NCBI GenBank assembly: GCA_034521975.1 | Contig: JAXHLR010000010.1 | Span: forward strand, 62,001 to 126,000 | From: Acidimicrobiales bacterium | GTDB taxonomy: Bacteria; Actinomycetota; Acidimicrobiia; Acidimicrobiales; SKKL01 | Length of the DNA stretch: 64,000 nt | Direction: 5' to 3' | In this document: piece by piece, positions 1-64,000 of the stretch | Layout of the letters: the number at the start of each line of letters is the position of its first letter | Numbering within the stretch: the first letter of the stretch is position 1 | The notes under the pieces: generated by a model | Seen by the model: the letters and a program-made list of their open reading frames with translations, nothing else | What the model was told of the DNA's origin: nothing | The model's database searches: none | Translations under genes and position numbers: made by a program

Positions 1-2
1 AC

Positions 3-710
3 ATCCCCGGCCTCGACTACCACCGGGTCGACCCCGACGGGTCGATTCACATCGGTGCGCTGTGCCGCCACGTCGACCTCGAGCAGTCGACGACGTTGGC
101 CGACGCACAGCCGGTCCTGGCGGCGGTTGCGCCGTTGGTGGCCGACCCCATCGTGCGCACCCGGGGCACCCTCGTGGGCTCGCTCTGCCACGCCGACCCC
201 CAGGGCGACTGGGCGTCGGCCATGGTGGCCCTCGACGGCCAGGTCGTGGCCCAGGGCCCGCAGGGTCGTCGCTCGATCCCCGTCGCCGACTTCGTCGCCG
301 GACCGTTCCAGAACGTGCTCGCCCACGACGAGGTGGCGGTCGAGGCCGTCGTCCCCGCCCCCGCCGGCACCCCGGCGGGCGGGTACCTCAAGCTCGAACG
401 CCGCATCGGCGACTTCGCCACCGCCGGTGTCGCGGTGGCCCTCGACCTCGTGAACGGGTCGGTGTCCCGGGCAGGTGTCGGCCTCACCGGTGTCGGCAGC
501 TCCACCATCGCCGCGACCGACGCCGCGCAGGCGCTGGTCGGGGCGGCACTGTCGCCCGACGCGATCAACCGTGCCGCCGACCTCGCGGCCGAGGCGGCCC
601 AGCCCCGCAGCGACCACCGCGGCAGCGCCTCCTACAAGCGACAGGTCGTGCGCACCTTCGTGGTGCGCATCCTCACCAACGTGCTCGAATCCGACGAGAG
701 GGCAGCCTGA
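3..710 (+). CDS. coxM: CO dehydrogenase FAD-binding medium subunit, 5'-truncated
   Basis: This is the C-terminal part (about 235 residues) of the FAD subunit of a molybdenum hydroxylase; the N-terminus lies off the left edge. The frame is open from base 3 and reads [13 protein letters not shown], followed near residue 55 by [14 protein letters not shown], the FAD-pocket motif of the CO dehydrogenase/xanthine dehydrogenase FAD family. The subunit carries electrons from the CoxS iron-sulfur clusters to FAD and then to the respiratory quinone pool. The stop overlaps the coxS start (TGATG), and the M-S-L order is that of form I CO dehydrogenases. The assignment as CoxM rather than another hydroxylase subunit rests on the form I active site in the neighbouring large subunit. 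Confidence 0.9.
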
Positions 711-1269
711 TGACGAGTCTCTTCTCGGAGATCTCCCCCGAACCCGCGGCCGATGTCCCGGTCCGGCGCATCACCGTCACTGTCAACGGTCAACGCCGCA
801 GCGCCGATGTCGAGCCGCGGTTGCTGCTCGCCCACCTGCTCCGTCAGGCCTTCCGCCTCACCGGCACCCACACCGGCTGCGACACCACCAACTGCGGTGC
901 GTGCACCGTGTTGTACGACGGTCAACCGGTCAAGAGCTGCACGATGCTGGCCGTCCAGGCCGACGGTCACGAGGTGACCACGGTGGAAGGGCTGGCCGGG
1001 GCCAGCGAGCTGCACCCCGTCCAGGAGGGCTTCCGCGACGAGCACGGCCTCCAGTGCGGGTTCTGCACCCCCGGGATGATGCTGGCCGCCAAGGCGTTGC
1101 TCGACCGCAACCCCGACCCCACCGAGGACGAGGTGCGCTGGGCGCTGTCGGGCAACCTCTGTCGTTGCACCGGCTACCAGAACATCGTCAAGTCGGTGCT
1201 GTGGGCGGCGGACAAGATGCGCGGACCCGACACCGGCGGTGGAGGCGACCGACACGACGAGGAGCAGCC

Positions 1270-1273
<4 letters not shown>
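710..1273 (+). CDS. coxS: CO dehydrogenase small [2Fe-2S] subunit
   Basis: This 187-residue protein carries the two [2Fe-2S] clusters that move electrons from the molybdenum centre of CoxL to the FAD of CoxM. Plant-ferredoxin-type cysteines are visible at 57, 62, 65 and 77 ([10 protein letters not shown]...C), and the second, alpha-helical domain has the pairs C116/C119 (CGFCTPGM) and C151/C153 ([10 protein letters not shown]). All eight ligands are present. The ATG at 710 overlaps the coxM stop, and the end overlaps the coxL start by four bases, so the three subunits should be translated in stoichiometry. The N-terminus is about 20 residues longer than the ferredoxin fold needs. Family assignment is firm. 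Confidence 0.95.
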
Positions 1274-3650
<2,377 letters not shown>

Positions 3651-3654
<4 letters not shown>

Positions 3655-4604
3655 ACGAGCAGCGGTCCGACGGCTGGGGCATCGTCGAACGGGCGGTCGA
3701 GCTGGCTCGCCGTGGCGAGGAGTTCGCGCTGGCCACCGTCGTGTGGCGCCAGGCACCGACGTCGGGCCAGCACGGCTCGCGGGCCATCGTGACCCGCTCG
3801 GGCGAGCTCCACGGCTGGATCGGTGGAGCCTGCTCCGAGCCGGTCCTCATCCGCGAGGCACAGCGGTCGCTGGCCGATCGAGAACCCCGGCTGCTGGTGC
3901 TCGGAGCCCCGGACCAGTTCGGCGATGTTCCCGAGGGGATGACGTCGATCGCCATGGCCTGTCAGAGCGAGGGAGCGATGCAGATCCACATCGAACCGGT
4001 GCAACCCGCACCCCACCTCGTGGTGGTGGGACGATCCCCGATGGCTCACACCCTGGCCGACATGGCCGGGGTGCTCGACTGGTCGGTCGACATCGTCGAC
4101 GCCCCCGACTTCTCACCCTCGACGGTCGATCAGCGCTCGATGGTGGTCGTCGCCACCCAGGGCCACGGCGACGAAGAGGTGCTGGAACAGGTCGTCGCCG
4201 CCGATCCCGCCTACGTGGGGCTGGTCGCCTCGCACCGCCGGGGCGAGGCCGTGCTCGGCTACCTCGCCGACCGCGGCGTCCCCTCCGACGTGCTCGAACA
4301 GGTCCGGGTGCCGGTCGGCCTCGACCTCGGTCACACCAGCCACCGCGAGATGGCGGTCGCCGTGCTCGCCGAGATCGTGCAGCTGCGAGCAGCAGGCGAG
4401 CTCACGCCCGCCGACGCTGGTGCCGCTGCCGTGGTTCGCCCGGCCGAGGCCATCGACCCGGTGTGTGGCATGACCGTCACCGCCGACGCCTCGGGCCGGC
4501 CCTTCGAGTACCAGGGCACCACCTACTACTTCTGCTGTCCCGGCTGCCGGGCGGCGTTCGAGAAGGATCCCGAAGCCCACTTCACCCCGGGGGCCCGATG
4601 CTGA
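3651..4604 (+). CDS. coxF: XdhC/CoxF-like maturation factor with C-terminal YHS domain
   Basis: This 317-residue protein starts at a GTG whose GTGA overlaps the coxL stop. The N-terminal XdhC/CoxI-type region (about 5-115, with LATVVWRQAPTSGQHGSRA and GWIGGACSEP) is followed by a Rossmann-like region (about 121-245, HLVVVGRSPMAHTLADMAG) typical of proteins that insert or sulfurate the molybdenum cofactor. Residues 268-310 add a YHS domain (DPVCGMTV, then YYFCCPGCRAAF; Cys272, 295, 296 and 299), a fold linked to binding of copper and other soft metals. Because form I CODH needs both sulfurated Mo and Cu, a Mo- plus Cu-handling factor is an attractive inference. The symbol follows operon position and family; the actual role is not shown by sequence. 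Confidence 0.8.
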
Positions 4605-5191
4605 TCACCAACGACTTCGAGGTCGCCGAGCCCGCCGACGACGTCTGGCGGTTCTTCGACGACATCCCGCAGGTCGCGGCATGCCTGCCCGGCGCCGAGC
4701 TCAGCGACCAGACCAGCGAGAACAGCTTCGAGGGCGGGGTCGCCATCCGGCTCGGTCCGGTCCGGCTCGAGTTCGGCGGCACCGCCACCATCACCGAGCG
4801 CGACGACGCCAACCGCCGCATCGTCGTCGACGCCTCCGGGGCCGACGTGAAGGGCCGGGGCCAGGCGGCGATGCTGCTGACCGCCACGGTCGCCAACACG
4901 TCGAGCGGTTCGCGGGTCGAGGTGAGCATCGACCTGACGCTGTCGGGTGCGGCCGCCCAGTACGGGCGGGGCATGGTCTCCGACGTCACCTCGGTGCTGA
5001 TGGACGACTTCGCCACCAACATGACGAACCGCGTCGATGCCATCCGCCGTGGCGTCTCGCCCGATCAGATCGACACGGTCAAGCCGGCCGGTGGTCTGGT
5101 GATCGCGTTCCGCGCGGCGCGCATGGCCCTGGCCCGGGTCTTGGGGCGGTTCTTCCTTCCGTACCGTCCACCCGCCGCCACCAACGCCTGA
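4598..5191 (+). CDS. coxG: CoxG, membrane-associating CODH partner
   Basis: This 197-residue protein has an SRPBCC (START-like) fold of the CoxG family: MLITNDFEVAEPADDVWRFF, then a conserved CLPGAEL at about 30, and IDLTLSGAAAQYGRGMV at about 108-124. A C-terminal tail (about 160-190, rich in Ala, Leu, Arg and Phe, with VLGRFFLPY) looks like an amphipathic membrane-binding helix. In mycobacteria CoxG recruits CO dehydrogenase to the membrane and handles menaquinone for electron delivery, and the same job is likely here. It overlaps coxF by seven bases and sits just before a run of small membrane proteins, supporting a membrane-coupling role for the downstream set. Confidence 0.88.
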   Translation: MLITNDFEVAEPADDVWRFFDDIPQVAACLPGAELSDQTSENSFEGGVAIRLGPVRLEFGGTATITERDDANRRIVVDASGADVKGRGQAAMLLTATVANTSSGSRVEVSIDLTLSGAAAQYGRGMVSDVTSVLMDDFATNMTNRVDAIRRGVSPDQIDTVKPAGGLVIAFRAARMALARVLGRFFLPYRPPAATNA

Positions 5192-5203
5192 CGAGGAGCT
5201 GTC

Positions 5204-5470
5204 ATGACCCTGTGGGGACTCGGAAACCTGATCCTGCTTCTGGCGGTGGTGCCGGTGCTGGTGGCGCTGCTCAACCGAGTGCTGGCTGCGCTCGAACGGA
5301 TCCGGGCCGCCTCCGACGACATCCTCGCCGGTGGGGTCGCCCTCATCGGCGAGCTCGACGACACACCCGAGCTGCTGGCCACCACCGACGCCACCATCCA
5401 CGACGTATCGGTCGGCGCCGTTCGCTACGCCGGCTCGGTCGCCAAGCTCCTGCCACCGAAGGAGGACTGA
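5204..5470 (+). CDS. Small single-helix membrane protein 1 of cox operon
   Basis: This 88-residue protein of unknown function begins with a hydrophobic helix (about 3-24, LGNLILLLAVVPVLVALL) followed by RVLAALERIRAASDDILAGG and a helical tail ending in charged KED. It starts 12 bases after coxG behind GACGAGGAG and is followed after three bases by the next gene, so it should be in the coxMSLFG transcript. The layout (one N-terminal membrane helix, then an amphipathic cytoplasmic helix) recurs in the next four genes. I do not recognise a named family; the tail resembles the generic coiled region of DUF948-type proteins. A membrane-anchoring or scaffolding role for CO dehydrogenase is inference from context. 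Confidence 0.75.
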   Translation: MTLWGLGNLILLLAVVPVLVALLNRVLAALERIRAASDDILAGGVALIGELDDTPELLATTDATIHDVSVGAVRYAGSVAKLLPPKED

Positions 5471-5473
5471 ATC

Positions 5474-5701
5474 GTGCCCGCCGCCGCCATCGTGACCCTG
5501 GTGCTCGCCACCCTGATCATCGCCACCGCCGCGCTCGGTCTCATCCGGGTCATCTTCCACTTGCGGGCGATCCACGCCACCCTCGGCCAGGTCGTCGGGG
5601 GTGTGCAGGTGATCGCCGACAAGACCAGCACCGTGCCGACCGTCGTGGCATCGGTCAACGAGAGCCTGAAGCCGGTCCGCGACTTCAGCGAGTCGATCTG
5701 A
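5474..5701 (+). CDS. Small single-helix membrane protein 2 of cox operon
   Basis: This 75-residue protein uses GTG as start, three bases after the previous stop, with GGAGG visible at the end of the preceding gene. Residues 3-26 form a hydrophobic helix (AAAIVTLVLATLIIATAALGLI), then a basic RVIFHLRAIHATL and a helical tail with QVVGGVQVIADKTSTVP and SVNESLKPVRDF. The tail lines up loosely with those of small proteins 3 and 4 (spaced I, L, V and T positions). Its TGA overlaps the ATG of the next gene, indicating translational coupling. Function is unknown; membership of the cox transcription unit is clear from spacing. Confidence 0.72.
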   Translation: MPAAAIVTLVLATLIIATAALGLIRVIFHLRAIHATLGQVVGGVQVIADKTSTVPTVVASVNESLKPVRDFSESI

Positions 5702-5982
5702 TGGGGGTCTCGATGTCGAGCCTGGTGCTGGCGTCCGAGTCGATCACCGGATGGGTGGTCGGCTATGTCATCGGTGGGGTGGTGGTGTTGGTGGTGGTGG
5801 CGCTGGTGGTACCGATCCTGCTGCTGGCCCGGTCGATCGGCACCGACGCCACCCGCATCAACGACGGGCTGGGTGCTGCGGTGCACAACACCGCGGCCCT
5901 CGCCGAGCTCAAGACGACGAACGAGTCCGCCGAGGCCATCGTCGCCGGCCTCCGGCGCGGACGCACCCGGTTGGGAGGCTGA
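5701..5982 (+). CDS. Small single-helix membrane protein 3 of cox operon
   Basis: This 93-residue protein starts at the ATG overlapping the previous stop; a second in-frame ATG lies four codons later. A strongly hydrophobic, valine-rich segment (about 19-43, GYVIGGVVVLVVVALVVPI) is followed by ARSIGTDATRINDGLGAAV and HNTAALAELKTTNESAEAIV, then a basic RRGRTRLGG terminus. The post-membrane part aligns with small protein 4 at RSI, the spaced I...L, N-T-A and the A..I/V..GL ending, so the two are probably paralogues. No family name is recognised. The basic tail would favour a cytoplasmic C-terminus. Confidence 0.75.
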   Translation: MGVSMSSLVLASESITGWVVGYVIGGVVVLVVVALVVPILLLARSIGTDATRINDGLGAAVHNTAALAELKTTNESAEAIVAGLRRGRTRLGG

Positions 5983-5984
5983 GG

Positions 5985-6275
5985 ATGGTCGTACTGGCAC
6001 TGACGTCTACGCAGGAGAACCTGTGGTGGGGAGCGATCATCGCCGGGGCGGTCGTGGTGATCGCCGTTGCGGCGTTGCTCACGATCCTGGTGATGCTCGT
6101 CCGCTCGATCGAGCAGCGGGTCGATCTCATCCGCTCCACGCTCGACCAGGCGGCGGAGAACACCGCCGACACAGCGCTCATCGCCGAGACCGCCCAGCGG
6201 GTCGAGGCGGTGCTCAACGAAGGGCTCGAGCACCACCTGTTCCTCGGCCGGGTCCTCGAGAAGGTGCGCTCATGA
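5985..6275 (+). CDS. Small single-helix membrane protein 4 of cox operon
   Basis: This 96-residue protein starts two bases after the previous stop, with GGGAGGCTGAGG as ribosome-binding region. An N-terminal segment LALTSTQENLWWG leads into a hydrophobic helix (about 18-41, AIIAGAVVVIAVAALLTILVM), then VRSIEQRVDLIRSTLDQAAENT and ETAQRVEAVLNEGLEHH, a clear amphipathic heptad-like helix. It aligns with small protein 3 over the helix after the membrane. The stop overlaps the next start (ATGA). Unknown function; likely part of the membrane arrangement around CO dehydrogenase given operon context. Confidence 0.75.
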   Translation: MVVLALTSTQENLWWGAIIAGAVVVIAVAALLTILVMLVRSIEQRVDLIRSTLDQAAENTADTALIAETAQRVEAVLNEGLEHHLFLGRVLEKVRS

Positions 6276-6649
6276 CCACGCTCGTCGTCCTCTCGGTCGT
6301 CGTCATCGTGGCGCTCGTCGCCGTGTTGGCGGCCTACCTGTTCATCGTCGGCTCCCAGCTCACCCGCGTCGCCGGCAAGCTCGAGGAGTGCGCCGAGACG
6401 GTGTGGACCATCAAGGCCAACGCCGAGCCGATCGCACCCGGTGTCGCACACATCAACCACACCGGCGGTGTCGTCGCCGGCGCGCTTCCCCTGCTGTTCA
6501 ACATGGCCGAGGGGATCGTCACCGGCGCCACCTACGAACCGACACCCGAGTCGGCACAGCGACCCCCGGCCCGACCCGCCATGGGCACCCGCCGCAGCCG
6601 TCTCACCGAGGCCGTCGGCTACCGACCCGACGGCGCGGGCAGCTCATAG
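6272..6649 (+). CDS. Small single-helix membrane protein 5 of cox operon
   Basis: This 125-residue protein is the last gene of the cox plus-strand unit and overlaps its predecessor by four bases. Residues 2-26 form the membrane helix (TLVVLSVVVIVALVAVLAAY), followed by GSQLTRVAGKLEECAETVW, a second moderately hydrophobic stretch (about 66-82, GVVAGALPLLFNMAEGIV) and a Pro/Arg-rich tail. It shares the single-helix-plus-coil plan of the preceding four proteins but is longer. I recognise no family. A convergent-gene hairpin lies 25 bases downstream. Confidence 0.75.
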   Translation: MTTLVVLSVVVIVALVAVLAAYLFIVGSQLTRVAGKLEECAETVWTIKANAEPIAPGVAHINHTGGVVAGALPLLFNMAEGIVTGATYEPTPESAQRPPARPAMGTRRSRLTEAVGYRPDGAGSS

Positions 6650-6674
6650 CGTCAGCGCGGAGCGCTTGCCCGAC

Positions 6675-6696
6675 AGCTCCCCCCAAACCGGGAGCT
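6675..6696. terminator. Hairpin between convergent cox units
   Basis: AGCTCCC and GGGAGCT form a 7-bp stem around an 8-nt loop in the 59-bp gap between the plus-strand cox operon and the GIY-YIG gene on the minus strand. There is no clear U-run, so termination is a moderate inference based on position. Confidence 0.45.
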
Positions 6697-6708
6697 CACC
6701 TATCGATC

Positions 6709-7155
6709 TCAGCTGCCGTCGTGTCCCGAGGGGTCGCGCCCGGTGGTGAGGGGTCCGGTGGTGGGGGCCTCGTAGCTGCCGATCCACTCGTCCCGCCAGG
6801 CCGGGTCGTACTGCTCGGGGTTGCAGCTCGGCTGGTACATGGCGATGAGCTCGCGGACGATCTGCTCGCGGTGTGCGGGCAGGCCGCCAGGCACCTCGTA
6901 GGTGCAGACGTGCAGGTTGAACCGGTCGCCGGCCCGCTTGGTCCAGCAGGAGGCTTGCGGGTGCTTGAACGGGAACCGCTCGCGCGACAGGTCGTCGCCG
7001 TGACCGACGTAGATCACCGCGAACCGCTGGGGCTTGGACTCGGGATCGGGCCGGGTGAGGATGCCGTACACCCCAGGCGACGCGGGCGGTGTCCAGCCGG
7101 CGAGCACCCGGGGCCCTTCGAAGGGGTAGCCGGCGAGCGACCCGAGCCGGATCAT
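6709..7155 (-). CDS. GIY-YIG-fold protein
   Basis: This 148-residue protein has the GIY-YIG signature in degenerate form: PGVYGILTR near residue 28 (GIY element) and FAVIYVGHGDDL near residue 46 (YIG element), followed by a basic helix with SRERFPFKH. Members of this superfamily are nucleases or nuclease-like DNA-binding proteins. A later glutamate-containing helix (REQIVRELIAMYQPSCNP) could hold the metal-binding residue. The ATG at 7155 overlaps the upstream gene's stop by four bases and gives a compact single-domain protein; the longer open frame upstream is not needed. It is the last gene of the coxDE-side operon, an unexpected neighbour with no obvious role in CO oxidation. Confidence 0.7.
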   Translation of the reverse strand: MIRLGSLAGYPFEGPRVLAGWTPPASPGVYGILTRPDPESKPQRFAVIYVGHGDDLSRERFPFKHPQASCWTKRAGDRFNLHVCTYEVPGGLPAHREQIVRELIAMYQPSCNPEQYDPAWRDEWIGSYEAPTTGPLTTGRDPSGHDGS

Positions 7156-7454
7156 CCCGGCTCCTCGGGGTCGACCAGGTCGTCGAGCTCGCCGATGACC
7201 TCGGCCCTGGTGGCGGGCCAATCCGGTAACCCGGCCTGTTCGGCCGCCCGGAGGAACGCGGGCACGGCGACCTCGACCGCCTCGTCGGCCGTCGCCGCCT
7301 CGACGATGACCTGCGCGCCGTAGCTCATGGTGCCGATGCCGCTGGCGATGCCGCCCATGGGGGCGACGGCGTCGGCCAGCGCAACGACCTCGTCGTGGGT
7401 CACCACCCGGTCGCCCTCGGCCACCACCGACACGCTCCACCTCATCGTCTCCAT
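7152..7454 (-). CDS. Conserved-looking small alpha/beta protein
   Basis: This 100-residue soluble protein of unknown function reads METMRWSVSVVAEGDRVV at the start, has an Ala/Val-rich middle (GGIASGIGTMSYGAQVIVEA) and an acidic end. The alternation of strands and helices suggests a small ferredoxin-like or ACT-like fold, but I cannot name a family. The ATG at 7454 is chosen because GAGGTGAG lies five bases upstream; a GTG at 7463 overlapping the coxE stop is a possible alternative. It is translationally coupled to the GIY-YIG gene and follows coxE, so it belongs to the same operon. Confidence 0.65.
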   Translation of the reverse strand: METMRWSVSVVAEGDRVVTHDEVVALADAVAPMGGIASGIGTMSYGAQVIVEAATADEAVEVAVPAFLRAAEQAGLPDWPATRAEVIGELDDLVDPEEPG

Positions 7455-7459
7455 CGCGC

Positions 7460-8579
7460 TCACCTCAGCTCGGGCAGCATCGTGGCGAACTCCTCGAGGC
7501 TGCGCAGGTTGTGGCCGGAGACGATGATGTCGATGTGGGGAGCAGCGACCATCATCGCGAGCGATGTGGGCCGGAACTCGGGGTCGTCGCCCTTGTGGGG
7601 GTTCATCCACACGACCCGGTGGCTGAGCCGGTGGAGGCGCTCCATGGCCCCCGCCAGCACCGCAGGGTCGCCCCGATCGAGCCCGTCGGAGCAGATGACG
7701 ACGATCGCGCCCCTGCTGGTGCCTCGCCGCCCCCACCGGCGCACGAACTCGTCGAGCGAGTCGCCGATGCGGGTGCCGCCGTCCCAGTCGAACACCTCGT
7801 CGGCGGCGCGGGCCATGGCGTCGTCGGCGCGCCGCCGGTCGAGCGCCTTGGTGATGCGGGTGAGTCGGGTGCCGAAGCAGAAGACCTCGACGCGGTCCGA
7901 TGCCCGTCGGGCCGAGTGGGCGAACTGCAAGAGGTTGCGCGAGTAGTCCGACATCGACCCCGACACGTCGAGGATCAACACGACCGGGCGGATGCGGAGC
8001 TTGCGGCGAAGCCACAGGAGGTCGCCCGGCTCGCCGTGCATCCGCATGGTCTCGCGCGCCATGCGGCGGGCGTCGAGGCGTCGACCGGAGCGGGTGGGCG
8101 CGCTGCGCCGGGTTCTGCGCTGGGGTGGCCGCAGCCGGGTCCGGGCCATGATGCGCCGCAGCGCAGCCAGCTCCTCAGGGGTGCAGGCCGAGAAGGCCTT
8201 GTTCCTCCACACCTCGGAGCCGGAGGCCACGAGGCCGAGCTGTGCTTCGTCCTCCTCGGAGGACTCGTCGCCCGGTTCGGAGTCGGGGATCTGCAGCACC
8301 GCCTCCCGGCCGCTCACGCTGTCCGTGGGGGTCTGGAGCACATCGGCCCCTGGGGCGTCCTCGCCGAGGAAGAAGTGGCGGAACACCCGGTCATAGACCG
8401 TGATCTGGTCGCGGCGGGTCACCAGGGTGGTGCGCCCCGCCCAGTAGAGGTCGACCAGGTCGGTGGGGTCGAGGGCGGCAACCGCGGTGCAGTAGGTCAC
8501 CACGTCGCCCGAACCGATCGCCATGCCGGCCTCGCGCAGCTCGTGGCCGAACTCGACGAGCAGATCGGAGACGGCGAGC

Positions 8580-8587
<8 letters not shown>
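7460..8587 (-). CDS. coxE: CoxE-like von Willebrand factor A protein
   Basis: This roughly 375-residue protein has an N-terminal helical region, an acidic linker (GDESSEEDE, about 106-114), a basic stretch and a C-terminal VWA domain. The metal-ion-dependent adhesion site DVSGSMS begins at residue 207, with later conserved T (DGGTRIGDSL) and D (CSDGLDRGD). CoxE and the MoxR ATPase CoxD work together in maturing the Cu-Mo active site of CO dehydrogenase, as shown for Oligotropha. The ATG at 8587 (or GTG at 8590) lies inside the end of coxD, giving an 8-11-base overlap. The pairing with coxD opposite the coxMSL operon supports the assignment. Confidence 0.88.
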
Positions 8588-9473
<886 letters not shown>

Positions 9474-9503
9474 CGACCGACCGGATCGCCCCGTGCGCCG
9501 ATG

Positions 9504-9764
9504 TCAGCGGGAATCGGACTGGCCGAACACGAGGTCGCCCACGGTGCCGCCGGAGGTGTTGAGCTTGCCCTCGCGGGCCAACCGGTCGCGCCAGGCCTCA
9601 CCGAGGTCGGTTCCGGGTTCGGCCAAGCCGTCGAAGGTGATCTCGCGGGTGTTCTTGCACTGCTTGGTGGGGCTGCAGTCCTCGTCGACCGGCAGGGCGA
9701 CCTCGCCCTGGGCCGCCCACACGGCGCGGAGCACGTCGCGGGTTTCGTCGGTCTCGTGGGTCAT
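9504..9764 (-). CDS. Small acidic protein in cox maturation operon
   Basis: This 86-residue protein of unknown function starts at 9764, where GAAAGGAG sits 8 bases upstream; an in-frame start 13 codons earlier lacks such a site. The sequence has DEDCSPTKQCKNTREITF in the middle, with two cysteines six apart, and GTVGDLVFGQ near the end. I recognise no family and see no membrane segment. Its position between the XdhC-family gene and coxD makes an accessory role in CO dehydrogenase maturation plausible, but nothing in the sequence proves it. Confidence 0.65.
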   Translation of the reverse strand: MTHETDETRDVLRAVWAAQGEVALPVDEDCSPTKQCKNTREITFDGLAEPGTDLGEAWRDRLAREGKLNTSGGTVGDLVFGQSDSR

Positions 9765-9839
9765 GGCGGCAGCTCCTTTCCCCATGGGTCCCGTCGGCTT
9801 CACGCTACCAGTGGACCGGAGTGGTTGCGCCTTGGACGA

Positions 9840-10766
9840 TCAGGTCCCAGACGGGGGAGTCGATCGGTAGAGCGCGCCCAGCGCCTCGGCCAGGACCGCC
9901 ACCGCCACCTCGGGCGGGCTGTTGGCGCCGATGTCGAGCCCGGCGGGGCCGTGGACCCGGTCGAGGTCGGTCACGCCCCGGTAGGCGAGCCAGTCGGCCC
10001 GGGCCTGTTGCATCCTCCGCGAGCCGAGGGCGCCGATGTATCCGGCGTCGGTGTCGAGCGCCGCGTCCAGCGCGGCACCGGCGACCTCGAGGTCGTGGTG
10101 GGCGACGACCACGCAGTCGCCCGCCGAGAGACCGGCGATCAGCCCGGTCGCGGTCGAGGCGTCGGCCGCGACCGCGGTCTGCCAGCCGAGCAGGGCACCC
10201 GCTGCCACCAGCGCCTCGACCATCGGCCCACCACCGACGAGGACGAGCTTGGTGGTCGGGGCCAGCACCGTCACCAGCGTGTCGCCGTCGACGCTCACGC
10301 TGGCCGCACCGGAACGGAACCGCTCGGCCACCTGGTCGTCGGCGTCGTCGATCGTGGCTCCGGTGTAGAGCGTGGTGGAGGTGATCCGGTCGCCGTCGAG
10401 TCGGCTGACCAGACATGCCGGCTGACGGTCGATGAGCACCTGCCACAGCTCGTCGGGTAGCTCCGAGGCTGGTGTCAGTACGCAACGGGCCCGGCCTCCG
10501 GCAGGAAGCCCGGCGACCGCGGCGTCGATCGCGCTCACATCCAGGTCGTGCAGGCGGCCGGTGCTGGGCTGGAGTCCGGCGAGCTCGGCCAGCTGGCTGT
10601 CGAGCGCACCGTCGAGCAGGGAGCCGATGCGGCCGCCGCCCGGTGTCAGGGCCAAGGCGCCGGTGGGATCGACGGCCCCCAGCTGCTCGGTGTCGACGAT
10701 CCAGGCCACATCGACGCGGGTGTCGGCCCGCCGGCAGGCCGCCACGCTCAGCGCGATGTCGTACAC
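9840..10766 (-). CDS. XdhC/CoxI family molybdenum-cofactor maturation protein
   Basis: This 308-residue protein has the XdhC-type N-terminal region with a GGGRIGSLLDGALDSQL segment near residue 43 and a C-terminal Rossmann domain (TKLVLVGGGPMVEALVAAG, about 175-193) ending with GLDIGANSPPEVAVAVLAE, the standard XdhC tail. XdhC proteins bind and sulfurate molybdenum cofactor before insertion. It is the second such protein in the locus; the first is fused to a YHS domain. The GTG at 10766 is chosen because TAGGCT lies exactly seven bases upstream, a leaderless-type promoter, and because the longer open frame adds an unlikely N-terminus. Confidence 0.85.
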   Translation of the reverse strand: MYDIALSVAACRRADTRVDVAWIVDTEQLGAVDPTGALALTPGGGRIGSLLDGALDSQLAELAGLQPSTGRLHDLDVSAIDAAVAGLPAGGRARCVLTPASELPDELWQVLIDRQPACLVSRLDGDRITSTTLYTGATIDDADDQVAERFRSGAASVSVDGDTLVTVLAPTTKLVLVGGGPMVEALVAAGALLGWQTAVAADASTATGLIAGLSAGDCVVVAHHDLEVAGAALDAALDTDAGYIGALGSRRMQQARADWLAYRGVTDLDRVHGPAGLDIGANSPPEVAVAVLAEALGALYRSTPPSGT

Positions 10767-10773
10767 GTGCCCG

Positions 10774-10779
10774 AGCCTA
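10774..10779 (-). promoter_or_regulatory. Leaderless-type -10 box for XdhC-family gene
   Basis: TAGGCT on the minus strand ends seven bases before the GTG at 10766, so transcription would begin at or next to the start codon. It would drive the xdhC-small protein-coxD-coxE operon. Confidence 0.55.
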
Positions 10780-10821
10780 TCGAGCCTGCCTTCGTCTTGA
10801 TCGGTGGGCGAGAATGAACGA

Positions 10822-11700
10822 ATGCAGGTCCACCTGATCGACGGCACCTACGAGCTGTTCCGTCACTTCTACGCCGTGCCATCGCACGTCACCGGCGACG
10901 GCCGTGAGGTGGGTGCGGTCCGGGCGGTGGTCGGTTCGATGCTCATGCTGCTCGAGGACGGCGCCACCCACGTGGCCGTCGCCACGGACAAGGTCATCGA
11001 GTCGTTCCGCAACGACCTGTGGCCCACCTACAAGGACGGCTCCGGTGTCGACCCGGTACTGCTGTCGCAGTTCCGACTGCTCGAGGACACCCTCACCTCC
11101 GCCGGGTTCGCGGTGTACGCCATGGTCGACCACGAAGCCGACGACGCCCTCGCCTCCCTGGCGAAGACCGCTGCGGCAGACCCCCAGGTCGACCGGGTCC
11201 TCGTCGCCACTCCCGACAAGGACCTGGCCCAGTGCGTGGTCGACGACCGTATCGTCCAGTACGACCGCCGCAAGGGCACCATCAGTGGGGTGGCCGAGGT
11301 GATCGACAAGTTCGGCGTGCCTCCCGAGTCGATCCCCGACTGGCTCGCCCTGGTCGGCGACACCGCCGACGGCTTCCCCGGCGTGCCGGGGTGGGGCGCC
11401 AAGTCGGCGGCCACGGTGCTGGCCCGGTGGGGCCACGTCGAGGCCATCCCGGACGACCCCGCCGAGTGGGACGTCACGGTTCGGGGCGCCGCCCGGCTGG
11501 CCACCACCCTCGCCGAGCACCGCGAGAACGCCCTGCTGTTCCGGCGCCTCGCCACCCTCGTCGACGACCTCGATCTCGTCGGCTCGGTCGACGAGCTGCG
11601 ATGGGCCGGTCCACGCTCCGGGTTCGCCGAGGTGGCCGCCGCGCTCGATGCGCCTGGCTTGGCCGAACGGGCCGAGCAGCTGGCCGAACGTAGGGATTGA
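10822..11700 (+). CDS. FEN/PolA-type 5'-3' exonuclease
   Basis: This 292-residue protein is a stand-alone homologue of the N-terminal 5' nuclease domain of DNA polymerase I. Acidic metal-binding positions are visible in LIDGTYELF (Asp7), VDHEADDAL (about 104-112), TPDKDLAQ (about 135) and VGDTADGFPGVPGWGAKSA, the helix-hairpin-helix loop that grips DNA. It should trim flaps or RNA/DNA 5' ends in replication or repair. The ATG at 10822 is preferred over the upstream GTG at 10804 because the conserved strand starts immediately (MQVHLIDG). A decayed LigD-like polymerase follows at once, hinting at a former DNA-repair operon. Confidence 0.85.
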   Translation: MQVHLIDGTYELFRHFYAVPSHVTGDGREVGAVRAVVGSMLMLLEDGATHVAVATDKVIESFRNDLWPTYKDGSGVDPVLLSQFRLLEDTLTSAGFAVYAMVDHEADDALASLAKTAAADPQVDRVLVATPDKDLAQCVVDDRIVQYDRRKGTISGVAEVIDKFGVPPESIPDWLALVGDTADGFPGVPGWGAKSAATVLARWGHVEAIPDDPAEWDVTVRGAARLATTLAEHRENALLFRRLATLVDDLDLVGSVDELRWAGPRSGFAEVAAALDAPGLAERAEQLAERRD

Positions 11701-11702
11701 CC

Positions 11703-12449
11703 GTGGCCACTCCCTCCGCCACGGTCACCGTCGACGGCCACGAGGTACGGGTCTCGAACCCCGACAAGGTGTTCTTTGCCGCCGCCGGCGTCACCAAGAT
11801 GGACCTGGTCGAAGTACTACCTGGACCGTCGGGGCGGGGGCGCTCCGGGGCGTCAAGGCCCGTCCCACGGTGCTCAAGCGCTACCCGGACGGGCAGGGCA
11901 CCGAACCGTTCTTCCAGAAGCGGGTGCCCGACTCGCGCCCCGACTGGCTCTCGACCGCGACCGTCGCCTTCCCCAGTGGCCGTACCGCCACCGAGCTGTG
12001 CCCCACCGACGTCGCCCACATCCTCTGGGCGGTGAACCTCGGCTGCCTCGACCTCAACCCGTGGGCCGTGCGCCGGTGGGATCTCGACCACCCCGACGAA
12101 CTGCGCATCGACCTCGACCCCCAACCCGAGGTTCCCTTCTCGGCGGTGCGAGACGTGGCGCTGCTCGTGCGCGACGTCCTCGCCGAGCACGACCTGGTCG
12201 GCTTCGCCAAGACGTCGGGCTCGCGGGGCATCCACATCAACGTCCGTGTCGGCGCGAGGTGGGACTTCCTCGAGGTCCGGAGGGCCTGCCTCGGCCTACT
12301 CGGCGCGCGACACCCCCAACGCCCAGGTGTCGTGCCCCGTCGCCTGGGACGAGGAGGGCGGCCTGGGCGACGCGCCCTGGCCTCCGAACTTCGCCAAGCA
12401 GCCCACCGAGCCTCGCCGGGTGCAACCGAGCCGCCGCAAACAGGACTGA
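11703..12449 (+). pseudogene. Decayed LigD-type polymerase/primase (PolDom) gene
   Basis: Homology to the LigD polymerase domain runs across three frames. The start (VSNPDKVFFAAAGVTKMDLVE) is in one frame, YYL follows in a second near 11817, and the main block GALRGVKARPTVLKRYPDG through KTSGSRGIHINVRV lies in a third (about 11840-12290). Near 12294 the frame changes again to AYSARDTPNAQVSCPVAWDE, ending LGDAPWPPNF and a basic tail. Besides shifts, the segment between WDFLEVRRA and AYSARD, which normally carries the WW and DxNQ-type catalytic region, is missing, as is much after WDE. Deletions plus frameshifts point to real decay rather than one sequencing error. NHEJ polymerases normally work with Ku and LigD ligase. 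Confidence 0.8.
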
Positions 12450-12501
12450 CGGCCTCCCACCGGCTGGTGCCACACCTCGGGGCGCGGACTCGTCGCGACG
12501 A

Positions 12502-14223
12502 TCAGCTGATGGCCGAACCCAGCAGGCCCGGCCTGAGCATGCTGTCCTCGACCGCCATCGCCGGGCCCGGGCGCGCGAGATGGAACCCTTGGGCGCGATC
12601 GCAACCCAGAGACGCCAGCTGGTCGAGCTGGCGCTGGGTCTCGACCCCTTCGCCGGTCACGGTCATGTCGAGGGCATGGCCGATGTCGATGATCGCCTTG
12701 ACGATCGCCGGCTCGATGCCGCCCCGATCCAGCGCGTGCACGAACGTGCGGTCGATCTTCACGAAGTCGAGCGGGAACAGTCGCAGATGCGACAGTGACG
12801 AGTAGCCCGTCCCGAAGTCGTCCAGCCCGACCTTCACGCCCTGGTCGCGAAGTGCCGACAGGCCAGACAGCGCCGAGTTCGACGACTCCAGCACCACCCG
12901 CTCGGTGACCTCGATCTGCAGCGCACTGGTCGGCAGTCCCGATGCGGCGAGCTGTTCGAGCACGGACTCGGCGAATCCCGTGTCGGACAGGTGCCGAGAC
13001 GTGAGGTTCACTGCCACTCCCTCGAACTCGCGACCTTCGAAGTCGACGCACCATCTGGCGGCCTGGCCGATCGCCTCGGCCAACACCCACCCGTCCAGTG
13101 GGACCAACAGACCCGCTTGCTCGGCGACATCGATGAACGCCTCTGCGTCGATGAGCGTGGAGCGCTCGGCATCCCAGATCCGGATCAGCGCCTCGGCCGC
13201 GACGGGCGCGCCGGTCTGCAGGTCGATGATCGGCTGGTAGACCACGCGCTGGCGGTCCTCGTCGATGGCATGGCGGAGCATGCGCTCGATCCCGAGTCGA
13301 CCGACCGCACGGGTGCGCAGGGCGTCGTCGAACTGGTCGCAGCGATCCCGCCCGTGGCCTTTGGCCCGGTACAGCGCCAAGTCGGCTTCCTCGAGCAACG
13401 CCTCTGCCCCGTGCCGGGCGTCGGCGGTCGCCGAGGTGCCAACGCTGATCGTGCACTGGATCCCCTCGTTGCCAATGGTGAACGGTGCACGTCCGGCGGC
13501 GACGATCCGCTCGCCGAGGGCGGCGACCTCATCGGGCGAGGACAGGTTCTCGACAACGATCGCGAACTCGTCGCCACCGAGTCGGGCCAAGGTGTCGTGC
13601 GGCCGCAGCAGGCTCCGGAGCCGTTCGGCGGTCTGGAGCAGCACGGCGTCGCCGACCAGGTGGCCGACCGTGTCGTTGATCGCCTTGAACTGATCGAGAT
13701 CCACGAAGAAGACCGCGACCACACCCACGCGGCGTTCGAGCTGGCTCAAGGCATGCTCGAGGCGATCCATGAAGACGGTCCGGTTGGCGGTGCCGGTGAG
13801 CGGATCGGTCGTGGCGAGCCGGCGAAGCTCGAGCTCGGTCTGGTGACGGTCGCTGATGTCACGGATGGTCGAGACCACCAGTGGCTCACCGTTGTCGAGG
13901 ACAGCCCTCGACACGACCTCGGTCCAGAGGTAGGTCCCGTTGGCGCATCGGAATCGCCACACCGAGGTCACCGAGTCGGTCGGCCCGAACAGCACCTGGC
14001 GGTGAGCGTTGCCCACCACGGCCGTGTCGTCGGGATGCACCAGAAGGGCTTGTGGTGATCCCACGATCTCAGCCGGTTCCCATCCGAACAGCCGCCGGCT
14101 CGCGGCGGAGGCGAACCTCACGGTCGCATCCGCCGCTGTGACCACGTGCAGGTCGCGAGCGCCGTCTGCCACGAGACGGTGGAACGCGTGCTCGGTGGTC
14201 GTCTCCGGGGGCGTCGACGTCAC
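12502..14223 (-). CDS. PAS-GGDEF-EAL cyclic-di-GMP protein
   Basis: This 573-residue cytosolic signalling protein has a PAS domain (about 12-127, with FGWEPAEIVG and FRCANGTYLWTEVV), a diguanylate cyclase domain (about 135-295, RLGGDEF at 214-220) and an EAL phosphodiesterase domain (about 313-560, AEAL at 343-346, DDFGTGYSSL from 468, Lys489, GEGVE at 524-528). Both active sites look complete, so it may make and degrade c-di-GMP, with PAS-sensed input deciding. The GTG at 14223 is chosen over an upstream start because AGAGGAG sits eight bases before it and the PAS domain follows. It diverges from the GAF-ANTAR genes. Confidence 0.9.
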   Translation of the reverse strand: MTSTPPETTTEHAFHRLVADGARDLHVVTAADATVRFASAASRRLFGWEPAEIVGSPQALLVHPDDTAVVGNAHRQVLFGPTDSVTSVWRFRCANGTYLWTEVVSRAVLDNGEPLVVSTIRDISDRHQTELELRRLATTDPLTGTANRTVFMDRLEHALSQLERRVGVVAVFFVDLDQFKAINDTVGHLVGDAVLLQTAERLRSLLRPHDTLARLGGDEFAIVVENLSSPDEVAALGERIVAAGRAPFTIGNEGIQCTISVGTSATADARHGAEALLEEADLALYRAKGHGRDRCDQFDDALRTRAVGRLGIERMLRHAIDEDRQRVVYQPIIDLQTGAPVAAEALIRIWDAERSTLIDAEAFIDVAEQAGLLVPLDGWVLAEAIGQAARWCVDFEGREFEGVAVNLTSRHLSDTGFAESVLEQLAASGLPTSALQIEVTERVVLESSNSALSGLSALRDQGVKVGLDDFGTGYSSLSHLRLFPLDFVKIDRTFVHALDRGGIEPAIVKAIIDIGHALDMTVTGEGVETQRQLDQLASLGCDRAQGFHLARPGPAMAVEDSMLRPGLLGSAIS

Positions 14224-14356
14224 GGCGTTGCTCCTCTGCACCGGTGAGGCGCCACCAGGGTCTGGAGCAACGCGAGCTTGGTTTCGCGAGAGGCTAGCCG
14301 ACTCGCAGTCGATGCACAGGTGTACGGTAGGGAGTGACACGCCAGCCCTGAGGTGT

Positions 14357-14379
14357 CGGGCCAGCGGACCGTTGGCCCG
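14357..14379 (+). promoter_or_regulatory. Leader hairpin upstream of GAF-ANTAR genes
   Basis: CGGGCCA and TGGCCCG pair as a 7-bp stem around a 9-nt loop in the leader between the divergent c-di-GMP gene and the uORF. ANTAR proteins bind paired RNA hairpins, so an autoregulatory leader is possible; the loop does not obviously match the ANTAR hexaloop consensus. A TACGGT box at 14323-14328 could start this transcript. Confidence 0.35.
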
Positions 14380-14435
14380 GAAGCGGTGCTCCAGACCCTG
14401 GTAGCGCGACCTGCTCGCCGAACCAGGAAGGTCTC

Positions 14436-14543
14436 ATGGCTCACATCGACTCGGGTCCCGCTGCCACCAGCAACGGGTGTCGCGACCTCCTCAGGCCCAT
14501 CGGGGCCGTGTTCCCCACCTCTGTCCCGGACCCAGGGCCGTGA
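14436..14543 (+). CDS. 35-residue uORF coupled to GAF-ANTAR gene
   Basis: A 36-codon open frame begins ATG at 14436 behind GGAAGG (five-base spacing) and encodes MAHIDSGPAATSNGC, then RDLLRPIGAVFPTSV and PDPGP. Its TGA overlaps the GTG start of the GAF-ANTAR gene in a GTGA junction, the pattern used for coupled genes elsewhere in this window. It may be a leader peptide that couples translation of the regulator, or a small protein in its own right. No family is recognised. The good ribosome-binding site and exact coupling are the support. Confidence 0.5.
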   Translation: MAHIDSGPAATSNGCRDLLRPIGAVFPTSVPDPGP

Positions 14544-15271
14544 GCAGCGGTGGAGAGCGGCGCCTCCGGATCCTGGGGCGCCTCGCGGAGGGCGACCCCG
14601 ACGACGGCGCGAGCCAGCGGCTGTGCCGGGTGTGTGCCGAGGCCACGGTGATGACCGGCGCCGGGATCATGCTGATGTCGGGCGATGTTCCTCGAGGGTC
14701 GGTGTGTACCACCGATGGTGTCAGCCACCTCATCGAGCAGTTGCAGTACGACCTGGGCGAGGGACCGTGCGTCGACGCCTACCAGCTCGATCTGCCGGTG
14801 CTCGAGCCCGATCTGGCCGATCCCGTGACACCACGTTGGCTGGCCTTCACGCCACCGGCGACAGCTGCGGGAGCCCGTGCCGTGTTCGGCTTCCCGCTAC
14901 GGGTCGGTGCCGTTCGTCTGGGTGCGCTCAATCTCTACTGCGACCGGTCCGGCCCGCTGACCGACGAGCAACACGCCGACGCGCTGGTCATGGCGGAGGT
15001 CGCTGCCCAGTCGGTGCTGCTCCTGCAGGCGAAGGCACCGGAGGGGATGGTGGCGGCCGAGCTCGAAGCCGGAGCCGACTTCCAGTACGTGGTGCACCAG
15101 GCCGCCGGCATGGTTGCCGCTCAGCTCGACACCTCGGTCGCCGACGCCCACATCCGACTTCGGGCGCACGCCTTCGGCGCCGATCGTCATGTCGACGATG
15201 TGGGACGGGACGTCGTCGCCCGCATGTTGCGCTTCGACCCGGCCAGCGGCGAGGCGAAGCCCACGCCATGA
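14540..15271 (+). CDS. GAF-ANTAR regulator 1
   Basis: This 243-residue protein has a GAF-like sensor domain (about 15-165, with GAGIMLMSGDVPRGSV and DLGEGPCVDAY) and a C-terminal ANTAR RNA-binding domain (about 180-232, VVHQAAGMVAAQLDTSV, ADAHIRLRAHAF). ANTAR domains bind paired RNA hairpins and prevent terminator formation, so this is a ligand-responsive antiterminator. The GTG at 14540 is coupled to the uORF stop; an upstream in-frame start at 14477 lacks that logic. The DLGEGPC segment is typical of actinobacterial GAF-ANTAR proteins. A paralogue follows 94 bases downstream. The signal it senses is unknown. Confidence 0.82.
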   Translation: MSSGGERRLRILGRLAEGDPDDGASQRLCRVCAEATVMTGAGIMLMSGDVPRGSVCTTDGVSHLIEQLQYDLGEGPCVDAYQLDLPVLEPDLADPVTPRWLAFTPPATAAGARAVFGFPLRVGAVRLGALNLYCDRSGPLTDEQHADALVMAEVAAQSVLLLQAKAPEGMVAAELEAGADFQYVVHQAAGMVAAQLDTSVADAHIRLRAHAFGADRHVDDVGRDVVARMLRFDPASGEAKPTP

Positions 15272-15365
15272 GGTCTCCGCTAATATTGCCACCAGTATCT
15301 GGTTCCTGTCCGATCGCCACCGGCGTTCGGGACGACCGCGGCCGATGCCGACGACTGGAGCTCAC

Positions 15366-16106
15366 ATGACCAGAGAAGCGGCGCTTGCATCGACCTTGGT
15401 CGAACTGGCCGACTCACTCGTCGCCGATTTCGATGTTGTCGAGCTCCTCACCCTCTTGACCGGTCGTTGTGTCGAGGTGCTCGACATCGGTGCGGCGGGG
15501 ATCATGCTGGCTGCCCCCGACGGAGGCTTGCGGTCCATGGCGTCCTCCAGCGACGCCATGAGGGTGCTCGAGCTCTTCGAGATCCAAGCCCAGGAAGGGC
15601 CGTGCCTCGACTGCTTCCACTCCGGCGTGCCGGTGGAGAACCCCGACCTGGCCGAATCGACTGGTGGATGGCCCCGCTTCTCGGCCGAGACCCTGGCGGC
15701 GGGGTTCCGGTCGGTGCAGGCGTTGCCCATGCGCCTGCGCGGCAGCGTGATCGGAGCGCTCAACCTGTTCAACGTCGAGCCGGGACCGATGACCATCGCT
15801 GATGTCTCGGCGGCCCAGGCGTTCGCCGACGTGGCCACCATCGCCATCCTCCAGCACCGGTCCGCGCTCGAAGCCCAGGTGCTGAACGATCAGTTGAACC
15901 ATGCGCTGAACAGTCGCATCGCCATCGAGCAGGCCAAGGGCATGATCGCCGAGCGCGAGGACCTCGACCTGCAGCAGGCGTTCGCCCGGCTGCGCAACCA
16001 CGCCCGGAACCACAACCTGCGCCTGGTCGACGTGGCCACAGACGTGGTCAGCGGTGCCCTGCGGGGCTCCGAGCTCGATCGACCACCTGCTGGCGCGGCC
16101 GACTGA
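15366..16106 (+). CDS. GAF-ANTAR regulator 2
   Basis: This 246-residue protein has the same plan as its upstream neighbour: GAF domain (about 10-165, LDIGAAGIMLAAPDGGL, then EGPCLDCFHSG) and a canonical ANTAR domain (about 178-236, SRIAIEQAKGMIAERED, FARLRNHARNHNLRLVDVA). The ANTAR part is closer to consensus than in protein 1. Start ATG at 15366 follows GGAGCTCAC. The pair probably arose by duplication and may form homo- or heterodimers. Targets of antitermination are unknown; candidates would be transcripts with two stem-loops before the coding region. Confidence 0.88.
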   Translation: MTREAALASTLVELADSLVADFDVVELLTLLTGRCVEVLDIGAAGIMLAAPDGGLRSMASSSDAMRVLELFEIQAQEGPCLDCFHSGVPVENPDLAESTGGWPRFSAETLAAGFRSVQALPMRLRGSVIGALNLFNVEPGPMTIADVSAAQAFADVATIAILQHRSALEAQVLNDQLNHALNSRIAIEQAKGMIAEREDLDLQQAFARLRNHARNHNLRLVDVATDVVSGALRGSELDRPPAGAAD

Positions 16107-16245
16107 ATCGGGAGGCCGCGCACGCGCGAGCCGGTCGTCACCCCACCACCCGAGGCTCTCCTGATTCGCTGATCTGTGGGGGCGAGCGATCAGCCGCCGT
16201 CGGGCGTGATCGTGCGGATGTGGTGGCCGTGACGCGTGCGGCCGG

Positions 16246-17310
16246 TCAGGCGCCGAAGACCTCGTGGAGCTCGGAGGGCACGGGGACCTCGAGCTGGTCG
16301 TAGGTGCAGCTTGTGGGGTCGCGGTCGTCGCGCCAGCGGAGGAGGTGGGTGGAGTGGCGGAACCGTCCGCCCTGGAGCTGGTCGTAGGCCACCTCGGCCA
16401 CCAGCTCGGGCTCGAGCGGCACGAACGTCTTGTCCTTGGCCGCGTTCCAACGGTTCTCCGCCCCCGGCCGACGCTGGCCGCCCTCGCCGGTGGCGGCCTC
16501 GCCGACCCACGGGTGATCGACCGGATCATGGTCGACGTAGGGGGCGAGCCTGGCCGCCAGCTCGGGGCGCTCCTTTGCCTTGAACGCCGACGCCCCGCCC
16601 ACGAACTGCAGGGTGCCGGTGTCGTCGTAGAGGCCGAGCAGCAACGACCCGACACCGTCGCCGCTCTTGTGCACGCGGTAGGCGGCGACCACGCACTCGG
16701 CGGTGCGCTTGTGCTTGATCTTGAACTGGGTCCGCTTGCCCTCGACGTAGGGATCGCCGACCGGTTTGGCGATCACCCCGTCGAGCCCCGCTCCTTCGAA
16801 CCGGTCGAACCAGTCCTCGGCGGTGCCTCGATCGGTGGTGCCGGGGGTGAGGTGGATCGGCGGGGTCGCGTCGCCCAACGCCTCGGCGAGCGCCAGGTGT
16901 CGCTCACCGAAGGGCCGTCGGCGCCAGTCCTCGTCGTCGAGCGCGAGCAGGTCGAAGCCCACGAACGACGCCGGGGTCTCGGTGGCCAGCCGCTGGACAC
17001 GCGAGTCGGCGGGGTGGATCCGCTGGAGCAACGCCTCGAAGTCGAGCCCGTCGCCCCCAGGAACGACGATCTCGCCATCGATCACGCACCGATCGGGGAG
17101 GGCGGCCCGCAGCGGGTCGAGGAGCTCGGGGAAGTAGCGGGTGAGTGGCCGCTCGTTGCGACTGCCGAGCTCGACCTCGTCGCCGTCGCGGAACACGATG
17201 CAGCGGAACCCGTCCCACTTGGGTTCGAACCACAGGTCGTCGCGGTTGGGGATGGCCACGATCGCCTTGGCCAGCATCGGCGACACCGGAGGCATGACGG
17301 GCAGTTCCAC
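16246..17310 (-). CDS. ligC: LigC-type ATP-dependent DNA ligase
   Basis: This 354-residue stand-alone ATP-dependent ligase has motif I EPKWDGFR (about 29-36; the adenylated Lys is in KWDG), motif III-like FVGFDLLAL, motif IV GLDGVIAKP and motif V QFKIKHKR, followed by an OB-fold domain (GSLLLGLYDD, then RFRHSTHLLRWRDDRDP). Length and order match mycobacterial LigC, which acts in alternative end-joining or base repair. Start is a GTG at 17310 with TAGCCT six bases upstream, a leaderless arrangement. The polymerase partner in this window is a pseudogene, so if it once worked with that gene the link is broken. Confidence 0.9.
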   Translation of the reverse strand: MELPVMPPVSPMLAKAIVAIPNRDDLWFEPKWDGFRCIVFRDGDEVELGSRNERPLTRYFPELLDPLRAALPDRCVIDGEIVVPGGDGLDFEALLQRIHPADSRVQRLATETPASFVGFDLLALDDEDWRRRPFGERHLALAEALGDATPPIHLTPGTTDRGTAEDWFDRFEGAGLDGVIAKPVGDPYVEGKRTQFKIKHKRTAECVVAAYRVHKSGDGVGSLLLGLYDDTGTLQFVGGASAFKAKERPELAARLAPYVDHDPVDHPWVGEAATGEGGQRRPGAENRWNAAKDKTFVPLEPELVAEVAYDQLQGGRFRHSTHLLRWRDDRDPTSCTYDQLEVPVPSELHEVFGA

Positions 17311-17316
17311 GATCCC

Positions 17317-17345
17317 AGGCTAGAAGCCGGCCCGATCGCTAGCGT
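17317..17345. promoter_or_regulatory. Back-to-back leaderless promoters for ligC and hydrolase
   Basis: TAGCCT on the minus strand (17317-17322) is six bases before the ligC GTG and TAGCGT on the plus strand (17340-17345) six bases before the hydrolase ATG. Only 41 bp separate the start codons, so each promoter's -35 zone covers the other's -10 box. Confidence 0.55.
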
Positions 17346-17351
17346 TGGGGA

Positions 17352-18068
17352 ATGGTCAGCACGCGCACCGAGCACATCACCGCCCGCGACGGCGACCAGT
17401 TCGACGGTCACGTCGCCCTCCCCGCGTCGGGGTCCGGTCCCGGCATCCTGCTCATCCAAGAGGTCGGTGGGGTCAACGGCTACATCCGGGCGGTGGCCGA
17501 ACGCCTCGCCGAGCTGGGCTATGTGGTGCTGGCGCCCGACGCCTTCTGGCGGGTGCAGCCGAACTTCACCGTCGAGGCCTTCACCGAGGCCAACCTCGCC
17601 ACGTGCATGGAGGTGGCGGGTCAGTTCGACCAGGAGCAGGGACTCGCCGACTTCGGCTCCGCGCTGGAGCACCTCCGCGAGCTCCCCGAGGTCATCGGCG
17701 GGGTCGGCGTGCTCGGGTTCTGCTTCGGTGGTACCCAAGCGTTCCTGATGGCGGCCGAGTACGACCTCGACGTCGCCGTGTCCTACTACGGCAGCGGCGT
17801 CGCGGCGTCGATCGACCGGGCGGAGGACATCTCGTGCCCGCTGCTGTTCCACTTCGGTGGCAACGACCCGTTCCTCCCGGCCGACGACATCGAGACCATC
17901 CGATCCGCCACGGCGTCGATGCCCAACGTCGAGATGCTGGTGCAACCCGACGCCGGTCACGCCTTCGACAACCACCTGTCGGAGAACTTCTGGAACCCCG
18001 ACGCCGCCGCCCAGGCCTGGACCCGGACCGCGGGGTTCCTCGCCGAGCACCTTCCACCGGTGCGCTGA
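17352..18068 (+). CDS. Dienelactone hydrolase family protein
   Basis: This 238-residue alpha/beta hydrolase has the dienelactone hydrolase triad: nucleophile Cys in GFCFGGTQA (about 117-125), Asp in GGNDPFLP (about 168) and His in DAGHAFDN (about 203). The cysteine nucleophile marks the carboxymethylenebutenolidase family, which opens lactones or short esters. N-terminal GPGILLIQEVGGVNGYIR carries the oxyanion-strand and substrate-binding glutamate typical of the family. Substrate cannot be assigned; no other ring-cleavage genes are adjacent. The start has a TAGCGT box six bases upstream. Confidence 0.9.
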   Translation: MVSTRTEHITARDGDQFDGHVALPASGSGPGILLIQEVGGVNGYIRAVAERLAELGYVVLAPDAFWRVQPNFTVEAFTEANLATCMEVAGQFDQEQGLADFGSALEHLRELPEVIGGVGVLGFCFGGTQAFLMAAEYDLDVAVSYYGSGVAASIDRAEDISCPLLFHFGGNDPFLPADDIETIRSATASMPNVEMLVQPDAGHAFDNHLSENFWNPDAAAQAWTRTAGFLAEHLPPVR

Positions 18069-18122
18069 CGCCGCTGCCGTGACATCTCACTACCGGCTTT
18101 CTGGGCCGATCGGTACTCGGGG

Positions 18123-18128
18123 TAGCCT
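18123..18128 (+). promoter_or_regulatory. Leaderless-type -10 box for acyl-CoA carboxylase
   Basis: TAGCCT ends six bases before the ATG at 18135, so the mRNA would begin at the start codon. Confidence 0.55.
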
Positions 18129-18134
18129 GCTGGC

Positions 18135-19691
18135 ATGGCCGAGATTCCCCTCAGCGAACGCATCGAGCAGCTGCGCAAGCACAAGGAAGACGCCCGCAAC
18201 GCCGGTTCGGAACGAGCGGTCGAACGCCAGCGCGAGAAGGGCAAGATGCTCGCTCGCGAGCGCATCGAGTACTTCCTCGACGAGGGGTCGTTCCACGAGC
18301 TCGACATGCTCGCCCGTCACCGGGCGCACACCAGTGGGCTCGAGGAGCGCCCCTACACCGACGGGGTGATCACCGGGTGGGGAACGGTCGACGGCCGCAA
18401 GGTGTTCGTGTTCTCCCAGGACTTCACCGTGTTCGGCGGCGCGCTGGGTGAGGTCTTCGCCGAGAAGATCCACAAGATGATGGACATGGCGGTGTCGGTC
18501 GGTGCGCCGGTCGTCGGGCTCAACGACGGTGCCGGCGCGCGCATCCAGGAGGGCGTGGTCTCCCTCGACAGCTACGGCGGTATCTTCTGGCGCAACGTGC
18601 AGGCGTCGGGGGTGGTGCCCCAGATCTCGGTCGTGCTCGGCCCGTGTGCCGGTGGCGCCGTGTACAGCCCCGCCATGACCGACTTCATCTTCATGGTCCG
18701 CGAGTCGTCGCACATGTTCATCACCGGGCCCGACGTGGTGAAGACGGTGACCGGCGAGGAGGTCACCCTCGAGGAGCTGGGCGGCGCCCAGAGCCACGCC
18801 TCCAAGTCCGGTGTCGCCACCTTCGTCGCCGACAGCGAGAAGGAGTGCCTGGACGAGGTGCGGTTCCTGTTGAGCTACCTGCCGTCCAACAACCTCGAAG
18901 AGCCCCCGGCCTTCGAGCCGACCGACGACGCCGACCGTCTCTGCGACGATCTGGTCGACCTCATGCCGGCCAGCCCCAACCTGCCCTATGACATGACGTC
19001 GGTCATCAAGTCGGTCGTCGACGACGGCGAGTTCTTCGAGTACTTCCCCCACTGGGCCCGCAGCATCGTCTGCGGCTTCACTCGCCTCGACGGCCGCCCG
19101 GTGGGCGTCGTCGGCAATCAGCCCATGGTCCTCGCCGGGGTGCTCGACATCGAATCGGCCGAGAAGGCCGCCCGCTTCGTCCGCACCTGCGATGCGTTCA
19201 ACATCCCCATCCTCACCTTCGTCGACGTCCCCGGGTTCCTGCCCGGTGTCGACCAGGAGTACGGCGGCATCATCCGTCACGGTGCCAAGCTGCTCTACGC
19301 CTACTGCGAGGCCACCGTCCCGATGATCCAGGTCGTCACCCGCAAGGCCTACGGTGGCGCCTACGTGGTCATGAGCTCCAAGTCGATCGGTGCCGACCTG
19401 GCCTTCGCCTGGCCGTCAGCCGAGCTGGCGGTGATGGGACCCCAGGGCGCGGTCGAGATCGTCTACCGGCGCGAGCTGCAGACCGCCGCCGACCCCGAGG
19501 CGCGCCGGGCCGAACTGGTCGACGAGTACGTCGAGCGCTACGCCAACCCGTACGTGGCCGCCGAACGCGGCTACGTCGACGACGTGATCGAACCGGCCGA
19601 GACTCGCAGCAAGCTCATCGCCGGGTTCGAGATGTTGCGCTCCAAGCGCGAGGAGCTTCCCAAGCGCAAGCACGGGAACGTCCCGCTGTGA
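18135..19691 (+). CDS. pccB: Acyl-CoA (propionyl-CoA) carboxylase beta subunit
   Basis: This 518-residue carboxyltransferase subunit moves CO2 from biotin to an acyl-CoA (acetyl- or propionyl-CoA). It shows both crotonase-like halves: GAPVVGLNDGAGARIQEGV with GPCAGGAVYSPAMTDF in the N-half, and FVDVPGFLPGVDQE with RKAYGGAYVVMSSK in the C-half. These motifs and length match AccD/PccB proteins of actinobacteria. The GTGA-coupled epsilon gene supports an actinobacterial-type complex, which also needs a biotinylated alpha subunit encoded elsewhere. Propionyl versus other acyl-CoA preference cannot be decided by eye. Products feed methylmalonyl-CoA or fatty acid synthesis. Confidence 0.93.
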   Translation: MAEIPLSERIEQLRKHKEDARNAGSERAVERQREKGKMLARERIEYFLDEGSFHELDMLARHRAHTSGLEERPYTDGVITGWGTVDGRKVFVFSQDFTVFGGALGEVFAEKIHKMMDMAVSVGAPVVGLNDGAGARIQEGVVSLDSYGGIFWRNVQASGVVPQISVVLGPCAGGAVYSPAMTDFIFMVRESSHMFITGPDVVKTVTGEEVTLEELGGAQSHASKSGVATFVADSEKECLDEVRFLLSYLPSNNLEEPPAFEPTDDADRLCDDLVDLMPASPNLPYDMTSVIKSVVDDGEFFEYFPHWARSIVCGFTRLDGRPVGVVGNQPMVLAGVLDIESAEKAARFVRTCDAFNIPILTFVDVPGFLPGVDQEYGGIIRHGAKLLYAYCEATVPMIQVVTRKAYGGAYVVMSSKSIGADLAFAWPSAELAVMGPQGAVEIVYRRELQTAADPEARRAELVDEYVERYANPYVAAERGYVDDVIEPAETRSKLIAGFEMLRSKREELPKRKHGNVPL

Positions 19692-19888
19692 GTCCCGACA
19701 TCGTCGTCACCCGCGGGCCCGCTCCCGACTCCGAAGAGCTGGCGGCCATCGTGGCCGCGGTCGAGGTCGCCACCGCCCAGCCGGCGCCCGCTTCCGCTCC
19801 GCCCCCTGCCCCACCGCGCTGGCGGTTCTCGGGGCGCTGGTGGTCCAAGCCGATCCCCTCGCGCCGCGACCGCCCGTCTGCCTTCTAG
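19688..19888 (+). CDS. Acyl-CoA carboxylase epsilon-like subunit
   Basis: This 66-residue protein begins at a GTG overlapping the pccB stop. It has the short plan of AccE-type epsilon subunits: a helix SEELAAIVAAVEVATAQ, a Pro/Ala-rich linker, then a Trp/Arg-rich segment PPRWRFSGRWWSK. Epsilon subunits dock the beta hexamer and improve activity in actinobacterial acyl-CoA carboxylases. Sequence similarity in this family is low, so the call rests mainly on size, position and the ELAAIVA...RWR pattern. Confidence 0.75.
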   Translation: MSPDIVVTRGPAPDSEELAAIVAAVEVATAQPAPASAPPPAPPRWRFSGRWWSKPIPSRRDRPSAF

Positions 19889-19907
19889 TCGGGCCATCCT
19901 GGACCGC

Positions 19908-20912
19908 ATGGATCTGACCACGGTCGCCGACGACGAAGCGGTGTTCCACGACGCCACGACGGTCCACGTCCACGCCGGGCTCGCCCCCGACACCGATCAC
20001 GAGCTACGCGGCGTGTCGTTCCGGACCCTCCCCAGGCCCGGCGAGCTGCTGTGCCGGTTCGCCACCGTCAACGACGTGCACTTCGGCGAGACCGAGGCCG
20101 GTGTCATCGCCGGTGTCGAGACCGCGGTTTTCACCGGTCCCGACGGCGCCCCGCCCTACCCCGAGACGATGAACCGCGCCGCGGTCGCCGAGATCGAGGC
20201 GATCGACCCGAAGGTCGTGCTGGTGAAGGGCGATCTCACCGACGAGGGCACCCGAGACGAGTACGGCGAGTTCCTCGAGTGCTACGGCGACACCTTCGGC
20301 GATCGGCTCGTGCACATCCGGGGGAACCACGACGCCTACCTCGGCCAGGACTTCATGCCCGAAGGACCGTTCCGGGTCGATCTCCCCGGTGTCCGGTTGC
20401 TGATGATCGACACCACCCGGCCCCACCACGCCGGCGGCTCCATCGACCCCGCACACCTCGAGTGGCTCGACGACAACGCTGCGGGCAGCGAGGTGCCGGT
20501 GCTGGTGTTCGGGCACCATCACCCCTGGTCGCCCGACTCCGCCCAGCGTCCCCACGACTACTTCGGGATCGACCCCGACTCGTCCGAGGCGCTGGTCGAG
20601 GTCGTCGCCCACCGCCCCGAGATCGCGGGCTACTTCGCCGGCCACACCCACCGCAACCGGGTGCGCCAGTTCTCGGCCACCGGCGACCTCCCGTGGGTCG
20701 AGGTGGCCTGTGTGAAGGACTTCCCCGGGTCGTGGGCCGAGTACCGGGTGTTCGAGGGCGGGGTGCTCCAGGTGCACCGCCGGATCTCGGCACCGGAGGC
20801 GCTGGAGTGGTCCGAGACCTGTCGGGGCCTCTACGAGGGGTTGATCGACTACCCGTCCTACGCGCTCGGCGAGCTGTCCGACCGCTGCTTCGCGATCTGG
20901 CCCCGCGCGTGA
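19908..20912 (+). CDS. Calcineurin-like metallophosphoesterase
   Basis: This 334-residue protein has the five metal-binding motifs of the calcineurin-like superfamily: NDVHFG (about 58), VKGDLTDEG (about 106), RGNHDAY (about 138), FGHHHPW (about 204) and AGHTHRNR (about 244). They order two metal ions for hydrolysis of phosphomono- or diesters. Overall layout resembles cyclic nucleotide phosphodiesterase-like (CpdA/Icc) proteins but is longer, with about 50 extra N-terminal residues. No signal peptide is evident. It overlaps the CoA-transferase gene by four bases. Substrate unknown. Confidence 0.87.
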   Translation: MDLTTVADDEAVFHDATTVHVHAGLAPDTDHELRGVSFRTLPRPGELLCRFATVNDVHFGETEAGVIAGVETAVFTGPDGAPPYPETMNRAAVAEIEAIDPKVVLVKGDLTDEGTRDEYGEFLECYGDTFGDRLVHIRGNHDAYLGQDFMPEGPFRVDLPGVRLLMIDTTRPHHAGGSIDPAHLEWLDDNAAGSEVPVLVFGHHHPWSPDSAQRPHDYFGIDPDSSEALVEVVAHRPEIAGYFAGHTHRNRVRQFSATGDLPWVEVACVKDFPGSWAEYRVFEGGVLQVHRRISAPEALEWSETCRGLYEGLIDYPSYALGELSDRCFAIWPRA

Positions 20913-22036
20913 GCGGCGACGGCCGGGGACCTCTCGCCGACCTGCGGGTCATCGACCTGGCCACGGTGATCGCCGGTCCCGGCTGTGCCCGCTACCTGGC
21001 CGACTTCGGGGCCGACGTGATCAAGGTCGAGCGACCCGACGGTGGCGACACCACCCGCTCGATGGGTTGGCGTGATCCCGCCGACGACGTCGCCTTCTGG
21101 TGGAAGCTGTGCGGGCGGGGCAAGCGCAGCGTGGTGCTCGACCTCAAGTCGGACTCGGGCCGCGAGGCCCTCCACGCCCTGATCGACAGCGCCGACGTGC
21201 TCATCGAGAACTTCCGGCCCGGCAAGCTCGAGGCTCTCGGGTTCGATCCCGACGAGCTGATCTCGCGCAACCCGAAGCTGGTCGTCACCCGGGTGTCGGG
21301 GTTCGGCCAGGACGGGCCGTACGCGCAGCGCCCCGGGTTCGCCACCCTCGCCGAGGCCATGTCGGGGTTCGCCGCCATCAACGGCGAGCCCGACGGTGGC
21401 CCGCTCCTCCCCCCGATCGCCCTCACCGACGAGGTCGCCGCACTGGTCGCCGCCTTCGCCACCATGGTCGCGGTGCACTCGGGGCAGGGACAGGTGGTCG
21501 ACGTGAACCTGCTCGAGAGCATGTTCTCGCTCATGGGCCCGCTGTTCTCGGTCTATGCCACCACCGGCGAGCTGCCCGTCCGCCTCGGCTCGGGCATCCC
21601 CTACACGGTCCCCCGCAGCACCTATCGCACCGCGGACGGCAAGTGGGTGGCCATCAGCACCTCGGCGGAGTCGGTGGCCCGCCGGGTGATGAAGCTGGTC
21701 GGCGCCGGAGACGACCCGCGCTTCGACACCTTCGAGGGCCGGGTCGCCCATCGCGACGAGGTGGACGAGGTGGTCGGCGCCTGGATCGCCGACCGATCCC
21801 TCGACGAAATCCTCACCGCCTTCGAGGGCGCAGAAGCCGCGGCGGCACCCGTCTACACGATGGCCGACATCGCCGCCGATCCCCACTACCGGGCACGTCG
21901 CACCTTCACCGAGGTCGGCGGTGTCCCCATGCAGGGTCTGATCGCCCGCCTCTCGGCCACGCCGGGCCATCTCGACCGACCGGCACGGGACCTCGGGGCC
22001 GACACCGACGACGTGTTGGGCGAGCTCGAGCAGTAG
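20909..22036 (+). CDS. Family III CoA-transferase (CaiB/BaiF)
   Basis: This 375-residue protein moves CoA between carboxylic acids. Family III features are DLATVIAGPGCARYLADFGADVIKVE cut here as DLATVIAGP and FGADVIKVERP, then WKLCGRGKRSVVLDLK, ENFRPGKLEALG, and GFGQDGPY; in this family the catalytic Asp follows the GQDGPY/F region (here near AALVAAF and VVDVNLLES). Length is usual. The GTG start overlaps the phosphoesterase stop. The specific acid pair is unknown; such enzymes are common in bacteria degrading steroids, fatty acids or aromatic acids. The stop codon lies within a promoter box for the downstream pseudogene. Confidence 0.9.
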   Translation: MSGDGRGPLADLRVIDLATVIAGPGCARYLADFGADVIKVERPDGGDTTRSMGWRDPADDVAFWWKLCGRGKRSVVLDLKSDSGREALHALIDSADVLIENFRPGKLEALGFDPDELISRNPKLVVTRVSGFGQDGPYAQRPGFATLAEAMSGFAAINGEPDGGPLLPPIALTDEVAALVAAFATMVAVHSGQGQVVDVNLLESMFSLMGPLFSVYATTGELPVRLGSGIPYTVPRSTYRTADGKWVAISTSAESVARRVMKLVGAGDDPRFDTFEGRVAHRDEVDEVVGAWIADRSLDEILTAFEGAEAAAAPVYTMADIAADPHYRARRTFTEVGGVPMQGLIARLSATPGHLDRPARDLGADTDDVLGELEQ

Positions 22037-22039
22037 CCT
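22034..22039 (+). promoter_or_regulatory. Surviving leaderless-type box before PHP remnant
   Basis: TAGCCT overlaps the CoA-transferase stop and ends seven bases before the ATG at 22047. The promoter has outlived the gene behind it. Confidence 0.45.
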
Positions 22040-22046
22040 TTTCGCG

Positions 22047-22318
22047 ATGAGCCCCGTCGAGGCCGCCAACACCGTGTCGCCCGGCGATCGTGATCTGCTC
22101 GACTCGAGCAACCGGCGGGGCTGCACTCCGCACGACCTGGTCCGACGGCGGCGTCTCGCTGCGCGACATGGCCGTCACCGCCCGGGCGCTCGGTCGCGAG
22201 TATCTGGTCGTCACCGATCACTCGCCCCGGCTCACCATCGCCGCGTGCGACACCTACTCGACTGCGGTGGAGATCAACTGCCGGCCCGACCGCCCGACCG
22301 TGGTGAGGGAGTCGGTCG
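22047..22318 (+). pseudogene. Remnant of PHP-domain (PolX/Rv3856c-like) gene
   Basis: The core, about 22115-22298, encodes TTWSDGGVSLRDMAV, then ALGREYLVVTDHSPRLTIA, the first metal-binding half of PHP-domain phosphoesterases of the Rv3856c/PolX type. It jumps directly to TYSTAVEINCRPDRP, which in intact proteins lies more than 100 residues later. A GLHS-like stretch just before is in another frame. So the gene has lost its N-terminus, most of the middle and the C-terminus, and the stop of the neighbouring dioxygenase abuts the end. PHP enzymes act in DNA repair or as phosphatases; this copy cannot be functional. Confidence 0.75.
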
Positions 22319-23368
22319 TTAGTCGCGCTGGGCGGCGAAGGTGTCCTTCTGGCGACCCTTCCACCAGTGCGACGCCGACCGCGCCATCCGGAACCGCTCG
22401 GGCTTGTCGTCGTCGGTGAGGACCCGGGTCTCGAGCCACAGCCGCTTGAGATGCCGGACCCGACCCTCGTCCGGCGCGTCGGAGTAGCGCTCACGACCGT
22501 GCACGACGTGGTAATTGTCGATGAACTGCATGTCGCCTCGCTGCAGTTGCATGGCCGCGGTGCGGTGGCCGTCGGCACACAGGGCTTCGAACCGGTTCAT
22601 CGCCTCGATCGCCCGGTTCGAGAGTCGCGGCGCGTCGGGATGGCGCTGTGAGGAATCGATGAAAGGGCGGATGTAGCGCACGAACAACCGGTCGCCCCAG
22701 CGCTGGAACACCGGAACCATGTACCAGGCCTTCCCTCCCTCGCGTTGTTCGCCGCGGTAGTCGTACGGCAGGGGCTGGTACAGCTCTACCGCAAGCTCCG
22801 GGGCTTCCCGCACCATCTCGTTGTGGGCCGCGACGGCGTTGGCGACGAGGCTACGCCCGCCCTCGTTGCCGGGATCGAGGCAGAACAGGCCGACCAGATC
22901 GGAGCCGTCGGAGTGGAAGGGCAGCCCGACCCCGCCGACCTCGTAGCCGCGACTGTTCGGATCGTTGGGGTCCTTCCCCTGGTCGGTGACATCGCCGAGG
23001 AGGTGACCGCGCGCGTTCTGGGGCCACGGCTCGCCCAGGTGGGTGCCGACGCCCCAGTAGGCGATCTCGTTCTGTTCGCGGGTGAAGCGCTCGACCGGCC
23101 AGCCCCTGAACAGCACCACACCCCGCCCGTTGATCAGCTCGTCGGCACAGGCCGCCAGCCGAGGGCCGAGCGTGGGTAGCGGGAAGTCCGAGATGGCGAC
23201 GTCGAGGACGTCGTCACACGCTCGAGAGGCGTGGTCGACCGCTGCTTCCAGCTCGGCGAGTTCATCGTCGGTCCATGGCCGGACGTAGCGTTCGCCCAGT
23301 TCGTCGGTGGCCCACTCGCAGTGCGTCTCGAGCGGGACCGGATCCTCGACTGCAGGTGTGGTCGACAT
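22319..23368 (-). CDS. TauD/TfdA-like Fe(II)/2-oxoglutarate dioxygenase
   Basis: This 349-residue enzyme has the jelly-roll facial triad: His152 and Asp154 in LPFHSDGSD, and a distal His in YHVVHGRER (about 290), followed by HLKRLWLE, where an arginine would hold 2-oxoglutarate. The fold and the segments GVVLFRGWP and PNDPNSRGYEVGG match TauD/TfdA and clavaminate-synthase-like enzymes. The substrate is unknown; C-terminal segments such as MQFIDNYHVVHGR resemble family members acting on non-sulfonate acids. AAGGGGGGA provides a strong ribosome site before the ATG at 23368. It diverges from the FtsX-type permease across 140 bp in which I see only possible promoter elements. Confidence 0.88.
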   Translation of the reverse strand: MSTTPAVEDPVPLETHCEWATDELGERYVRPWTDDELAELEAAVDHASRACDDVLDVAISDFPLPTLGPRLAACADELINGRGVVLFRGWPVERFTREQNEIAYWGVGTHLGEPWPQNARGHLLGDVTDQGKDPNDPNSRGYEVGGVGLPFHSDGSDLVGLFCLDPGNEGGRSLVANAVAAHNEMVREAPELAVELYQPLPYDYRGEQREGGKAWYMVPVFQRWGDRLFVRYIRPFIDSSQRHPDAPRLSNRAIEAMNRFEALCADGHRTAAMQLQRGDMQFIDNYHVVHGRERYSDAPDEGRVRHLKRLWLETRVLTDDDKPERFRMARSASHWWKGRQKDTFAAQRD

Positions 23369-23508
23369 GTCGTTCCCCCCTTGGTACCGCCTCCGACGCT
23401 AGTGGGGATCGCGGGCCGTCGCTGCGGCGAGCAGGCCGGTGGGGTCGACGGATCGTTGGCGTCGGGCTTGGTCACAGCGCCCCTGCGTCACCGTAAGCTG
23501 CCACGGCG

Positions 23509-26064
23509 ATGCTGCGGACCACCCTCACGAACCTGCGCGCCCGCAAGCTCCGTGTGCTGGCCACCAGCCTCGCGGTGTTGCTCGGTGTGGCGTTCATGGC
23601 GGGAACCATGGTGTTGAGCGACACGATGGGTCGCAGCTTCGACGAGTTGGTCGAGGAGGTCTACGCCGACACGAGCGCAGTGGTCAGGGGTGAGCGAGCC
23701 TTCGACAGCCCCGATCCCTTCGGTGCGCCGTCTCGTCCCCTGGTCGACGAGTCGCTGGTCGACGAGGTGGCAGCAGTCGACGGTGTGGTCGCGACCTTCG
23801 GGCTGGTCGAGGGCTACGCCCAGATCGTCGGAGCGGACGGCCGACCGCTCGGCGATCCGGGGATGGCGGCACCGACCTTCGGTGTGGCCTGGCCCGAGAA
23901 CGCCCTGTTCAACCCGCTGACCGTGATCGACGGGCGCGGGCCCCGGTCGGGCGATGAGGCGGTCATCGACAAGGGCAGCGCCGACGCCGGAGACCTGTCG
24001 GTCGGCGACACCACGATCGTGCTCACCGCGGCCGGCCCTTCACCCATCACCATCGTGGGTGTCGCCAGGTGGGGAGACGCCGACAGTCCCCTCGGTGCGT
24101 CGATCACCGCCTTCACCCCGGCCTACGCCCAGGAGCTCCTGGCCTCGCCGGGACGGGTGAACCAGGTGCAGGTCGTCGCCGCGGCGGGCATCTCCGAGGA
24201 GGAGCTCCGGGACCGGGTCGCGAGGATCGTCCCCGACGACCTGGAGGTCGTGACCGGTGCCGAGATCGTCGCCGAGGAGCAGGGCGAGATCCGCGAGCTG
24301 ATCTCGTTCTTCGGCACCTTCATGCTCACCTTCGCCATCGTCGCCCTGTTCGTCGGCTCCTTCATCATCTACAACACCTTTTCGATCCTGGTGGCCCAGC
24401 GGAACCGCGAGATGGCGCTCCTTCGGGCCCTCGGGGCGTCCCGGCATCAGGTGCTCGGCGCCCTGTTGCTCGAAGCAGCGGTGGTGGGTGCCATCGCGTC
24501 GGTGCTGGGGCTGGTCGCCGGCATCGGTGTCGCCGGTCTGCTCCAGGCACTGCTCGCGGGGCTCGGCATGGAGGTTCCCGCCGGGGGTGTCGTGGTCACC
24601 GGAGGAACCGTCGCCGCGGCGGTCTTCGCCGGTCTGGTGGTGAGCGTGGCCGCCGCCATCATCCCTGCCCGCCGGGCGTCGCGGATCCCGCCCGTCGCGG
24701 CGATGACCGACGTCGGTGCCAGCAGGGGCACCAGGGTCCGGTTGCGGACGGTCGTCGGATCGGGTGGGGTGGCTGCCGGCGTCGGGCTCGTCTCTCTCGG
24801 GCTCTTCGTGCTGGACGACAACGAGGCGGTGACGGTCGGGCTCGGCGCGGCAGCACTCTTCGTCGGGGTCGCCGTGCTGGGGCCGCTGATCGTGGGTCCC
24901 GCGGCCCGGGTGCTCGCAGCCCCGCTGGCCCGCTTCACAGGGGTGACGGGGAGGCTCGCCCGCGAGAACGCACTCCGCAGTCCGAAGCGAACGGCCTCGA
25001 CGGCGTCGGCGCTGATGGTCGGCGTGGCCCTGGTGGGGTTCATCACCATCTTCGCCTCCTCGGCCCGGGCGTCGCTCGACGACATGATCGACCGTTCGTT
25101 CCGTGGTGACTTCATCATCGACTCCGGCACCCTCGGGGCCGGGGGGTTCGACCCGGGCCTGACCGAGGATCTCCGGTCGCTCGACGAGGTCGCGGCCGCG
25201 TCCGGTGCCCGGGTCGCCCCCGCCGAGGTCGACGGGTCCGTCGTGCACCTCCTCGCCGTCGATCCCTTGGTGATCGACGCCGTCTTCGACGTCGGTGTGG
25301 TGGCGGGATCGCTCGACGCGCTCGATGCCGAAGGCATCGCGGTGTGGGACGAGAAGGCGGTCGAGGAGGGATGGGAGGTAGGTGACACGCTGACGGTCCG
25401 GTTCGCCGAGACGGGTGCGCAGGACTTCCGCATCGCCGTGCTGTTCGACAACCGTGAGTTGGTGGGCACGACCTATGCCATGGGGATCCCCGCCTTCGAC
25501 GCGAACCTCCTCGTGCAGCTCGACACGTCGATCTTCGTGGCCGCCGCGCCCGGAGTTCCCCCTGCTGAGGCACGTTCGGCCATCGAGGAGCTCACCGACA
25601 GGTATCCGACCGCCTCGGTGCTCGACCAGACCGAGTACAAGCAGACCCAGGCGTCGTCGTTCAACCAGCTGCTCGGGCTGGTCTATGTGCTCCTGCTCCT
25701 TGCCGTGCTCATCGCCTTGCTGGGCATCGCCAACACCCTGGCCTTGTCGATCCTCGAGCGGACCAGGGAGCTCGGGCTTCTCCGCGCCGTGGGGATGACC
25801 CGCGCCCAGGTGCGGGCCACGGTCCGATGGGAGTCGGTCATCATCGCCGTGTTCGGCGCAGTGCTGGGGTTGGTGATCGGTGTGTTCCTCGGGTGGGCGA
25901 TGGTCACCGCCCTGGCCGGCGAGCGCATCAGCCGCTTCGTGGTCCCGGTCGGACCGATGTTGGCGATCGTGGTGCTCGCGGGGCTGGCCGGGGTGCTCGC
26001 CGCCGTCGTCCCGGCCCGTCGTGCGGCGCGCACCGATGTGCTCGCGGCCATCGCCACGGTCTGA
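23509..26064 (+). CDS. FtsX/MacB-type ABC transporter permease
   Basis: This 851-residue membrane protein has the duplicated plan of actinobacterial FtsX-like permeases: an N-terminal helix (RVLATSLAVLLGVAFMAG), a large extracytoplasmic region, three helices (about 264-390, with NREMALLRALGASRHQVL), a central helix pair, a second extracytoplasmic domain, and three C-terminal helices (about 720-845, ERTRELGLLRAVGMTRAQV). The ELGLLRAxG motif is typical of FtsX domains that couple to an ATPase. No ATPase gene is adjacent, so the partner is elsewhere or lost. Such proteins act in lipoprotein export or in mechanotransmission to cell wall hydrolases; the next gene is an M15-type lipoprotein. Confidence 0.88.
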   Translation: MLRTTLTNLRARKLRVLATSLAVLLGVAFMAGTMVLSDTMGRSFDELVEEVYADTSAVVRGERAFDSPDPFGAPSRPLVDESLVDEVAAVDGVVATFGLVEGYAQIVGADGRPLGDPGMAAPTFGVAWPENALFNPLTVIDGRGPRSGDEAVIDKGSADAGDLSVGDTTIVLTAAGPSPITIVGVARWGDADSPLGASITAFTPAYAQELLASPGRVNQVQVVAAAGISEEELRDRVARIVPDDLEVVTGAEIVAEEQGEIRELISFFGTFMLTFAIVALFVGSFIIYNTFSILVAQRNREMALLRALGASRHQVLGALLLEAAVVGAIASVLGLVAGIGVAGLLQALLAGLGMEVPAGGVVVTGGTVAAAVFAGLVVSVAAAIIPARRASRIPPVAAMTDVGASRGTRVRLRTVVGSGGVAAGVGLVSLGLFVLDDNEAVTVGLGAAALFVGVAVLGPLIVGPAARVLAAPLARFTGVTGRLARENALRSPKRTASTASALMVGVALVGFITIFASSARASLDDMIDRSFRGDFIIDSGTLGAGGFDPGLTEDLRSLDEVAAASGARVAPAEVDGSVVHLLAVDPLVIDAVFDVGVVAGSLDALDAEGIAVWDEKAVEEGWEVGDTLTVRFAETGAQDFRIAVLFDNRELVGTTYAMGIPAFDANLLVQLDTSIFVAAAPGVPPAEARSAIEELTDRYPTASVLDQTEYKQTQASSFNQLLGLVYVLLLLAVLIALLGIANTLALSILERTRELGLLRAVGMTRAQVRATVRWESVIIAVFGAVLGLVIGVFLGWAMVTALAGERISRFVVPVGPMLAIVVLAGLAGVLAAVVPARRAARTDVLAAIATV

Positions 26065-26102
26065 CCGCTCGACCGCCGCCCTGGCGGCCAGACTGGTGGG
26101 TC

Positions 26103-26987
26103 GTGCGTGTCGGTTGGTCGCTTCTCGTCTGTCTCCTGGCGCTGGGAGCGTGCGCGCCCGGCGAAGAGAGGGTTGGCGCGACGGCCGAGTCGACCACGAC
26201 CTCGTCCACCGCTCTCGATCCGACCCCGGCGTCTGCCTCGACCCCTGGTCGCTCGTGGGGGATGGCCGCACCCGGGACGGAGGCTGAGCCGGCGTGGACC
26301 GTGGGTGACGAGCCCTTGCCCCTGCGGGCCGACGGTTTCGGTCGGATCCTGCCCACCCCGGACGTGCTCGTGGATCGTCGTCTGTCGACCATGAGCGTGT
26401 TGCCGCCCCCTCCCACCGAGCAGTTCGAGTCCACGGTCGCGCCGCTCGACGACACCGTCGTCGAGCGCATGGGGGCCACGTGGGAGCCGGGCTGTCCCAC
26501 ACCGCTCGACGAGCTGCGCCACCTCACCGTCAGCTTCTGGGGGTTCGACGGCGGCCACCACACCGGCGAGCTGATCCTGCACCGCGACGTGGTCGACGAC
26601 GTGGCGTGGGTGTTCGAGCGGCTCCACGCCGAGCGCTTCCCGATCGAGGAGATGCGGATCATCACCACCGCCGACCTCGAGGCTCCCCCCACCGGCGACG
26701 GAAACAACACCGCGTCGTTCGTGTGCCGGGAGGTGCGGGGGGCATCATCGTGGTCCGAGCACGCTCGGGGGCTCGCAGTGGACATCAACCCGTTCCACAA
26801 CCCCTACCAGCGCGGCGAGGTCGTACTTCCCGAGCTGGCCAGCGCCTACCTCGACCGTGGTTGGGACCGGCCGGGGATGATCCAGCCCGGAGACGTGGTC
26901 ACCGAGTCGTTCGCGGCCATCGGCTGGCACTGGGGTGGCAGCTGGTCGTCGCCCGACCACATGCACTTCTCGGCCACCGGGCGATGA
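26103..26987 (+). CDS. M15-type peptidase-like lipoprotein
   Basis: This 294-residue protein starts at a GTG and opens with a lipoprotein signal (LLVCLLALGAC, lipid-bearing Cys17) and a Thr/Ser/Pro-rich linker. The C-terminal domain has zinc-site motifs of D-Ala-D-Ala carboxypeptidase/M15C proteins: SWSEHARGLAVDINPF (His and Asp ligands) and SPDHMHFSATGR (final His). It probably trims peptidoglycan peptides outside the membrane. Position just after an FtsX-type permease suggests possible coupling to that transporter, by analogy with FtsEX-hydrolase pairs. The link is inference. Confidence 0.85.
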   Translation: MRVGWSLLVCLLALGACAPGEERVGATAESTTTSSTALDPTPASASTPGRSWGMAAPGTEAEPAWTVGDEPLPLRADGFGRILPTPDVLVDRRLSTMSVLPPPPTEQFESTVAPLDDTVVERMGATWEPGCPTPLDELRHLTVSFWGFDGGHHTGELILHRDVVDDVAWVFERLHAERFPIEEMRIITTADLEAPPTGDGNNTASFVCREVRGASSWSEHARGLAVDINPFHNPYQRGEVVLPELASAYLDRGWDRPGMIQPGDVVTESFAAIGWHWGGSWSSPDHMHFSATGR

Positions 26988-27038
26988 CCGGTTTCTGACC
27001 GGCGAGCCCGATCCGTGGGGTCGGTAGGATCGCGGCTC

Positions 27039-27479
27039 ATGGAGATCACCGAGGTCACCGAGGTCACCGACGAGCTGGTCGAGGCGTTCGAGCGCCTGGT
27101 GCCCCAGCTCTCGTCGTCGAACCCGCCTCCGTCGGAGCGTGAGCTCTCGGCGATCGTCGACTCCGCGGCCAGCCACCTGCTGGTTGCCCGCGACCCCGAC
27201 GGCCGAGTCGTCGGCAGCCTCACCCTCGTGGTGTTCCTCATCCCCACCGGTCGGCGGGCGTGGATCGAAGACGTCGTGGTCGACGAAACCGCTCGGGGCG
27301 CCGGCGTCGGCGCGGCCCTCAACCGCTTCGCGCTCGACCTCGCCCGCGACCTGGGTGCCAGGACGGTCGATCTCACCTCCCGCCCGTCCCGCGAAGCGGC
27401 GAACCGCCTCTACCGAGGACTCGGCTTCGTCCCCCGCGACACCAACGTCTACCGGCTGGCGCTGCAGCCCGACGAGTAG
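27039..27479 (+). CDS. GNAT family N-acetyltransferase
   Basis: This 146-residue acetyltransferase shows GNAT motif A: IEDVVVDETARGAGVGAAL (strand 4, then the acetyl-CoA loop R-G-A-G-V-G) and motif B EAANRLYRGLGFVPRDTNVYR. Acceptor substrate cannot be inferred. The ATG at 27039 is preferred over an upstream start because TAGGAT lies eight bases before it (27025-27030), a leaderless-type promoter. It converges on the small gene of the pirin operon. Confidence 0.87.
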   Translation: MEITEVTEVTDELVEAFERLVPQLSSSNPPPSERELSAIVDSAASHLLVARDPDGRVVGSLTLVVFLIPTGRRAWIEDVVVDETARGAGVGAALNRFALDLARDLGARTVDLTSRPSREAANRLYRGLGFVPRDTNVYRLALQPDE

Positions 27480-27520
27480 CGGCTCGCCGGTCCCGGTCGG
27501 GTGGTGCCGGCCGAGCTGGA

Positions 27521-27808
27521 TCAACGCTGGTGGACCGCGACCGGCGTCCAGGTGCTGAACACCAGGTGGGGGACGTCGAGGTGATCGACGACGCGCCCCT
27601 TGCGTCGGAGCTCGGGGAGGCAGGATCGACCGGCGTCCCCTGCCATCACCAGGTACTCGGCGAGGGGGAGGTGCAGGGGCCCGGAGTCGATGTCGCCGGC
27701 TCGAACCACGGCGTCGACCTCGAGGGTTGGGCGGCAGGGGCTGGTGTCGTCGACCACCACGCTGTGGTAGATCACCCCTTCGAACACCGACAGCGCCCGG
27801 ATCCTCAT
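27521..27808 (-). CDS. Hypothetical small protein at end of pirin operon
   Basis: This 95-residue soluble protein has no family I recognise. It reads MRIRALSVFEGVIYHSVVV, contains SCLPELRRKGRVVDHLDVPH, and has two cysteines 36 residues apart. The start has GGTGAGG five bases upstream, and the gap to the preceding DUF427 gene is four bases, so it is the third gene of that operon. Confidence 0.6.
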   Translation of the reverse strand: MRIRALSVFEGVIYHSVVVDDTSPCRPTLEVDAVVRAGDIDSGPLHLPLAEYLVMAGDAGRSCLPELRRKGRVVDHLDVPHLVFSTWTPVAVHQR

Positions 27809-27812
27809 CGCC

Positions 27813-28304
27813 TCACCAGTGCGAGGTCCCGGTGCCGCCCTTGAACGGGCCGACGACCGCCGAGGTGATCCAACCGCCGTAGTAGGAGCCCTCGTTGGCC
27901 GTCACGTGCTCGTCGTCGACGGAGCAGTCGAGTTGCTGGGCGTAGAAGGCGAACCAGCCGGCGATGGGAGCGAAGGCGTCGACAGGGGTCGCATAGGTCC
28001 ACGCCGCGTCCTGTGCCTCGACCCCTCCGGCGCGCACCGTGTAGTAGATGGCCTGGCCCTTCCACTCACAGAAGGTGCGGGTCGTGGTCGGCACCAGGAG
28101 GTCGGTGCGGACGTCGTCGGGCGGCAGGTAGAAGGCGGGAGGCTGGCTCGTCTCCAGCACCCGCACCGCTCGGCGCGTGTCGGCGACGGTCTCACCGCCG
28201 AGGCCGACCCGGATGTGGGCGTCGGTGGGCTCGATGCGGGGCGGGCGCGGGTAGTCCCAGACCGACTCCTGGCCGGGGCCGGGTTCGATCCGGTCGGGGT
28301 TCAT
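27813..28304 (-). CDS. DUF427 family protein
   Basis: This 163-residue protein belongs to DUF427: VWDYPRPPRIEP at the start, then IRVGLGGETVADTRRAVRVLETSQPPAFYLPPDDV (shown here as VADTRRAVRVLE and PPAFYLPPDDV), FCEWKGQAIYYTV, and IAGWFAFYAQQLD. The beta-rich fold is known in structure but its function is not established. The ATG at 28304 overlaps the pirin stop by four bases, so it is translationally coupled; the longer upstream frame inside the pirin gene is excluded on that ground. Confidence 0.85.
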   Translation of the reverse strand: MNPDRIEPGPGQESVWDYPRPPRIEPTDAHIRVGLGGETVADTRRAVRVLETSQPPAFYLPPDDVRTDLLVPTTTRTFCEWKGQAIYYTVRAGGVEAQDAAWTYATPVDAFAPIAGWFAFYAQQLDCSVDDEHVTANEGSYYGGWITSAVVGPFKGGTGTSHW

Positions 28305-29335
28305 GCGCCGGTGTCCGAGAGCTCCTCGACCCGGCCGTCGACGTGGCGGGCGAAGCGTCCCCGGTCGCGCCCATGGGTGGGGGCCTGGTCGTCCCACGGC
28401 CAGCCTCCGAACCCGGTGGTCTGGAAGTCGGCCATGGCCTGTTGGATCTCGGCGCGGGTGTTCATCACGAACGGACCGTACTGGGCGACGGGCTCACCGA
28501 TGGGACGGCCTTGGAGCAGTAGGGCCTCGACCGGTTCGTCGCCGGCGGTGATCTCGACCTCGACGTCGGGCCTCAGCACCACCCCGGTGTCGCTGTCGAC
28601 GTCGGTGTCGGCGATGCGGGCCGTGTCGCCTTCGAAGAGATAGAGCACCCGGTTGATCTCCGCGTCGAGGGTGGCGGGAACGGACCAGGTGGCGCCCGCG
28701 TCGAGTCGGATGTGCCAGATGGCGACGTGGGAGTCGTCGCGGGCCGCCCACGAGCTGGGGGGAGGCAACGCTGCGGCCACCACGCCGAGACGACCGGCGA
28801 TGACGGTGACCTCGGTGTTGTTGCCCTGGTCGTCGGTGACCTGGGCGCGGGGGATGTCGTGGTCCCACAGCATGGTGAAGTAGGGGTCGACCATCTTGTC
28901 GTCGGCCGGCAGGTTCAACCAGATCTGGAACAGCTCGAGGGGGTTGGGCTGGTCGGGATGCACCAGGGGGAACATCTCGCTGTGGACGATGCCGCTGCCG
29001 GCGGTGACCCACTGGACGTCGCCCCGTCCGAAGCGGGCGGCGGCGCCGAGCGAGTCGGAGTGGTCGATGAGCCCGTTGCGCACGTAGGTGACGGTCTCGA
29101 ACCCGCGGTGGGGGTGGCCGGGGAACCCGGGGACCGAGTCGCCGTGATACATCGACCAGCCGTCCTTGCCCGAGAAGTCCATGCCGAGGTCGCGGTCGTC
29201 GACGGGAACCGCGGGGGCCATCGACTCGTCGCCCGCCGGGTACTCGTCGTCGTGGTGGGCGCAGAAGAGGAACGGGTCGAGGGTCGGCCAGTGCAGGCCG
29301 AGCGGGACGGTCTCCAGAACGGGGCTGGTGCTCAT
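28301..29335 (-). CDS. Pirin family protein
   Basis: This 344-residue bicupin has the pirin metal-site motif HPHRGFETVTYV (His74, His76) and GIVHSEMF (His118, Glu120), the four ligands of the N-terminal cupin. Many bacterial pirins act as quercetinase-like dioxygenases or interact with pyruvate metabolism; a specific activity is not assignable. The C-terminal part is longer than in short pirins, ending in an acidic and arginine-rich tail. The ATG has TAGCCT six bases upstream. It leads an operon with DUF427 and a 95-residue protein. Confidence 0.88.
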   Translation of the reverse strand: MSTSPVLETVPLGLHWPTLDPFLFCAHHDDEYPAGDESMAPAVPVDDRDLGMDFSGKDGWSMYHGDSVPGFPGHPHRGFETVTYVRNGLIDHSDSLGAAARFGRGDVQWVTAGSGIVHSEMFPLVHPDQPNPLELFQIWLNLPADDKMVDPYFTMLWDHDIPRAQVTDDQGNNTEVTVIAGRLGVVAAALPPPSSWAARDDSHVAIWHIRLDAGATWSVPATLDAEINRVLYLFEGDTARIADTDVDSDTGVVLRPDVEVEITAGDEPVEALLLQGRPIGEPVAQYGPFVMNTRAEIQQAMADFQTTGFGGWPWDDQAPTHGRDRGRFARHVDGRVEELSDTGA

Positions 29336-29341
29336 GGTTCC

Positions 29342-29347
29342 AGGCTA
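29342..29347 (-). promoter_or_regulatory. Leaderless-type -10 box for pirin operon
   Basis: TAGCCT on the minus strand ends six bases before the ATG at 29335. Confidence 0.55.
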
Positions 29348-29403
29348 GGGAGGCCTGCCGCGACTCACTCGGTTCAATCTTGAATCGGCAGGCACGATCG
29401 CCT

Positions 29404-29721
29404 TCAGTGCCGGCCGTCATTGGGGCCCAGGGCTCGACGACGCTCGGCGAGCCACTCCGAGGCGAGGAACTCGGCCTCGTCGCGGTCAGCCTTGCGCTCG
29501 TTGCAGGCCCGGCAGGCGAACACCATGTTCACCAGGGCGTCGGTCCCGCCGTGGCTGCGTGGCAGGCGGTGATCGACGGTGCGGTCGAGCCCCGGTTCGG
29601 CCGAGAACGCGGACCCGCAGTAGAAGCAGTGCGTGCCCCGGTCGCGGTTGTGCCGGGCCTCGGCATCGGCGTGGCGCCGTTCGGCCCGCCGCTGCAGCAT
29701 CGAGCGCAACCAGGCGAACAC
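29404..29721 (-). CDS. HNH endonuclease
   Basis: This 105-residue protein is a single HNH domain with zinc-binding pairs: HCFYCGSAF (about 42-50), then TVDHRLPRSHGGTDALVNMV with the catalytic His, and ACRACNERKADRD. A basic arginine-rich N-terminal helix (RRAERRHADAEARHNRDRG) precedes it. The GTG at 29721 is taken because GAGGTGA lies ten bases upstream and it follows the ATPase stop by five bases; an internal ATG at 29700 would still keep the domain. It is the second gene of a two-gene operon with an ATPase, a nuclease-ATPase pairing seen in anti-phage systems. Confidence 0.85.
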   Translation of the reverse strand: MFAWLRSMLQRRAERRHADAEARHNRDRGTHCFYCGSAFSAEPGLDRTVDHRLPRSHGGTDALVNMVFACRACNERKADRDEAEFLASEWLAERRRALGPNDGRH

Positions 29722-29726
29722 GGCGC

Positions 29727-30893
29727 TCAGGTCACCTCGTCGAGGGGAGGCAGGGTTCGACGGACGTGGGCGTCGATGTGGGGGATGGCGAACTCGATCC
29801 ACCCGTATCGGGGTGAGAAGACGAGCCCCTCGCGGATGAGGCGGTCGCGGAACGCAGCCACCTCGGGTGTCGTGCGTCCCATCGCGGCGGCGACCTCGCC
29901 CGAGCGGTGCGGACCACCGCCGAGCGACGCCAGGGCTCGGACGTAGGCGACCTCGGACTCGGGGATGCGGGCGAGGCGGGCGGCGAAGAACGAGGCGTCG
30001 AGGGCCAGGCGGGCGGCCGGTGTGGCCCGCTCGACGTCGTCGGCCGAGATCGGCTCGTCGATCGCGGCGTTCCACGTGTGGTACGCCCACACCTGCACGA
30101 AGAACGGGAACCCGTCGGAGCGGTCGACCACGGTGTCGATCGCCTGGGGAGACCAGGTGACCGCCAGCTCCTTGGCCGGGGCGGCGACCGCATCTCGAAC
30201 CTGGTCGGGTGACAGCGGGCCGAGCTGGTCGACGGTGAACATGCGTTCGGCGTAGGTCGAGGCCTTGGCGGCGATGCCGACCAGGTTGGGGAGGCCGGCG
30301 AGCAGGCACCACAAGGGCAGTGCATCCTGTCCACAGCGGTGCACGCCGGCGAGCACGCGGCGGAGGTCGTCGTTGTCGAGCATCTGGGCCTCGTCGAGGG
30401 CGAGCATCACCCCGAGCTCGTGCTCGGCGGCGGCGGTGGCCACGTCGACGAGCACGTCCGCGAGGGCTTCGCGGTCGGGGGTGCGGGCGGGGTTCTTCCT
30501 GACCCGCACACCGGTGCCGCCGAGGCTGAGCGACACCGCTTCGATCGAGCGCAGGGCCCGGGTGACCTTGGCGCTGCGATCGAGGTCCTCGATGATGCGT
30601 CGGGTCTGGCGCAACAACGAGACGACGGCATCGTCGCCACCGACGGCCTCGAGCCGCACGACCCGGAAGCCGACGTTCTCGCCGACCGCGGCCAGCTTGC
30701 CGAGCAGCACGGTCTTGCCGACCCCTCGGAGGCCGGTGAGCAACAGGTGCTGGGTCGACCGTCCGGCGGCCAGGCGGCGCAGACTGATCTCGGCCAGCTC
30801 GATGGTGCCGTCCCTGCCGACCAGCGCCGGTGGCGGGGTCCCGGCGCCGGGGGCGTAGGGGTTGGCGACCGGGTCGTAGCGTTCTCCCGACAT
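29727..30893 (-). CDS. Cdc6/ORC-like AAA ATPase with winged-helix tail
   Basis: This 388-residue P-loop ATPase opens with NPYAPGAGTPPPALVGRD, then Walker A LTGLRGVGKTVLL (about 53-65) and Walker B VMLALDEAQML (about 160-170). A C-terminal part with GEVAAAMGRTTPEVAAFRDRLI and EGLVFSPRYGWIEFAIP looks like a winged helix. This is the plan of Cdc6/ORC-like or STAND-like regulatory ATPases found widely in actinobacteria with unknown function. The downstream HNH gene follows within a few bases. TAAACT six bases before the ATG gives a leaderless start. Alternative reading: a housekeeping ATPase that merely neighbours an HNH gene. Confidence 0.82.
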   Translation of the reverse strand: MSGERYDPVANPYAPGAGTPPPALVGRDGTIELAEISLRRLAAGRSTQHLLLTGLRGVGKTVLLGKLAAVGENVGFRVVRLEAVGGDDAVVSLLRQTRRIIEDLDRSAKVTRALRSIEAVSLSLGGTGVRVRKNPARTPDREALADVLVDVATAAAEHELGVMLALDEAQMLDNDDLRRVLAGVHRCGQDALPLWCLLAGLPNLVGIAAKASTYAERMFTVDQLGPLSPDQVRDAVAAPAKELAVTWSPQAIDTVVDRSDGFPFFVQVWAYHTWNAAIDEPISADDVERATPAARLALDASFFAARLARIPESEVAYVRALASLGGGPHRSGEVAAAMGRTTPEVAAFRDRLIREGLVFSPRYGWIEFAIPHIDAHVRRTLPPLDEVT

Positions 30894-30899
30894 GCCGGG

Positions 30900-30905
30900 A
30901 GTTTA
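30900..30905 (-). promoter_or_regulatory. Leaderless-type -10 box for ATPase-HNH operon
   Basis: TAAACT on the minus strand ends six bases before the ATG at 30893. Confidence 0.55.
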
Positions 30906-30988
30906 GCGTCGATCTCGAAAGCGAGGGCAGATCGGTCAGGTTCAAGCGTCGGCCAAGGCGCGGACCGCCCGGCGTGTTGGTGGTGGTG

Positions 30989-32182
30989 TCACCACGCGGC
31001 GTGGGAGAACGCACCGGGGATCGTGCCCGACTCGCCGTCGGGGCCGAACCAGTGCAGCGAGCCGGTGGTCGCGCCGGCGGACTCGGCCGCGACCACCAGC
31101 AGCCACTCGCCGGTGGCATCGACATCCTGATCGATCGGGATGCCGGGGTAGTCGATCTGCTCGACCGGCGCGATCGAGAGCGTCTCGGGATCGATCGACC
31201 ACGCGGACCAGGGCCCGTCCGCCTCCGGTTGCCGGGCCGCCACAAGCGACCCATCACGTCGGAACACCGGGAGGGTCCAGTGGCTGTCGGGTACGACGAC
31301 CGGCGCCGGGTCGACGATCTCGCTGACACCGGTGCCGGTCTCCTCCACCGTCGCCGTGGTCACCAACGACAGCCGGCGACCGGTTGCGTCGGGATCCGAG
31401 GATGCGGTCGTCACCGCCAGCAGCTCGCCGTCGGGGGACAGGGTGGCTCGACCGAGGCTCGTGGCCGTCGCGGGCTCCCAGATGTGTGATCTGGAGTCAC
31501 GGGTGCTGTCGAGCCGCGCCAGAAGGCCGACGCTGGTGACCCAGTTCGGGCTGGTGCCGATCACGGGCCTGGTGGAGTTGGCGACCAGAGCCGCGTCGCC
31601 CACCGGCTCGATGGGCAGCTCGTGGAGCGTTCCGGGTGGTGGCTCGCAACAGATCGAGTACCAGAGGCGCCGGCGGTCGTGGGACAGGGCGATGCCACCG
31701 ATCGTGGCCGGGTCGGTGGCGTCGGCTCCGGGGGCGTCGGCCAGCTCGGTCAGGGTCTCGCCCGAGGAGGTCTCGCCCAGGATCAGGCCACCGCCGGCGG
31801 TCGCAGCCGCGAACACCTCTGGTGGGTCCGGTCGGGTGTCGGCCAGCGGGCCCACGGCGATCGCCGGTCCGGGCACGGTCGGGATCGGCGCCTCGGTCGT
31901 GGCCGTGGTGCTGGTCGTGGTCGTGTCGGAGATCGGCGGTGGCTCGCTGGTGGTCTCGGGGGTCGTTTCGGTCGGAGGCGGGTCCGGGGGTCCCCCGGCG
32001 GTGCCGGCGACGTCGCCCTCGCCCTCGCCGTCGTCACCGGCAGCGGCGAGCAGGGTGCCGATGGCCACCGCCACGATGGCGACCACCGCGAGGGTGGCCA
32101 GCACGGTCGTCACCGTGGACGACTGGCTCGGGTCGAGGTCGTCGTCGGGTGGCCGGGCCTCTGGTTGCCGCGGCGCGGTCAT
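30989..32182 (-). CDS. Membrane-anchored protein with propeller-like domain
   Basis: This 397-residue protein has a short acidic cytoplasmic N-terminus, one membrane helix (about 25-47, TVLATLAVVAIVAVAIGTLL), a Thr/Pro-rich linker (about 60-105) and an extracytoplasmic domain with repeated LSHDRRRLWY-, LSPDGELLAV- and FRRDGSLVAA-type strands. Such repeats suggest a TolB/WD-like beta-propeller. I cannot name a family or function. It has two adjacent cysteines (SICCEPPPG). It is alone on its transcript: 95 bp without a gene follow it and 45 bp precede it. Confidence 0.7.
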   Translation of the reverse strand: MTAPRQPEARPPDDDLDPSQSSTVTTVLATLAVVAIVAVAIGTLLAAAGDDGEGEGDVAGTAGGPPDPPPTETTPETTSEPPPISDTTTTSTTATTEAPIPTVPGPAIAVGPLADTRPDPPEVFAAATAGGGLILGETSSGETLTELADAPGADATDPATIGGIALSHDRRRLWYSICCEPPPGTLHELPIEPVGDAALVANSTRPVIGTSPNWVTSVGLLARLDSTRDSRSHIWEPATATSLGRATLSPDGELLAVTTASSDPDATGRRLSLVTTATVEETGTGVSEIVDPAPVVVPDSHWTLPVFRRDGSLVAARQPEADGPWSAWSIDPETLSIAPVEQIDYPGIPIDQDVDATGEWLLVVAAESAGATTGSLHWFGPDGESGTIPGAFSHAAW

Positions 32183-32227
32183 GGAACAGGTGTACCCCTC
32201 ACGGGCAGCGACGACACAATCAGCAGC

Positions 32228-33055
32228 TCAGCCGAAATCGGGCGGTAGGTCTCCGGTCTTCGACATCGTCCACTGCGGCGTGCGCTTCTCGAGGAACGAC
32301 GACACCCCCTCGCGGGAGTCGGGTTGCTGGGTCGTCCAGCGGTAGAGCTCGCCGTCGGTGGCCTGGGCGGCAGCATGGTCGGTCTCCTCGAGCATCTGCC
32401 ATGCCAGTCGCTTCGACAGCGCGACCGAGACCGGGGCGCACTTCCCGGCGATCTGGTGGGCCTTGTCGAGCGCGGCCGGAAGCACGTCGGCGGCGGGAAG
32501 CGCCTGGGACACGAGCCCCATCTCCGCCGCCTCAGCGCCGGTGAAGATGCGGCCGGTCAACAGCAGGTCCATCGCGTTCGACATGCCGACCAGCCGCGGG
32601 AGCAGCCAGTGCGCCCCCAGTTCAGGGATCCACCCTCGGCGGATGAAGACCAGGCCCATCTTGGCGTCCTCGGCCGCGATGCGGATGTCCCACTGCAGCG
32701 GGAGCGTCAGGCCCACCCCGACCGCGGGACCGTTGATCGCACCGATGATCGGTGTCGACATCTCCCACGGCTTGATCCGTGGCGCGTCGGCGCTCGGGCG
32801 CTGGCCCGCGGCGGACGCGCCCGATCCGTCACGCTGGCGTCCCAGCGCGGCACCCGCGCAGAAGAAGTCGCCCGAACCGGTGACGATCACGACCCGTACC
32901 GAGTCGTCGGCCTCGGCCGCGGCGAACGCCTGGTTCAGCTCGCCGCCGAGTTGCCAGGTGAACTCGTTGCGTGGCGGCCGGTGCAGCGTGATCGTGCGAA
33001 CCCCCTCGTCGTCGTCGACGAGCAGGGTCTCGTAGTCGTGCGCGACCTCGGTCAT
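32228..33055 (-). CDS. Enoyl-CoA hydratase/isomerase family protein
   Basis: This 275-residue crotonase-fold protein has the oxyanion-hole strand GSGDFFCAGAALGR (about 60-73) and PIIGAINGPAVGVGLTLPL with the second oxyanion glycine. The region FIRRGWIPELGAHWLLPRLVG holds a glutamate (E in IPELG) at the position used for hydration; the first catalytic glutamate position of true hydratases is less clear. The family covers hydratases, isomerases and related CoA enzymes, so specificity is open. GGGGGGATC serves as ribosome site. Confidence 0.88.
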   Translation of the reverse strand: MTEVAHDYETLLVDDDEGVRTITLHRPPRNEFTWQLGGELNQAFAAAEADDSVRVVIVTGSGDFFCAGAALGRQRDGSGASAAGQRPSADAPRIKPWEMSTPIIGAINGPAVGVGLTLPLQWDIRIAAEDAKMGLVFIRRGWIPELGAHWLLPRLVGMSNAMDLLLTGRIFTGAEAAEMGLVSQALPAADVLPAALDKAHQIAGKCAPVSVALSKRLAWQMLEETDHAAAQATDGELYRWTTQQPDSREGVSSFLEKRTPQWTMSKTGDLPPDFG

Positions 33056-33179
33056 GATCCCCCCAGTGGTCGGTCGGTGCAGCCGACCCAGTGTCCACCG
33101 TCAGGAGTGGTCGCGCAATCGGGTCGGCATCGGGCAGGCGTCGCCCGTCCCCCGGTCGGCGCCTGGTCGGACGCGACAC

Positions 33180-33201
33180 GCACCCGGCCGAAGCCGGGTG
33201 C
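33180..33201 (-). terminator. cUUCGg hairpin behind precursor-peptide array
   Basis: Read on the minus strand, GCACCCGGC pairs with GCCGGGTGC (9 bp) around a UUCG loop, the exceptionally stable cUUCGg tetraloop, 28 bases after the last peptide gene. No U-run follows, so it may stop transcription weakly or protect the mRNA 3' end. The rest of 33056-33228 shows no gene. Confidence 0.5.
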
Positions 33202-33228
33202 GGTAGGCAGAGCAGCTCCCGTGTGGTT

Positions 33229-33369
33229 CTAGGCCGGGCCGTCGGGGGGCTCGCTGAGCGAAAGGTTGCCGTTGCGGGCGGCGACGTCGGGGGCGTCGGA
33301 GCGGCTGTCGGGGTTGGTGAGCGGGGTGACGCTGGGCCGGGCCCAGACCCGCTTGGGTGCATGTGTCAT
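33229..33369 (-). CDS. RiPP-type precursor peptide C
   Basis: This 46-codon gene encodes MTHAPKRVWARPSVTPLT followed by NPDSRSDAPDVAARNG and a distinct tail NLSLSEPPDGPA. It is the third of three tandem paralogues; residues 1-34 are almost identical to peptide B (V/T at 8, A/V at 10, A/T at 26 differ). The W-x-R-P-S-V stretch matches the aromatic-x-x-P-x-hydrophobic pattern that PqqD-like domains recognise in lasso-type leaders. AGAGG lies upstream of the ATG with about six bases spacing. Synonymous conservation of the frame across three copies shows it is translated. The modified product and core boundaries are unknown. Confidence 0.75.
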   Translation of the reverse strand: MTHAPKRVWARPSVTPLTNPDSRSDAPDVAARNGNLSLSEPPDGPA

Positions 33370-33377
33370 CGAAACCT

Positions 33378-33518
33378 CTACGTGTCGACTGGGCTCAAGA
33401 CCACGCCGTTGTCGTTGCCGTTGCGGGCGGCGACGTCGGGGGTGTCGGAGCGGCTGTCGGGGTTGGTGAGCGGGGTGACGCTGGGCCGGACCCAGGTCCG
33501 CTTTGGTGCGTGTGTCAT
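33378..33518 (-). CDS. RiPP-type precursor peptide B
   Basis: This 46-residue peptide reads MTHAPKRTWVRPSVTPLT, NPDSRSDTPDVAARNG and tail NDNGVVLSPVDT. It shares everything up to ARNG with peptides A and C and differs only at the C-terminus. There are no cysteines, so lanthionine or thioether chemistry is unlikely; Asn, Asp, Ser, Thr and Pro dominate, giving targets for hydroxylation, phosphorylation or nucleotidylation. It lies nine bases after peptide A's stop and eight bases before peptide C's start. The upstream ribosome site is weak (AGAGAG), so translation may depend on coupling. Confidence 0.75.
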   Translation of the reverse strand: MTHAPKRTWVRPSVTPLTNPDSRSDTPDVAARNGNDNGVVLSPVDT

Positions 33519-33528
33519 CGGATTCTCT

Positions 33529-33657
33529 CTATTTAACGTTGGGCTCGCCCGAGATGCCGTTGCGGGCGTTGACGTCGGGGGTGTCGGAGCGGCTGTCGGG
33601 GTTGGTGAGCGGGGTGGCGCTCGGCCGGACCCAGGTCCGCCTCGTGGTGTTCGGCAT
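33529..33657 (-). CDS. RiPP-type precursor peptide A
   Basis: This 42-residue peptide is the first of the array: MPNTTRRTWVRPSATPLT, NPDSRSDTPDVNARNG and tail ISGEPNVK. It is the most divergent copy at its N-terminus but keeps TWVRPS, TPLTNPDSRSD and the ARNG junction. AAGGAG is ten bases upstream of the ATG, the strongest ribosome site in the array, and the promoter and palindrome lie just before it. The PhyH-type dioxygenase is divergent from it. No homologous family is recognised by eye. Confidence 0.75.
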   Translation of the reverse strand: MPNTTRRTWVRPSATPLTNPDSRSDTPDVNARNGISGEPNVK

Positions 33658-33679
33658 CGAGTGGCACTCCTTCGTCAAG

Positions 33680-33694
33680 GTGATCGGCGATCAC
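33680..33694. promoter_or_regulatory. Palindromic operator candidate
   Basis: GTGATC-GGC-GATCAC is a perfect inverted repeat placed immediately downstream of the -10 box of the peptide array promoter, where a bound repressor would block initiation. It also lies in the upstream region of the divergent dioxygenase gene. Confidence 0.45.
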
Positions 33695-33721
33695 ACTATC
33701 CTCATCCGTGCCGGCTGTCAC
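33695..33721 (-). promoter_or_regulatory. Promoter candidate for precursor-peptide array
   Basis: On the minus strand GTGACA (33716-33721) and GATAGT (33695-33700) are spaced by 15 bases, resembling -35 and -10 elements with a slightly short spacer. Transcription would start within the palindrome and give a leader with the AAGGAG ribosome site. Confidence 0.4.
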
Positions 33722-33751
33722 GGCCTTGTTGTGCGGTACCCGAGGAGCGCC

Positions 33752-34828
33752 ATGCCAACGCCACGTCGATATGTCGAGCTCGCCGCCGCAGCGGCTCGGG
33801 ATCTGCGTGGGTGGCGCCGAGGCCGCCCCTCGACTGGCAACACCTACATCGCCATGCGGCGCGCCCACCGGCTCACCGCCGGCTGGTCGAGCGTCGCCGC
33901 CCGACAGCTCCTGCAGAAGGCTCCCGGGTCCCCCGACCGCCTTGCGCCGCTCGATCGACCCCGCCTCGACGACGCCGGCGCCCGCTCGCTGGCCGACCTG
34001 CGGCGCGACGGCATGGCGATGCTCGAACCGGTCCTGGCGCCCGACGAGGTGGCGAGCCTGGTCGACTTCGCCCAGCGAGGGCCGGCCCGGGGCAGGCTCC
34101 CCTCCGGAACGATGCAGGCGGGGACCTATCGAGACCTGGCGGGATCCGCCAGCGCCGTGTTCCTCGACGGCACCTTCGCCTGGGCACGTCCCGAGGTGCA
34201 GCGGATCCTGGCCGACGAGCGGCTCTGGGACCTGGCCCGGGCCTACTTCGGGCTTGTCCCCGTCGTTCAGCCACCCCAGATCTACTGGTCGTGCGCCGCT
34301 GCGCCCGACAACGAGACCCTCGCCCCGAACCTCGCCCGCAACTTCCACTGGGACTACGACGGCGTCGGCGGGCTGCGCCTGCACCTCTACCTCACCGACG
34401 TCGACGCCAGTGCCGCACCGATGCAGTACGTGGTCGGCAGCCATCGTCCCGGGGCCCTGCGCACCCACGAGCTGCGCCACGCCGACGACGGCACCGCGTC
34501 CGAGTCCGCGCTCGACGCCCTGGGTCTGGTCGAGCGGCGATCGATCACCGGTCCTGCGGGCACCACCTTCATCAGCGACTCGACCGGTCTGCACCGCGCC
34601 ACCCGCCCGACCGGGCGCGACCGGCTGTTCCTCGTGTTCTCGCTCCGGGCCGGATCGTTCGCCGGCTACTACCACCGCCGTCGGCGGGTGCCGGCACGCG
34701 ACCCCCGCTTCGCCGCGGCCCTCGCCGCCGGTCGTCCGGAGCTGTCGCTGTTCTCCGCCGCCGATCCCGACGAGATGGTGGTGACCCTCGACGAGGAGAC
34801 CGCCGCCGCGGCCGCTACTGGGGGGTGA
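33752..34828 (+). CDS. PhyH-type Fe(II)/2-oxoglutarate dioxygenase
   Basis: This 358-residue protein has a phytanoyl-CoA dioxygenase-like double-stranded beta helix. His199 and Asp201 in NFHWDYDG and the distal His281 in TGLHRATRPTGRDR form the iron site, with a following arginine for 2-oxoglutarate; LRLHLYLTDVDASAAPMQYV and VVGSHRPGA are typical PhyH segments. The start has GAGGAG five bases upstream. Because three precursor peptides are divergent from it and a PqqD-like protein converges on its 3' end (14-bp overlap), hydroxylation of the peptides is the natural inference; a small-molecule substrate cannot be excluded. Confidence 0.82.
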   Translation: MPTPRRYVELAAAAARDLRGWRRGRPSTGNTYIAMRRAHRLTAGWSSVAARQLLQKAPGSPDRLAPLDRPRLDDAGARSLADLRRDGMAMLEPVLAPDEVASLVDFAQRGPARGRLPSGTMQAGTYRDLAGSASAVFLDGTFAWARPEVQRILADERLWDLARAYFGLVPVVQPPQIYWSCAAAPDNETLAPNLARNFHWDYDGVGGLRLHLYLTDVDASAAPMQYVVGSHRPGALRTHELRHADDGTASESALDALGLVERRSITGPAGTTFISDSTGLHRATRPTGRDRLFLVFSLRAGSFAGYYHRRRRVPARDPRFAAALAAGRPELSLFSAADPDEMVVTLDEETAAAAATGG

Positions 34829-35090
34829 CCGCGCCGATGTCGGTGAGCTGGGCGAGGCAGGCCTCGACCTCGCCGCGGCAGGTGTCCTCGTCGACCTCGA
34901 ACTGCTCGAGCAGCGCGTCCACCACCTGATCGGTGGTCTTGGGCTCGGCCAGCGCGTCCCAGATCGCGGCGGCGGTGACGTTCAGCGAGTGGTAGCGCAT
35001 GTCCGACGGTGAGAGCACCACGGTCTCACCGTCGACCTCGGCACTGGCCGCACTCGGCGCTCGTCGATAGGTGGGCTCGGCATCGGACAC
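34815..35090 (-). CDS. PqqD-like RiPP recognition element protein
   Basis: This 91-residue protein has the PqqD/RRE plan: a three-stranded N-terminal wing (SAEVDGETVVLSPSDMRYHSLN) cut here as EVDGETVVLSPSDMRYHSLN, then AAAIWDALAEPKTTDQVVDA and a helix with EACLAQLTDIGAV. PqqD-type domains bind leader peptides and present them to modifying enzymes. The LNxTAAAIWD motif is characteristic. The GTG at 35090 is chosen because TAGGCT lies seven bases upstream; a TTG at 35108 lacks such support. It overlaps the dioxygenase end and follows the kinase-like gene on the same strand. Confidence 0.88.
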   Translation of the reverse strand: MSDAEPTYRRAPSAASAEVDGETVVLSPSDMRYHSLNVTAAAIWDALAEPKTTDQVVDALLEQFEVDEDTCRGEVEACLAQLTDIGAVTPQ

Positions 35091-35097
35091 GGCGTGG

Positions 35098-35103
35098 AGC
35101 CTA
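35098..35103 (-). promoter_or_regulatory. Leaderless-type -10 box for PqqD-like gene
   Basis: TAGGCT on the minus strand overlaps the last codons of the kinase-like gene and ends seven bases before the GTG at 35090, allowing separate transcription of the PqqD-like gene. Confidence 0.5.
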
Positions 35104-36009
35104 TCCAACCGGTCCGGTCCGGGCGGCGGTGACCAGGTCGCACACCGCGTCGAGCGTGTCTGCGCCGCTCAGGCGGGTGATCTCCACCGTGGGAAGTGCC
35201 GATGCCACCGAGGTCGACCACTCGAAGAAGGCTCCCGATCGGGGACCGAAGGACGAGAGTCCCGAGTTGTTGGCCAGCCGGACCACCCATCGCAACCGTT
35301 CGGCGCCGGTGATGTCGCGGACGACGACAGGCCGTTCGGCTGTTGGGGCCACCTCGGGGACGATCGGGTTCGGCCACTCGTCGGGTGGGTCGGGGTCGTG
35401 GCAGATCAGGGTGACGAGGCGGTCGATCGGCACCGGACCGCTCGCTTCGGCCAGGTCGACGGCGAACTTGCTGAAGGGGCCCTCGCCCAACTCCTCGCCC
35501 GGGTCGACGATGCCGAGCCTGGCCACCGCCTCGTGGCTCAGGTGCACCGGCCGGGGGAAGGGACGAGCCGTGGGCCGTCCGTCGACCAGGTCGACGTGGA
35601 CGACGTCGTCGATGAGCAGGGTCGCACCCCGCTCGTGGGCGAGCGTCGCCACCGTCGTGCTCTTGCCGGCGCCGCTGTGGCCGCCGATCACCACGTGCTC
35701 GTCGCCGATGCGAACCAGCGACCCGTGCAGGTTGAAGGTGCCGGCGTGCAGCATCAGAATCCTGGTCGCCCAGCCGTAGAGCAGCGGCGCGACCAGGGAG
35801 CGGTCCACGTCGTCGGGGATCTCGACGACGATCTCGTCGGTGCCGCGGATCATCACCCTCAGGTCGAGCAGGTCGGCCCAGACCGTGTCGGGGGTCGCCC
35901 ACGCCTGGGTCCCGATGGCGACCGCGTCGGCCGAAGGTGGGTCGACCGGTGCGTACCGGACCGTGGCGCCCAGCACCTCGTCGGGAAGCTCGGGAGTCGA
36001 GGTCGTCAT
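35101..36009 (-). CDS. HPr-kinase-like protein of RiPP cluster
   Basis: This 302-residue protein has a P-loop GGHSGAGKST (109-118) within a region matching HPr kinase C-terminal domains: LHGSLVRIGDEHVVIGG, then ATLLIDDVVHVDL with paired aspartates at 134-135. N-terminal residues lack the usual HprK regulatory domain. Similar HprK-like proteins occur in some lasso peptide clusters such as paeninodin, where one phosphorylates the precursor's C-terminal Ser. Here a role in phosphorylating one of the Ser/Thr residues of the peptides is inference. The ATG at 36009 diverges from the nucleotidyltransferase. Confidence 0.83.
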   Translation of the reverse strand: MTTSTPELPDEVLGATVRYAPVDPPSADAVAIGTQAWATPDTVWADLLDLRVMIRGTDEIVVEIPDDVDRSLVAPLLYGWATRILMLHAGTFNLHGSLVRIGDEHVVIGGHSGAGKSTTVATLAHERGATLLIDDVVHVDLVDGRPTARPFPRPVHLSHEAVARLGIVDPGEELGEGPFSKFAVDLAEASGPVPIDRLVTLICHDPDPPDEWPNPIVPEVAPTAERPVVVRDITGAERLRWVVRLANNSGLSSFGPRSGAFFEWSTSVASALPTVEITRLSGADTLDAVCDLVTAARTGPVG

Positions 36010-36077
36010 GGCGCGTTGCCGGCTTCGGAGCCGGTCTCGGGGGCCGTCGTCGGGATCAGCACACCGAGATGATGCCC

Positions 36078-36083
36078 TACGCT
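36078..36083 (+). promoter_or_regulatory. -10 box candidate for nucleotidyltransferase
   Basis: TACGCT is followed after eight bases by an ATG opening an 8-codon ORF (36092-36118) whose TGA overlaps the nucleotidyltransferase ATG. GGAG lies before the real start, so the transcript probably has a short leader of about 25 nt. Confidence 0.45.
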
Positions 36084-36114
36084 CGGGCCCGATGCCGACC
36101 ACCGGGCGGAGACC

Positions 36115-37302
36115 ATGACGGACACGGGCCCGCAGGAGCCTCCCTCGGCGCTGAGCGGTGAGACCCGGCACCTCCTCGACGCGGTCCGTGTCGGACTCGG
36201 TCTCGACCCGTCCGGAACCGATGCTCCGGTGTCGCTCGGGCTCGTCCGGCGTGCGGCGCGCCAGGGGGTCGCGGCTCCGGTGGTGGCCGCGGCTCGGATG
36301 CTGGGCACCGCCGACGAGGAGACCGCCCGGACGGTCGCCGACCTGTCGCGCTCCCAGGCACTCGGTGGCCTCCGCGCCCTGGTCACCACCAGGCAGCTGG
36401 TGGAGCTGTTCGATCGGGCGGGGATCCCGGTCCTGGTGGTCAAGGGGGTCGCCTTGGGGGCCCAGACCGGCCGCGAGCCGGCGGAGCGCCACGGCGTCGA
36501 CGTCGACCTGCTGGTCCGACCCGACGACCTGCTGGCAGCCGACCAGGTCCTGGCGGCGGCCGGCTACCGGGCGAACGAACGCACCTGCCCGCCCCTCGGC
36601 GACGACCAGCGCAGCCGGTTCCTCCGCTGGAGCGCCTACGAGCGCAGTTACTCGCGGCAGGGCGCCCACGCCGATCTGCACTGGCGGCTCACCCCTGGCC
36701 ACCTGCCCGGCCTGGCGGCCGAGGCCGTCATGGACGACGCGGTGACCGTCGACGTCGGCGGAACCCCGGTCGCGACCCTCGATCCCGACGCCGCGCTGGC
36801 CCACACGGTGCTGCACGGCGCCAAGGACTACTGGCTCAGTCTGCGATCCACCGTCGACGCCCATCTGCTGGTCACCGTCGCCGGGGCGGGCTGGGAACGC
36901 GCCCGTGAGCTGGCGGCGGACAGTCCCGCGATCGCCGAGGCTCGACTCGGCGTCGAGGTGCTGTGCGGAGCGACCGATCTTGTGGCGGACCGAGCGAGTC
37001 GCCCACGTCGGCCCTTGGCACAGCCGACCCCCCGACGCCGATGGCTGGACGGGATCGAGGGCCGTGCCGAGCTCCCGGTCGGGGGAGGGCCGCCTCCCGA
37101 CGGGTGGGTCCCCTACCTCCGCCGCCGGTGCTCGGTGACGCCCGGCGTCGCCTCGACGGCAGCGATCGTGGCGAACCTGTTGGTCACCCCCGACTCGCTC
37201 GCCAGGTCGCAGGCGAGGCCATCGCTGTGGTGGGTCGACGCCCTGGCCCAGCGGCCTCGACGGATCCTCACCCGCGCCCGGCGGCGTGGCGAGCGCTCCT
37301 GA
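36115..37302 (+). CDS. PF14907-type nucleotidyltransferase family protein
   Basis: This 395-residue protein has the NTP_transf_5 signature: PVLVVKGVALGAQTG (about 108-122), then RHGVDVDLLVRPDDLL, the metal-binding D-x-D, and HADLHWRLTPGH further on (about 184). These proteins are frequent companions of HPr-kinase-like and PqqD-like proteins in RiPP, notably lasso, clusters; their reaction is not well defined, nucleotidylation of a peptide or carrier being assumed. C-terminal part is basic (RRILTRARRRGER). It is divergent from the kinase-like gene across 105 bp and converges on the DUF4349 gene. Confidence 0.82.
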   Translation: MTDTGPQEPPSALSGETRHLLDAVRVGLGLDPSGTDAPVSLGLVRRAARQGVAAPVVAAARMLGTADEETARTVADLSRSQALGGLRALVTTRQLVELFDRAGIPVLVVKGVALGAQTGREPAERHGVDVDLLVRPDDLLAADQVLAAAGYRANERTCPPLGDDQRSRFLRWSAYERSYSRQGAHADLHWRLTPGHLPGLAAEAVMDDAVTVDVGGTPVATLDPDAALAHTVLHGAKDYWLSLRSTVDAHLLVTVAGAGWERARELAADSPAIAEARLGVEVLCGATDLVADRASRPRRPLAQPTPRRRWLDGIEGRAELPVGGGPPPDGWVPYLRRRCSVTPGVASTAAIVANLLVTPDSLARSQARPSLWWVDALAQRPRRILTRARRRGERS

Positions 37303-37317
37303 GGTGACCGCGGCGCG

Positions 37318-38712
37318 TCAGTCGGTGGTCGAGGTCGTGCCCGCCTGCGCGTCCACCACGCCGGCCTGGTCCCGCCTGCGCCACCAGAGGTAGATCCCCG
37401 CGGGGATGGCGGCGATCACGACGAACGGGGCGGCGGCACCGACGGCGACGAGCACCACACCGAACACCCGTTGCAGCGCAGTCAGCCCGTAGCCGAGCGA
37501 GTCGCCCAGTCCGGGCAGCGAGTCGTCCTCGGCGACCTCGAGGGTGAGCGGGTCGTCGTGGACCATGGTGGACTGGCGGATCGGCTCCCCTTCGCCGTCG
37601 ACGGGCACCGTGGTGACGTCGGGTCGGGGGCGGTCGCCGGGCGACGCCTCGAAGCGGGCCCAGGCGATCACGGTCTCCTCCGGTGCGAGTACGTCGTCGT
37701 CGCCGAAGTCGATCAGCGCGAAGTCCTCGCGACGCAGGTCCAGGCCCAGGTCACGGACCTCGATGTCGGCGAGGTCGACGTTGCCGGTGTTGTCGACGGC
37801 GACGCACACGATCACCGGCTCGCCCTCCTCGGTCTCGAGCCGCGGCTCGCCGGGGCAGCGATCCCCCTGGTCGTCGCCGGCATAGGCGGTCGTGGTGACC
37901 TCGATCTCGGGCTGTGCCCCCTCCTCGGTGATGGTCACGGTGATCGTCGCCAGGTTCACCTGGGACTGGACGGTGCGCAGCTGCCCTCGCAGCTGCTCGA
38001 GGCTGGTCTCGCGCTCGAGCAGCTGGGACTCGATCGAGGCGACCGCTTCGATGGTCTCGGCCTGTTCGAGCAGGCTCCGGAGGCGTTCGACGCTCACTTC
38101 GGCGGTGCGGATCCGGCTCTGGAGGTCGACGACCCGGTCGGTGACGTCGTCGGCGCTGATGTCCTGGTTGACCATCGTGCCGATGCCCTCGAGCCGTTCC
38201 ATCGCGTCGTCGAAGCTCTCCGGTGGCACCTTGAACACCAGGGTCGTGCGCGGCCGGGGGTCGCTGGTGGTGGTCTGGGAGAACACCAGGCCTCCCACCG
38301 CGGCCACGGCCTGCTGGGCCTGGCGGCTGGCGCCGCTCACGTCGTCGACCTCGATGTCGACGGTGGCGGTGTAGATGATCGAACGCCCCAGCTCGGTCGA
38401 CGGGAGCACCACCGGCGCCGCCGCGGTGCCCGGGCCGGCGGCATCCCCGCCGCCCTGCTCGCCGCGGTCGGCGTCCTCGGCCGGTGCTTCGGCGCCGTCG
38501 TCGCCCGCCGTGTCTCCCGGCGCCTCACCGGCCGGCATCTCTTCACCGGCGTCGCCGCCGGTGGGGGCATCTGCGGAGTCCATCGAGTCGTCGTCGCCGC
38601 CACTGGTGCAGCCGGCGACGAGCAGCACCAAGGCGACGAGCGCCGCCGCCATCCTCGGTCCCCCGCCCGTCGATCGGGTTCGCTGGTCCTGCCGAGCGTT
38701 CATCGAGCGCAC
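37318..38712 (-). CDS. DUF4349 lipoprotein
   Basis: This 464-residue protein has an N-terminal lipobox (VALVLLVAGCTSGG) after a basic segment, a long acidic low-complexity linker (about 38-95), and a DUF4349 domain (about 107-260: IIYTATVDIEV, TTLVFKVPPESFDDAM, DVTDRVVDLQSRI, a coiled helix, then VNLATITVTI). A C-terminal membrane helix near 410-440 precedes WWRRRDQAG. DUF4349 proteins are cell-surface proteins of unknown role. The GTG at 38712 is chosen since AAGGAGG is seven bases upstream. Having both lipid and transmembrane anchors is unusual but typical of the family. Confidence 0.87.
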   Translation of the reverse strand: MRSMNARQDQRTRSTGGGPRMAAALVALVLLVAGCTSGGDDDSMDSADAPTGGDAGEEMPAGEAPGDTAGDDGAEAPAEDADRGEQGGGDAAGPGTAAAPVVLPSTELGRSIIYTATVDIEVDDVSGASRQAQQAVAAVGGLVFSQTTTSDPRPRTTLVFKVPPESFDDAMERLEGIGTMVNQDISADDVTDRVVDLQSRIRTAEVSVERLRSLLEQAETIEAVASIESQLLERETSLEQLRGQLRTVQSQVNLATITVTITEEGAQPEIEVTTTAYAGDDQGDRCPGEPRLETEEGEPVIVCVAVDNTGNVDLADIEVRDLGLDLRREDFALIDFGDDDVLAPEETVIAWARFEASPGDRPRPDVTTVPVDGEGEPIRQSTMVHDDPLTLEVAEDDSLPGLGDSLGYGLTALQRVFGVVLVAVGAAAPFVVIAAIPAGIYLWWRRRDQAGVVDAQAGTTSTTD

Positions 38713-38813
38713 GTGCCCGCCTCCTTGGTCGAGTTGGTGTAGTTGGGACGACGCTCACCTCAGCCTGGTTCCCGAACCGGCGCGACGTGGCACCGCTGTG
38801 TCAGGCTCGGGGC

Positions 38814-39851
38814 ATGAAGATCGGGATGGGTATCAGCTACACGGGCGATCCGAAGGTCGCTGGCGATCGTGCCGCCGACCTGGAGCGGGCCGGGGTCGAC
38901 ATGCTGTGGGCCGCCGAGCTCTACAGCTTCGATCTGGTGAGCATCCTCGGCTACCTGGCCGCCAGGACCGAGACGGTCGAGCTGGCGTCGGGCATCATGC
39001 CGCTGTACTCGCGCAGCCCCACCCTCATCGGCATGACCGCGGCCGGCCTCGACGCCGTGTCCGGTGGCCGGTTCGTGTTGGGGCTGGGAGCGTCGGGACC
39101 CCAGGTCATCGAAGGCTGGCACGGGGTGCCCTACACCAAGCCCCTCGCCGCCACCCGCGACGTCATCGAGATCTGCCGCAAGGTGTGGCGCCGCGAGGTC
39201 GTCGAGCACCACGGCGAGGTCTACGAGCTGCCCCTCCCACCCGATCAGGGCACCGGGTTGGGCAAGCCGCTCAAGATCATCAACCATCCGGTGCGCGACT
39301 CGATCCCCATCTACCTCGCGAGCCTCGGGCCGAAGAACGTGGCCATGACCGCCGAGATCGCCGACGGGTGGCTCCCGACCATCTACCACCCCGACAAGGC
39401 CCGTGACGTGTGGGGCCCCGACCTCGACGCCGGGTTGGCCATCCGCGACCCCTCGCTGCCGCCGCTCGAGGTCGCGGTCGGTGGCACCGTCGCCATCTGC
39501 GACGAGCACACCGCCCAGAAGCTTCGCGACCGTGCCCGCCCCGGCCTCGCGCTCTACATCGGCGGCATGGGCGCACGGAACCGGAACTTCTACAACAACA
39601 CGTTCCGCAAGTACGGCTACGAGGCCGAAGCCGACGAGATCCAGGACCTGTTCCTGTCGGGCAAGAAGGACGAGGCCGCGGCCGCCATCCCCGAGGAGTA
39701 CCTCAAGGCCACGGTCATGGCCGGTGACGAAGGTTTCGTGCGAGAACGGGTGCGGGCCTATGTCGACTCGGGGGTCACCCAGCTGCGTGTGCAGCCGGCG
39801 GGCGACGACCCCCTCAGCCTCATCGAGAAGGTGAAGGCCTGGGCCGAGTGA
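38814..39851 (+). CDS. F420-dependent LLM-class oxidoreductase 1
   Basis: This 345-residue protein is a luciferase-like TIM-barrel enzyme, likely F420-dependent: MKIGMGISYTGD at the start, AGVDMLWAAELYSFD, ELASGIMPLYSRSPTL, RFVLGLGASGPQVIEGWHG (split here as RFVLGLGASG and PQVIEGWHG), and SIPIYLASLGPKN. These match actinobacterial F420 oxidoreductases that reduce varied enones or quinones. The substrate is unknown. CAGGCT sits six bases before the ATG, consistent with leaderless transcription. Confidence 0.88.
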   Translation: MKIGMGISYTGDPKVAGDRAADLERAGVDMLWAAELYSFDLVSILGYLAARTETVELASGIMPLYSRSPTLIGMTAAGLDAVSGGRFVLGLGASGPQVIEGWHGVPYTKPLAATRDVIEICRKVWRREVVEHHGEVYELPLPPDQGTGLGKPLKIINHPVRDSIPIYLASLGPKNVAMTAEIADGWLPTIYHPDKARDVWGPDLDAGLAIRDPSLPPLEVAVGGTVAICDEHTAQKLRDRARPGLALYIGGMGARNRNFYNNTFRKYGYEAEADEIQDLFLSGKKDEAAAAIPEEYLKATVMAGDEGFVRERVRAYVDSGVTQLRVQPAGDDPLSLIEKVKAWAE

Positions 39852-39867
39852 GAGGTGGCGGCGAGGT

Positions 39868-40380
39868 TCACGTCTCGTCGTCGGGCTTGACCGTCACCCG
39901 CAGCTCGCCGGTGTCGACGTCGTAGATGCAGCCCCACACCGTCATCGGCTCGGGGAAGTAGGGGCAGTTCCGCACCCGGGCGACGTCCTCGCGCACCGAC
40001 TGCTCCTCGTCGGCGAAGGGCATGAAGTCGATGTCGACCGGGTCGTGTCCCGACGACTCGCGCACGCGGTCGCGCAGCGCATCGTTCGTCGCCCCGTGCA
40101 TCCCGCAGCGGGTGTGGTGGATGATCACCACCTCGCGGGTGCCGAGCACCTCGGCCGACACGATCATCGACCGGAGGGCGTCGTCGCTCGCCCGCCCGCC
40201 GGCGTTGCGGAGGATGTGGGAGTGGCCGATCTCGAGGCCGAGGAACCGGAACAGGTCGAGACGGGCGTCCATGCAGGCGAGCACGACGAGCTGGCGTGTG
40301 GGGACCGCATCGAGATGCTGAGCTTCGAACTGCTCCTGCCACCTCTCGGCGGAGCGCAGGATCTGTCCATACATCGGCAT
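39868..40380 (-). CDS. Beta-carbonic anhydrase
   Basis: This 170-residue protein has the beta-class zinc site: ACMDARLD (Cys36, with the Asp38-Arg40 dyad), and IIHHTRCGMH (His89, Cys92). It interconverts CO2 and bicarbonate. The short, single-domain form is common in actinobacteria. Helices after the zinc site (NDALRDRVRESSGHDP) are typical. The ATG at 40380 has AAGAAT seven bases upstream, a leaderless-like box. It diverges from the ketopantoate-reductase-like gene. Bicarbonate supply for the carboxylase earlier in the window is conceivable but not shown. Confidence 0.93.
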   Translation of the reverse strand: MPMYGQILRSAERWQEQFEAQHLDAVPTRQLVVLACMDARLDLFRFLGLEIGHSHILRNAGGRASDDALRSMIVSAEVLGTREVVIIHHTRCGMHGATNDALRDRVRESSGHDPVDIDFMPFADEEQSVREDVARVRNCPYFPEPMTVWGCIYDVDTGELRVTVKPDDET

Positions 40381-40419
40381 GGCCAGGATTCTTGCAGGAA
40401 GCCGTGACAAACTCGACCC

Positions 40420-41394
40420 ATGCGATTCGTCGTCTACGGGGCAGGTGCGGTGGGCGGGGTCGTCGGTGGTCGCTTGGCCGAGCACGGCCACGACGTGACC
40501 CTCATCGCCCGGGGTGCACACCTGGATGCCGTCAAGGCGAGCGGTCTGCGGATCGACTCGCCGAGAGGATCGGTCACCGTCGAGGTGCCAGCGGTGGGTT
40601 CGCCGTCGGAGGTCGACTGGCGTGGCGACGAGGTCGTGATGCTGGGGATGAAGAGCCAGGACACGGTGCCCGCCCTGCGCGAGCTGCGCGATGCGGCACC
40701 GCCGTCGATCGCGGTCGTCTGCCTGCAGAACGGGGTGGTGAACGAGCGTGAGACGTTGCGGTTCTTCGGGCACGTCTACGGGGTGACGGTGATGGCGCCG
40801 ACCGGGCACTTGGAGCCCGGCGTGGTCCAGGCGTGGGCCCATCCGGTGGCGGCCATCCTCGATCTGGGTCGCTACCCCAACGGTGTCGACGACACCGCCC
40901 GGTCGGTGGCGGACGCGATCTCGTCGTCAGCCATGGTCTCGGAGCCCCGCGACGACATCATGGCGTGGAAGCACCGCAAGCTGATCATGAACCTGGCCAA
41001 CGCGGTCCAGGCGCTGTTCGGTCGCGACGAGGAGGCGACGACCATCGGTTCGGCGGCCCGCCGCGAGGCCCGCGCGGTGTTCGAGGCGGCAGGCATCGAC
41101 GTGGTCTCGGGCGAGCAGGATCGCGAGCGTCGGGGTGACATCCTCCAGATCGGCGCCATCGGCGACGTCGAGTCCCGCCCCGGCGGGTCCACCTGGCAGA
41201 GCCTGGCCCGAGGGCAGGGGAGCGTCGAGACCGACTACCTCAACGGCGAGATCGTGCTCCTCGGCCGTCTCCACGGCGTGGCCACCCCGTGCAACGCGTT
41301 GCTCCAGCGCTGGATGGCTCGGGCGGTCGCTGGCGGTGCCGAGGTGGCCAGCCATGATCCCCGCGAGTTCCTCGCCGAGCTCGAGGGCGCCTAG
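40420..41394 (+). CDS. ApbA/PanE-type 2-dehydropantoate reductase family protein
   Basis: This 324-residue NADPH-dependent reductase opens with MRFVVYGAGAVGGVVGGRL, the GxGxxG dinucleotide site, and has VVCLQNGVVNE and VTVMAPTGHLEPG in the N-domain. The C-domain has DIMAWKHRKLIMNLAN with the catalytic Lys of the family. It may act in CoA biosynthesis or on another 2-oxo acid; actinobacteria carry several paralogues. CAAACT lies six bases before the start. Confidence 0.87.
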   Translation: MRFVVYGAGAVGGVVGGRLAEHGHDVTLIARGAHLDAVKASGLRIDSPRGSVTVEVPAVGSPSEVDWRGDEVVMLGMKSQDTVPALRELRDAAPPSIAVVCLQNGVVNERETLRFFGHVYGVTVMAPTGHLEPGVVQAWAHPVAAILDLGRYPNGVDDTARSVADAISSSAMVSEPRDDIMAWKHRKLIMNLANAVQALFGRDEEATTIGSAARREARAVFEAAGIDVVSGEQDRERRGDILQIGAIGDVESRPGGSTWQSLARGQGSVETDYLNGEIVLLGRLHGVATPCNALLQRWMARAVAGGAEVASHDPREFLAELEGA

Positions 41395-41472
41395 AGCCGC
41401 CTGCGGCCTTGCCGCTGCGCTCAGCGAGCGCTCGACGTTTGACTGCAACCATTCGGTGGGTAGAAGCCCGAG

Positions 41473-41811
41473 ATGGATCAACGAGCCATCAGTGGCATGA
41501 CCACCGGAGCGTTCCTCGCCACCGTGGGGGCGATCCTGTACTTCGCCGTCACCGCCACCGTGAGCGGTTTCGACCTCAAGGCAGCCGGGGCGATCCTCAT
41601 GATCGTCGGGCTCACCGTTGCCTTGGGGGCCCTGCTGTGGGCACTCACCATGGGCAACGGCTCGAACCGCACCCACGTGGTCGAGCGAACCCGCGTCGAA
41701 CAGCCGACCCAGCCTCGCACCACCGAGGCCCCCCAGCGGGTGGTGTCCGAGTCTCGGAACTCAGCCGACTACCCGCCCCGCCGGCCCCCGCCCGACGCCG
41801 CTCCTCGCTGA
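41473..41811 (+). CDS. Small two-helix membrane protein (DUF6458-like)
   Basis: This 112-residue protein has two hydrophobic helices (about 9-31, TTGAFLATVGAILYFAVTA, and 37-59, AAGAILMIVGLTVALGALLWA) joined by VSGFDLKA, then a hydrophilic Pro/Arg-rich tail. The arrangement is like that of actinobacterial DUF6458 proteins, unknown function. The tail is probably cytoplasmic. The flanking 78 and 152 bp hold no genes I can see. Confidence 0.68.
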   Translation: MDQRAISGMTTGAFLATVGAILYFAVTATVSGFDLKAAGAILMIVGLTVALGALLWALTMGNGSNRTHVVERTRVEQPTQPRTTEAPQRVVSESRNSADYPPRRPPPDAAPR

Positions 41812-41963
41812 GCTGGCACCGCCCGCCCTGCTCCGGTGGCGGTCAGCGTCGCTGGATCGTGAGGTCGCCGCCGCGGTCGGAGGTGGAGGGCGCGTTGGGG
41901 CCTCGCCAGCGAATTCGGGCATGATGCGACCGGGGACATCCACCGAGACGCGAAGGGGACCAT

Positions 41964-43268
41964 ATGCCCGCGAACCCGTTGAACACCGACGACTTCGGCG
42001 GCGAGCTCTACAACCTGGCCATGTCCGAGGCGGCCCGGCCGCTGCTCGACGCGGTGAAGACCTTCATCGCCGAGGAGGTCGAGCCGATCACCGAGGAGTA
42101 CCATCGGCTGGGCGCCGACCGCGAGGACCGGTGGAGCTACGCGCCCGGACAGCTCGAGTTGCTCGATGGCGTGAAGGCCAAGGCCAAGGCCAACGGCCTG
42201 TGGAACTTCTTCCTTCCCGACGCCGAGACCGGCCAGGGCCTCAAGAACCTCGACTACGCCTACATCGCCGTCGAGCTGGGGAAGAACCCGCTGGCATCGG
42301 AGTGCCTCAACTGCTCGGCGCCCGACACCGGCAACATGGAGGTACTCGAACGGGTCGGCACTCCCGAGCAGAAGGAGCAGTGGCTCGAACCGCTGCTCAA
42401 CGGCGAGATCCGCTCGGCGTTCGCCATGACCGAGCCCGACCAAGCCTCGTCCGACGCCCGCAACGTCGCCACCCGGGCCGTGCTCGACGGCGACGAGTGG
42501 GTCATCAACGGCGAGAAGTACTACATCTCGGGTGCCGGTGATCCTCGCTGCAAGATCATGATCGTGATGGTGCGCACCAACCCCGACGCGGCCCCGCACC
42601 AGCAGCAGTCGCAGATTCTCGTCCCCATGGACACCCCCGGTGTCGAGATCGTCGGCCCGATGCACGTGTTCGGCAACGACGACGCCCCGCACGGCCACAT
42701 GCACCTGCGGTTCACCGACGTGCGGGTCCCGAAGGACAACGTGCTGCTCGGCGAGGGCCGCGGCTTCGAGATCTCCCAGCTGCGCCTCGGCCCGGGCCGT
42801 ATCCACCACTGCATGCGCTCGATCGGTGCCGCCGAACGGGCCCTCGAGCTGATGGTCCAGCGGGGTCTCGCCCGCGAGGCGTTCGGCAAGCCGCTCGTGG
42901 CCCTCGGTGGCAACACCGAGATCATCTCCCGGGCCCGCATCGAGATCGAGGCCATGCGCATGATGGTCCTGCGGGCGGCCAAGGCCATGGACCTCATGGG
43001 CAACGCCGAGGCCCGGGTGTGGGTCAGCGCGGTGAAGGCGATGGTGCCCGAACGGGTGTGCCAGATCGTCGACCAGGCGATCCAGATGCACGGAGCCACC
43101 GGCGTGTCGCAGTGGACGCCGCTGCCCGACATCTACCACGCCCAGCGCACGCTGCGGTTGGCCGACGGTCCCGACGAGGTGCACCACATGGTGGTGGGCC
43201 GGGCCGAGATCGCTCGCTACCAGCCCTACGACGTGGCGAGCGAGCACGTCGACGTCGGCCGCAACTGA
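41964..43268 (+). CDS. Acyl-CoA dehydrogenase
   Basis: This 434-residue flavoenzyme introduces a double bond into acyl-CoA. Family segments visible are FAMTEPDQASSDARNVATRA (FAD/substrate loop), VINGEKYYISGAGDP, VRVPKDNVLLGEGRGFEISQ split as RVPKDNVLLGEGRG, REAFGKPLVALGG and VDQAIQMHGATGVSQWTPL. Overall it resembles the longer-chain, ACAD10/11-like bacterial group by its AEEVEPITEEYHRL start. Chain length preference is unknown. It is transcribed alone and ends against the sugar dehydrogenase gene. Confidence 0.92.
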   Translation: MPANPLNTDDFGGELYNLAMSEAARPLLDAVKTFIAEEVEPITEEYHRLGADREDRWSYAPGQLELLDGVKAKAKANGLWNFFLPDAETGQGLKNLDYAYIAVELGKNPLASECLNCSAPDTGNMEVLERVGTPEQKEQWLEPLLNGEIRSAFAMTEPDQASSDARNVATRAVLDGDEWVINGEKYYISGAGDPRCKIMIVMVRTNPDAAPHQQQSQILVPMDTPGVEIVGPMHVFGNDDAPHGHMHLRFTDVRVPKDNVLLGEGRGFEISQLRLGPGRIHHCMRSIGAAERALELMVQRGLAREAFGKPLVALGGNTEIISRARIEIEAMRMMVLRAAKAMDLMGNAEARVWVSAVKAMVPERVCQIVDQAIQMHGATGVSQWTPLPDIYHAQRTLRLADGPDEVHHMVVGRAEIARYQPYDVASEHVDVGRN

Positions 43269-43284
43269 CCCCGAATCGCTCGCG

Positions 43285-43304
43285 CACGCCGAAGGCCGGG
43301 CGTG
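43285..43304. terminator. Weak hairpin between convergent genes
   Basis: CACGCC and GGCGTG can pair (6 bp, 8-nt loop) in the 40-bp gap between the acyl-CoA dehydrogenase and the sugar dehydrogenase lipoprotein. No U-run, so the call is tentative. Confidence 0.35.
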
Positions 43305-43308
43305 GCGG

Positions 43309-44538
43309 TCAGGCCGGATCGAGGCGGAACACACCGCCAACAAGCGACATGACGTACAGCTCGGCGTCGGGTCCCTCGCCGAAGGACACCGGCTGTCCGC
43401 CGGGCACGGTGACGTCGTCGAGCGTCCTGGTCTCGACCGGTTCGCCGTCGCGTTGCAGCAGCAGCCGCAGGCGCGCATCGCAGAGATCGGTGTAGACGTA
43501 GACACCCATGAGATCGGGGAGCGCGTCGCCGCGCGAGACGTAGCCGCCGATGACCGAGCAACCCGGGTCGCGGGGGTAGGTCTCGATCGGAGGCACGTAG
43601 TTCTCGGGTTCGGGTCCGCCGTCGAAGGGCTCGTTGCCTTCGAAGATCGCCCATCCGAAGTTGGCGGCACGACCGGCGGGCGAGCCGTCGTCGGGGGCGG
43701 GCACGACGTTGACCTCCTCGATGCGGTCCTGGCCGACGTCGGCGATCCACAGATCGCCGGTGGCCCGATCCCACGAGTAGCGCCACGGGTTCCGCAGCCC
43801 CATCGCCCAGATCTCGGGAGCACCGCCACCGTCGGCGAACGGGTTGTCGTCGGGGATGGTGTAGGGCTCGTCTCCCGCCTCCGAGGGGTCGATCCGAAGC
43901 AACGAACCGAGCGGTGTGTCGGGGTTCTGGCTCGGGTCGTCGCCCCTGGCGCCGTCGCCGAGGCCCAGGTAGAGGAGGTCGTCGGGTCCGAACGACACCT
44001 GCCCGCCGTTGTGGAACTCGGTCGGTTGCTCGAGCGTGAAGATCGTGCGCCGCGTGGTCTCGTCGGGCTCGTCGCCGTCCATGGTCCACTCGTCGAGGCG
44101 GGTGTCGCCCGCGAGGTCGGTGTAGCTGAGGTAGAGCCGCTCGCCGGTGGGATCGAAGGTGAGGCCGAGCAGGCCTCGCTCGCCATCGATGGTGGTCTCG
44201 TCGCGGATGTCGATCAGCTCATCGCCGATGGTCCCGAGACCGCGCTCGGAGCGCTCGACCACCACCACCCGACCCGCCCGCTCCGCGACGTAGAGATGGT
44301 CTGAGCCGGCGCGGGTGGCGAGGGCGGTCGGCCAGTCGAGCTCGACGACGGGGGTGAGCGAGACGGCGGCGTCTGACAGGTCCGCCACCCCACCGCCCTC
44401 GTCATCGTCGGTGGGTCCGGTGGTCGTGGGGACGGCGTCGGACCCGGCGGGCTCGGTGGTGCTCTGGCCGTCGCCGTCGTCGCCGCACGCTCCGGCGAGC
44501 AGCGCGAGCGCGACGAGGCCGATCAGTACCTGCCGCAC
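43309..44538 (-). CDS. PQQ-dependent sugar dehydrogenase lipoprotein 1
   Basis: This 409-residue protein has a lipobox (ALALLAGACGDD, lipidated Cys) and the six-bladed propeller of soluble quinoprotein glucose/sorbosone dehydrogenases: LATRAGSDHLYVAERAGRV, GERGLLGLTFDPTGERLYL (as ERGLLGLTFDP), EFHNGGQVSFGPDDLLYLG, GLRNPWRYSWDRATGDLW and CSVIGGYVSRG. The HNGG and LRNPWR motifs match the PQQ/Ca site. It should oxidise a sugar outside the membrane and pass electrons on. The substrate is unknown. A close paralogue lies 1.3 kb upstream on the same strand; the start GTG is two bases after the upstream LLM gene's stop codon. Confidence 0.88.
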   Translation of the reverse strand: MRQVLIGLVALALLAGACGDDGDGQSTTEPAGSDAVPTTTGPTDDDEGGGVADLSDAAVSLTPVVELDWPTALATRAGSDHLYVAERAGRVVVVERSERGLGTIGDELIDIRDETTIDGERGLLGLTFDPTGERLYLSYTDLAGDTRLDEWTMDGDEPDETTRRTIFTLEQPTEFHNGGQVSFGPDDLLYLGLGDGARGDDPSQNPDTPLGSLLRIDPSEAGDEPYTIPDDNPFADGGGAPEIWAMGLRNPWRYSWDRATGDLWIADVGQDRIEEVNVVPAPDDGSPAGRAANFGWAIFEGNEPFDGGPEPENYVPPIETYPRDPGCSVIGGYVSRGDALPDLMGVYVYTDLCDARLRLLLQRDGEPVETRTLDDVTVPGGQPVSFGEGPDAELYVMSLVGGVFRLDPA

Positions 44539-44539
44539 C

Positions 44540-45454
44540 TCAGCCGGCTACGAGGGAGTCGAGCAGCGCCCGGGTGCGGGCACGTGAGCCGGACCGGTCC
44601 TCTCCCACCGGGAAGATCGCGGCCCAGAACTCGGTGGCGCCGGCATCGAACAGCGCCTGGATCTGGGTCGCCACTGCTTGCTCGTCGCCGACGATGGCGG
44701 CCTCGGCCGGGCCGTCGACGCCGCCGTGGGCGAGCAGCCGTTGGTAGTTGGGCAGCGCGCCGTAGTTGGCGAACATCTCCCCCGCGGCCTGGCGGGCCTC
44801 GTCGGCGTCGTCGTGGACGGCGACGGGCAGTCCGGCCACGATGCGCGGCTCGGACCGACCGGCCGCCTCGGCGGCGGACCGGATGCGGGGTGCCACGTGG
44901 GTCTCGATGGCCCGGGCGTTGCCCATCCACAGGATCGTCCCGTCGGCCTGTTCGCCCGCGACCCGCAGCAGGCGGGGCCCGAGCGCGGCGAGCAGCAGCG
45001 GAATCCGGTGGGGCGGCTCGCCCCGGGCGGGCACGTTCACCCGGTGCTCCTCGCCCGAGAACGACACCGCCTCGCCCCGCAACAGGGAAGCCAGCACCTG
45101 CAGGTACTCCTCGGTGTGGGTGCCGGGACGGTCATAGGACATCCCGAGCATCCCCTCGACCACCGGCTGGTGCGACGGACCGACGCCGAGGGTGAACCCG
45201 AACCGGTTCATGGCCAGGCTGGTCGCCAGGGCCCGTTGAGCCATGAGCGAGGGGTGGCACGGATAGGTCGGCAGGATCGAGGTGCCGAGCTCGATGGTCG
45301 AGGTGGCGGCACCGGCTATGGCCATGGCGGCCAGTGGATCGATGCCGATGGCGCTGGGATACCACATGGACGAGTATCCGGCCGCCTCTGCCCGTTTGGC
45401 CTGTTCGACCATGCGCTCCGCGCTGGCCGCTCCCCCGCTCAATCCGATCTTCAT
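44540..45454 (-). CDS. F420-dependent LLM-class oxidoreductase 2
   Basis: This 304-residue luciferase-like protein reads MKIGLSGGAASAERMVEQA, then AGYSSMWYPSAIGIDPLAA, LGTSILPTYPCHPSLMAQ, FGFTLGVGPSHQPVVEGMLG (as FTLGVGPSHQPVVEG), and IPLLLAALGPRLL. These resemble the F420-dependent TIM-barrel enzymes of actinobacteria. Substrate unknown. TAGGGT lies six bases before the ATG. The sugar dehydrogenase gene follows almost immediately, so both are on one transcript. Confidence 0.87.
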   Translation of the reverse strand: MKIGLSGGAASAERMVEQAKRAEAAGYSSMWYPSAIGIDPLAAMAIAGAATSTIELGTSILPTYPCHPSLMAQRALATSLAMNRFGFTLGVGPSHQPVVEGMLGMSYDRPGTHTEEYLQVLASLLRGEAVSFSGEEHRVNVPARGEPPHRIPLLLAALGPRLLRVAGEQADGTILWMGNARAIETHVAPRIRSAAEAAGRSEPRIVAGLPVAVHDDADEARQAAGEMFANYGALPNYQRLLAHGGVDGPAEAAIVGDEQAVATQIQALFDAGATEFWAAIFPVGEDRSGSRARTRALLDSLVAG

Positions 45455-45460
45455 GCCCGA

Positions 45461-45466
45461 ACCCTA
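45461..45466 (-). promoter_or_regulatory. Leaderless-type -10 box for LLM oxidoreductase 2
   Basis: TAGGGT on the minus strand ends six bases before the ATG at 45454. Confidence 0.55.
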
Positions 45467-45493
45467 TCGACGGTGGCGTCGGCGTGAGCGACC

Positions 45494-45832
45494 ATGCCGG
45501 ACATGATCTTTCACATCGCGCTGCACGACGACTGGCACGCGGCGCAGCAAACCGGGGAGTACACCACCTCCACGCTGGGCCGGACCCTCGACGAGGAGGG
45601 GTTCATCCACGCCAGCCACCGCCACCAGGTGACCGAGGTGATCAGGCGCCACTACCGGGGTCTGCGCTCGCCGCTGTACCTGCTGGTGATCGACCCCGAC
45701 CGGGTGGAGGCCGAGATCCGCGAGGAGCCGGTCCCGGGCACCGATGAGACCTACCCCCACATCTACGGCCCGCTCAACGTCGATGCCGTGACCGAGGCGA
45801 TCGACCTCAGCGCCGGTCAGGCCCCCACCTGA
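45494..45832 (+). CDS. DUF952 family protein
   Basis: This 112-residue protein matches DUF952: MIFHIALHDDWHAAQQTGEY near the start, then LDEEGFIHASHRHQV, RSPLYLLVIDPDRVEAEIR and TYPHIYGPLNVDAV. The FIHAS and PHIYGPL motifs define the family, which is compact and of unknown function, possibly an enzyme with glutathione-transferase-linked homologues in other bacteria. It sits between two minus-strand units and converges on the second sugar dehydrogenase. Confidence 0.87.
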   Translation: MPDMIFHIALHDDWHAAQQTGEYTTSTLGRTLDEEGFIHASHRHQVTEVIRRHYRGLRSPLYLLVIDPDRVEAEIREEPVPGTDETYPHIYGPLNVDAVTEAIDLSAGQAPT

Positions 45833-45844
45833 CCTCGACCGGAC

Positions 45845-47128
45845 TCACGCCGGGTCGATGCGGAACAGCCCGCCCGCCAGCGACATGACATAGAGCTCAC
45901 CGTCGGGGCCCTCGCCGAAGGAGAGCACCTGTGCGCCGGGCACCGACACGTCGAGCGAGCGGGTCTCGATGACCTCGCCATCGTCCTGGAGCACCAGGTG
46001 GATGCGGGGGTCGCAGAAGTCGGAGTAGAGGTAGACCCCGGTGAGGCCCGGCAGGGCCTCGCTGCGGGACACGTACCCACCGGTGATCGAGCACCCGGGA
46101 CCGTGGGAGTAGGTGTGCAGCGGCGGCACGTAGTTCTCGGGCTCGGGGCCGCCGTCGAAGGGTTGGCCACCCTCGAGGATCGCCCAACCGAAGTTCGCTC
46201 CCTGCCCAGGAGGTGACCCGTCGTCGGGGGCGGGCACGAAGTCGATCTCCTCGATCTCGTTCTGGCCGACGTCGGCGACCCACAGGTCGCCGGTCGCCCG
46301 GTCCCACGAGAACCGCCACGGGTTCCGCAAGCCGGTCGACCAGATCTCGGGTTCCCCACCGCCGTCGACGAAGGGGTTGTCGGGCGGGACGGTGTAGGGC
46401 TGATCGCCGTCGGGAGTCGGATCGATCCGGACCAGTGAGCCGAGCGGTGTGGTCGGATCCTGGCCCGCGTCGAGCGGATCGCCGGCGCCGCCACCGTCGC
46501 CCAGCCCCAGGTACAGGAACCCGTCGGGACCGAAGCCGATGTGTCCGCCGTTGTGGTTGGCGAAGGGCTGTTCGAGGGTGTAGACGGCGCGCCGGCTGCT
46601 CCCGTCGACCGCGTCGCCGTCCATGGTCCACTCGTCGACGCGGGTGTGGCCCGACAGGTCGGTGTAGCTCAGGTAGAGGCGCTGACCGTCGGGACCGAAG
46701 GCGAGCCCCAACAGACCACGCTCGCCGTCGGTGGTGGTGTCGTCGCTGATGTCGACCAGCGTGTCGGTGACGGTGCCCGGACCGTCGGGGGACCGCTCGA
46801 CCACCACCACCCGGCCGCCCCGTTCGCCGACGTAGAGGTCGGGTGACCCCGCTCGGGTGGCCAGCGCGGTGGGACGTTCGAGCTCGGCCACCGGTGTGAG
46901 GGCGACACCGGCATCGGAGAGGTCGGCCACCGACTCGACGGGCTCCTCGTCCGGCGGTGCTTCGGTGGTGGTCGGTCCCGAGTCGCCGTCGGTGGTGGTG
47001 GGGCCGGGATCGTCGGGGGTGCTGGTGGTCGTGGTGGTGGGCTCTGCCGCTTCCTCGTCGTCGCCGCAGGCGCCGGCGACCAGCGTCAGGGCCGCGAGAC
47101 TGATCAGCAGCGCACGCGTCGGGGTCAT
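45845..47128 (-). CDS. PQQ-dependent sugar dehydrogenase lipoprotein 2
   Basis: This 427-residue paralogue of the gene at 43309 has lipobox LTLVAGACGDDEE, a Thr/Asp/Pro-rich linker, and the same propeller motifs: RGLLGLAFGPDGQRLYL, ANHNGGHIGFGPDGFLYLG, GLRNPWRFSWDRATGDLW, NFGWAILEGGQPFDGG and CSITGGYVSRSEAL. Much of the propeller is identical residue for residue with paralogue 1; the linker and the loop after GDGG differ, where this copy has extra residues. The ATG overlaps the TesB stop (ATGA), so it is coupled to a thioesterase rather than to an LLM enzyme. Confidence 0.88.
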   Translation of the reverse strand: MTPTRALLISLAALTLVAGACGDDEEAAEPTTTTTSTPDDPGPTTTDGDSGPTTTEAPPDEEPVESVADLSDAGVALTPVAELERPTALATRAGSPDLYVGERGGRVVVVERSPDGPGTVTDTLVDISDDTTTDGERGLLGLAFGPDGQRLYLSYTDLSGHTRVDEWTMDGDAVDGSSRRAVYTLEQPFANHNGGHIGFGPDGFLYLGLGDGGGAGDPLDAGQDPTTPLGSLVRIDPTPDGDQPYTVPPDNPFVDGGGEPEIWSTGLRNPWRFSWDRATGDLWVADVGQNEIEEIDFVPAPDDGSPPGQGANFGWAILEGGQPFDGGPEPENYVPPLHTYSHGPGCSITGGYVSRSEALPGLTGVYLYSDFCDPRIHLVLQDDGEVIETRSLDVSVPGAQVLSFGEGPDGELYVMSLAGGLFRIDPA

Positions 47129-47985
47129 GTGTCGTCGACCAATCGGATGAGTCCCTCCTGCACCACCGAGACCGCCAGCCGTCCGTCGTGAGTGTAGATC
47201 GTGCCCCGGGCGAGGCCACGTGCGTTGGAGGTCGACGGCGTGTCCTGGCAGTAGAGCATCCATTCGTCGGCCCGGAACGGTCGGTGGAACCACATGGCGT
47301 GGTCGAGGCTGGCCATCATCAGCTGCTCGCCGCCCCAGCCGGCCAAGCCGTGGGGGAGCAGGGTCGTGTCCAGGAGGGTCATGTCGGACAGGTAGGTGAG
47401 CACGCAGGTGTGCAGGATCGGGTCGTCGGGGAGCACGCCGTCGGCCCGGACCCACACGTTGGCGAAGGGCGGCCGCGGGGTGCCCTGCTGGTGCGGTGAC
47501 TCCTCGACATAGCGGATGTCGACCGGTCGTGGCCGGTCGAGCCACGGCCCCATCTGCTCGGCGTAGGGGGCCATCCGGGTCTTGAAGTCGGGCAGGGTCT
47601 CGGGCTCGGGCACCTCGGGCATCTCGAAGGCGTGCTCGAGACCCTCCTCGTGGATGTGGAACGACGCCGCCAGGTTGAAGATCGCCCGGCCGTGCTGGAT
47701 GGCCACGACCCTGCGGGTGGTGAACGAGCGCCCGTCGCGGATGCGGTCGACCTCGTAGAGGATCGGGACCGTCGGATCGCCCGGGCGCAGGAAGTAGGCG
47801 TGCAGGGAGTGGACGGCGCCGGTGTCGACGGTGCGGGCCGCCGCCATCAGGGCCTGGGCGGCCACCTGACCACCGAACACCCGTTGGCGGTCCTCGTCGG
47901 GGCTGACCCCGCGGAAGATGTTGACCTCGACCGGTTCGAGGTCGAGCAGGGCGATGAGCTCGTCGAGGGTCGCTTGGGCTGGCAT
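47125..47985 (-). CDS. tesB: Acyl-CoA thioesterase II
   Basis: This 286-residue double-hotdog protein hydrolyses acyl-CoA. TesB landmarks: VNIFRGVSPDEDRQRVFGG, VHSLHAYFLRPGDPTVPI, DGRSFTTRRVVAIQHGR, IFNLAASFHIHEEGLEH and ASLDHAMWFHRPFRADEW, in which the Asp of LDHAMWFH and downstream Gln/Ser region of LARGTIYTHDGRLAVSVVQEG build the active site. Length matches. It may adjust CoA pools during fatty acid breakdown. Confidence 0.92.
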   Translation of the reverse strand: MPAQATLDELIALLDLEPVEVNIFRGVSPDEDRQRVFGGQVAAQALMAAARTVDTGAVHSLHAYFLRPGDPTVPILYEVDRIRDGRSFTTRRVVAIQHGRAIFNLAASFHIHEEGLEHAFEMPEVPEPETLPDFKTRMAPYAEQMGPWLDRPRPVDIRYVEESPHQQGTPRPPFANVWVRADGVLPDDPILHTCVLTYLSDMTLLDTTLLPHGLAGWGGEQLMMASLDHAMWFHRPFRADEWMLYCQDTPSTSNARGLARGTIYTHDGRLAVSVVQEGLIRLVDDT

Positions 47986-48047
47986 CGCCCCATCGTCGCA
48001 CGACCGACGGTGAGCAGGCGGGTTCGCGAGCCGCCGATGCCCGCCGA

Positions 48048-48053
48048 TACGAT
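48048..48053 (+). promoter_or_regulatory. Leaderless-type -10 box for GtrA-like gene
   Basis: TACGAT ends eight bases before the ATG at 48062. Confidence 0.5.
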
Positions 48054-48061
48054 GCGCGCCG

Positions 48062-48544
48062 ATGGGATCCTCAGCGTTCGCCCGGCTTCGGGACCTGCAG
48101 CGGGCACACGGTGCTCGGGCGTTGAAGTACGCGTCGGTGTCGGTGGTCGGCGTCGTGGTCACCCAGGTCCTGCTGGTGATCTGCTACCAGCTCATCGACA
48201 TGACCGCCGCCTGGTCGAACTTCGTGGCGGTCAGCGGTGCGTCCATCCCGGCCTACCTGCTCAATCGGCGGTGGGTGTGGCAGAAGAGCGGGCCCCACAG
48301 CGTGCACAAGGAGGTCCTGCCGTTCTGGGGGATCTCGTTGCTGGGCTTGGTGATCTCCACGGTGGCGGTCGGCTACGTGAGCCGGTACTGGGACACCCAG
48401 CTGGCGGTCAGCGGCACCAACATCGCCTCGTTCGGGGTGATCTGGATCGGCAAGTACGTGTTCCTCGACGCGGTGATGTTCCGCCCCAACGCAGGCACCG
48501 AGGCCGACGAGCAGGATGACGCCACGGCCCGCCGTGGGTCGTGA
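48062..48544 (+). CDS. GtrA-like membrane protein
   Basis: This 160-residue protein has four hydrophobic helices (about 22-44, VSVVGVVVTQVLLVICYQL; 50-66; 86-106, FWGISLLGLVISTVAVGYV; 118-136) and the GtrA-family motif SIPAYLLNRRWVWQKSG between helices 2 and 3. GtrA proteins help move lipid-linked sugars across the membrane or regulate such steps in cell-wall glycan synthesis. A methyltransferase gene follows within 30 bases and a GT4 glycosyltransferase lies nearby on the other strand. Confidence 0.85.
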   Translation: MGSSAFARLRDLQRAHGARALKYASVSVVGVVVTQVLLVICYQLIDMTAAWSNFVAVSGASIPAYLLNRRWVWQKSGPHSVHKEVLPFWGISLLGLVISTVAVGYVSRYWDTQLAVSGTNIASFGVIWIGKYVFLDAVMFRPNAGTEADEQDDATARRGS

Positions 48545-48569
48545 CCGCCGGGTGAGCGGGCAGGACCGC

Positions 48570-49187
48570 ATGGATCCGGATCTGGTGGCAGCCGCCGAAG
48601 CCGCCCGGGGCTTCATGCCCCCCGACGAGGGTCTGGCGCTGCACCGAGCGGGCCTGTCGGCCGGGAACGGTCCGCTGCTCGAGGTCGGCAGCTACTGCGG
48701 CAAGTCGGCGATCTATCTCGGCGCGGCCGCCAGCAGGCTCGACACGGTCCTCTTCGCCGTCGATCACCATCGGGGTTCGGAGGAGAACCAACCGGGGTGG
48801 GAGTGGCACGAGCCCGACCTCGTCGACCCCGACCTGGGAGTGATCGACACGCTGCCGGTGTTCCGCCGAACGATCCACGACGCCGGCCTGGAGGGCACCG
48901 TCGTCGCCGTCGTGGCCGACTCGCCGACGATGGGCCGGCACTGGACCACGCCGCTGGGGCTGCTGTTCATCGACGGCGGTCACGGGCGCGAACCCGCGCA
49001 CCGCGACTATGAGACCTGGGCACCCCATGTCGTCGCGGGCGGGGTCCTGGCCATCCACGACGTGTTCCCCGATCCTGCCGACGGCGGCCGTCCGCCCTAT
49101 GAGATCTATCTGAGAGCGGTCGAGTCGGGGGTCTTCACCGAGGAGAGCGCCACTGGTTCGCTGCGGGTGCTGCGCCGCACCGGCTGA
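48570..49187 (+). CDS. Class I SAM methyltransferase (macrocin-type-like)
   Basis: This 205-residue protein has a Rossmann SAM-binding start PLLEVGSYCGKSAIYLGAAA (about 35-54), an acidic VDHHRG strand end, LLFIDGGHGREPAHRDYETW and LAIHDVFPDP. The IDGGH motif is shared with macrocin/TylF-like and cephalosporin-hydroxylase-like methyltransferases. The ATG at 48570 is chosen because CAGGA lies four bases upstream; earlier in-frame starts at 48516 and 48552 are possible. Substrate unknown; the gene follows gtrA in a surface-glycan setting. Confidence 0.78.
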   Translation: MDPDLVAAAEAARGFMPPDEGLALHRAGLSAGNGPLLEVGSYCGKSAIYLGAAASRLDTVLFAVDHHRGSEENQPGWEWHEPDLVDPDLGVIDTLPVFRRTIHDAGLEGTVVAVVADSPTMGRHWTTPLGLLFIDGGHGREPAHRDYETWAPHVVAGGVLAIHDVFPDPADGGRPPYEIYLRAVESGVFTEESATGSLRVLRRTG

Positions 49188-49207
49188 CGCCGGCCGTGGA
49201 CCCCGGA

Positions 49208-50302
49208 TCAGACCTGGCGGTCGGTGACCTCGTCGACGGGGTCGTGGACCTCGTCGAGCTCGAGGAGTGGCGGCAACCGGTCGTGGTGGGTGAAGAGACC
49301 GGCGGTGGCCGAGGTGCCGTTCAGCGCGTCGGCGGCGAGGATGACCGCCGCGGCGGTGTAGGTGCTCTGCTCGTCGGCGGGGAAGTGGATCTCGTCGGGG
49401 TACACCATGCCGGTCCAGTACCGGCCGTGCTCGTCGCGCTGGGACTGGATCCAGGTGAACAGCTCGACGGCGCGATCCCGTTCGCCGGCAGCGAGGTGGG
49501 CGAGCGTGCACTCGCAGGTCTCGGCGACGGTGACCCACGGGCGATCCGACACGCACCGGACCCCCCGCCCATCCATGACGAAGGTGTCGTAGCGCTCGGC
49601 GAGGTGGGACCGCGCCCGGTCGCCGACGAGGGCCCCGGCCAGGATCGGGTAGTACCAGTCCATCGCCCACCGGTGCTTGGGGGCGAAGGCATCGGGTTCG
49701 TGCTCGATGACGTGGGCGAGCTGGGCGACGCTGAGCTCCCAGTCGGGCCGGTCGTGGCCGAGCTCGATGGCGATGGCGATCGCACACCGAAGGCTGTGGC
49801 AGATGCTCGACGAGCCGGTGAGCAGCGCGAACGACCACGGCGTGCCGTCGGAGTGGCGGGCCCAGATGATCTCGCCCCGGGGTGTCTGCAGGTCGAGGAC
49901 GAACTCGATCGCCGATTCGACGACCGCCCACATCTCCTCGAGGAACCCGCGGTCGCCGGTGAGCAACCAGTGGTGGTACACGCCGGTGGCGATGTAGGCA
50001 ATGGTGTTGGCGTCGAGCTTGTCCTGCTCGATCTCGTCGTCCAGGTAGTACTGGTGCCAGGCACCGTCGTCGCGCTGGATGGACCGAAGCCAGTCGTAGC
50101 CGCGTTCGGCCTCGGTCACCAGACCCGCGGTGGCCATGGCCATGGCCGCCTCGACGTGGTTCCAGGGGTCGGCGTGGCCGCCAGGTACCCAGGGGATCAT
50201 CCCGTCGGGCAGCTGCCACTCGGCGATGGCCTCGGCGGTGGCGCGCATGGCGTCGGCCGAGACGATGCCCTCGACGGCGGGTGCCGTTGGTTCACGCGAC
50301 AT
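49208..50302 (-). CDS. Six-hairpin (alpha/alpha-barrel) glycosidase-like protein
   Basis: This 364-residue soluble protein is rich in helices with repeated W and Y motifs: GMIPWVPGGHADPWNHVEAAM, split here as MIPWVPGGHADPWNHVE, DGAWHQYYLDDE, TGVYHHWLLTGD, KHRWAMDWYYPILAG and GRYWTGMVYPDE. The repeating pairs of helices suggest an alpha/alpha-barrel like prenyltransferase/squalene cyclase or six-hairpin glycosidases. The ATG at 50302 overlaps the end of the methyltransferase gene. Together with the GT4 and methyltransferase it forms a three-gene operon; function is unassigned. Confidence 0.7.
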   Translation of the reverse strand: MSREPTAPAVEGIVSADAMRATAEAIAEWQLPDGMIPWVPGGHADPWNHVEAAMAMATAGLVTEAERGYDWLRSIQRDDGAWHQYYLDDEIEQDKLDANTIAYIATGVYHHWLLTGDRGFLEEMWAVVESAIEFVLDLQTPRGEIIWARHSDGTPWSFALLTGSSSICHSLRCAIAIAIELGHDRPDWELSVAQLAHVIEHEPDAFAPKHRWAMDWYYPILAGALVGDRARSHLAERYDTFVMDGRGVRCVSDRPWVTVAETCECTLAHLAAGERDRAVELFTWIQSQRDEHGRYWTGMVYPDEIHFPADEQSTYTAAAVILAADALNGTSATAGLFTHHDRLPPLLELDEVHDPVDEVTDRQV

Positions 50303-51032
50303 GGGACACCATCCCTGCAGGCTTCGTGGCGTAGATCGCGATGCTCTTGCCGACGATCGGACTGAGCGCCCGGTCGAGCATGCGGGTGACGGTGGGCTGA
50401 TCGGTGATGTCCCACACGAGGAGGCGATGGTAGGCGGCAACGAGCGGGTTGGTGTCGTTGGTGGGTCCGACCAGGCACTTGAGCCACCAGTACGGGGTGT
50501 GGAGGCCGTGGGCCAGATGCGACCCGCGAGGAGACAACCCGGCGGCGCGCATGAGGTCGCGCATGTGGGCTTCGGTGTAGACCCGCAGGTGTCCGCCTTC
50601 GGTGATGGGGGCGTGGTACTCCTCGGACAGCTTCCAGCACACCGTCTCGGAGAGCCACGCGGGGATGGTCACCGCGATGGTGCCTCCGGGGCGCAGGACC
50701 CGGGCCAGCTCGCGCACCGCGGCGGCGTCGTCGGGTAGGTGCTCGAGCACCTCGGAGGCGATGATCCGGTCGAAGGAGGCGTCAGCGAAGGGAAGGTGGT
50801 GGGCATCGCCGCGGACACCGCCGGCCGCGACGCCGACCGGTACCTCGCCGTTGTCGGACATGGCGCCGAAGGTGCCGTTGGTGTGGACCAGCTCGTCGAA
50901 GGAGTAGTCGAAGGCGACGACATCGGCGCCGCGGCGCAGGCCCTCGTAGGCGTGGCGACCGAACCCACATCCCAGGTCCAGCAGCCGCTCGCCCGGTCGC
51001 AGACCGAGCCGCTCGTAGTCGGCGGTCAACAT
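50292..51032 (-). CDS. Class I SAM methyltransferase
   Basis: This 246-residue enzyme shows SAM motif I RLLDLGCGFGRHAYEGLRRG (20 residues), motif II DVVAFDYSFDEL, and FDRIIASEVLEHLPDD with LARVLRPGGTIAVTIP. This is the pattern of Methyltransf_11-type enzymes. It abuts the GT4 gene (TAGATG) and overlaps the alpha/alpha-barrel gene. The acceptor is probably a glycan or a lipid-linked intermediate, judged only by neighbours. Confidence 0.88.
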   Translation of the reverse strand: MLTADYERLGLRPGERLLDLGCGFGRHAYEGLRRGADVVAFDYSFDELVHTNGTFGAMSDNGEVPVGVAAGGVRGDAHHLPFADASFDRIIASEVLEHLPDDAAAVRELARVLRPGGTIAVTIPAWLSETVCWKLSEEYHAPITEGGHLRVYTEAHMRDLMRAAGLSPRGSHLAHGLHTPYWWLKCLVGPTNDTNPLVAAYHRLLVWDITDQPTVTRMLDRALSPIVGKSIAIYATKPAGMVSHVA

Positions 51033-52301
51033 CTAGCGACCCCGGCCGGCACGCTCGTCGAGCAGGGCCCGATACTGCTCGACCGTGCCCTGGGCGGTGT
51101 GCCGCCAGCTCCAGCGGTGGACGACCCGCTCACGTCCCGCGGCGCCGATGCGGGCTCGGGCCTCGGGTGCGTCGAGGGCGTCGGCGATCCGGGTAGCGAG
51201 GGCGGCCGAGTCGCCGGGTTCGACCGCGAAGCAGGTCTCGCCGTCGGCGCCGGTGACCTCGGGGAGGGCGCCGCCGGTGGTGGCCACCAGCGGAACGCCG
51301 GCGCTCATGGCTTCGATGGCCGGCAGCGAGAAGCCCTCGTAGAGCGAGGGGACCACGGCCAGCTCGGCTTCGGCGTAGAGCTCGACCAGGCGCTGGTCGG
51401 ACACCCCCGAGACGAAGTGGATGTGGTCGGTGAGCCCGAGCTGGTCGATGGTGCGGGCCGCGGGGCCACCGGGTTTGGCCTTGCCGATGACCATCAGGTC
51501 GACGTCGCGCTCGGTGCGGAGCTTGGCCAGCGCCTCGAGCAGGTAGCGGAGGCCCTTCATGGTGACGTCCGCGCTCGCCGTGGTGATGAGGCGCCCCGGT
51601 CGCCGTTGGACGTGGTCGAGGGGCCTGAACAGGTCGGGATCGACGCCGACGGGGACGACGTGGATGTGTTCGCGGGGAACGAGGTGGTCCCGTTCGATGT
51701 CGGCGAGCGAGTTCTCCGACACGGTGACGATGCGGTCGAGCTGGTTCGCCACCCGCGTCTGCATCTTGGTGAAGGCATACCAGCGGGACTTGGCGAACCG
51801 CTGGTAGGGGGTCGGAGCGTGCTCCATCTCCAGGCGCCGGTCGACGGTGATGGGGTGGTGGATGGTGGAGATGACCGGGAGGCCCATCTTCTCGATGGCG
51901 AGCAGCCCGTAGCCGAGGGCCTGGTTGTCGTGCACCACGTCGAAGTGGTGGGTGCGGTGCCGAAGGTGCTGGGCGGCCCGGACCGTGAAGGCGAGGGGTT
52001 CGGGGAACGTGCCGGTGCAGAACGCCACCATCTCGACCCAGTCGCCGAGTGTCTTGAGCTCCCAGACGCCGGGGAGACGCATGGGGAAGTGGTCGTTGTA
52101 GATGTCGAGGCTGGGAAGCTCGACGAGCGCCACGCGGGGGTCGAGCTCGGGATAGGGCTGCCCACCCAGGACCTCGACCCGGTGCCCGAGATCGGCGAGC
52201 GCCTTGCTGAGGTGGCGCACGTACACCCCTTGACCGCCGACGTGGGGTTTGCCCCGATAGGCGAGCAGGGCGATGCGTAGGGGCGCGTCCGATCCGGTCA
52301 T
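51033..52301 (-). CDS. GT4-family glycosyltransferase
   Basis: This 422-residue GT-B glycosyltransferase begins RIALLAYRGKPHVGGQGVYV (glycine-rich acceptor loop), has FDVVHDNQALGYGLL, RIVTVSENSLADIERDH and VVPVGVDPDLFRPL, and the C-terminal donor site GLRYLLEALAKLRTERDVD followed by VVPSLYEGFSLPAIEAMSAG (E-x7-E element). These features define GT4 retaining enzymes using NDP-sugars. It is the first gene of an operon with a methyltransferase and an alpha/alpha-barrel protein. The specific sugar is unknown. Confidence 0.9.
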   Translation of the reverse strand: MTGSDAPLRIALLAYRGKPHVGGQGVYVRHLSKALADLGHRVEVLGGQPYPELDPRVALVELPSLDIYNDHFPMRLPGVWELKTLGDWVEMVAFCTGTFPEPLAFTVRAAQHLRHRTHHFDVVHDNQALGYGLLAIEKMGLPVISTIHHPITVDRRLEMEHAPTPYQRFAKSRWYAFTKMQTRVANQLDRIVTVSENSLADIERDHLVPREHIHVVPVGVDPDLFRPLDHVQRRPGRLITTASADVTMKGLRYLLEALAKLRTERDVDLMVIGKAKPGGPAARTIDQLGLTDHIHFVSGVSDQRLVELYAEAELAVVPSLYEGFSLPAIEAMSAGVPLVATTGGALPEVTGADGETCFAVEPGDSAALATRIADALDAPEARARIGAAGRERVVHRWSWRHTAQGTVEQYRALLDERAGRGR

Positions 52302-52416
52302 GGACGGCACAGCCTTCCCGGGACATGACCGCCCGGTCAAGTGGCGGCTCGCTCGACAGGTGTGGGCCGGCGGGTGGGTGCTCGGCCGGGTCGCGTCCCG
52401 GGTCGTGTCCCCGACG

Positions 52417-52422
52417 TAGGGT
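52417..52422 (+). promoter_or_regulatory. -10 box candidate for sigma factor operon
   Basis: TAGGGT lies 31 bases before the GTG start; transcription would begin near 52429 and give a short leader with GGAGGAAGG. Confidence 0.4.
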
Positions 52423-52453
52423 TCGTGTGGTCGAGTTGGGAGGAAGGGCCCGC

Positions 52454-53020
52454 GTGAGCACGGGTGACCGCATCGATGGCACCGCCGCCGGCGGCAGCCC
52501 ACCGCGTCGTCGGCGCGGTGCCGAGGTCGACCGCGCCCTCGCCGATCTGGTCGCCGCCCATGGAGATGCCGTCTATCGCCTGGCCCGGTCGATCGTGCAC
52601 GACCCGTCGCTCGCCGACGACGTCGTGCAGGAGACCATGGTGAAGGCGTGGCGCGCTCTGCCCGACTTCGACGGTGAGGTGCCACGACCGTGGTTGTTGA
52701 AGGTGGCTCGCAACACCGCGATCTCGCTACTGCGCACCCGGAGGGAACAGGTGCGGGAGGCCGGCGAGTTCGGCGACATGGCCGCGACGGGCGGGGGGCC
52801 GGACACGACCGCGGTCGACCGGGCGGCGGTCGACCAGATGTGGGTGGCACTGGCTCAACTCGACGAGACCTCCCGGTCGATGGTGGTGATGCGTGAGTTG
52901 TCCGGACTGTCCTACGAGGAGATCGCCGAGGTGCTGGACCTGCCGCTGGCCACCGTCAAGACCCGACTGTTCCGCGCCCGCAGGGCGTTGCAGCACGCGA
53001 TGAAGGAGTGGCGAGCATGA
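52454..53020 (+). CDS. ECF-family RNA polymerase sigma factor
   Basis: This 188-residue protein has sigma region 2 (HGDAVYRLARSIVHDPSLADD, shown as VYRLARSIVHDPSLADD, then VVQETMVKAWRALP) and region 4 (LDETSRSMVVMRELSGLSYE, EIAEVLDLPLATVKTRLFRAR). No region 3 lies between, as in ECF sigmas. Start GTG at 52454 has AGGAAGG six bases upstream. It overlaps an anti-sigma gene by four bases, and an MscS-type channel gene follows, so envelope or osmotic stress is a likely signal. Confidence 0.92.
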   Translation: MSTGDRIDGTAAGGSPPRRRRGAEVDRALADLVAAHGDAVYRLARSIVHDPSLADDVVQETMVKAWRALPDFDGEVPRPWLLKVARNTAISLLRTRREQVREAGEFGDMAATGGGPDTTAVDRAAVDQMWVALAQLDETSRSMVVMRELSGLSYEEIAEVLDLPLATVKTRLFRARRALQHAMKEWRA

Positions 53021-53409
53021 GAGGTCATCCCGACGAGCGGAACCTGGCCCGCTGGCTGGAGTCGGAGAAGCCGGCCCGGGTCGGCCGTCACCTCCGCGAG
53101 TGCGATCAGTGTCTCGACCGGCTCGACGAGTTGTCCGGCCTCGATGGGGGCGTGCGGTCGGGACTCGATTCGATGAGCGCTCCGCCGACCGATCTGGGGG
53201 ACCGGACCACCGGGGGGGTGCACGAGCGGCTGGCGGCAGAGGAGGCGGCGGCGGCCTTCGTCGAGCTGTTCGCCCTGCCGTGGCGGACGATGTCGGTGCT
53301 GGTCGATCCGGCTGCGCCGGCTCGTCGGCCCCCCTCGGCCGTTGCGGTCGACGGGGGCGTTCCGGCAAGCGATGATTCCGACGACGACGGGGAGCGAACC
53401 GATGGATGA
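53017..53409 (+). CDS. Zinc-finger-type anti-sigma factor
   Basis: This 130-residue soluble protein has the ZAS motif RVGRHLRECDQCLDRLDEL (His-x3-Cys-x2-Cys) at residues about 25-43, preceded by DERNLARWLESEKP. ZAS domains bind and block the cognate ECF sigma. There is no membrane helix; the C-terminal half (AAEEAAAAFVELFALPWRTM, then an acidic tail) may bind a partner. It is coupled to the sigma gene (ATGA) and overlaps the channel gene by eight bases, so the channel itself could be the membrane sensor. Confidence 0.85.
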   Translation: MRGHPDERNLARWLESEKPARVGRHLRECDQCLDRLDELSGLDGGVRSGLDSMSAPPTDLGDRTTGGVHERLAAEEAAAAFVELFALPWRTMSVLVDPAAPARRPPSAVAVDGGVPASDDSDDDGERTDG

Positions 53410-54163
53410 ACTGTGGCAGTGGGCGATCGGAGCGGTCGCCGTGGGCATCATGGCCGGTCTCGCCGGGGCCGGGTTGTTGATGATGGCGCTCACCAAGGGT
53501 CGCGAGGACGATCCGGTCTATCGCGACTCGGCCCGCTCGATGGCGATCTCGTGCTTCGTGTTCTTCACCGCCGCCGGGGTCATCATCGCCGTCTCGATCG
53601 TCAACCGCGACTCGTTCGAGGACGTGCCGTCGGACCTGGTCGCGGCGTTGCCCGACCTGCTGGTGGCGGGCTTGATCCTGGTCGTGGGACGTGCGGTCGC
53701 GCTTGCGGCGGGGAGCTTCGCCGCCAAGGCCGTCGTCGCCGCGAGCGCCCGGGTGCGGAGCCAGGCGGCGTTGCTGGTGCGGACCGTGATCACCGCGGCC
53801 GCGGTGGTGCTGGCGCTGGCCCAGGTCGGGGTCGACACCACGCTGTTGCAGATCACCGGCGGTGCGCTGCTGTTCGGCCTCGCTGCTGCCGCTGCACTGC
53901 TGGTCGGCCTGGGGGGCCGGGAGTTGGCCGGTGAGATCGCGGCGGGGCGCTACCTGTCGCGGATCGTCGCCGTGGGTGATGTCGTCGAGATCACCTGGGA
54001 CGGCGAGGTGATCTCAGGTCGGGTGGTTGGCATGCACCCCGCCACTCTCGAGCTGCGCGACTCCGACGGCGTGACCCATCATCTCGGCAACTCTCAGGTG
54101 CTCTCCGCGGGGCTGCGCACGAGGGCCGACGGATCCGGCGGCGAGCCCGGTGGAGAGATCTGA
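53402..54163 (+). CDS. MscS-like mechanosensitive channel
   Basis: This 253-residue protein has four to five hydrophobic segments (about 5-28; 47-65; 80-102; 118-140; 144-162) and after them a small beta domain: GRELAGEIAAGRYLSRIVAV, then GDVVEITWDGEVISGRVV and LELRDSDGVTHHLGNSQVLS. The last part is the Sm-like MscS domain. It may release solutes under membrane tension. The start ATG at 53402 is inside the anti-sigma gene. A strong terminator hairpin lies 118 bases after its stop. Confidence 0.83.
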   Translation: MDELWQWAIGAVAVGIMAGLAGAGLLMMALTKGREDDPVYRDSARSMAISCFVFFTAAGVIIAVSIVNRDSFEDVPSDLVAALPDLLVAGLILVVGRAVALAAGSFAAKAVVAASARVRSQAALLVRTVITAAAVVLALAQVGVDTTLLQITGGALLFGLAAAAALLVGLGGRELAGEIAAGRYLSRIVAVGDVVEITWDGEVISGRVVGMHPATLELRDSDGVTHHLGNSQVLSAGLRTRADGSGGEPGGEI

Positions 54164-54280
54164 GGAAATCGCGCGACTTCTGCGGCTCCCGTGCGTTGTA
54201 CCTGGTGTCGGGGCGCACACAGCGCCCACCTCAGTTCGAAGGCACCGGAATTGGACTCCCGGTTACTTCCTGTCAGGCAG

Positions 54281-54319
54281 ATGACCACCCTCCCCCAGGG
54301 GTGGTCATTCGCCGTTTTT
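54281..54319 (+). terminator. Rho-independent terminator of sigma-MscS operon
   Basis: ATGACCACCC (54281-54290) pairs perfectly with GGGTGGTCAT (54299-54308) around an 8-nt loop and is followed by TTTTT at 54315-54319. This is the clearest intrinsic terminator in the window. The preceding 117 bp after mscS show no gene. Confidence 0.85.
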
Positions 54320-54336
54320 GGGTTGGGTCGACCAAC

Positions 54337-54342
54337 TAGGTT
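54337..54342 (+). promoter_or_regulatory. Leaderless-type -10 box for dtd
   Basis: TAGGTT ends seven bases before the GTG at 54350 and fixes that start. Confidence 0.55.
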
Positions 54343-54349
54343 CGGCGGG

Positions 54350-54787
54350 GTGCGTGCGCTGGTGCAACGGGTGGCCGAGGCCCGGGTGGAGGTCGACGGC
54401 GAGGTGGTCGGGGCGATCGGTCCGGGCCTGTGCGTCTTCGTCGGGGTGACCCACACCGACGGGGGCTCGGAGGCGGCCAAGCTGGCGGCCAAGGTGTTGG
54501 GCCTGCGGATCTTCGACGACGACGAGGGGGTGATGAACCGCTCGGTCGCCGAGGCCGGGGGCGAGGTGCTGGTGGTGAGCCAGTTCACGCTCTATGGCGA
54601 CACCCGCAAGGGACGCCGGCCGAGCTGGCTCGACGCGGCCCCACCCGACCAGGCCGAACCGCTCGTCGATCAGGTGGTGGCTGAGCTGGAGGCGTCGGGT
54701 GCCCGAGTGGCCACCGGCCGGTTCCAGGCCGAGATGGCGGTGTCGCTCACCAACGCCGGGCCGGTCACGCTGTTGATCGAGGTCTGA
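54350..54787 (+). CDS. dtd: D-aminoacyl-tRNA deacylase
   Basis: This 145-residue protein removes D-amino acids from tRNA. It begins at a GTG (reading RALVQRVAEARVEVDGE), has the conserved VVSQFTLYGDTRKGRRPSW loop (about 75-93) and the cross-subunit GP motif in LTNAGPVTLLIEV at the end. Length equals the usual 145-150. A leaderless promoter box lies just upstream; the longer upstream frame spans a terminator and is rejected. Its 3' end overlaps the convergent Lnt-like gene by 23 bases. Confidence 0.95.
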   Translation: MRALVQRVAEARVEVDGEVVGAIGPGLCVFVGVTHTDGGSEAAKLAAKVLGLRIFDDDEGVMNRSVAEAGGEVLVVSQFTLYGDTRKGRRPSWLDAAPPDQAEPLVDQVVAELEASGARVATGRFQAEMAVSLTNAGPVTLLIEV

Positions 54788-56216
54788 ACCGATCGAGGTG
54801 GCCGGTGGCCAGGAGCCAGGCGCCGAGCACCAGCAGGCCGGCGACGGCGATGGGTGGCCGGTCGCCGAGGCGGACCGCCAGGGTCGAGCCGGTGCGCTGT
54901 TCGATGGTGGCCTCGATGACCCGCTGCTCGCCGACGGCGGTGCGCTCGAGGATCGTGCCGTCGGGTTCGATCACCGCCGAGAACCCGGTGGGGGCGGCTT
55001 GCAGGACCCACCTGTCGGTCTCCAACGCCCGGAGGCGTGACGAGGCGATCTGCTGGCTCTGGACGATGGTCAGCCAGTACGACGCCCCGTTGGTGGGGTT
55101 GAGCACCACCTCGCCGTCTCGCTGTACGCCTTCTCGCACCCGGCCGGCGAAGAACACCTCCCACGAGATGGCGACCGACATGGGCCCCGCAGGGGTGTCG
55201 ACCAACGCCGGTTCGTCGCCGGGGATGGCATCGTTGGCGACGATGGTGTCGCCCGCGATGCGTTCGAGCACCTCCCGGAACGGTGTCATCTCGCCGAAGG
55301 GGACTCGACGCACCTTGTCGTACCGGTCGATGAGGGAGCCGTCGGGAGCGAACACGACCGCCGCGTTGTGGAACGAGCTCTCGCCCGCAGTCTCGACGAT
55401 CCCGGCGATCAGGGTGGCGTCGAGCTCGCGGGCCAGGTCGGCCAGCTGCGGAGGTCGTTCAGAGGTGGAGTAGTCGTCGCCGACGTGGACCACGTTCTCG
55501 GGCCACAGCACCAGGTCGACCGGTCCTGCGATCAGCTCGGAGGCGGTGAGGTGGGCCTGGAACACGATGGGTCGGGCGGCGGCGGAGTCGCGGGTGCGCT
55601 GCTCGCCGCCTCCTTGGACCAGGGCGACGTCGAGGGTGTCGGTCACCGTCGAGGTGGGAGCGATCGTCGCGACCAGCACCGCGGCCACCACGACCGCGGT
55701 GCCGATGCCCGCCAACCGGGGTCGGCGTCGTACGGCTGAGGCGAGGGCCTGGCCGGCGACCACGGTGACCATCACCAGCAGCACGGGACCGGCGACGCGA
55801 ACCACCTCGGCGAGGGGGCCGGCCACCTGGCCCTGGGGGATGGTGGCGAGGGGCACCCCCCCGAAGGGGAACGCCCAGCGGATCGCCTCGGCGAGGGCGA
55901 TGGCGCCGGGGAGGGCGATGCGGCGACCGCGCCCGGGAGGCGTCGCCACGGCTGCGACCCCGAAGTAGGCGGCGTAGGTGATGAAGGCCACCACGTAGCC
56001 CGGCGGGGTCATGTCCCACATCCAGAACATGCCGATGGCGAGCCAGACCGCAGAGACCAGCCAGGTGCGTCGGAACCTGACCGCTGCGGGTTGGTCGGCG
56101 ATGAGCTCGTCGAGCAGGGCGATGCCGACGATGGCGAGCGGCCACCACCCCCACGGTGGGACCGAGGCCACGATGGCGAGCCCGGCGACGACGCAGCGCA
56201 GCCACGCCGGGATCAC
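54765..56216 (-). CDS. Lnt-like apolipoprotein N-acyltransferase homologue with Cys-to-Ser change
   Basis: This 483-residue membrane protein has about six helices in its N-terminal half (e.g. VVAGLAIVASVPPWGWWPLA), then a nitrilase-type domain. Catalytic Glu is in LVLWPENVV and Lys in YDKVRRVPFGE. The nucleophile Cys of the ICYE motif is replaced by Ser351 in VAISWEVFFAG (codon TCG at 55164-55166), and Tyr by Trp. Lnt normally adds the third acyl chain to lipoproteins. With Ser it may be inactive, use a serine nucleophile or have a new role. It starts at a GTG overlapping the sortase stop. Confidence 0.83.
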   Translation of the reverse strand: MIPAWLRCVVAGLAIVASVPPWGWWPLAIVGIALLDELIADQPAAVRFRRTWLVSAVWLAIGMFWMWDMTPPGYVVAFITYAAYFGVAAVATPPGRGRRIALPGAIALAEAIRWAFPFGGVPLATIPQGQVAGPLAEVVRVAGPVLLVMVTVVAGQALASAVRRRPRLAGIGTAVVVAAVLVATIAPTSTVTDTLDVALVQGGGEQRTRDSAAARPIVFQAHLTASELIAGPVDLVLWPENVVHVGDDYSTSERPPQLADLARELDATLIAGIVETAGESSFHNAAVVFAPDGSLIDRYDKVRRVPFGEMTPFREVLERIAGDTIVANDAIPGDEPALVDTPAGPMSVAISWEVFFAGRVREGVQRDGEVVLNPTNGASYWLTIVQSQQIASSRLRALETDRWVLQAAPTGFSAVIEPDGTILERTAVGEQRVIEATIEQRTGSTLAVRLGDRPPIAVAGLLVLGAWLLATGHLDRFRPRSTA

Positions 56217-56899
56217 GCCAGGCCGGGCACGGGCTCGCCGTCGTCGTCGACGAGCTGCCAGAACACCACGATGCGGTGCCGGGCCGAACCCTTGGGGTGG
56301 CAGGCGAAGGTGGTGGCGGTGAACTCGTAGCTCTGGTCGGCGATCCACATGTCGTCGGGGTCGACGATCTCGGTGTTCACGGCCTGGTAGGTGTGGGTCT
56401 CGCCCTCGGCCTCGATGATCATCTCGTCCCCCGGTTCGATCAGGTCGAGGTCGTGGAAGGGACGGCTGTAGGTGGTGCGGTGACCGGCGAGCACCATGTT
56501 GCCGACCTGGCCGGGCATCGCGGTGCCCGGCCAGTGGCTGGGGCCCCGGTTGATCATGGTGAGGCTCATGCCCTGGTGCAGCGCCTCGTCGATCCCGAGC
56601 CGGTCCACGGTGATGTGGCCGATGACCACGTCTTCGGGCTCGGCCTGGAACGGGTTGGCGGGAAGCGGATCGGCAACCGGCAGCTCGGGCAGTGGAGCAG
56701 GTGGCGGATCGGTCGTGGTCGTCGTGGTCGTGGTGGCGGCACTGAGCGCCGGCCAGTCGGCGGTGTAGGCGGCGAGGGTGGCCGATCCGAGTTCTTGGCC
56801 GGTCATCTCGCTGCCGCCGGCGCTGCTGCACCCCGCCAGCAGGAGCAGCACAGCGACGATGGCGGCGAACAGGCGCCGGTCGGGACGGTGGGAGGACAC
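56213..56899 (-). CDS. Class E-type sortase lipoprotein
   Basis: This 228-residue protein has a lipobox (IVAVLLLLAGCSS) instead of a plain membrane anchor, a Thr/Pro linker, and a sortase beta-barrel: VVIGHITVDRLGIDEALHQG, NMVLAGHRTTYSRPF (catalytic His), and TATTFACHPKGSARHRIVV with catalytic Cys and Arg. The segment YQAVNTEIVDPDDMW is typical of class E. Sortases join surface proteins to the cell wall or each other. The GTG at 56899 is chosen because GAGGTG sits six bases upstream. It is translationally coupled to the Lnt-like gene. Confidence 0.85.
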   Translation of the reverse strand: MSSHRPDRRLFAAIVAVLLLLAGCSSAGGSEMTGQELGSATLAAYTADWPALSAATTTTTTTTDPPPAPLPELPVADPLPANPFQAEPEDVVIGHITVDRLGIDEALHQGMSLTMINRGPSHWPGTAMPGQVGNMVLAGHRTTYSRPFHDLDLIEPGDEMIIEAEGETHTYQAVNTEIVDPDDMWIADQSYEFTATTFACHPKGSARHRIVVFWQLVDDDGEPVPGLA

Positions 56900-56965
56900 G
56901 TTTTGCACCTCACTATCGTGGCCTGTCGAGCGCCGGAAGGGAAGGCGGGGCCTGGGCTTTCATCG

Positions 56966-56983
56966 GCAGGACGGCCCTCCTGC
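56966..56983 (-). terminator. Hairpin after hemY
   Basis: GCAGGA and TCCTGC pair (6 bp, 6-nt loop) 14 bases after the hemY stop on the minus strand. There is no U-run, so the call is tentative. Confidence 0.35.
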
Positions 56984-56996
56984 TGAGGGATGGGAC

Positions 56997-58379
56997 CTAT
57001 CTGGCGAGCGCGCGGGTGGCTTGATGACCCGAGTTGATGCAGGCGGGGATGCCGACCCCTCGGTAGGCGGCACCGGCCAGGACGATGCCGGGAGCCGCTT
57101 CGGCGAGTGCGGCCTCGATCTCGGCGACGCGGTCGAGGTGCCCCGGCGTGTACTGGGGGAAGGAGCGGGGCCAGCGGGTGACCCGGACCTCGGTGGGGTC
57201 GCCGTGGAGGTCCATCGTGGTGGCCAGGTCGGCGAGGATCGCCTCGACGAGCATCTTGTCGTCCATCTGGATGGCGCGCTCGTCACCGAAGCGTCCCGCT
57301 GACGCCCGTACCAGGAACTGGCCGGGTCGGTGGAGATGTGGCCACTTGGTCGAGGCCCACGAGCAGGCGGTGAGCAGCAACCCCTCGGAGCGGGGAACGA
57401 GGAAGCCGGTGCCGTCGAGTGGCCGCCCGGTGGCGTCGTCCGCGAAGGCCATGGCCACCAGCGCCACCGACGAGTAGTCGATCCGGGCCAGCCCGTCGGC
57501 GGCGGCGGGGGCCAGTTCGGCCAGCAGATCGGCGGCGACGAACGCGGGGGTGGCGACGACGATCCCGTCGACCTCGAGCGTCTCGGACCCGAGCGTCCCA
57601 CCTTGCGCCGACACCCGCCACCGGTCACCATCCCGCTCGATCGAGCCGATCGGCGTGTCGGTCCGGAGATCGGCCCCGTCGAGGGCGTCGACGAGGGCGT
57701 CGACCAGGCGGCCGAGCCCACCACGCAAGGTGTAGAAGACCGGCGCGTCGCTGGGTGCGGGGGCGTTTGCCCGTTGGGCGCGCAGCGCCTCGATGAGGCT
57801 GGCATGTGGACTGGTGGCGGCAGCGGCGATCTGAGGAGCGCCGGCGGCCAGGCTCAGCCGGTCGGTGTCACCGGCGTTGATGCCGCCGAGCAGCGGATCC
57901 ACCAGACGCTCGAGGATCTCGTCGCCCAGGCGTCGACGGATGAGCGATCCCACCGACTCGTCGCCGTCGGGCCGGTCGTCGGCCATGGTGAGATCGTCGG
58001 CGGCGCGGGCGGTCGCGTCGAGCGACACCACGCCTGACTCGGCGAGCAGGTCGAGATCGGTCGGGATCCCGAGCACGGTCCCCTGGGGGATGCGCCGCAG
58101 CTCGCCGCGGCTGTAGAGATAGGCCGAACCGGGTGGTTGGGGGACGACCTCGTCGTCGAGTCCCAGCTCGTCGAAGAGTTCGAGCGCCCACGGCACCCGG
58201 GCCAGCACCGAGTCGGGTCCCGAGTCGAGATCGACGCCCGCGAAGGGAGCGGTGTGCAGCTTGCCGCCGAAGCGGTCGGCGGCCTCGAGCAGGTGGACCT
58301 CGTGGCCCTGGCGGTGGAGGTCGAAGGCGGCGGTCAGCCCGGCGATGCCGCCACCGACGACAGCGATCGAACGCGTCAT
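56997..58379 (-). CDS. hemY: Protoporphyrinogen/coproporphyrinogen oxidase
   Basis: This 460-residue FAD enzyme oxidises coproporphyrinogen III or protoporphyrinogen IX in haem synthesis. The N-terminus [19 protein letters not shown] is the dinucleotide-binding motif; [20 protein letters not shown], split here as [11 protein letters not shown], and [18 protein letters not shown] and [14 protein letters not shown] follow, ending [17 protein letters not shown]. In monoderm actinobacteria HemY-type enzymes usually use coproporphyrinogen III (CgoX), so that activity is likely. The start overlaps the hemE stop by four bases. Confidence 0.92.
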
Positions 58380-59458
58380 GGGCCTGTCTGGAAACCGGCC
58401 GGGACCTGGGCGCGACCCTCGGCGTGGACGAGGTCGACCACGTGGGCGAGGACCCCGGGATCGGTCTCGGGGAGCACGCCGTGGCCCAGGTTGAAGATGT
58501 GCGCCGGGTGCCCGCCGTTGAGGGCGAGGATGGCCCGCACCTCCTCTTCCACCGCGGGGATCGGCGCCAGGCAGATGGCGGGGTCGAGGTTGCCCTGGAG
58601 GGTGACGGTGCGGCCGATCCGTTGCCGGGCGACGTCGAGCGGGGTGCGCCAGTCGACACCGACGACCTCGGGTCCGGTCTCGGCGATGAGGTCGAGCAGC
58701 TCGCCGGTGGTGACGCCGAAGTGGGCCCTGGGCACCCCGAGGTCGGCCACCTCGGCGAACACCCTCGCGGTGTGGGGCATCACGAAGCGCCGGTAGTCGG
58801 CGGGGTGCAGCGCGCCGGCCCAGCTGTCGAAGATCTGCACCGCGGCGGCGCCGGCGTCGACCTGTGAGCGCAACGAGGCGATCGCCATGTCGGTGAGGCG
58901 CGCCATGAGGTCGTTCCACAGCTCGGGGTCCGAGCGCATGAGCGCCTTGGTGTTGGCGTAGTTGCGTGACGGCCCGCCCTCGACCAGGTAGCTGGCCACG
59001 GTGAAGGGGGCACCGGCGAAGCCGATGAGGGGAACGTCGAGCTCGGCAACCAGTTGCTTCACGGTCTCGATCACATAGGGGGTGTCGACCGCTGGTTCGA
59101 GGGGACGGAGCCGTTCGAGGTCGGCGCGGGTGCGGAACGGCTGGTCTGCGACGGGCCCCGTCCCAGGCTTGATGTCGATGCCGAACCCGACGGCGTGCAC
59201 CGGCACCACGATGTCGCTGTAGAGGATGGCGGCATCGACCCCGTAGCGGCGAACCGGTTGCAGGGTGATCTCGGTGGCCAGGTCGGGTTGGGCGATGGCG
59301 GTGAGGATGCTCCCGGTGCCCCGGATCTCGTGGTACTCGGGCAGGGATCGGCCCGCCTGGCGCTGGAACCACACCGGCACCCGGTCGCCGGGCTCGCCCC
59401 GGCAGGCCCGGAGATAGGCGGAGTCGGCCAGATGGGCGGGTGGGTCGGCATCGGTCAC
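58376..59458 (-). CDS. hemE: Uroporphyrinogen decarboxylase
   Basis: This 360-residue enzyme makes coproporphyrinogen III. The signature [15 protein letters not shown] (the usual MRQAGR with Q in place of M) is at about 29-43; the acidic active-site Asp is in [27 protein letters not shown] and [14 protein letters not shown] are also typical. The GTG at 59458 has TACCGT six bases upstream, a leaderless-type box, and gives usual length. It is coupled to hemY. Confidence 0.95.
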
Positions 59459-59464
59459 CGGATC

Positions 59465-59470
59465 ACGGTA
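59465..59470 (-). promoter_or_regulatory. Leaderless-type -10 box for hemEY
   Basis: TACCGT on the minus strand ends six bases before the hemE GTG. Confidence 0.5.
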
Positions 59471-59544
59471 ACCGGCTGGCGTCCGGGCTCCCCAATGCCT
59501 CCGGGCGAGGGCGAAGTGACGACCGGAGCACGGCCGGGAGGGGG

Positions 59545-59550
59545 TAGGAT
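59545..59550 (+). promoter_or_regulatory. -10 box for helD
   Basis: TAGGAT, 39 bases before the ATG, gives a leader of about 33 nt that carries GAAGAGG as ribosome site. Confidence 0.45.
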
Positions 59551-59589
59551 GGCGCACCCCCTTTTGGAAGGGATCACCGGAAGAGGTCC

Positions 59590-61734
59590 ATGCCGTCCCA
59601 TCCTGAGCTGCAGGCCGAGCAGGCCTACATCGACCATGCCTACGAGTCGCTGGAAGCGAATCGTCTGTCGGCGGTGCGCCTCAAGGAGATGGTCGAGGTG
59701 GGCAAGGGCGGCACCGAGCAGGCCCGGTGGGAGCGCGAGGTCATCAACGACAACATCATCCACCGCCTCCAGCAGCTGCACGTGGGGGACGCCTCGCTGG
59801 TGTTCGGCCGGATCGACCACGACCCCGACCACGGCGACGACTCGTTCTACATCGGTCGGGTGTCGGTGTCGGGCCCCGACCGCGAACCGTTGGTGGTCGA
59901 CTGGCGGGCGCCGGTGGCCGAGGCGTTCTACCGGGCGACGCCACTCCAGTCGCTGGGACTGATCCGGCGCCGGCACTTCGCCACCCGGGGGCGCACCCTC
60001 CTCGGCATCGAGGACGAGCTCTTCGGCGATGCTGCGGTGGCCGCCATCAACGGCGACGGGCCCACGATCTCGGGGCATGGTGCGCTGATCGCCGCGCTGG
60101 AGACGGCCCGCACCGGTCGTCTGGGCGACATCGTCGCCACCATCCAGGGCGAACAGGACGAGATCATCCGCGCCGAGCTGCCCGGCATCCTGGTCGTACA
60201 AGGGGGGCCGGGCACCGGCAAGACGGTCGTGGCGCTGCACCGGGCCGCCTACCTGCTCTACACCCACCGGTTCCCGCTCGAGGGCCAGGGCGTGCTGGTC
60301 GTCGGGCCCAATCGGCTGTTCCTCAACTACATCGAGCAGGTGCTCCCCTCGTTGGGCGAGGCGGGCGTCGAGCTGGCAGTGCTGGCCGATCTCATCGACG
60401 AGGTGCGGGTGGCCGGCTCCGACCGCGGTCTCGCCGCGAGGGTGAAGGGCGATCTGCGCATGACCGGGTTCGTCGCCCGGGCGGTGCGCGACCGCGAGCG
60501 ACCCCTCCGGGCACCGTTGCGGGTCGGGTACGGGCTCACCCGTCTGTCGATGACGGTCGAGGAGAGCGCCCAGATCGTGAACGAGGCCCGCCGCCGCTAC
60601 CGGTGGCACAACCCGGCCCGCAAGTACGTCGAGGCCCGGGTCTATGAGGTGCTGGCGGGCAGTGGCCCCGAACAGCTCGACCCCGACACGGTGCGCCAGC
60701 GGTTGAAGGCCACGATCGAGCTGCGCGAGGCGCTCGACTGGATGTGGCCGTTGCTGTCGCCGGCGGAGCTGTTGCACGACCTGTTCGGCTCGAAGGCGCT
60801 GTTGCGCAACGCCGCGCAAGGTCGGCTGCCCTCGGAGGTCCGTCGTCGCCGCGCGGCTCGCACGGGCGGGAATGCGGGCGACGCCGGAGGGCTCACCGAC
60901 GACGAGTGGCAGTCGCTGCACCGCCCCCGGTCCGATCACGCCTTGTCGGTCATCTGGACCACCGACGACGTCGCGTTGCTCGACGAGGCCCGAGCGTTGC
61001 TCGGTCCTCGCAAGCGGTCCCACGAGCTCGAGCCCCGCACGTACGGCCACATCGTGGTCGACGAGGCCCAGGACCTCTCTCCCATGGCCTTGCGGACGTT
61101 GGGACGCCGCTCGCTCAACGGGTCGATGACCATCGTCGGCGACATCGCCCAATCCACCGGGGCGTGGGCCCACGACGACTGGGACGAGGTGCTCGAACAG
61201 CTCCCCCAGAAGCGGCCGTCACGCCGGGCCGAGCTCACCGTCGGCTACCGGATTCCCGCTCCGAACATGGCGATGGCGACCCGGGTGCTGCGCGTCGCCG
61301 CTCCCGAGCTCACACCCCCGCGGTCGGTGCGCCAGGACGGCGATCCCCCGCGGATCATCGCGACGGCTGGGGGCGGTCGGTCGCTGGCCGATGCGGTGGT
61401 CGATGCCGCGCTCGACGAGGTCGATGCCGTGGGCGCGGGAAGCGTGGCGGTGATCTGTCCGCACACCCTGGTCGACCGGTTGTGCACGGCGTTCGAGGAG
61501 CGGCGGGTCGAGTACGGCCGAGCGACCCGCCACGGACTCGATTCGCAGATCACGGTGGTGGCGGTGGGCATCGTGAAGGGGCTCGAGCTCGACGCATCGG
61601 TCGTGGTCGAGCCGGCCGCCATCATCGAGGACGAGGCCCAGGGCCTGCGGTCGCTCTATGTGGCGCTCACCCGCTCCACCAAGCGACTGGCCGTGGTCCA
61701 CGAGCGGCCCTTGCCCGAGTTCCTCGCCGAGTAG
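59590..61734 (+). CDS. HelD-type RNA polymerase-associated ATPase
   Basis: This 714-residue protein is a UvrD-like helicase-fold ATPase of the HelD type. It has an N-terminal helical region ([20 protein letters not shown]) which in HelD enters the RNA polymerase secondary channel, the family motif [15 protein letters not shown] (about 100-114), Walker [21 protein letters not shown] (20), Walker [16 protein letters not shown] and C-terminal [13 protein letters not shown]. HelD removes stalled or nucleic-acid-bound RNA polymerase; actinobacterial homologues (HelR) can give rifamycin tolerance. Whether this one does is unknown. A very strong hairpin lies after it. Confidence 0.9.
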
Positions 61735-61797
61735 CTGGCCTCGCCCCCACCCCGCCCGGGCCCCGTGCCCGACCTGCGTCTCGCCTGCCACGAACTT

Positions 61798-61834
61798 GCG
61801 CGGATCCGTCGCGCTCAGCGCGACGGATCCGCGC
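61798..61834. terminator. 17-bp perfect hairpin between convergent genes
   Basis: GCGCGGATCCGTCGCGC and its perfect complement are separated by TCA. It lies between helD and the AI-2E-type gene and could stop transcription from both sides, although U-runs are short (AGTTT on plus). Confidence 0.7.
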
Positions 61835-61848
61835 AGTTTCGGCGGCGG

Positions 61849-63072
61849 CTACTCAGGGTCGGGGCGGTCGCGGTCGGGGTGGTCGCTGTCGGACTCGCCC
61901 TCGAACTCCGGTGGTGGGCCTTCCACGGCTGCTTTGGCGCCGCCGACCTCGGCGGTGGCCCAGGCACCGCCGAGGGGTGTCGGCCCGAGCGGGATGCCGG
62001 CCAGTCGCGCCTCCTTGCGCAAGCGCAGCTCGTTGCCCGCGGCCGCGGCCATGGCGGTGACCGGCACCGCGAGGAAGGCACCGATGATCCCGGCGATGAT
62101 CGCGCCGGCGGTGATGCCGGCCAGGATCACGACCGGGTGCAGCGACACCGCCTTCTTCATGATCACCGGCTGCAAGACGTTCGACTCGACCTGCTGGACG
62201 ATGAGGACGACCGCCAGCGCGGCGATGGCGGTGCCGAACCCACCCGATGCCCAGGCGACGAAGACGGCCAGCATGCCGGTGACCAACGCACCGACCACGG
62301 GGATGAACCCGCCGAGGAACACGAGGAACGCCAAGGGGAACACCAGGGGCACGTCGAGGATCGCCAGACCGATGGCGATCCCGATCGCGTCGATGAGCGC
62401 GACCAGCGCAGTGGCCTGCATGAACCCACCGAGCGACCGCCAGGTTCGTGCGGCCACCGCCGAGAGCGCGTCGTGATGTTCGGGTGGGCAGCGCCTCGAG
62501 ATCCAGTCGACGATCTCGGGTCCGTCCTTCACGATGAAGAACAGCAACACGACGGTGAGCACCAGGGCGGCCATGACCGAGCCCACGGCGATGACGACGT
62601 TGGTGGCCATCTCGCCGATGCCGTCGGTCTGCTCGCCGACGTTGGACAGCATGTCCTCGACCTCGTCCTGGGAGAGCCCGACCGGTCCGGTCTCGAGCCA
62701 CTCGAAGAACTCGTCCACCCCGTCCTCGATCGTGGGACGCAGCTCCTGGGCCTGGCTCACGAACGAGGGAGCCATGGCGGCGAGGACCCCGGTGAGCAGG
62801 AGCAGCCCGCCGATGACGACGACCCCTGCTGCGGCTGCGGGTGGGAATCCCCTGTTCTCCAACCGACGGGCGAAGGGGACGCAGAAGGTGGCCAGGACGA
62901 CGGCCAGGATGATGGGGATGGTGACGAGGTAGAGGAACGCGGCGGTCCAGATCATCGCCGCCGCGGCGACGATGATGACCAGGCCCCGCCAGGAGTACTG
63001 GGCCATGGTGTCGACCCATGGCGCCACTCGTCGGGGCGCTGCTCGTTCGCTCGTGTCGCCGTCGTTCGGCAT
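61849..63072 (-). CDS. AI-2E family transporter
   Basis: This 407-residue membrane protein has about eight helices: two at about 29-65 (LVIIVAAAAMIWTAAFLYLV), one at about 80-100 (GVVVIGGLLLLTGVLAAM), a soluble stretch with EEWL-like acidic helices, then helices at about 160-185 and a C-terminal group with FLVFLGGFIPVVGALVTGML and LQPVIMKKAVSLHPVVIL. The G-x-x-I-P and P-x-x-M-x-x-x-V motifs are those of the AI-2E/PerM family. Transported solute is unknown. The ATG at 63072 is preferred over a TTG at 63081. The C-terminal tail is acidic. Confidence 0.88.
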   Translation of the reverse strand: MPNDGDTSERAAPRRVAPWVDTMAQYSWRGLVIIVAAAAMIWTAAFLYLVTIPIILAVVLATFCVPFARRLENRGFPPAAAAGVVVIGGLLLLTGVLAAMAPSFVSQAQELRPTIEDGVDEFFEWLETGPVGLSQDEVEDMLSNVGEQTDGIGEMATNVVIAVGSVMAALVLTVVLLFFIVKDGPEIVDWISRRCPPEHHDALSAVAARTWRSLGGFMQATALVALIDAIGIAIGLAILDVPLVFPLAFLVFLGGFIPVVGALVTGMLAVFVAWASGGFGTAIAALAVVLIVQQVESNVLQPVIMKKAVSLHPVVILAGITAGAIIAGIIGAFLAVPVTAMAAAAGNELRLRKEARLAGIPLGPTPLGGAWATAEVGGAKAAVEGPPPEFEGESDSDHPDRDRPDPE

Positions 63073-63129
63073 CGCCAGCAATGTTGCTGCGCGACATTGC
63101 TCGGAGCGCGGATGCTCCGCTGCCGGTGA

Positions 63130-63948
63130 TCAGGGCAACAGGTCGAGCAGGTCGGCCCATCCGCCGTGGAGGGCCTTGGGCACGATGTGGTCGGCGCGGG
63201 CGATGGCCTCGGGGTGGGCATCCTCGGGGGCGACGGCGACGGCGGCACCGTCGAGCAGCTCGAGGTCGTTCGGCCCGTCGCCGATGGCCAGCACCTTGTG
63301 GGGGTCGTAGCCGCGGGCCACGCAGAAGGCCTCGACGCCCAACCACTTCGACAGGTCGGGCGGCGCGACGGTGATGGTCATGCCCCCGGAGTACTGGCGC
63401 TCGTCGCTGAGGTGGGCGTTGGCGATCGAGTGAAGCTTGGCGGCGACCTCGGCTGCCCGATCGGCGGGGATGCTCAGCACTCCGAAGGCGAGGACCGCTT
63501 CGGTGGCGACGATGTGGTCCAGGTCGCCGGTGCGGGCCCACTCGCCGAACGAGCGCAGGTGCTCGGGATGGGTGGAGGGATTCTCGCCCACGAACACGTC
63601 GACCTCGTCGTGCTCGACGTAGACGCATGGTTCCACCCCTGCGGCGAGGAACTGCTGGAGCACTGCGGCGGCGTCGTCGGGGGCGAAGGCGTGACGGTGG
63701 AGGCGCTCGTCGGTGGCGAGGTCGACGACCATGGCCCCGTTGAGCAACACGGCGGGCGGGTGGAGGCCGAAGCGGGCGAGTGGCGCCCTGGTCGATGCGA
63801 GCCGGCGGCCCGTGGCGACGAGCAGCGGGTACCCCCGGCGCTCGAGCTCGGCGACGGCGGCGGAGGTGCGGGGGTGGAGCGCGGCGATGTCGGAGGTGTC
63901 CCAGAGGGTGCCGTCGAGGTCGGTGACGACGAGTTCGATGTCGGTCAC
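63130..63948 (-). CDS. HAD-superfamily Cof-type phosphatase
   Basis: This 272-residue protein has HAD motif I VVTDLDGTLWD, motif II LLVATGRRL, and motif III/IV KVLAIGDGPNDLELLDGAAV, with a C2-type cap between them. These Cof-like phosphatases act on sugar phosphates, FMN or related compounds. The GTG at 63948 overlaps the stop of the next gene upstream (GTGA). The GGMTITVAPPDLSKWLG segment before motif III is typical of the subfamily. Confidence 0.9.
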   Translation of the reverse strand: MTDIELVVTDLDGTLWDTSDIAALHPRTSAAVAELERRGYPLLVATGRRLASTRAPLARFGLHPPAVLLNGAMVVDLATDERLHRHAFAPDDAAAVLQQFLAAGVEPCVYVEHDEVDVFVGENPSTHPEHLRSFGEWARTGDLDHIVATEAVLAFGVLSIPADRAAEVAAKLHSIANAHLSDERQYSGGMTITVAPPDLSKWLGVEAFCVARGYDPHKVLAIGDGPNDLELLDGAAVAVAPEDAHPEAIARADHIVPKALHGGWADLLDLLP

Positions 63949-64000
63949 AGCTCGTACCGGTGGCGGATCTCGGTGATGGGGACTTCCTGGTAGTCGCGGG
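63945..64000 (-). CDS. C-terminal end of an unidentified gene
   Basis: On the minus strand the last 17 codons of a gene enter from the right edge, reading RDYQEVPITEIRHRYEL and a stop that overlaps the HAD phosphatase GTG by four bases. Too little is present to name it; it should be in an operon with the phosphatase. Confidence 0.6.
   Translation of the reverse strand, partial: RDYQEVPITEIRHRYEL

Follow-up and report, generated by a model that had tools for sequence, protein, structure and literature searches.

What does a locus make that sets three short peptide genes beside an oxygenase, a PqqD-type RRE, an HprK-like kinase and a nucleotidyltransferase (NTase), with no lasso cyclase adjoining them? 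We addressed this question in the window, by which we mean the whole stretch of 64,000 nucleotides that was analyzed. A preliminary description of this DNA had listed three tandem paralogous peptide genes, a PhyH oxygenase, a PqqD-like protein, an HprK-like protein and a PF14907 NTase, and all of these were found at 33229-37302, where they form a cluster of about 4 kb composed of five gene families with short precursors (Table 1). The peptide genes come first, followed by the PhyH, PqqD, HprK and NTase genes on the strands given in the table. The reading frames are intact throughout, and the cluster is flanked by enoyl-CoA hydratase and DUF4349 genes.

Table 1. Positions of the cluster genes in the window.
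Feature	Position	Strand	Remarks
Precursor peptide 1, MTHAPKRVWARPSVTPLTNPDSRSDAPDVAARNGNLSLSEPPDGPA	33229..33369	-	46 aa; motif common to G364
Precursor peptide 2, MTHAPKRTWVRPSVTPLTNPDSRSDTPDVAARNGNDNGVVLSPVDT	33378..33518	-	46 aa; motif common to G364
Precursor peptide 3, MPNTTRRTWVRPSATPLTNPDSRSDTPDVNARNGISGEPNVK	33529..33657	-	42 aa from ATG at 33657; first of tandem
PhyH-type Fe(II)/2-oxoglutarate oxygenase	33752..34828	+	PF05721 E 1.3e-4
Discrete RRE, PqqD family	34815..35108	-	PF05402 E 6e-18
HprK-like kinase	35101..36009	-	PF07475 E 1e-6, below gathering score
PF14907 nucleotidyltransferase	36115..37302	+	PF14907 E 6e-37

The five-family set is not a chance grouping, since it recurs, precursor included, in a second genome, G364. 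A kinase search through 395 genomes of the class returned G364 as the single close relative, a member of the same taxonomic order and of another family. The preliminary description had made its reading depend on a conserved neighborhood, and all five families do stand together at this locus (L031/L050, public contig JAKOUY010000031.1), with identities to the window proteins of 45% for PhyH, 53% for PqqD, 38-42% for the NTase and 37-41% for HprK. The one precursor there, MDQVIKQEWDVPAAEALTDVESRADRPDVTMRNGQTSVPA, was matched by tblastn in 17 kb at E ~5e-7. In G364 the PhyH and NTase genes lie on the reverse strand and are followed by the HprK, peptide and PqqD genes on the forward strand; the flanks are EamA and a Cys/Met PLP enzyme, unrelated to those in the window. 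Because the gene order differs and the flanks are unrelated, the content shared by the two loci is exactly the five families.

Within the genomes searched, the PhyH-type set is carried by these two species only. A pattern built from the precursors, run over the GTDB r220 collection (84,980 species, possibly without the window's own genome), gave one true match, the G364 locus, and two chance matches that have neither cluster homologues around them nor a fitting short gene; a scan of the genome collection with the kinase alone gave no matches. A kinase profile run over 396 genomes of the phylum revealed no more members of the window type, judged by scores, and a precursor profile run over 397 genomes of the order gave low-scoring matches only, without the neighborhood. 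Among 99 relatives, the best new matches to a PqqD profile (G424 and others) do not belong to PhyH clusters, and PhyH relatives elsewhere, at about 36% identity or less, have no cluster genes within 1.5 kb on either side. The set is also patchy close to home: neither PhyH nor the precursors nor the PqqD profile matched anything in one genome of the same genus (G441) and two of the same family (G344 and G460).

The three window peptides are 66-84% identical in pairs, and their genes have GC3 values of 0.91-0.95 and purine-rich stretches upstream, the clearest being 'gaaggag' before the third. Together with the G364 peptide they have the motif W..P....LT...SR.D.PDV..RNG in common. Across the four peptides, 14 of the 34 leading positions are invariant (M1, W9, P12, L17, T18, S22, R23, D25, P27, D28, V29, R32, N33 and G34), while the tails beyond RNG are wholly different; the invariant hydroxyl residues are Ser22, the sole Ser, and Thr18. 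The W9xxP12 element (WxxPx[V/A]), which corresponds to the Y/WxxP feature of lasso leaders, matches the [Y/W]xxPx[L/V/I/F/A] leader motif that discrete RREs bind (PMC13381572).

The likely true start of the window PqqD is a GTG near 35090 (VSDAEPTYRRAP), which resembles VSHPPRYRRAP in G364. Its best PDB matches are 9x90, a lasso PqqD (E 2e-8), 5v1u, TbiB1 (E 2e-6), and 9x8z, a PqqD family protein (E 0.0025); residue matches to PMC13381572 identify 9x90 as PbaB1, which binds WxxP, and 9x8z as LppB, so that in this comparison the window RRE is nearer to PbaB1 and TbiB1 than to LppB. Asn33 of LppB, which anchors the leader proline (PMC13381572), aligns with Asn43 of the window PqqD, and the Asn is kept in G364; at the position of LppB Asp70, which binds Tyr (PMC13381572), there is Glu80 in the window and Asp in G364. 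The combination of WxxPx[V/A] in the peptides with a PqqD closest in the PDB to PbaB1 strengthens the earlier suggestion that the pathway may be leader-guided.

Since PhyH passes the PF05721 cut-off by a small margin and HprK falls just short of its own, both proteins were checked by residues. In the kinase, H95, the P-loop at 109-119 and D134/D135 correspond to the catalytic His, P-loop and Asp pair of HPr kinase in a profile alignment to 1jb1. The PhyH iron ligands, already noted as intact in the preliminary description, are present as H199-x-D201...H281, and with R291 they are conserved in G364. The nearest PDB profile matches of PhyH are to the ectoine hydroxylase EctD and are weak (E 0.006); an AlphaFold model built from two sequences had a pLDDT of 38.5 and was not usable. 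In the NTase the active-site stretch KG...R.GVDVDLLV is conserved, and no relative was found in the PDB by sequence.

We then considered the relationship to lasso peptides. PF13471, the B2 lasso protease, is absent from the whole window genome (98.7% complete) and from G364. No lasso cyclase was found beside the cluster by tblastn in the window or at L031, and the three weak Asn_synthase (PF00733) matches in the window genome are all on other contigs. The absence of a cyclase and protease pair, which had been noted from the window, thus extends to the surroundings of both clusters for the cyclase and to both entire genomes for the protease, and a pair encoded elsewhere, which would make this an ordinary lasso system, lacks its protease in either genome. 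An ordinary lasso system is therefore unlikely. Lasso membership was examined feature by feature and rejected: the Y/WxxP leader is there, B2 and an adjoining cyclase are not. The peptides also have no C-terminal Ser, the residue on which lasso kinases act.

The kinase nevertheless points toward lasso clusters. A tree built from 39 HprK domains puts the kinases of the window and G364 in one clade (support 98/88), which is grouped with those of G095 and G177 (support 98/95). The latter two stand in genuine lasso clusters, where Asn_synthase, sulfotransferase and ABC transporter genes are present and B2 has a match on the contig. This grouping makes descent of the window set from a lasso-type module probable; the set has the appearance of a lasso-type RRE/kinase module that lacks ring closure and carries an oxygenase. 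One could take this further and regard the cluster as a decayed or split lasso cluster, its peptides former lasso precursors and its tailoring genes left over, as the lasso-type RRE, the leader motif and sister kinases in clusters with B2 and Asn_synthase might suggest. This has little chance of being right, however, given the lack of B2 in both genomes, the intact frames, and the conservation of catalytic residues and of the motif after the leader between two families. Moreover, if the leader/core boundary falls at the usual lasso spacing, the place of the penultimate leader Thr (W9+15) is taken by Ser/Ala24. Lasso rings close through an acidic residue at core 7-9, and by inspection no G/A/C...D/E ring pattern common to all four peptides was obvious.

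A separate kinase clade (support 100/99) comes from clusters of the same class in which RRE, HprK and NTase genes stand beside JmjC/Cupin_8 oxygenases (L081, L102 and L139). Their precursors are tandem and are built from repeated Y..P modules, and PF13471 was not found in two of the JmjC-type genomes (G119 and G032), while a third (G064) has one match, below cut-off and elsewhere in the genome. Because this clade is separate, the design that joins an oxygenase to the kinase appears to have had at least two origins, a reading limited by the root position and the long branches of the tree.

Taken together, these features make it likely that the window encodes an RRE-guided RiPP pathway that does without a cyclase and is an actinobacterial relative of two kinds of system, the linear polyphosphorylated peptides (LPP) and the phosphorylated lasso peptides. 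From the conserved residues and from known systems, we infer how binding, each modification with its site and order, leader removal and the role of the product may fit together. The PqqD protein would hold the three precursors by W9xxP12 and present the LT...SR.D.PDV..RNG stretch to the enzymes. By analogy, the HprK-like kinase would add one or more phosphates to a hydroxyl side chain, most likely that of Ser22, and the PF14907 enzyme would then place a nucleotidyl or sugar group on the phosphate added by the kinase. Analogy, too, makes this NTase step the least secure, because LppN, the NTP transferase of LPP, showed no detectable activity in a heterologous host (PMC13381572). PhyH would hydroxylate a residue in the same invariant stretch, the candidates being Asp25, Pro27, Asp28 and Asn33. 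The variable tail after RNG would make the products differ, and the leader would be removed by a protease encoded outside the cluster. Several points speak against this reading: the set occurs in two species only, the family matches of PhyH and HprK are marginal, Glu80 replaces LppB Asp70 in the window, the peptides lack a terminal Ser, and the cluster has no recognized leader peptidase or exporter.

The oxygenase, the NTase or both could instead act on another molecule, such as a polysaccharide or lipid, with the peptides serving as regulators or carriers and not as a secreted product. Elsewhere in this class (L077, L078 and L035), PF14907, HprK and PqqD genes are found close to glycosyltransferases, and the set has no exporter. 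We nevertheless find this quite improbable: the pairing of RRE with WxxP and the 14 tightly conserved residues indicate a peptide substrate, and no glycosyltransferase, lipid or polysaccharide genes lie beside the cluster in the window or in G364.

A wider proposal, which we make only tentatively, is that these clusters define an undescribed actinobacterial RiPP class in which one and the same short linear peptide is modified by an RRE-guided kinase, an NTase and a 2-oxoglutarate oxygenase. Such a class may have arisen at least twice, with the PhyH type from a lasso-like kinase lineage and the JmjC type in another, and its products might be hydroxylated linear peptides carrying phosphoryl-nucleotidyl or phospho-glycosyl groups. 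Independently of that proposal, the window set extends the cyclase-free RRE/kinase/NTase design, until now a matter of Bacillota only, to actinobacteria, and it brings in a modifying enzyme of a third class. The tree suggests in addition that ring closure can be lost from lasso-type modules and oxygenases acquired, and that this happened more than once. Being small, the set is well suited to finding out the function of PF14907 nucleotidyltransferases, which were silent in LPP expression work.

How does the cluster compare with known systems? The closest in content is LPP (lppA/K/B/S/D/N of Paenibacillus alginolyticus, 2026), in which HprK and NTP transferase work jointly on linear peptides bound by an RRE: the kinase polyphosphorylates a Ser close to the core start, and an SpI peptidase removes the leader (PMC13381572). 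Both systems have a discrete RRE, an HprK-like kinase, an NTP transferase and no macrolactam cyclase. In each, the precursors are short and one to three in number, with variable C-termini and a leader of the aromatic-xxP kind. They differ in that the window set belongs to Actinomycetota, whereas LPP is restricted to Bacillota according to its authors (PMC13381572), has the PhyH oxygenase in addition, and carries a WxxP rather than a YxxP leader with a different core motif: the four peptides show W..P....LT...SR.D.PDV..RNG and not YxxPxVLxHQxIxFETxxS. No leader peptidase or exporter was recognized within the window cluster. In particular, it has no archaeal-type SpI, for which the whole window genome gave two TIGR02228 matches, both sub-threshold and on another contig, and no MsbA-like exporter was found among the genes flanking either cluster. 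Three enzyme types are therefore shared, but neither SpI, exporter, precursor motif nor phylum agrees, and we do not claim LPP membership. The preliminary reading is borne out in large part, but its claim of a new RiPP pathway is too strong as worded, being in part pre-empted by LPP, which had already joined RRE, HprK and NTP transferase without a cyclase. A true LPP member would have its SpI peptidase and exporter supplied elsewhere in the genome, with the oxygenase as a local accessory. The common trio without a cyclase is consistent with this, as is the existence, within this class, of LPP-like sets whose HprK gene has an S24-type peptidase close by (L137); the differences just listed, the RRE nearer to PbaB1 and TbiB1 than to LppB, and a kinase that groups with those of lasso clusters and not with those of LPP-like clusters of this class make it unlikely.

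The HPr-rel-A system (NCBIfam TIGR04352/TIGR04353) likewise pairs an HprK-related kinase with a PqqD-related chaperone, but both window proteins fall below its cut-offs (kinase, E 2.5e-7 and 30.1/200 bits; PqqD, 24.2/35 bits). No description of the PhyH/HprK/PqqD/NTase combination was found in open-licence papers, which makes for a weak absence; a thioamide survey from 2021 names, in the legend for its YcaO-TfuA clusters, both a phytanoyl-CoA dioxygenase gene and a lasso-type PqqD that stands alone, and a 2025 RRE survey reports JmjC proteins in RiPP-like contexts. Lasso peptides of the paeninodin/pseudomycoidin type also combine HprK-like kinase and NTase tailoring with a discrete RRE and a WxxP leader, and in pseudomycoidin the two enzymes act on the lasso peptide, the NTase adding hexoses to the phosphate (PMC8498205); the window set differs in having no B2 or cyclase, precursors that do not end in Ser, and an oxygenase. 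Canucin-type hydroxylated lasso peptides share a 2-oxoglutarate oxygenase with an RRE-guided peptide, as the Fe/2OG hydroxylase CanE hydroxylates the C-terminal Asp before lasso formation (PMC8498205), but the window oxygenase is of the PhyH type and stands without lasso machinery. The window cluster is thus a real, rare variant of the LPP and phosphorylated-lasso kind.

Three clusters (L139, L102 and L081) each encode an RRE, an HprK, a PF14907 protein and two JmjC/Cupin_8 oxygenases. Their precursors lie in tandem runs, with modules repeating Y.[ARP]P.[VI]..[RHQ]..[VI]...L, eight in a row in L139. The lasso protease had no match above the cut-off in the three genomes (G064, G032 and G119).

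Coordinates of the features, by locus or, for the tRNA, in the window.
Feature	Source	Positions
JmjC-type cluster L139	G064:C36:9000-22000	533-7350
JmjC-type cluster L102	G032:C33:105000-115235	3125-7782
JmjC-type cluster L081	G119:C54	3-5855
PqqD/HprK-like locus L077	G000:C3	3013-4535
PqqD/HprK-like locus L078	G000:C2	3694-4930
Lasso-looking precursor pair, then PqqD gene (L173)	G418:C65	796-1282
Sulfotransferase-kinase fusion (L032)	G095:C227	272-2077
tRNA-Glu (ctc)	window	60393-60487

The tandem lasso-looking precursors of L173 have long leaders and YEAPALSFHGSVGQHT...GDLTFSG. In the lasso-type cluster L032, a sulfotransferase and an HprK-like kinase are fused in one open frame, whereas they are two separate genes in G177 (L033).

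The window's own genome (G000) carries two additional PqqD/HprK-like loci, both adjoining glycosyltransferase-like genes; a small protein with RRTFVKRVAIGAAFATPVVSSFSMSG adjoins L078. The tRNA-Glu called by ARAGORN, at 95 bases, is unusually long for this type of tRNA.

The HprK proteins of L136 (G340), L082 (G087), L138 (G094) and L137 (start of G032:C33) fall in the clade of the JmjC-cluster kinases. One tiny peptide adjoins HprK in L136, L082 and L138 (MDYAAPKIESRAEVKGLMKGRGGHHGGGYR, MKYSAPKIKTRSAVKGLMGSWGGGGGHNGGGGGYR and MTYESPRVVDREPLVGLLIYKDIGGGMGSPEFEYPS, respectively). Since L136 and L137 also encode an S24-type peptidase-like protein, they may represent sets like those for linear polyphosphorylated peptides, outside Bacillota.

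Follow-up and report, generated by a model that had tools for sequence, protein, structure and literature searches.

A putative LPP-like RiPP cassette with three tandem precursor peptides and an added oxygenase in an Acidimicrobiales genome

In a window of 64,000 nucleotides from an Acidimicrobiales bacterium (the window being the whole stretch of DNA analysed), three tandem peptide genes lie beside genes for a PhyH-type Fe(II)/2-oxoglutarate oxygenase, a PqqD-type discrete RiPP recognition element (RRE), an HprK-like kinase and an NTP_transf_5 nucleotidyltransferase. What is observed is this gene content, the pattern of conservation in the peptides, their W-x-x-P motif, the lack of a lasso B2 protease match in the bacterium's own genome and the recurrence of the five parts in a second genome. 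We propose, with moderate confidence, that the cassette is a small RiPP locus resembling those of the linear polyphosphorylated peptides (LPP), in which PqqD docking, phosphorylation of Ser22, capping and hydroxylation would give a linear product. In favour of this reading, the five parts recur, with 40-49% identity and in another arrangement, in G450, a distantly related genome of the same order; against it, only two genomes among those searched carry the cassette, and neither the lasso nor the LPP kind of leader peptidase was found (B2 was sought in the own genome, SpI in the own genome and G450).

The peptide genes occupy positions 33229-33657 of the minus strand, and the open reading frames and their translations bear out the earlier note's description of three frames with a body of about 34 residues that ends in ARNG. 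P1 (33529..33657, 42 aa, tail ISGEPNVK) begins at ATG 33657, downstream of a GAAGGAG, and is supported by its ORF, its codon frame and a homologue in G450; an in-frame TTG at 33678, upstream of the ATG, is a possible alternative start. The ATG of P2 (33378..33518, 46 aa, tail NDNGVVLSPVDT) lies 10 nt past the P1 stop, and that of P3 (33229..33369, 46 aa, tail NLSLSEPPDGPA) 8 nt past the P2 stop. Residues 1-34 form the common body, with R7, W9, R11-S13, T15-D25, P27-V29 and A31-G34 invariant among the three; the TWVRPS motif that had been ascribed to all of them is found in P1 and P2, while P3 has VWARPS. None of the three contains a cysteine, as had been noted. The tails had been said to diverge fully after ARNG, and indeed no pair aligns better than shuffled sequence (2000, 1249 and 1625 of 2000 shuffles attain the real score).

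At the DNA level the array is made up of a 115-nt unit in three direct copies, at intervals of 149 and 139 nt, two of them being 92% and 78% identical to the reference one. Scored with the codon frequencies of eight genes from the neighbourhood, the annotated frame comes out best of six in P1, P2 and P3 (scores of 10.0, 10.8 and 7.1, against 3.4, -4.6 and -5.0 for the runner-up frames), and third codon positions are about 91-95% G+C. Because the copies differ over 34 codons by only 1-2 synonymous and 3-10 non-synonymous changes (1 and 7 for P1/P2, 1 and 10 for P1/P3, 2 and 3 for P2/P3), they are, to judge from these counts, recent duplicates that are too young for a selection test among themselves, and their near-identity alone is no evidence of purifying selection.

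The oxygenase gene (33752..34828, plus strand, 358 aa) is divergent from the peptide genes and matches PF05721 with 22.8 bits, against a cut-off of 22. Its product shares H199-x-D201, H281 and R291 with the G450 homologue, residues which we take to be the Fe/2-oxoglutarate ligands. Ahead of the likely PhyH start, ATG 33752, which is preceded by a GAGGAG, the frame remains open for a further 250 nt or so (33503-33752), running antisense to P1 and to the last part of P2; a longer protein could be made from it, though this appears less likely. The end of the PqqD gene (34815..35090, minus strand, 91 aa, PF05402 at 5e-18) overlaps the end of the PhyH gene by 14 nt. The kinase gene follows (35101..36009, minus strand, 302 aa), with an intact P-loop GGHSGAGKST, DD131-132 in the numbering of a 299-aa stretch, and matches to Hpr_kinase_C (1e-6) and TIGR04352 (2e-7) that both lie below the curated cut-offs; HPr kinases in the PDB are matched at 1e-4. 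Divergent from it lies the nucleotidyltransferase gene (36115..37302, plus strand, 395 aa, PF14907 at 5.9e-37, compared with 2.5e-31 for the G450 homologue). Beyond the cassette lie genes for a DUF4349 protein at one end and for an enoyl-CoA hydratase at the other. Structure predictions of the oxygenase and the kinase, made from two-row alignments, were of poor quality (pLDDT 38.5 and 46.2). PADLOC gave no support for a defence system, its only match being a P-loop stretch of 40 residues in the kinase. The pairing of a PqqD-like protein with an HprK-related kinase also recalls the HPr-rel-A systems (TIGR04352/TIGR04353), but the window proteins are not members (30.1 against a cut-off of 200 bits for the kinase, 24.4 against 35 bits for PqqD).

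The RRE is of the lasso/LPP type. In NCBIfam it comes closest to lasso PqqD models, though with scores under their cut-offs, and the nearest PDB chains (9x90, 5v1u, 9x8z and 6jx3) are lasso and LPP RREs, which include RREs that, by the published account, were solved with [Y/W]xxP leaders (PMC13381572). In a tree, the window and G450 RREs are sisters (96/97) within the lasso/LPP type, this pair being the only usable grouping since the bootstrap had not settled. Hand mapping on the alignment places LppB N33, reported as required for binding (PMC13381572), at N37, kept in both RREs, and LppB D70 at E74 in the window and D74 in G450. Speaking against the LPP-like reading, the Phe that divides the leader cleft falls at C78 in the window and A78 in G450.

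A homologous cassette with all five parts is present in G450, at locus L079. Identities to the window are 45% for PhyH, 42% for the nucleotidyltransferase, 40% for the kinase and 49% for PqqD, and the 40-residue peptide MDQVIKQEWDVPAAEALTDVESRADRPDVTMRNGQTSVPA is 40% identical to P2. Its gene is flanked by those for the kinase, at a distance of 40 nt, and for PqqD, at 34 nt, with the nucleotidyltransferase and PhyH genes divergent, whereas in the window the peptide genes lie beyond PhyH. The same parts in another order around an intact peptide gene are the best evidence that the peptides are probable substrates of the cassette. The bodies of P1-P3 align to the G450 peptide with Smith-Waterman scores of 75-81, which none of 10,000 shuffles attains (highest 52), and its tail is unrelated to those of the window. 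All four peptides keep M1, W9, P12, L17, T18, S22, R23, D25, P27, D28, V29, R32, N33 and G34; Ser22 is the sole serine kept in all four, and Thr18 the only other invariant hydroxyl residue. It is this homologue, and not the window copies, that argues for constraint on the body, in a single cross-genome comparison, two genomes carrying the cassette. Identity to this homologue is flat across the three codon positions (20-21, 20-21 and 18-20 of 34), a weak test because of the G+C-rich third positions.

These comparisons support the earlier suggestion of precursor-like peptides with a constant body and a free tail. Its proposal of an RRE-binding motif also gains ground: W9-x-x-P12-x-V/A14 occurs in all four precursors and fits the [Y/W]xxPx[L/V/I/F/A] described as bound by discrete lasso-type RREs (PMC13381572), the gene for a lasso-type PqqD protein lies at a distance of 1.2 kb, and the distant G450 peptide retains both W9 and P12. 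Short diversified cores, one of the two readings offered in that note, are not the whole story, as a second conserved block, SRxDxPDVxxRNG, lies well beyond the docking motif. Since this block is kept between distant genomes and the tails are not, the modified part seems more likely to lie here than in the tail.

A separate set of genes (L079:21-2577), some 5 kb distant from the G450 cassette, includes a cut NTP_transf_5 gene and encodes two further proteins: one of 408 aa, in which a PqqD-like part appears to precede an HprK-like one, and one of 192 aa, which begins with a twin-arginine-like sequence and contains several cysteines. Together they may form a kinase system whose target is exported.

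The cassette appears to be rare. No full cassette beyond those of the window genome and G450 was found in the sampled genomes of the class, order, family and phylum. A kinase search of 395 genomes of the class recovered G450 (2e-42) and, besides the own genome, only one other match (G074, 3e-20); a kinase profile run on 397 genomes of the order gave 8 matches at 1e-12, the own genome included, and the regions fetched from three genomes (G515, G027 and G635) gave no PhyH match. Searching 200 genomes of G450's family for PhyH yielded G450 itself as the only match, and searching 396 genomes of the phylum for PqqD yielded only the own genome. The genome draws were overlapping samples, and G450 is missing from the matches of both the order kinase search and the phylum PqqD search, so the lack of a match does not mean absence from the group. 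In a genome of the same genus (G001), two blocks match window 30370-30930 and 37379 onward, with about 5.1 kb between them that has no match to window 30.9-37.4 kb; on this comparison the cassette occupies a region that differs from one of the two species to the other, and 30930-37379 looks like a gene-exchange site.

Several further candidates were rejected. A strong kinase match (G487, locus L091) lies on a 6.3 kb contig with an in-frame sulfotransferase domain and an ABC transporter, in which neither PqqD nor PhyH was found, and belongs to a different cluster. PhyH homologues in two genomes (G048 and G114) had no PqqD or HprK match nearby. Among the matches listed, weak peptide matches in four genomes (G057, G063, G101 and G014) were off-frame beside longer ORFs and had neither the W-x-x-P nor the RNG block, and two in the own genome (E 0.1 and 0.65) were rejected on the same grounds. 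A peptide pattern scan of genome contigs gave 31 stretches and no relative, and alignments of PhyH and the peptides to viral contigs gave none either. Plasmid searches returned one cyanobacterial record with PhyH, which has no cassette genes, and two records with PqqD, each annotated as a lasso cluster that includes B2 and Asn synthase. We found no earlier description of this cassette in searches of the open-licence PMC literature.

In readable clusters, the closest kinases of the order outside the cassette are those of L062/L080 and L047, kinase-bearing lasso clusters that combine a kinase and a sulfotransferase domain with PqqD, B2 and Asn synthetase and are probably phospho-/sulfo-lasso clusters. 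In L062, as in L091, sulfotransferase and kinase share one open frame. Lasso-like precursor ORFs were also seen near PqqD genes at L059:3156-3320 (YVPPMIETLG leader), where a kinase match lies nearby as well, and at L052:5955-6125 (YEAPDMRVLG leader).

The closest parallel is offered by the LPPs, described in 2026 and stated to be restricted to Bacillota, with lppA-K-B-S-D-N of Paenibacillus alginolyticus as the reference cluster (PMC13381572). According to that description, their clusters encode an RRE, an HprK-like kinase, an NTP transferase and one to three precursors in which the N-terminus is conserved and the C-terminus varies strongly; the product is linear and carries several phosphates, all on one Ser and none on Thr, replacement of LppA S3 by Thr abolishing phosphorylation, and LppN was inactive in a heterologous host (PMC13381572). 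The window cassette resembles them in its discrete lasso-type RRE (by PF05402, PDB neighbours and tree), in its kinase (below curated Pfam and NCBIfam cut-offs, with the P-loop intact), in a probably comparable NTP transferase (by PF14907), in precursors with a conserved N-terminal part carrying [Y/W]xxPx[L/V/I/F/A] and a variable C terminus, and in being likewise without a cyclase. It differs in that the precursors do not have the full consensus YxxPxVLxHQxIxFETxxS, with W in place of Y, another motif after the P and no FET cleavage motif, and in that W9 and S22 are 13 residues apart, compared with 18 between Y-16 and S3 in LppA as described. A PhyH oxygenase is added in both cassettes, and both genomes are actinobacterial, of the same order, rather than Bacillota. 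The SpI (SipW-type) peptidase model TIGR02228 gave only matches below cut-off in the own genome and G450, none near the cassette, and a scan of 10 proteins from the window and 9 from L079 found no MsbA-like transporter or ABC exporter; next to PhyH in L079, but not in the window, lies an EamA transporter gene. We therefore read the cassette as LPP-like in its probable mode of working and do not file it as a member, there being no SpI, no MsbA-like neighbour, no full consensus and no affiliation to Bacillota.

The LPP-like reading would run as follows, with docking, each modification and its site and any cleavage inferred from the type of RRE, the kinases of LPP and lasso clusters, pseudomycoidin and canucin. 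In each precursor the RRE would dock W9-x-x-P12-x-[V/A]14; RREs of this kind are reported to hold the leader strand via [Y/W]xxPx[V/L] in complexes of known structure (PMC13381572). The kinase would then phosphorylate a serine of the conserved block, Ser22, as the HprK-like kinases of lasso and LPP clusters are described as phosphorylating Ser. The nucleotidyltransferase may cap or glycosylate the Ser22 phosphate; that of pseudomycoidin is reported to add hexoses to the phosphate (PMC8498205). The oxygenase might hydroxylate a residue in SRxDxPDVxxRNG, where D25, P27, D28 and N33 are kept, much as CanE, an Fe/2-oxoglutarate Asp beta-hydroxylase, hydroxylates the canucin precursor at Asp (PMC8498205). 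Compared by description, canucin-type systems share an Fe/2-oxoglutarate oxygenase that tailors a linear precursor, but a kinase or nucleotidyltransferase is not noted for them in that account (PMC8498205). The product would be linear, since no cyclase is present, and the tail after RNG would be tolerated as variable, either as a diversified product end or as a part cut off by an unlinked protease.

The alternatives share much of this machinery. One might speculate, as a tentative possibility, that the cassette represents a RiPP class of its own, which arose from phospho-lasso machinery by loss of protease and cyclase and gain of the oxygenase, in which Ser22 would be phosphorylated and capped, Asp, Pro or Asn hydroxylated, and the tails would serve as addressing or diversity ends, with no dedicated leader-peptidase cleavage. 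The phosphorylated lasso peptides paeninodin and pseudomycoidin are alike in having an RRE with WxxP leaders, an HprK-like kinase and a nucleotidyltransferase (PMC8498205, PMC13381572); the window genome differs in having neither B2 nor a lasso-type Asn synthetase, and their kinases are described as targeting a C-terminal Ser (PMC8498205, PMC13381572), with which none of the four peptides ends. Rather unlikely, in our opinion, is that the 34-residue body is itself the working part, modified and then retained, inside the cell or on another protein, and neither cleaved nor exported. Conservation does peak at SRxDxPDVxxRNG and end at G34, the tails after RNG diverge even among tandem copies, and the cassette has neither a known type of leader peptidase nor an exporter; a housekeeping protease or exporter encoded elsewhere could do this work, however, and different tails on near-identical DNA bodies are easier to read as diversification of the product than as neutral drift.

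A lasso cluster with divergent or unlinked protease and cyclase, cores from about residue 19, and kinase, nucleotidyltransferase and oxygenase as tailoring enzymes is very unlikely, even though the RRE and kinase are of lasso type, kinase, nucleotidyltransferase and 2-oxoglutarate hydroxylase tailoring is described for lasso peptides (PMC8498205), and kinase-bearing lasso clusters occur in the same order. The likeness to lasso systems extends to the discrete RRE with a [Y/W]xxP leader. The 98.7% complete own genome has no match to the B2 protease (PF13471, E<=0.001), of which 14 of the 22 genomes searched, a set that left out G450, have one. Its matches to the Asn-synthetase-like cyclase PF00733 are three partial ones, all away from the cassette, that cover 18-77, 18-82 and 21-188 of 354 positions, and the tails, of 6 to 12 residues, have no common ring-closing Asp/Glu position. 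As the own genome has neither B2 nor a full-length lasso-type Asn synthetase, the cassette is, on gene content, not a lasso system, and membership of the lasso class, to which the motif in the earlier note pointed, is not supported. That the array consists of decaying or accidental duplicates of one real gene, with tails from small post-duplication rearrangements and no functional diversity, is equally improbable: the few synonymous changes, the total tail replacement and the variable region would suit it, but the three frames are intact, with favoured codon usage and 8-10 nt spacing, the tail also varies between genomes, and variable tails are described as the rule in LPP precursors (PMC13381572).

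Returning to the LPP-like reading, the cassette brings together in an actinobacterium the three enzymes of the LPPs, which had been described as restricted to Bacillota (PMC13381572), and an oxygenase. The final LPP product and the role of the NTP transferase are given as undefined in the 2026 description (PMC13381572), and the substrate here is small (40-46 aa, with one invariant Ser and a very short, clearly delimited conserved block), so that phosphorylation, capping and hydroxylation could be tested in one pot. The cassette also poses the question of how a peptide might be matured without a dedicated leader peptidase. It looks like a rare actinobacterial relative of the recently described LPP family.
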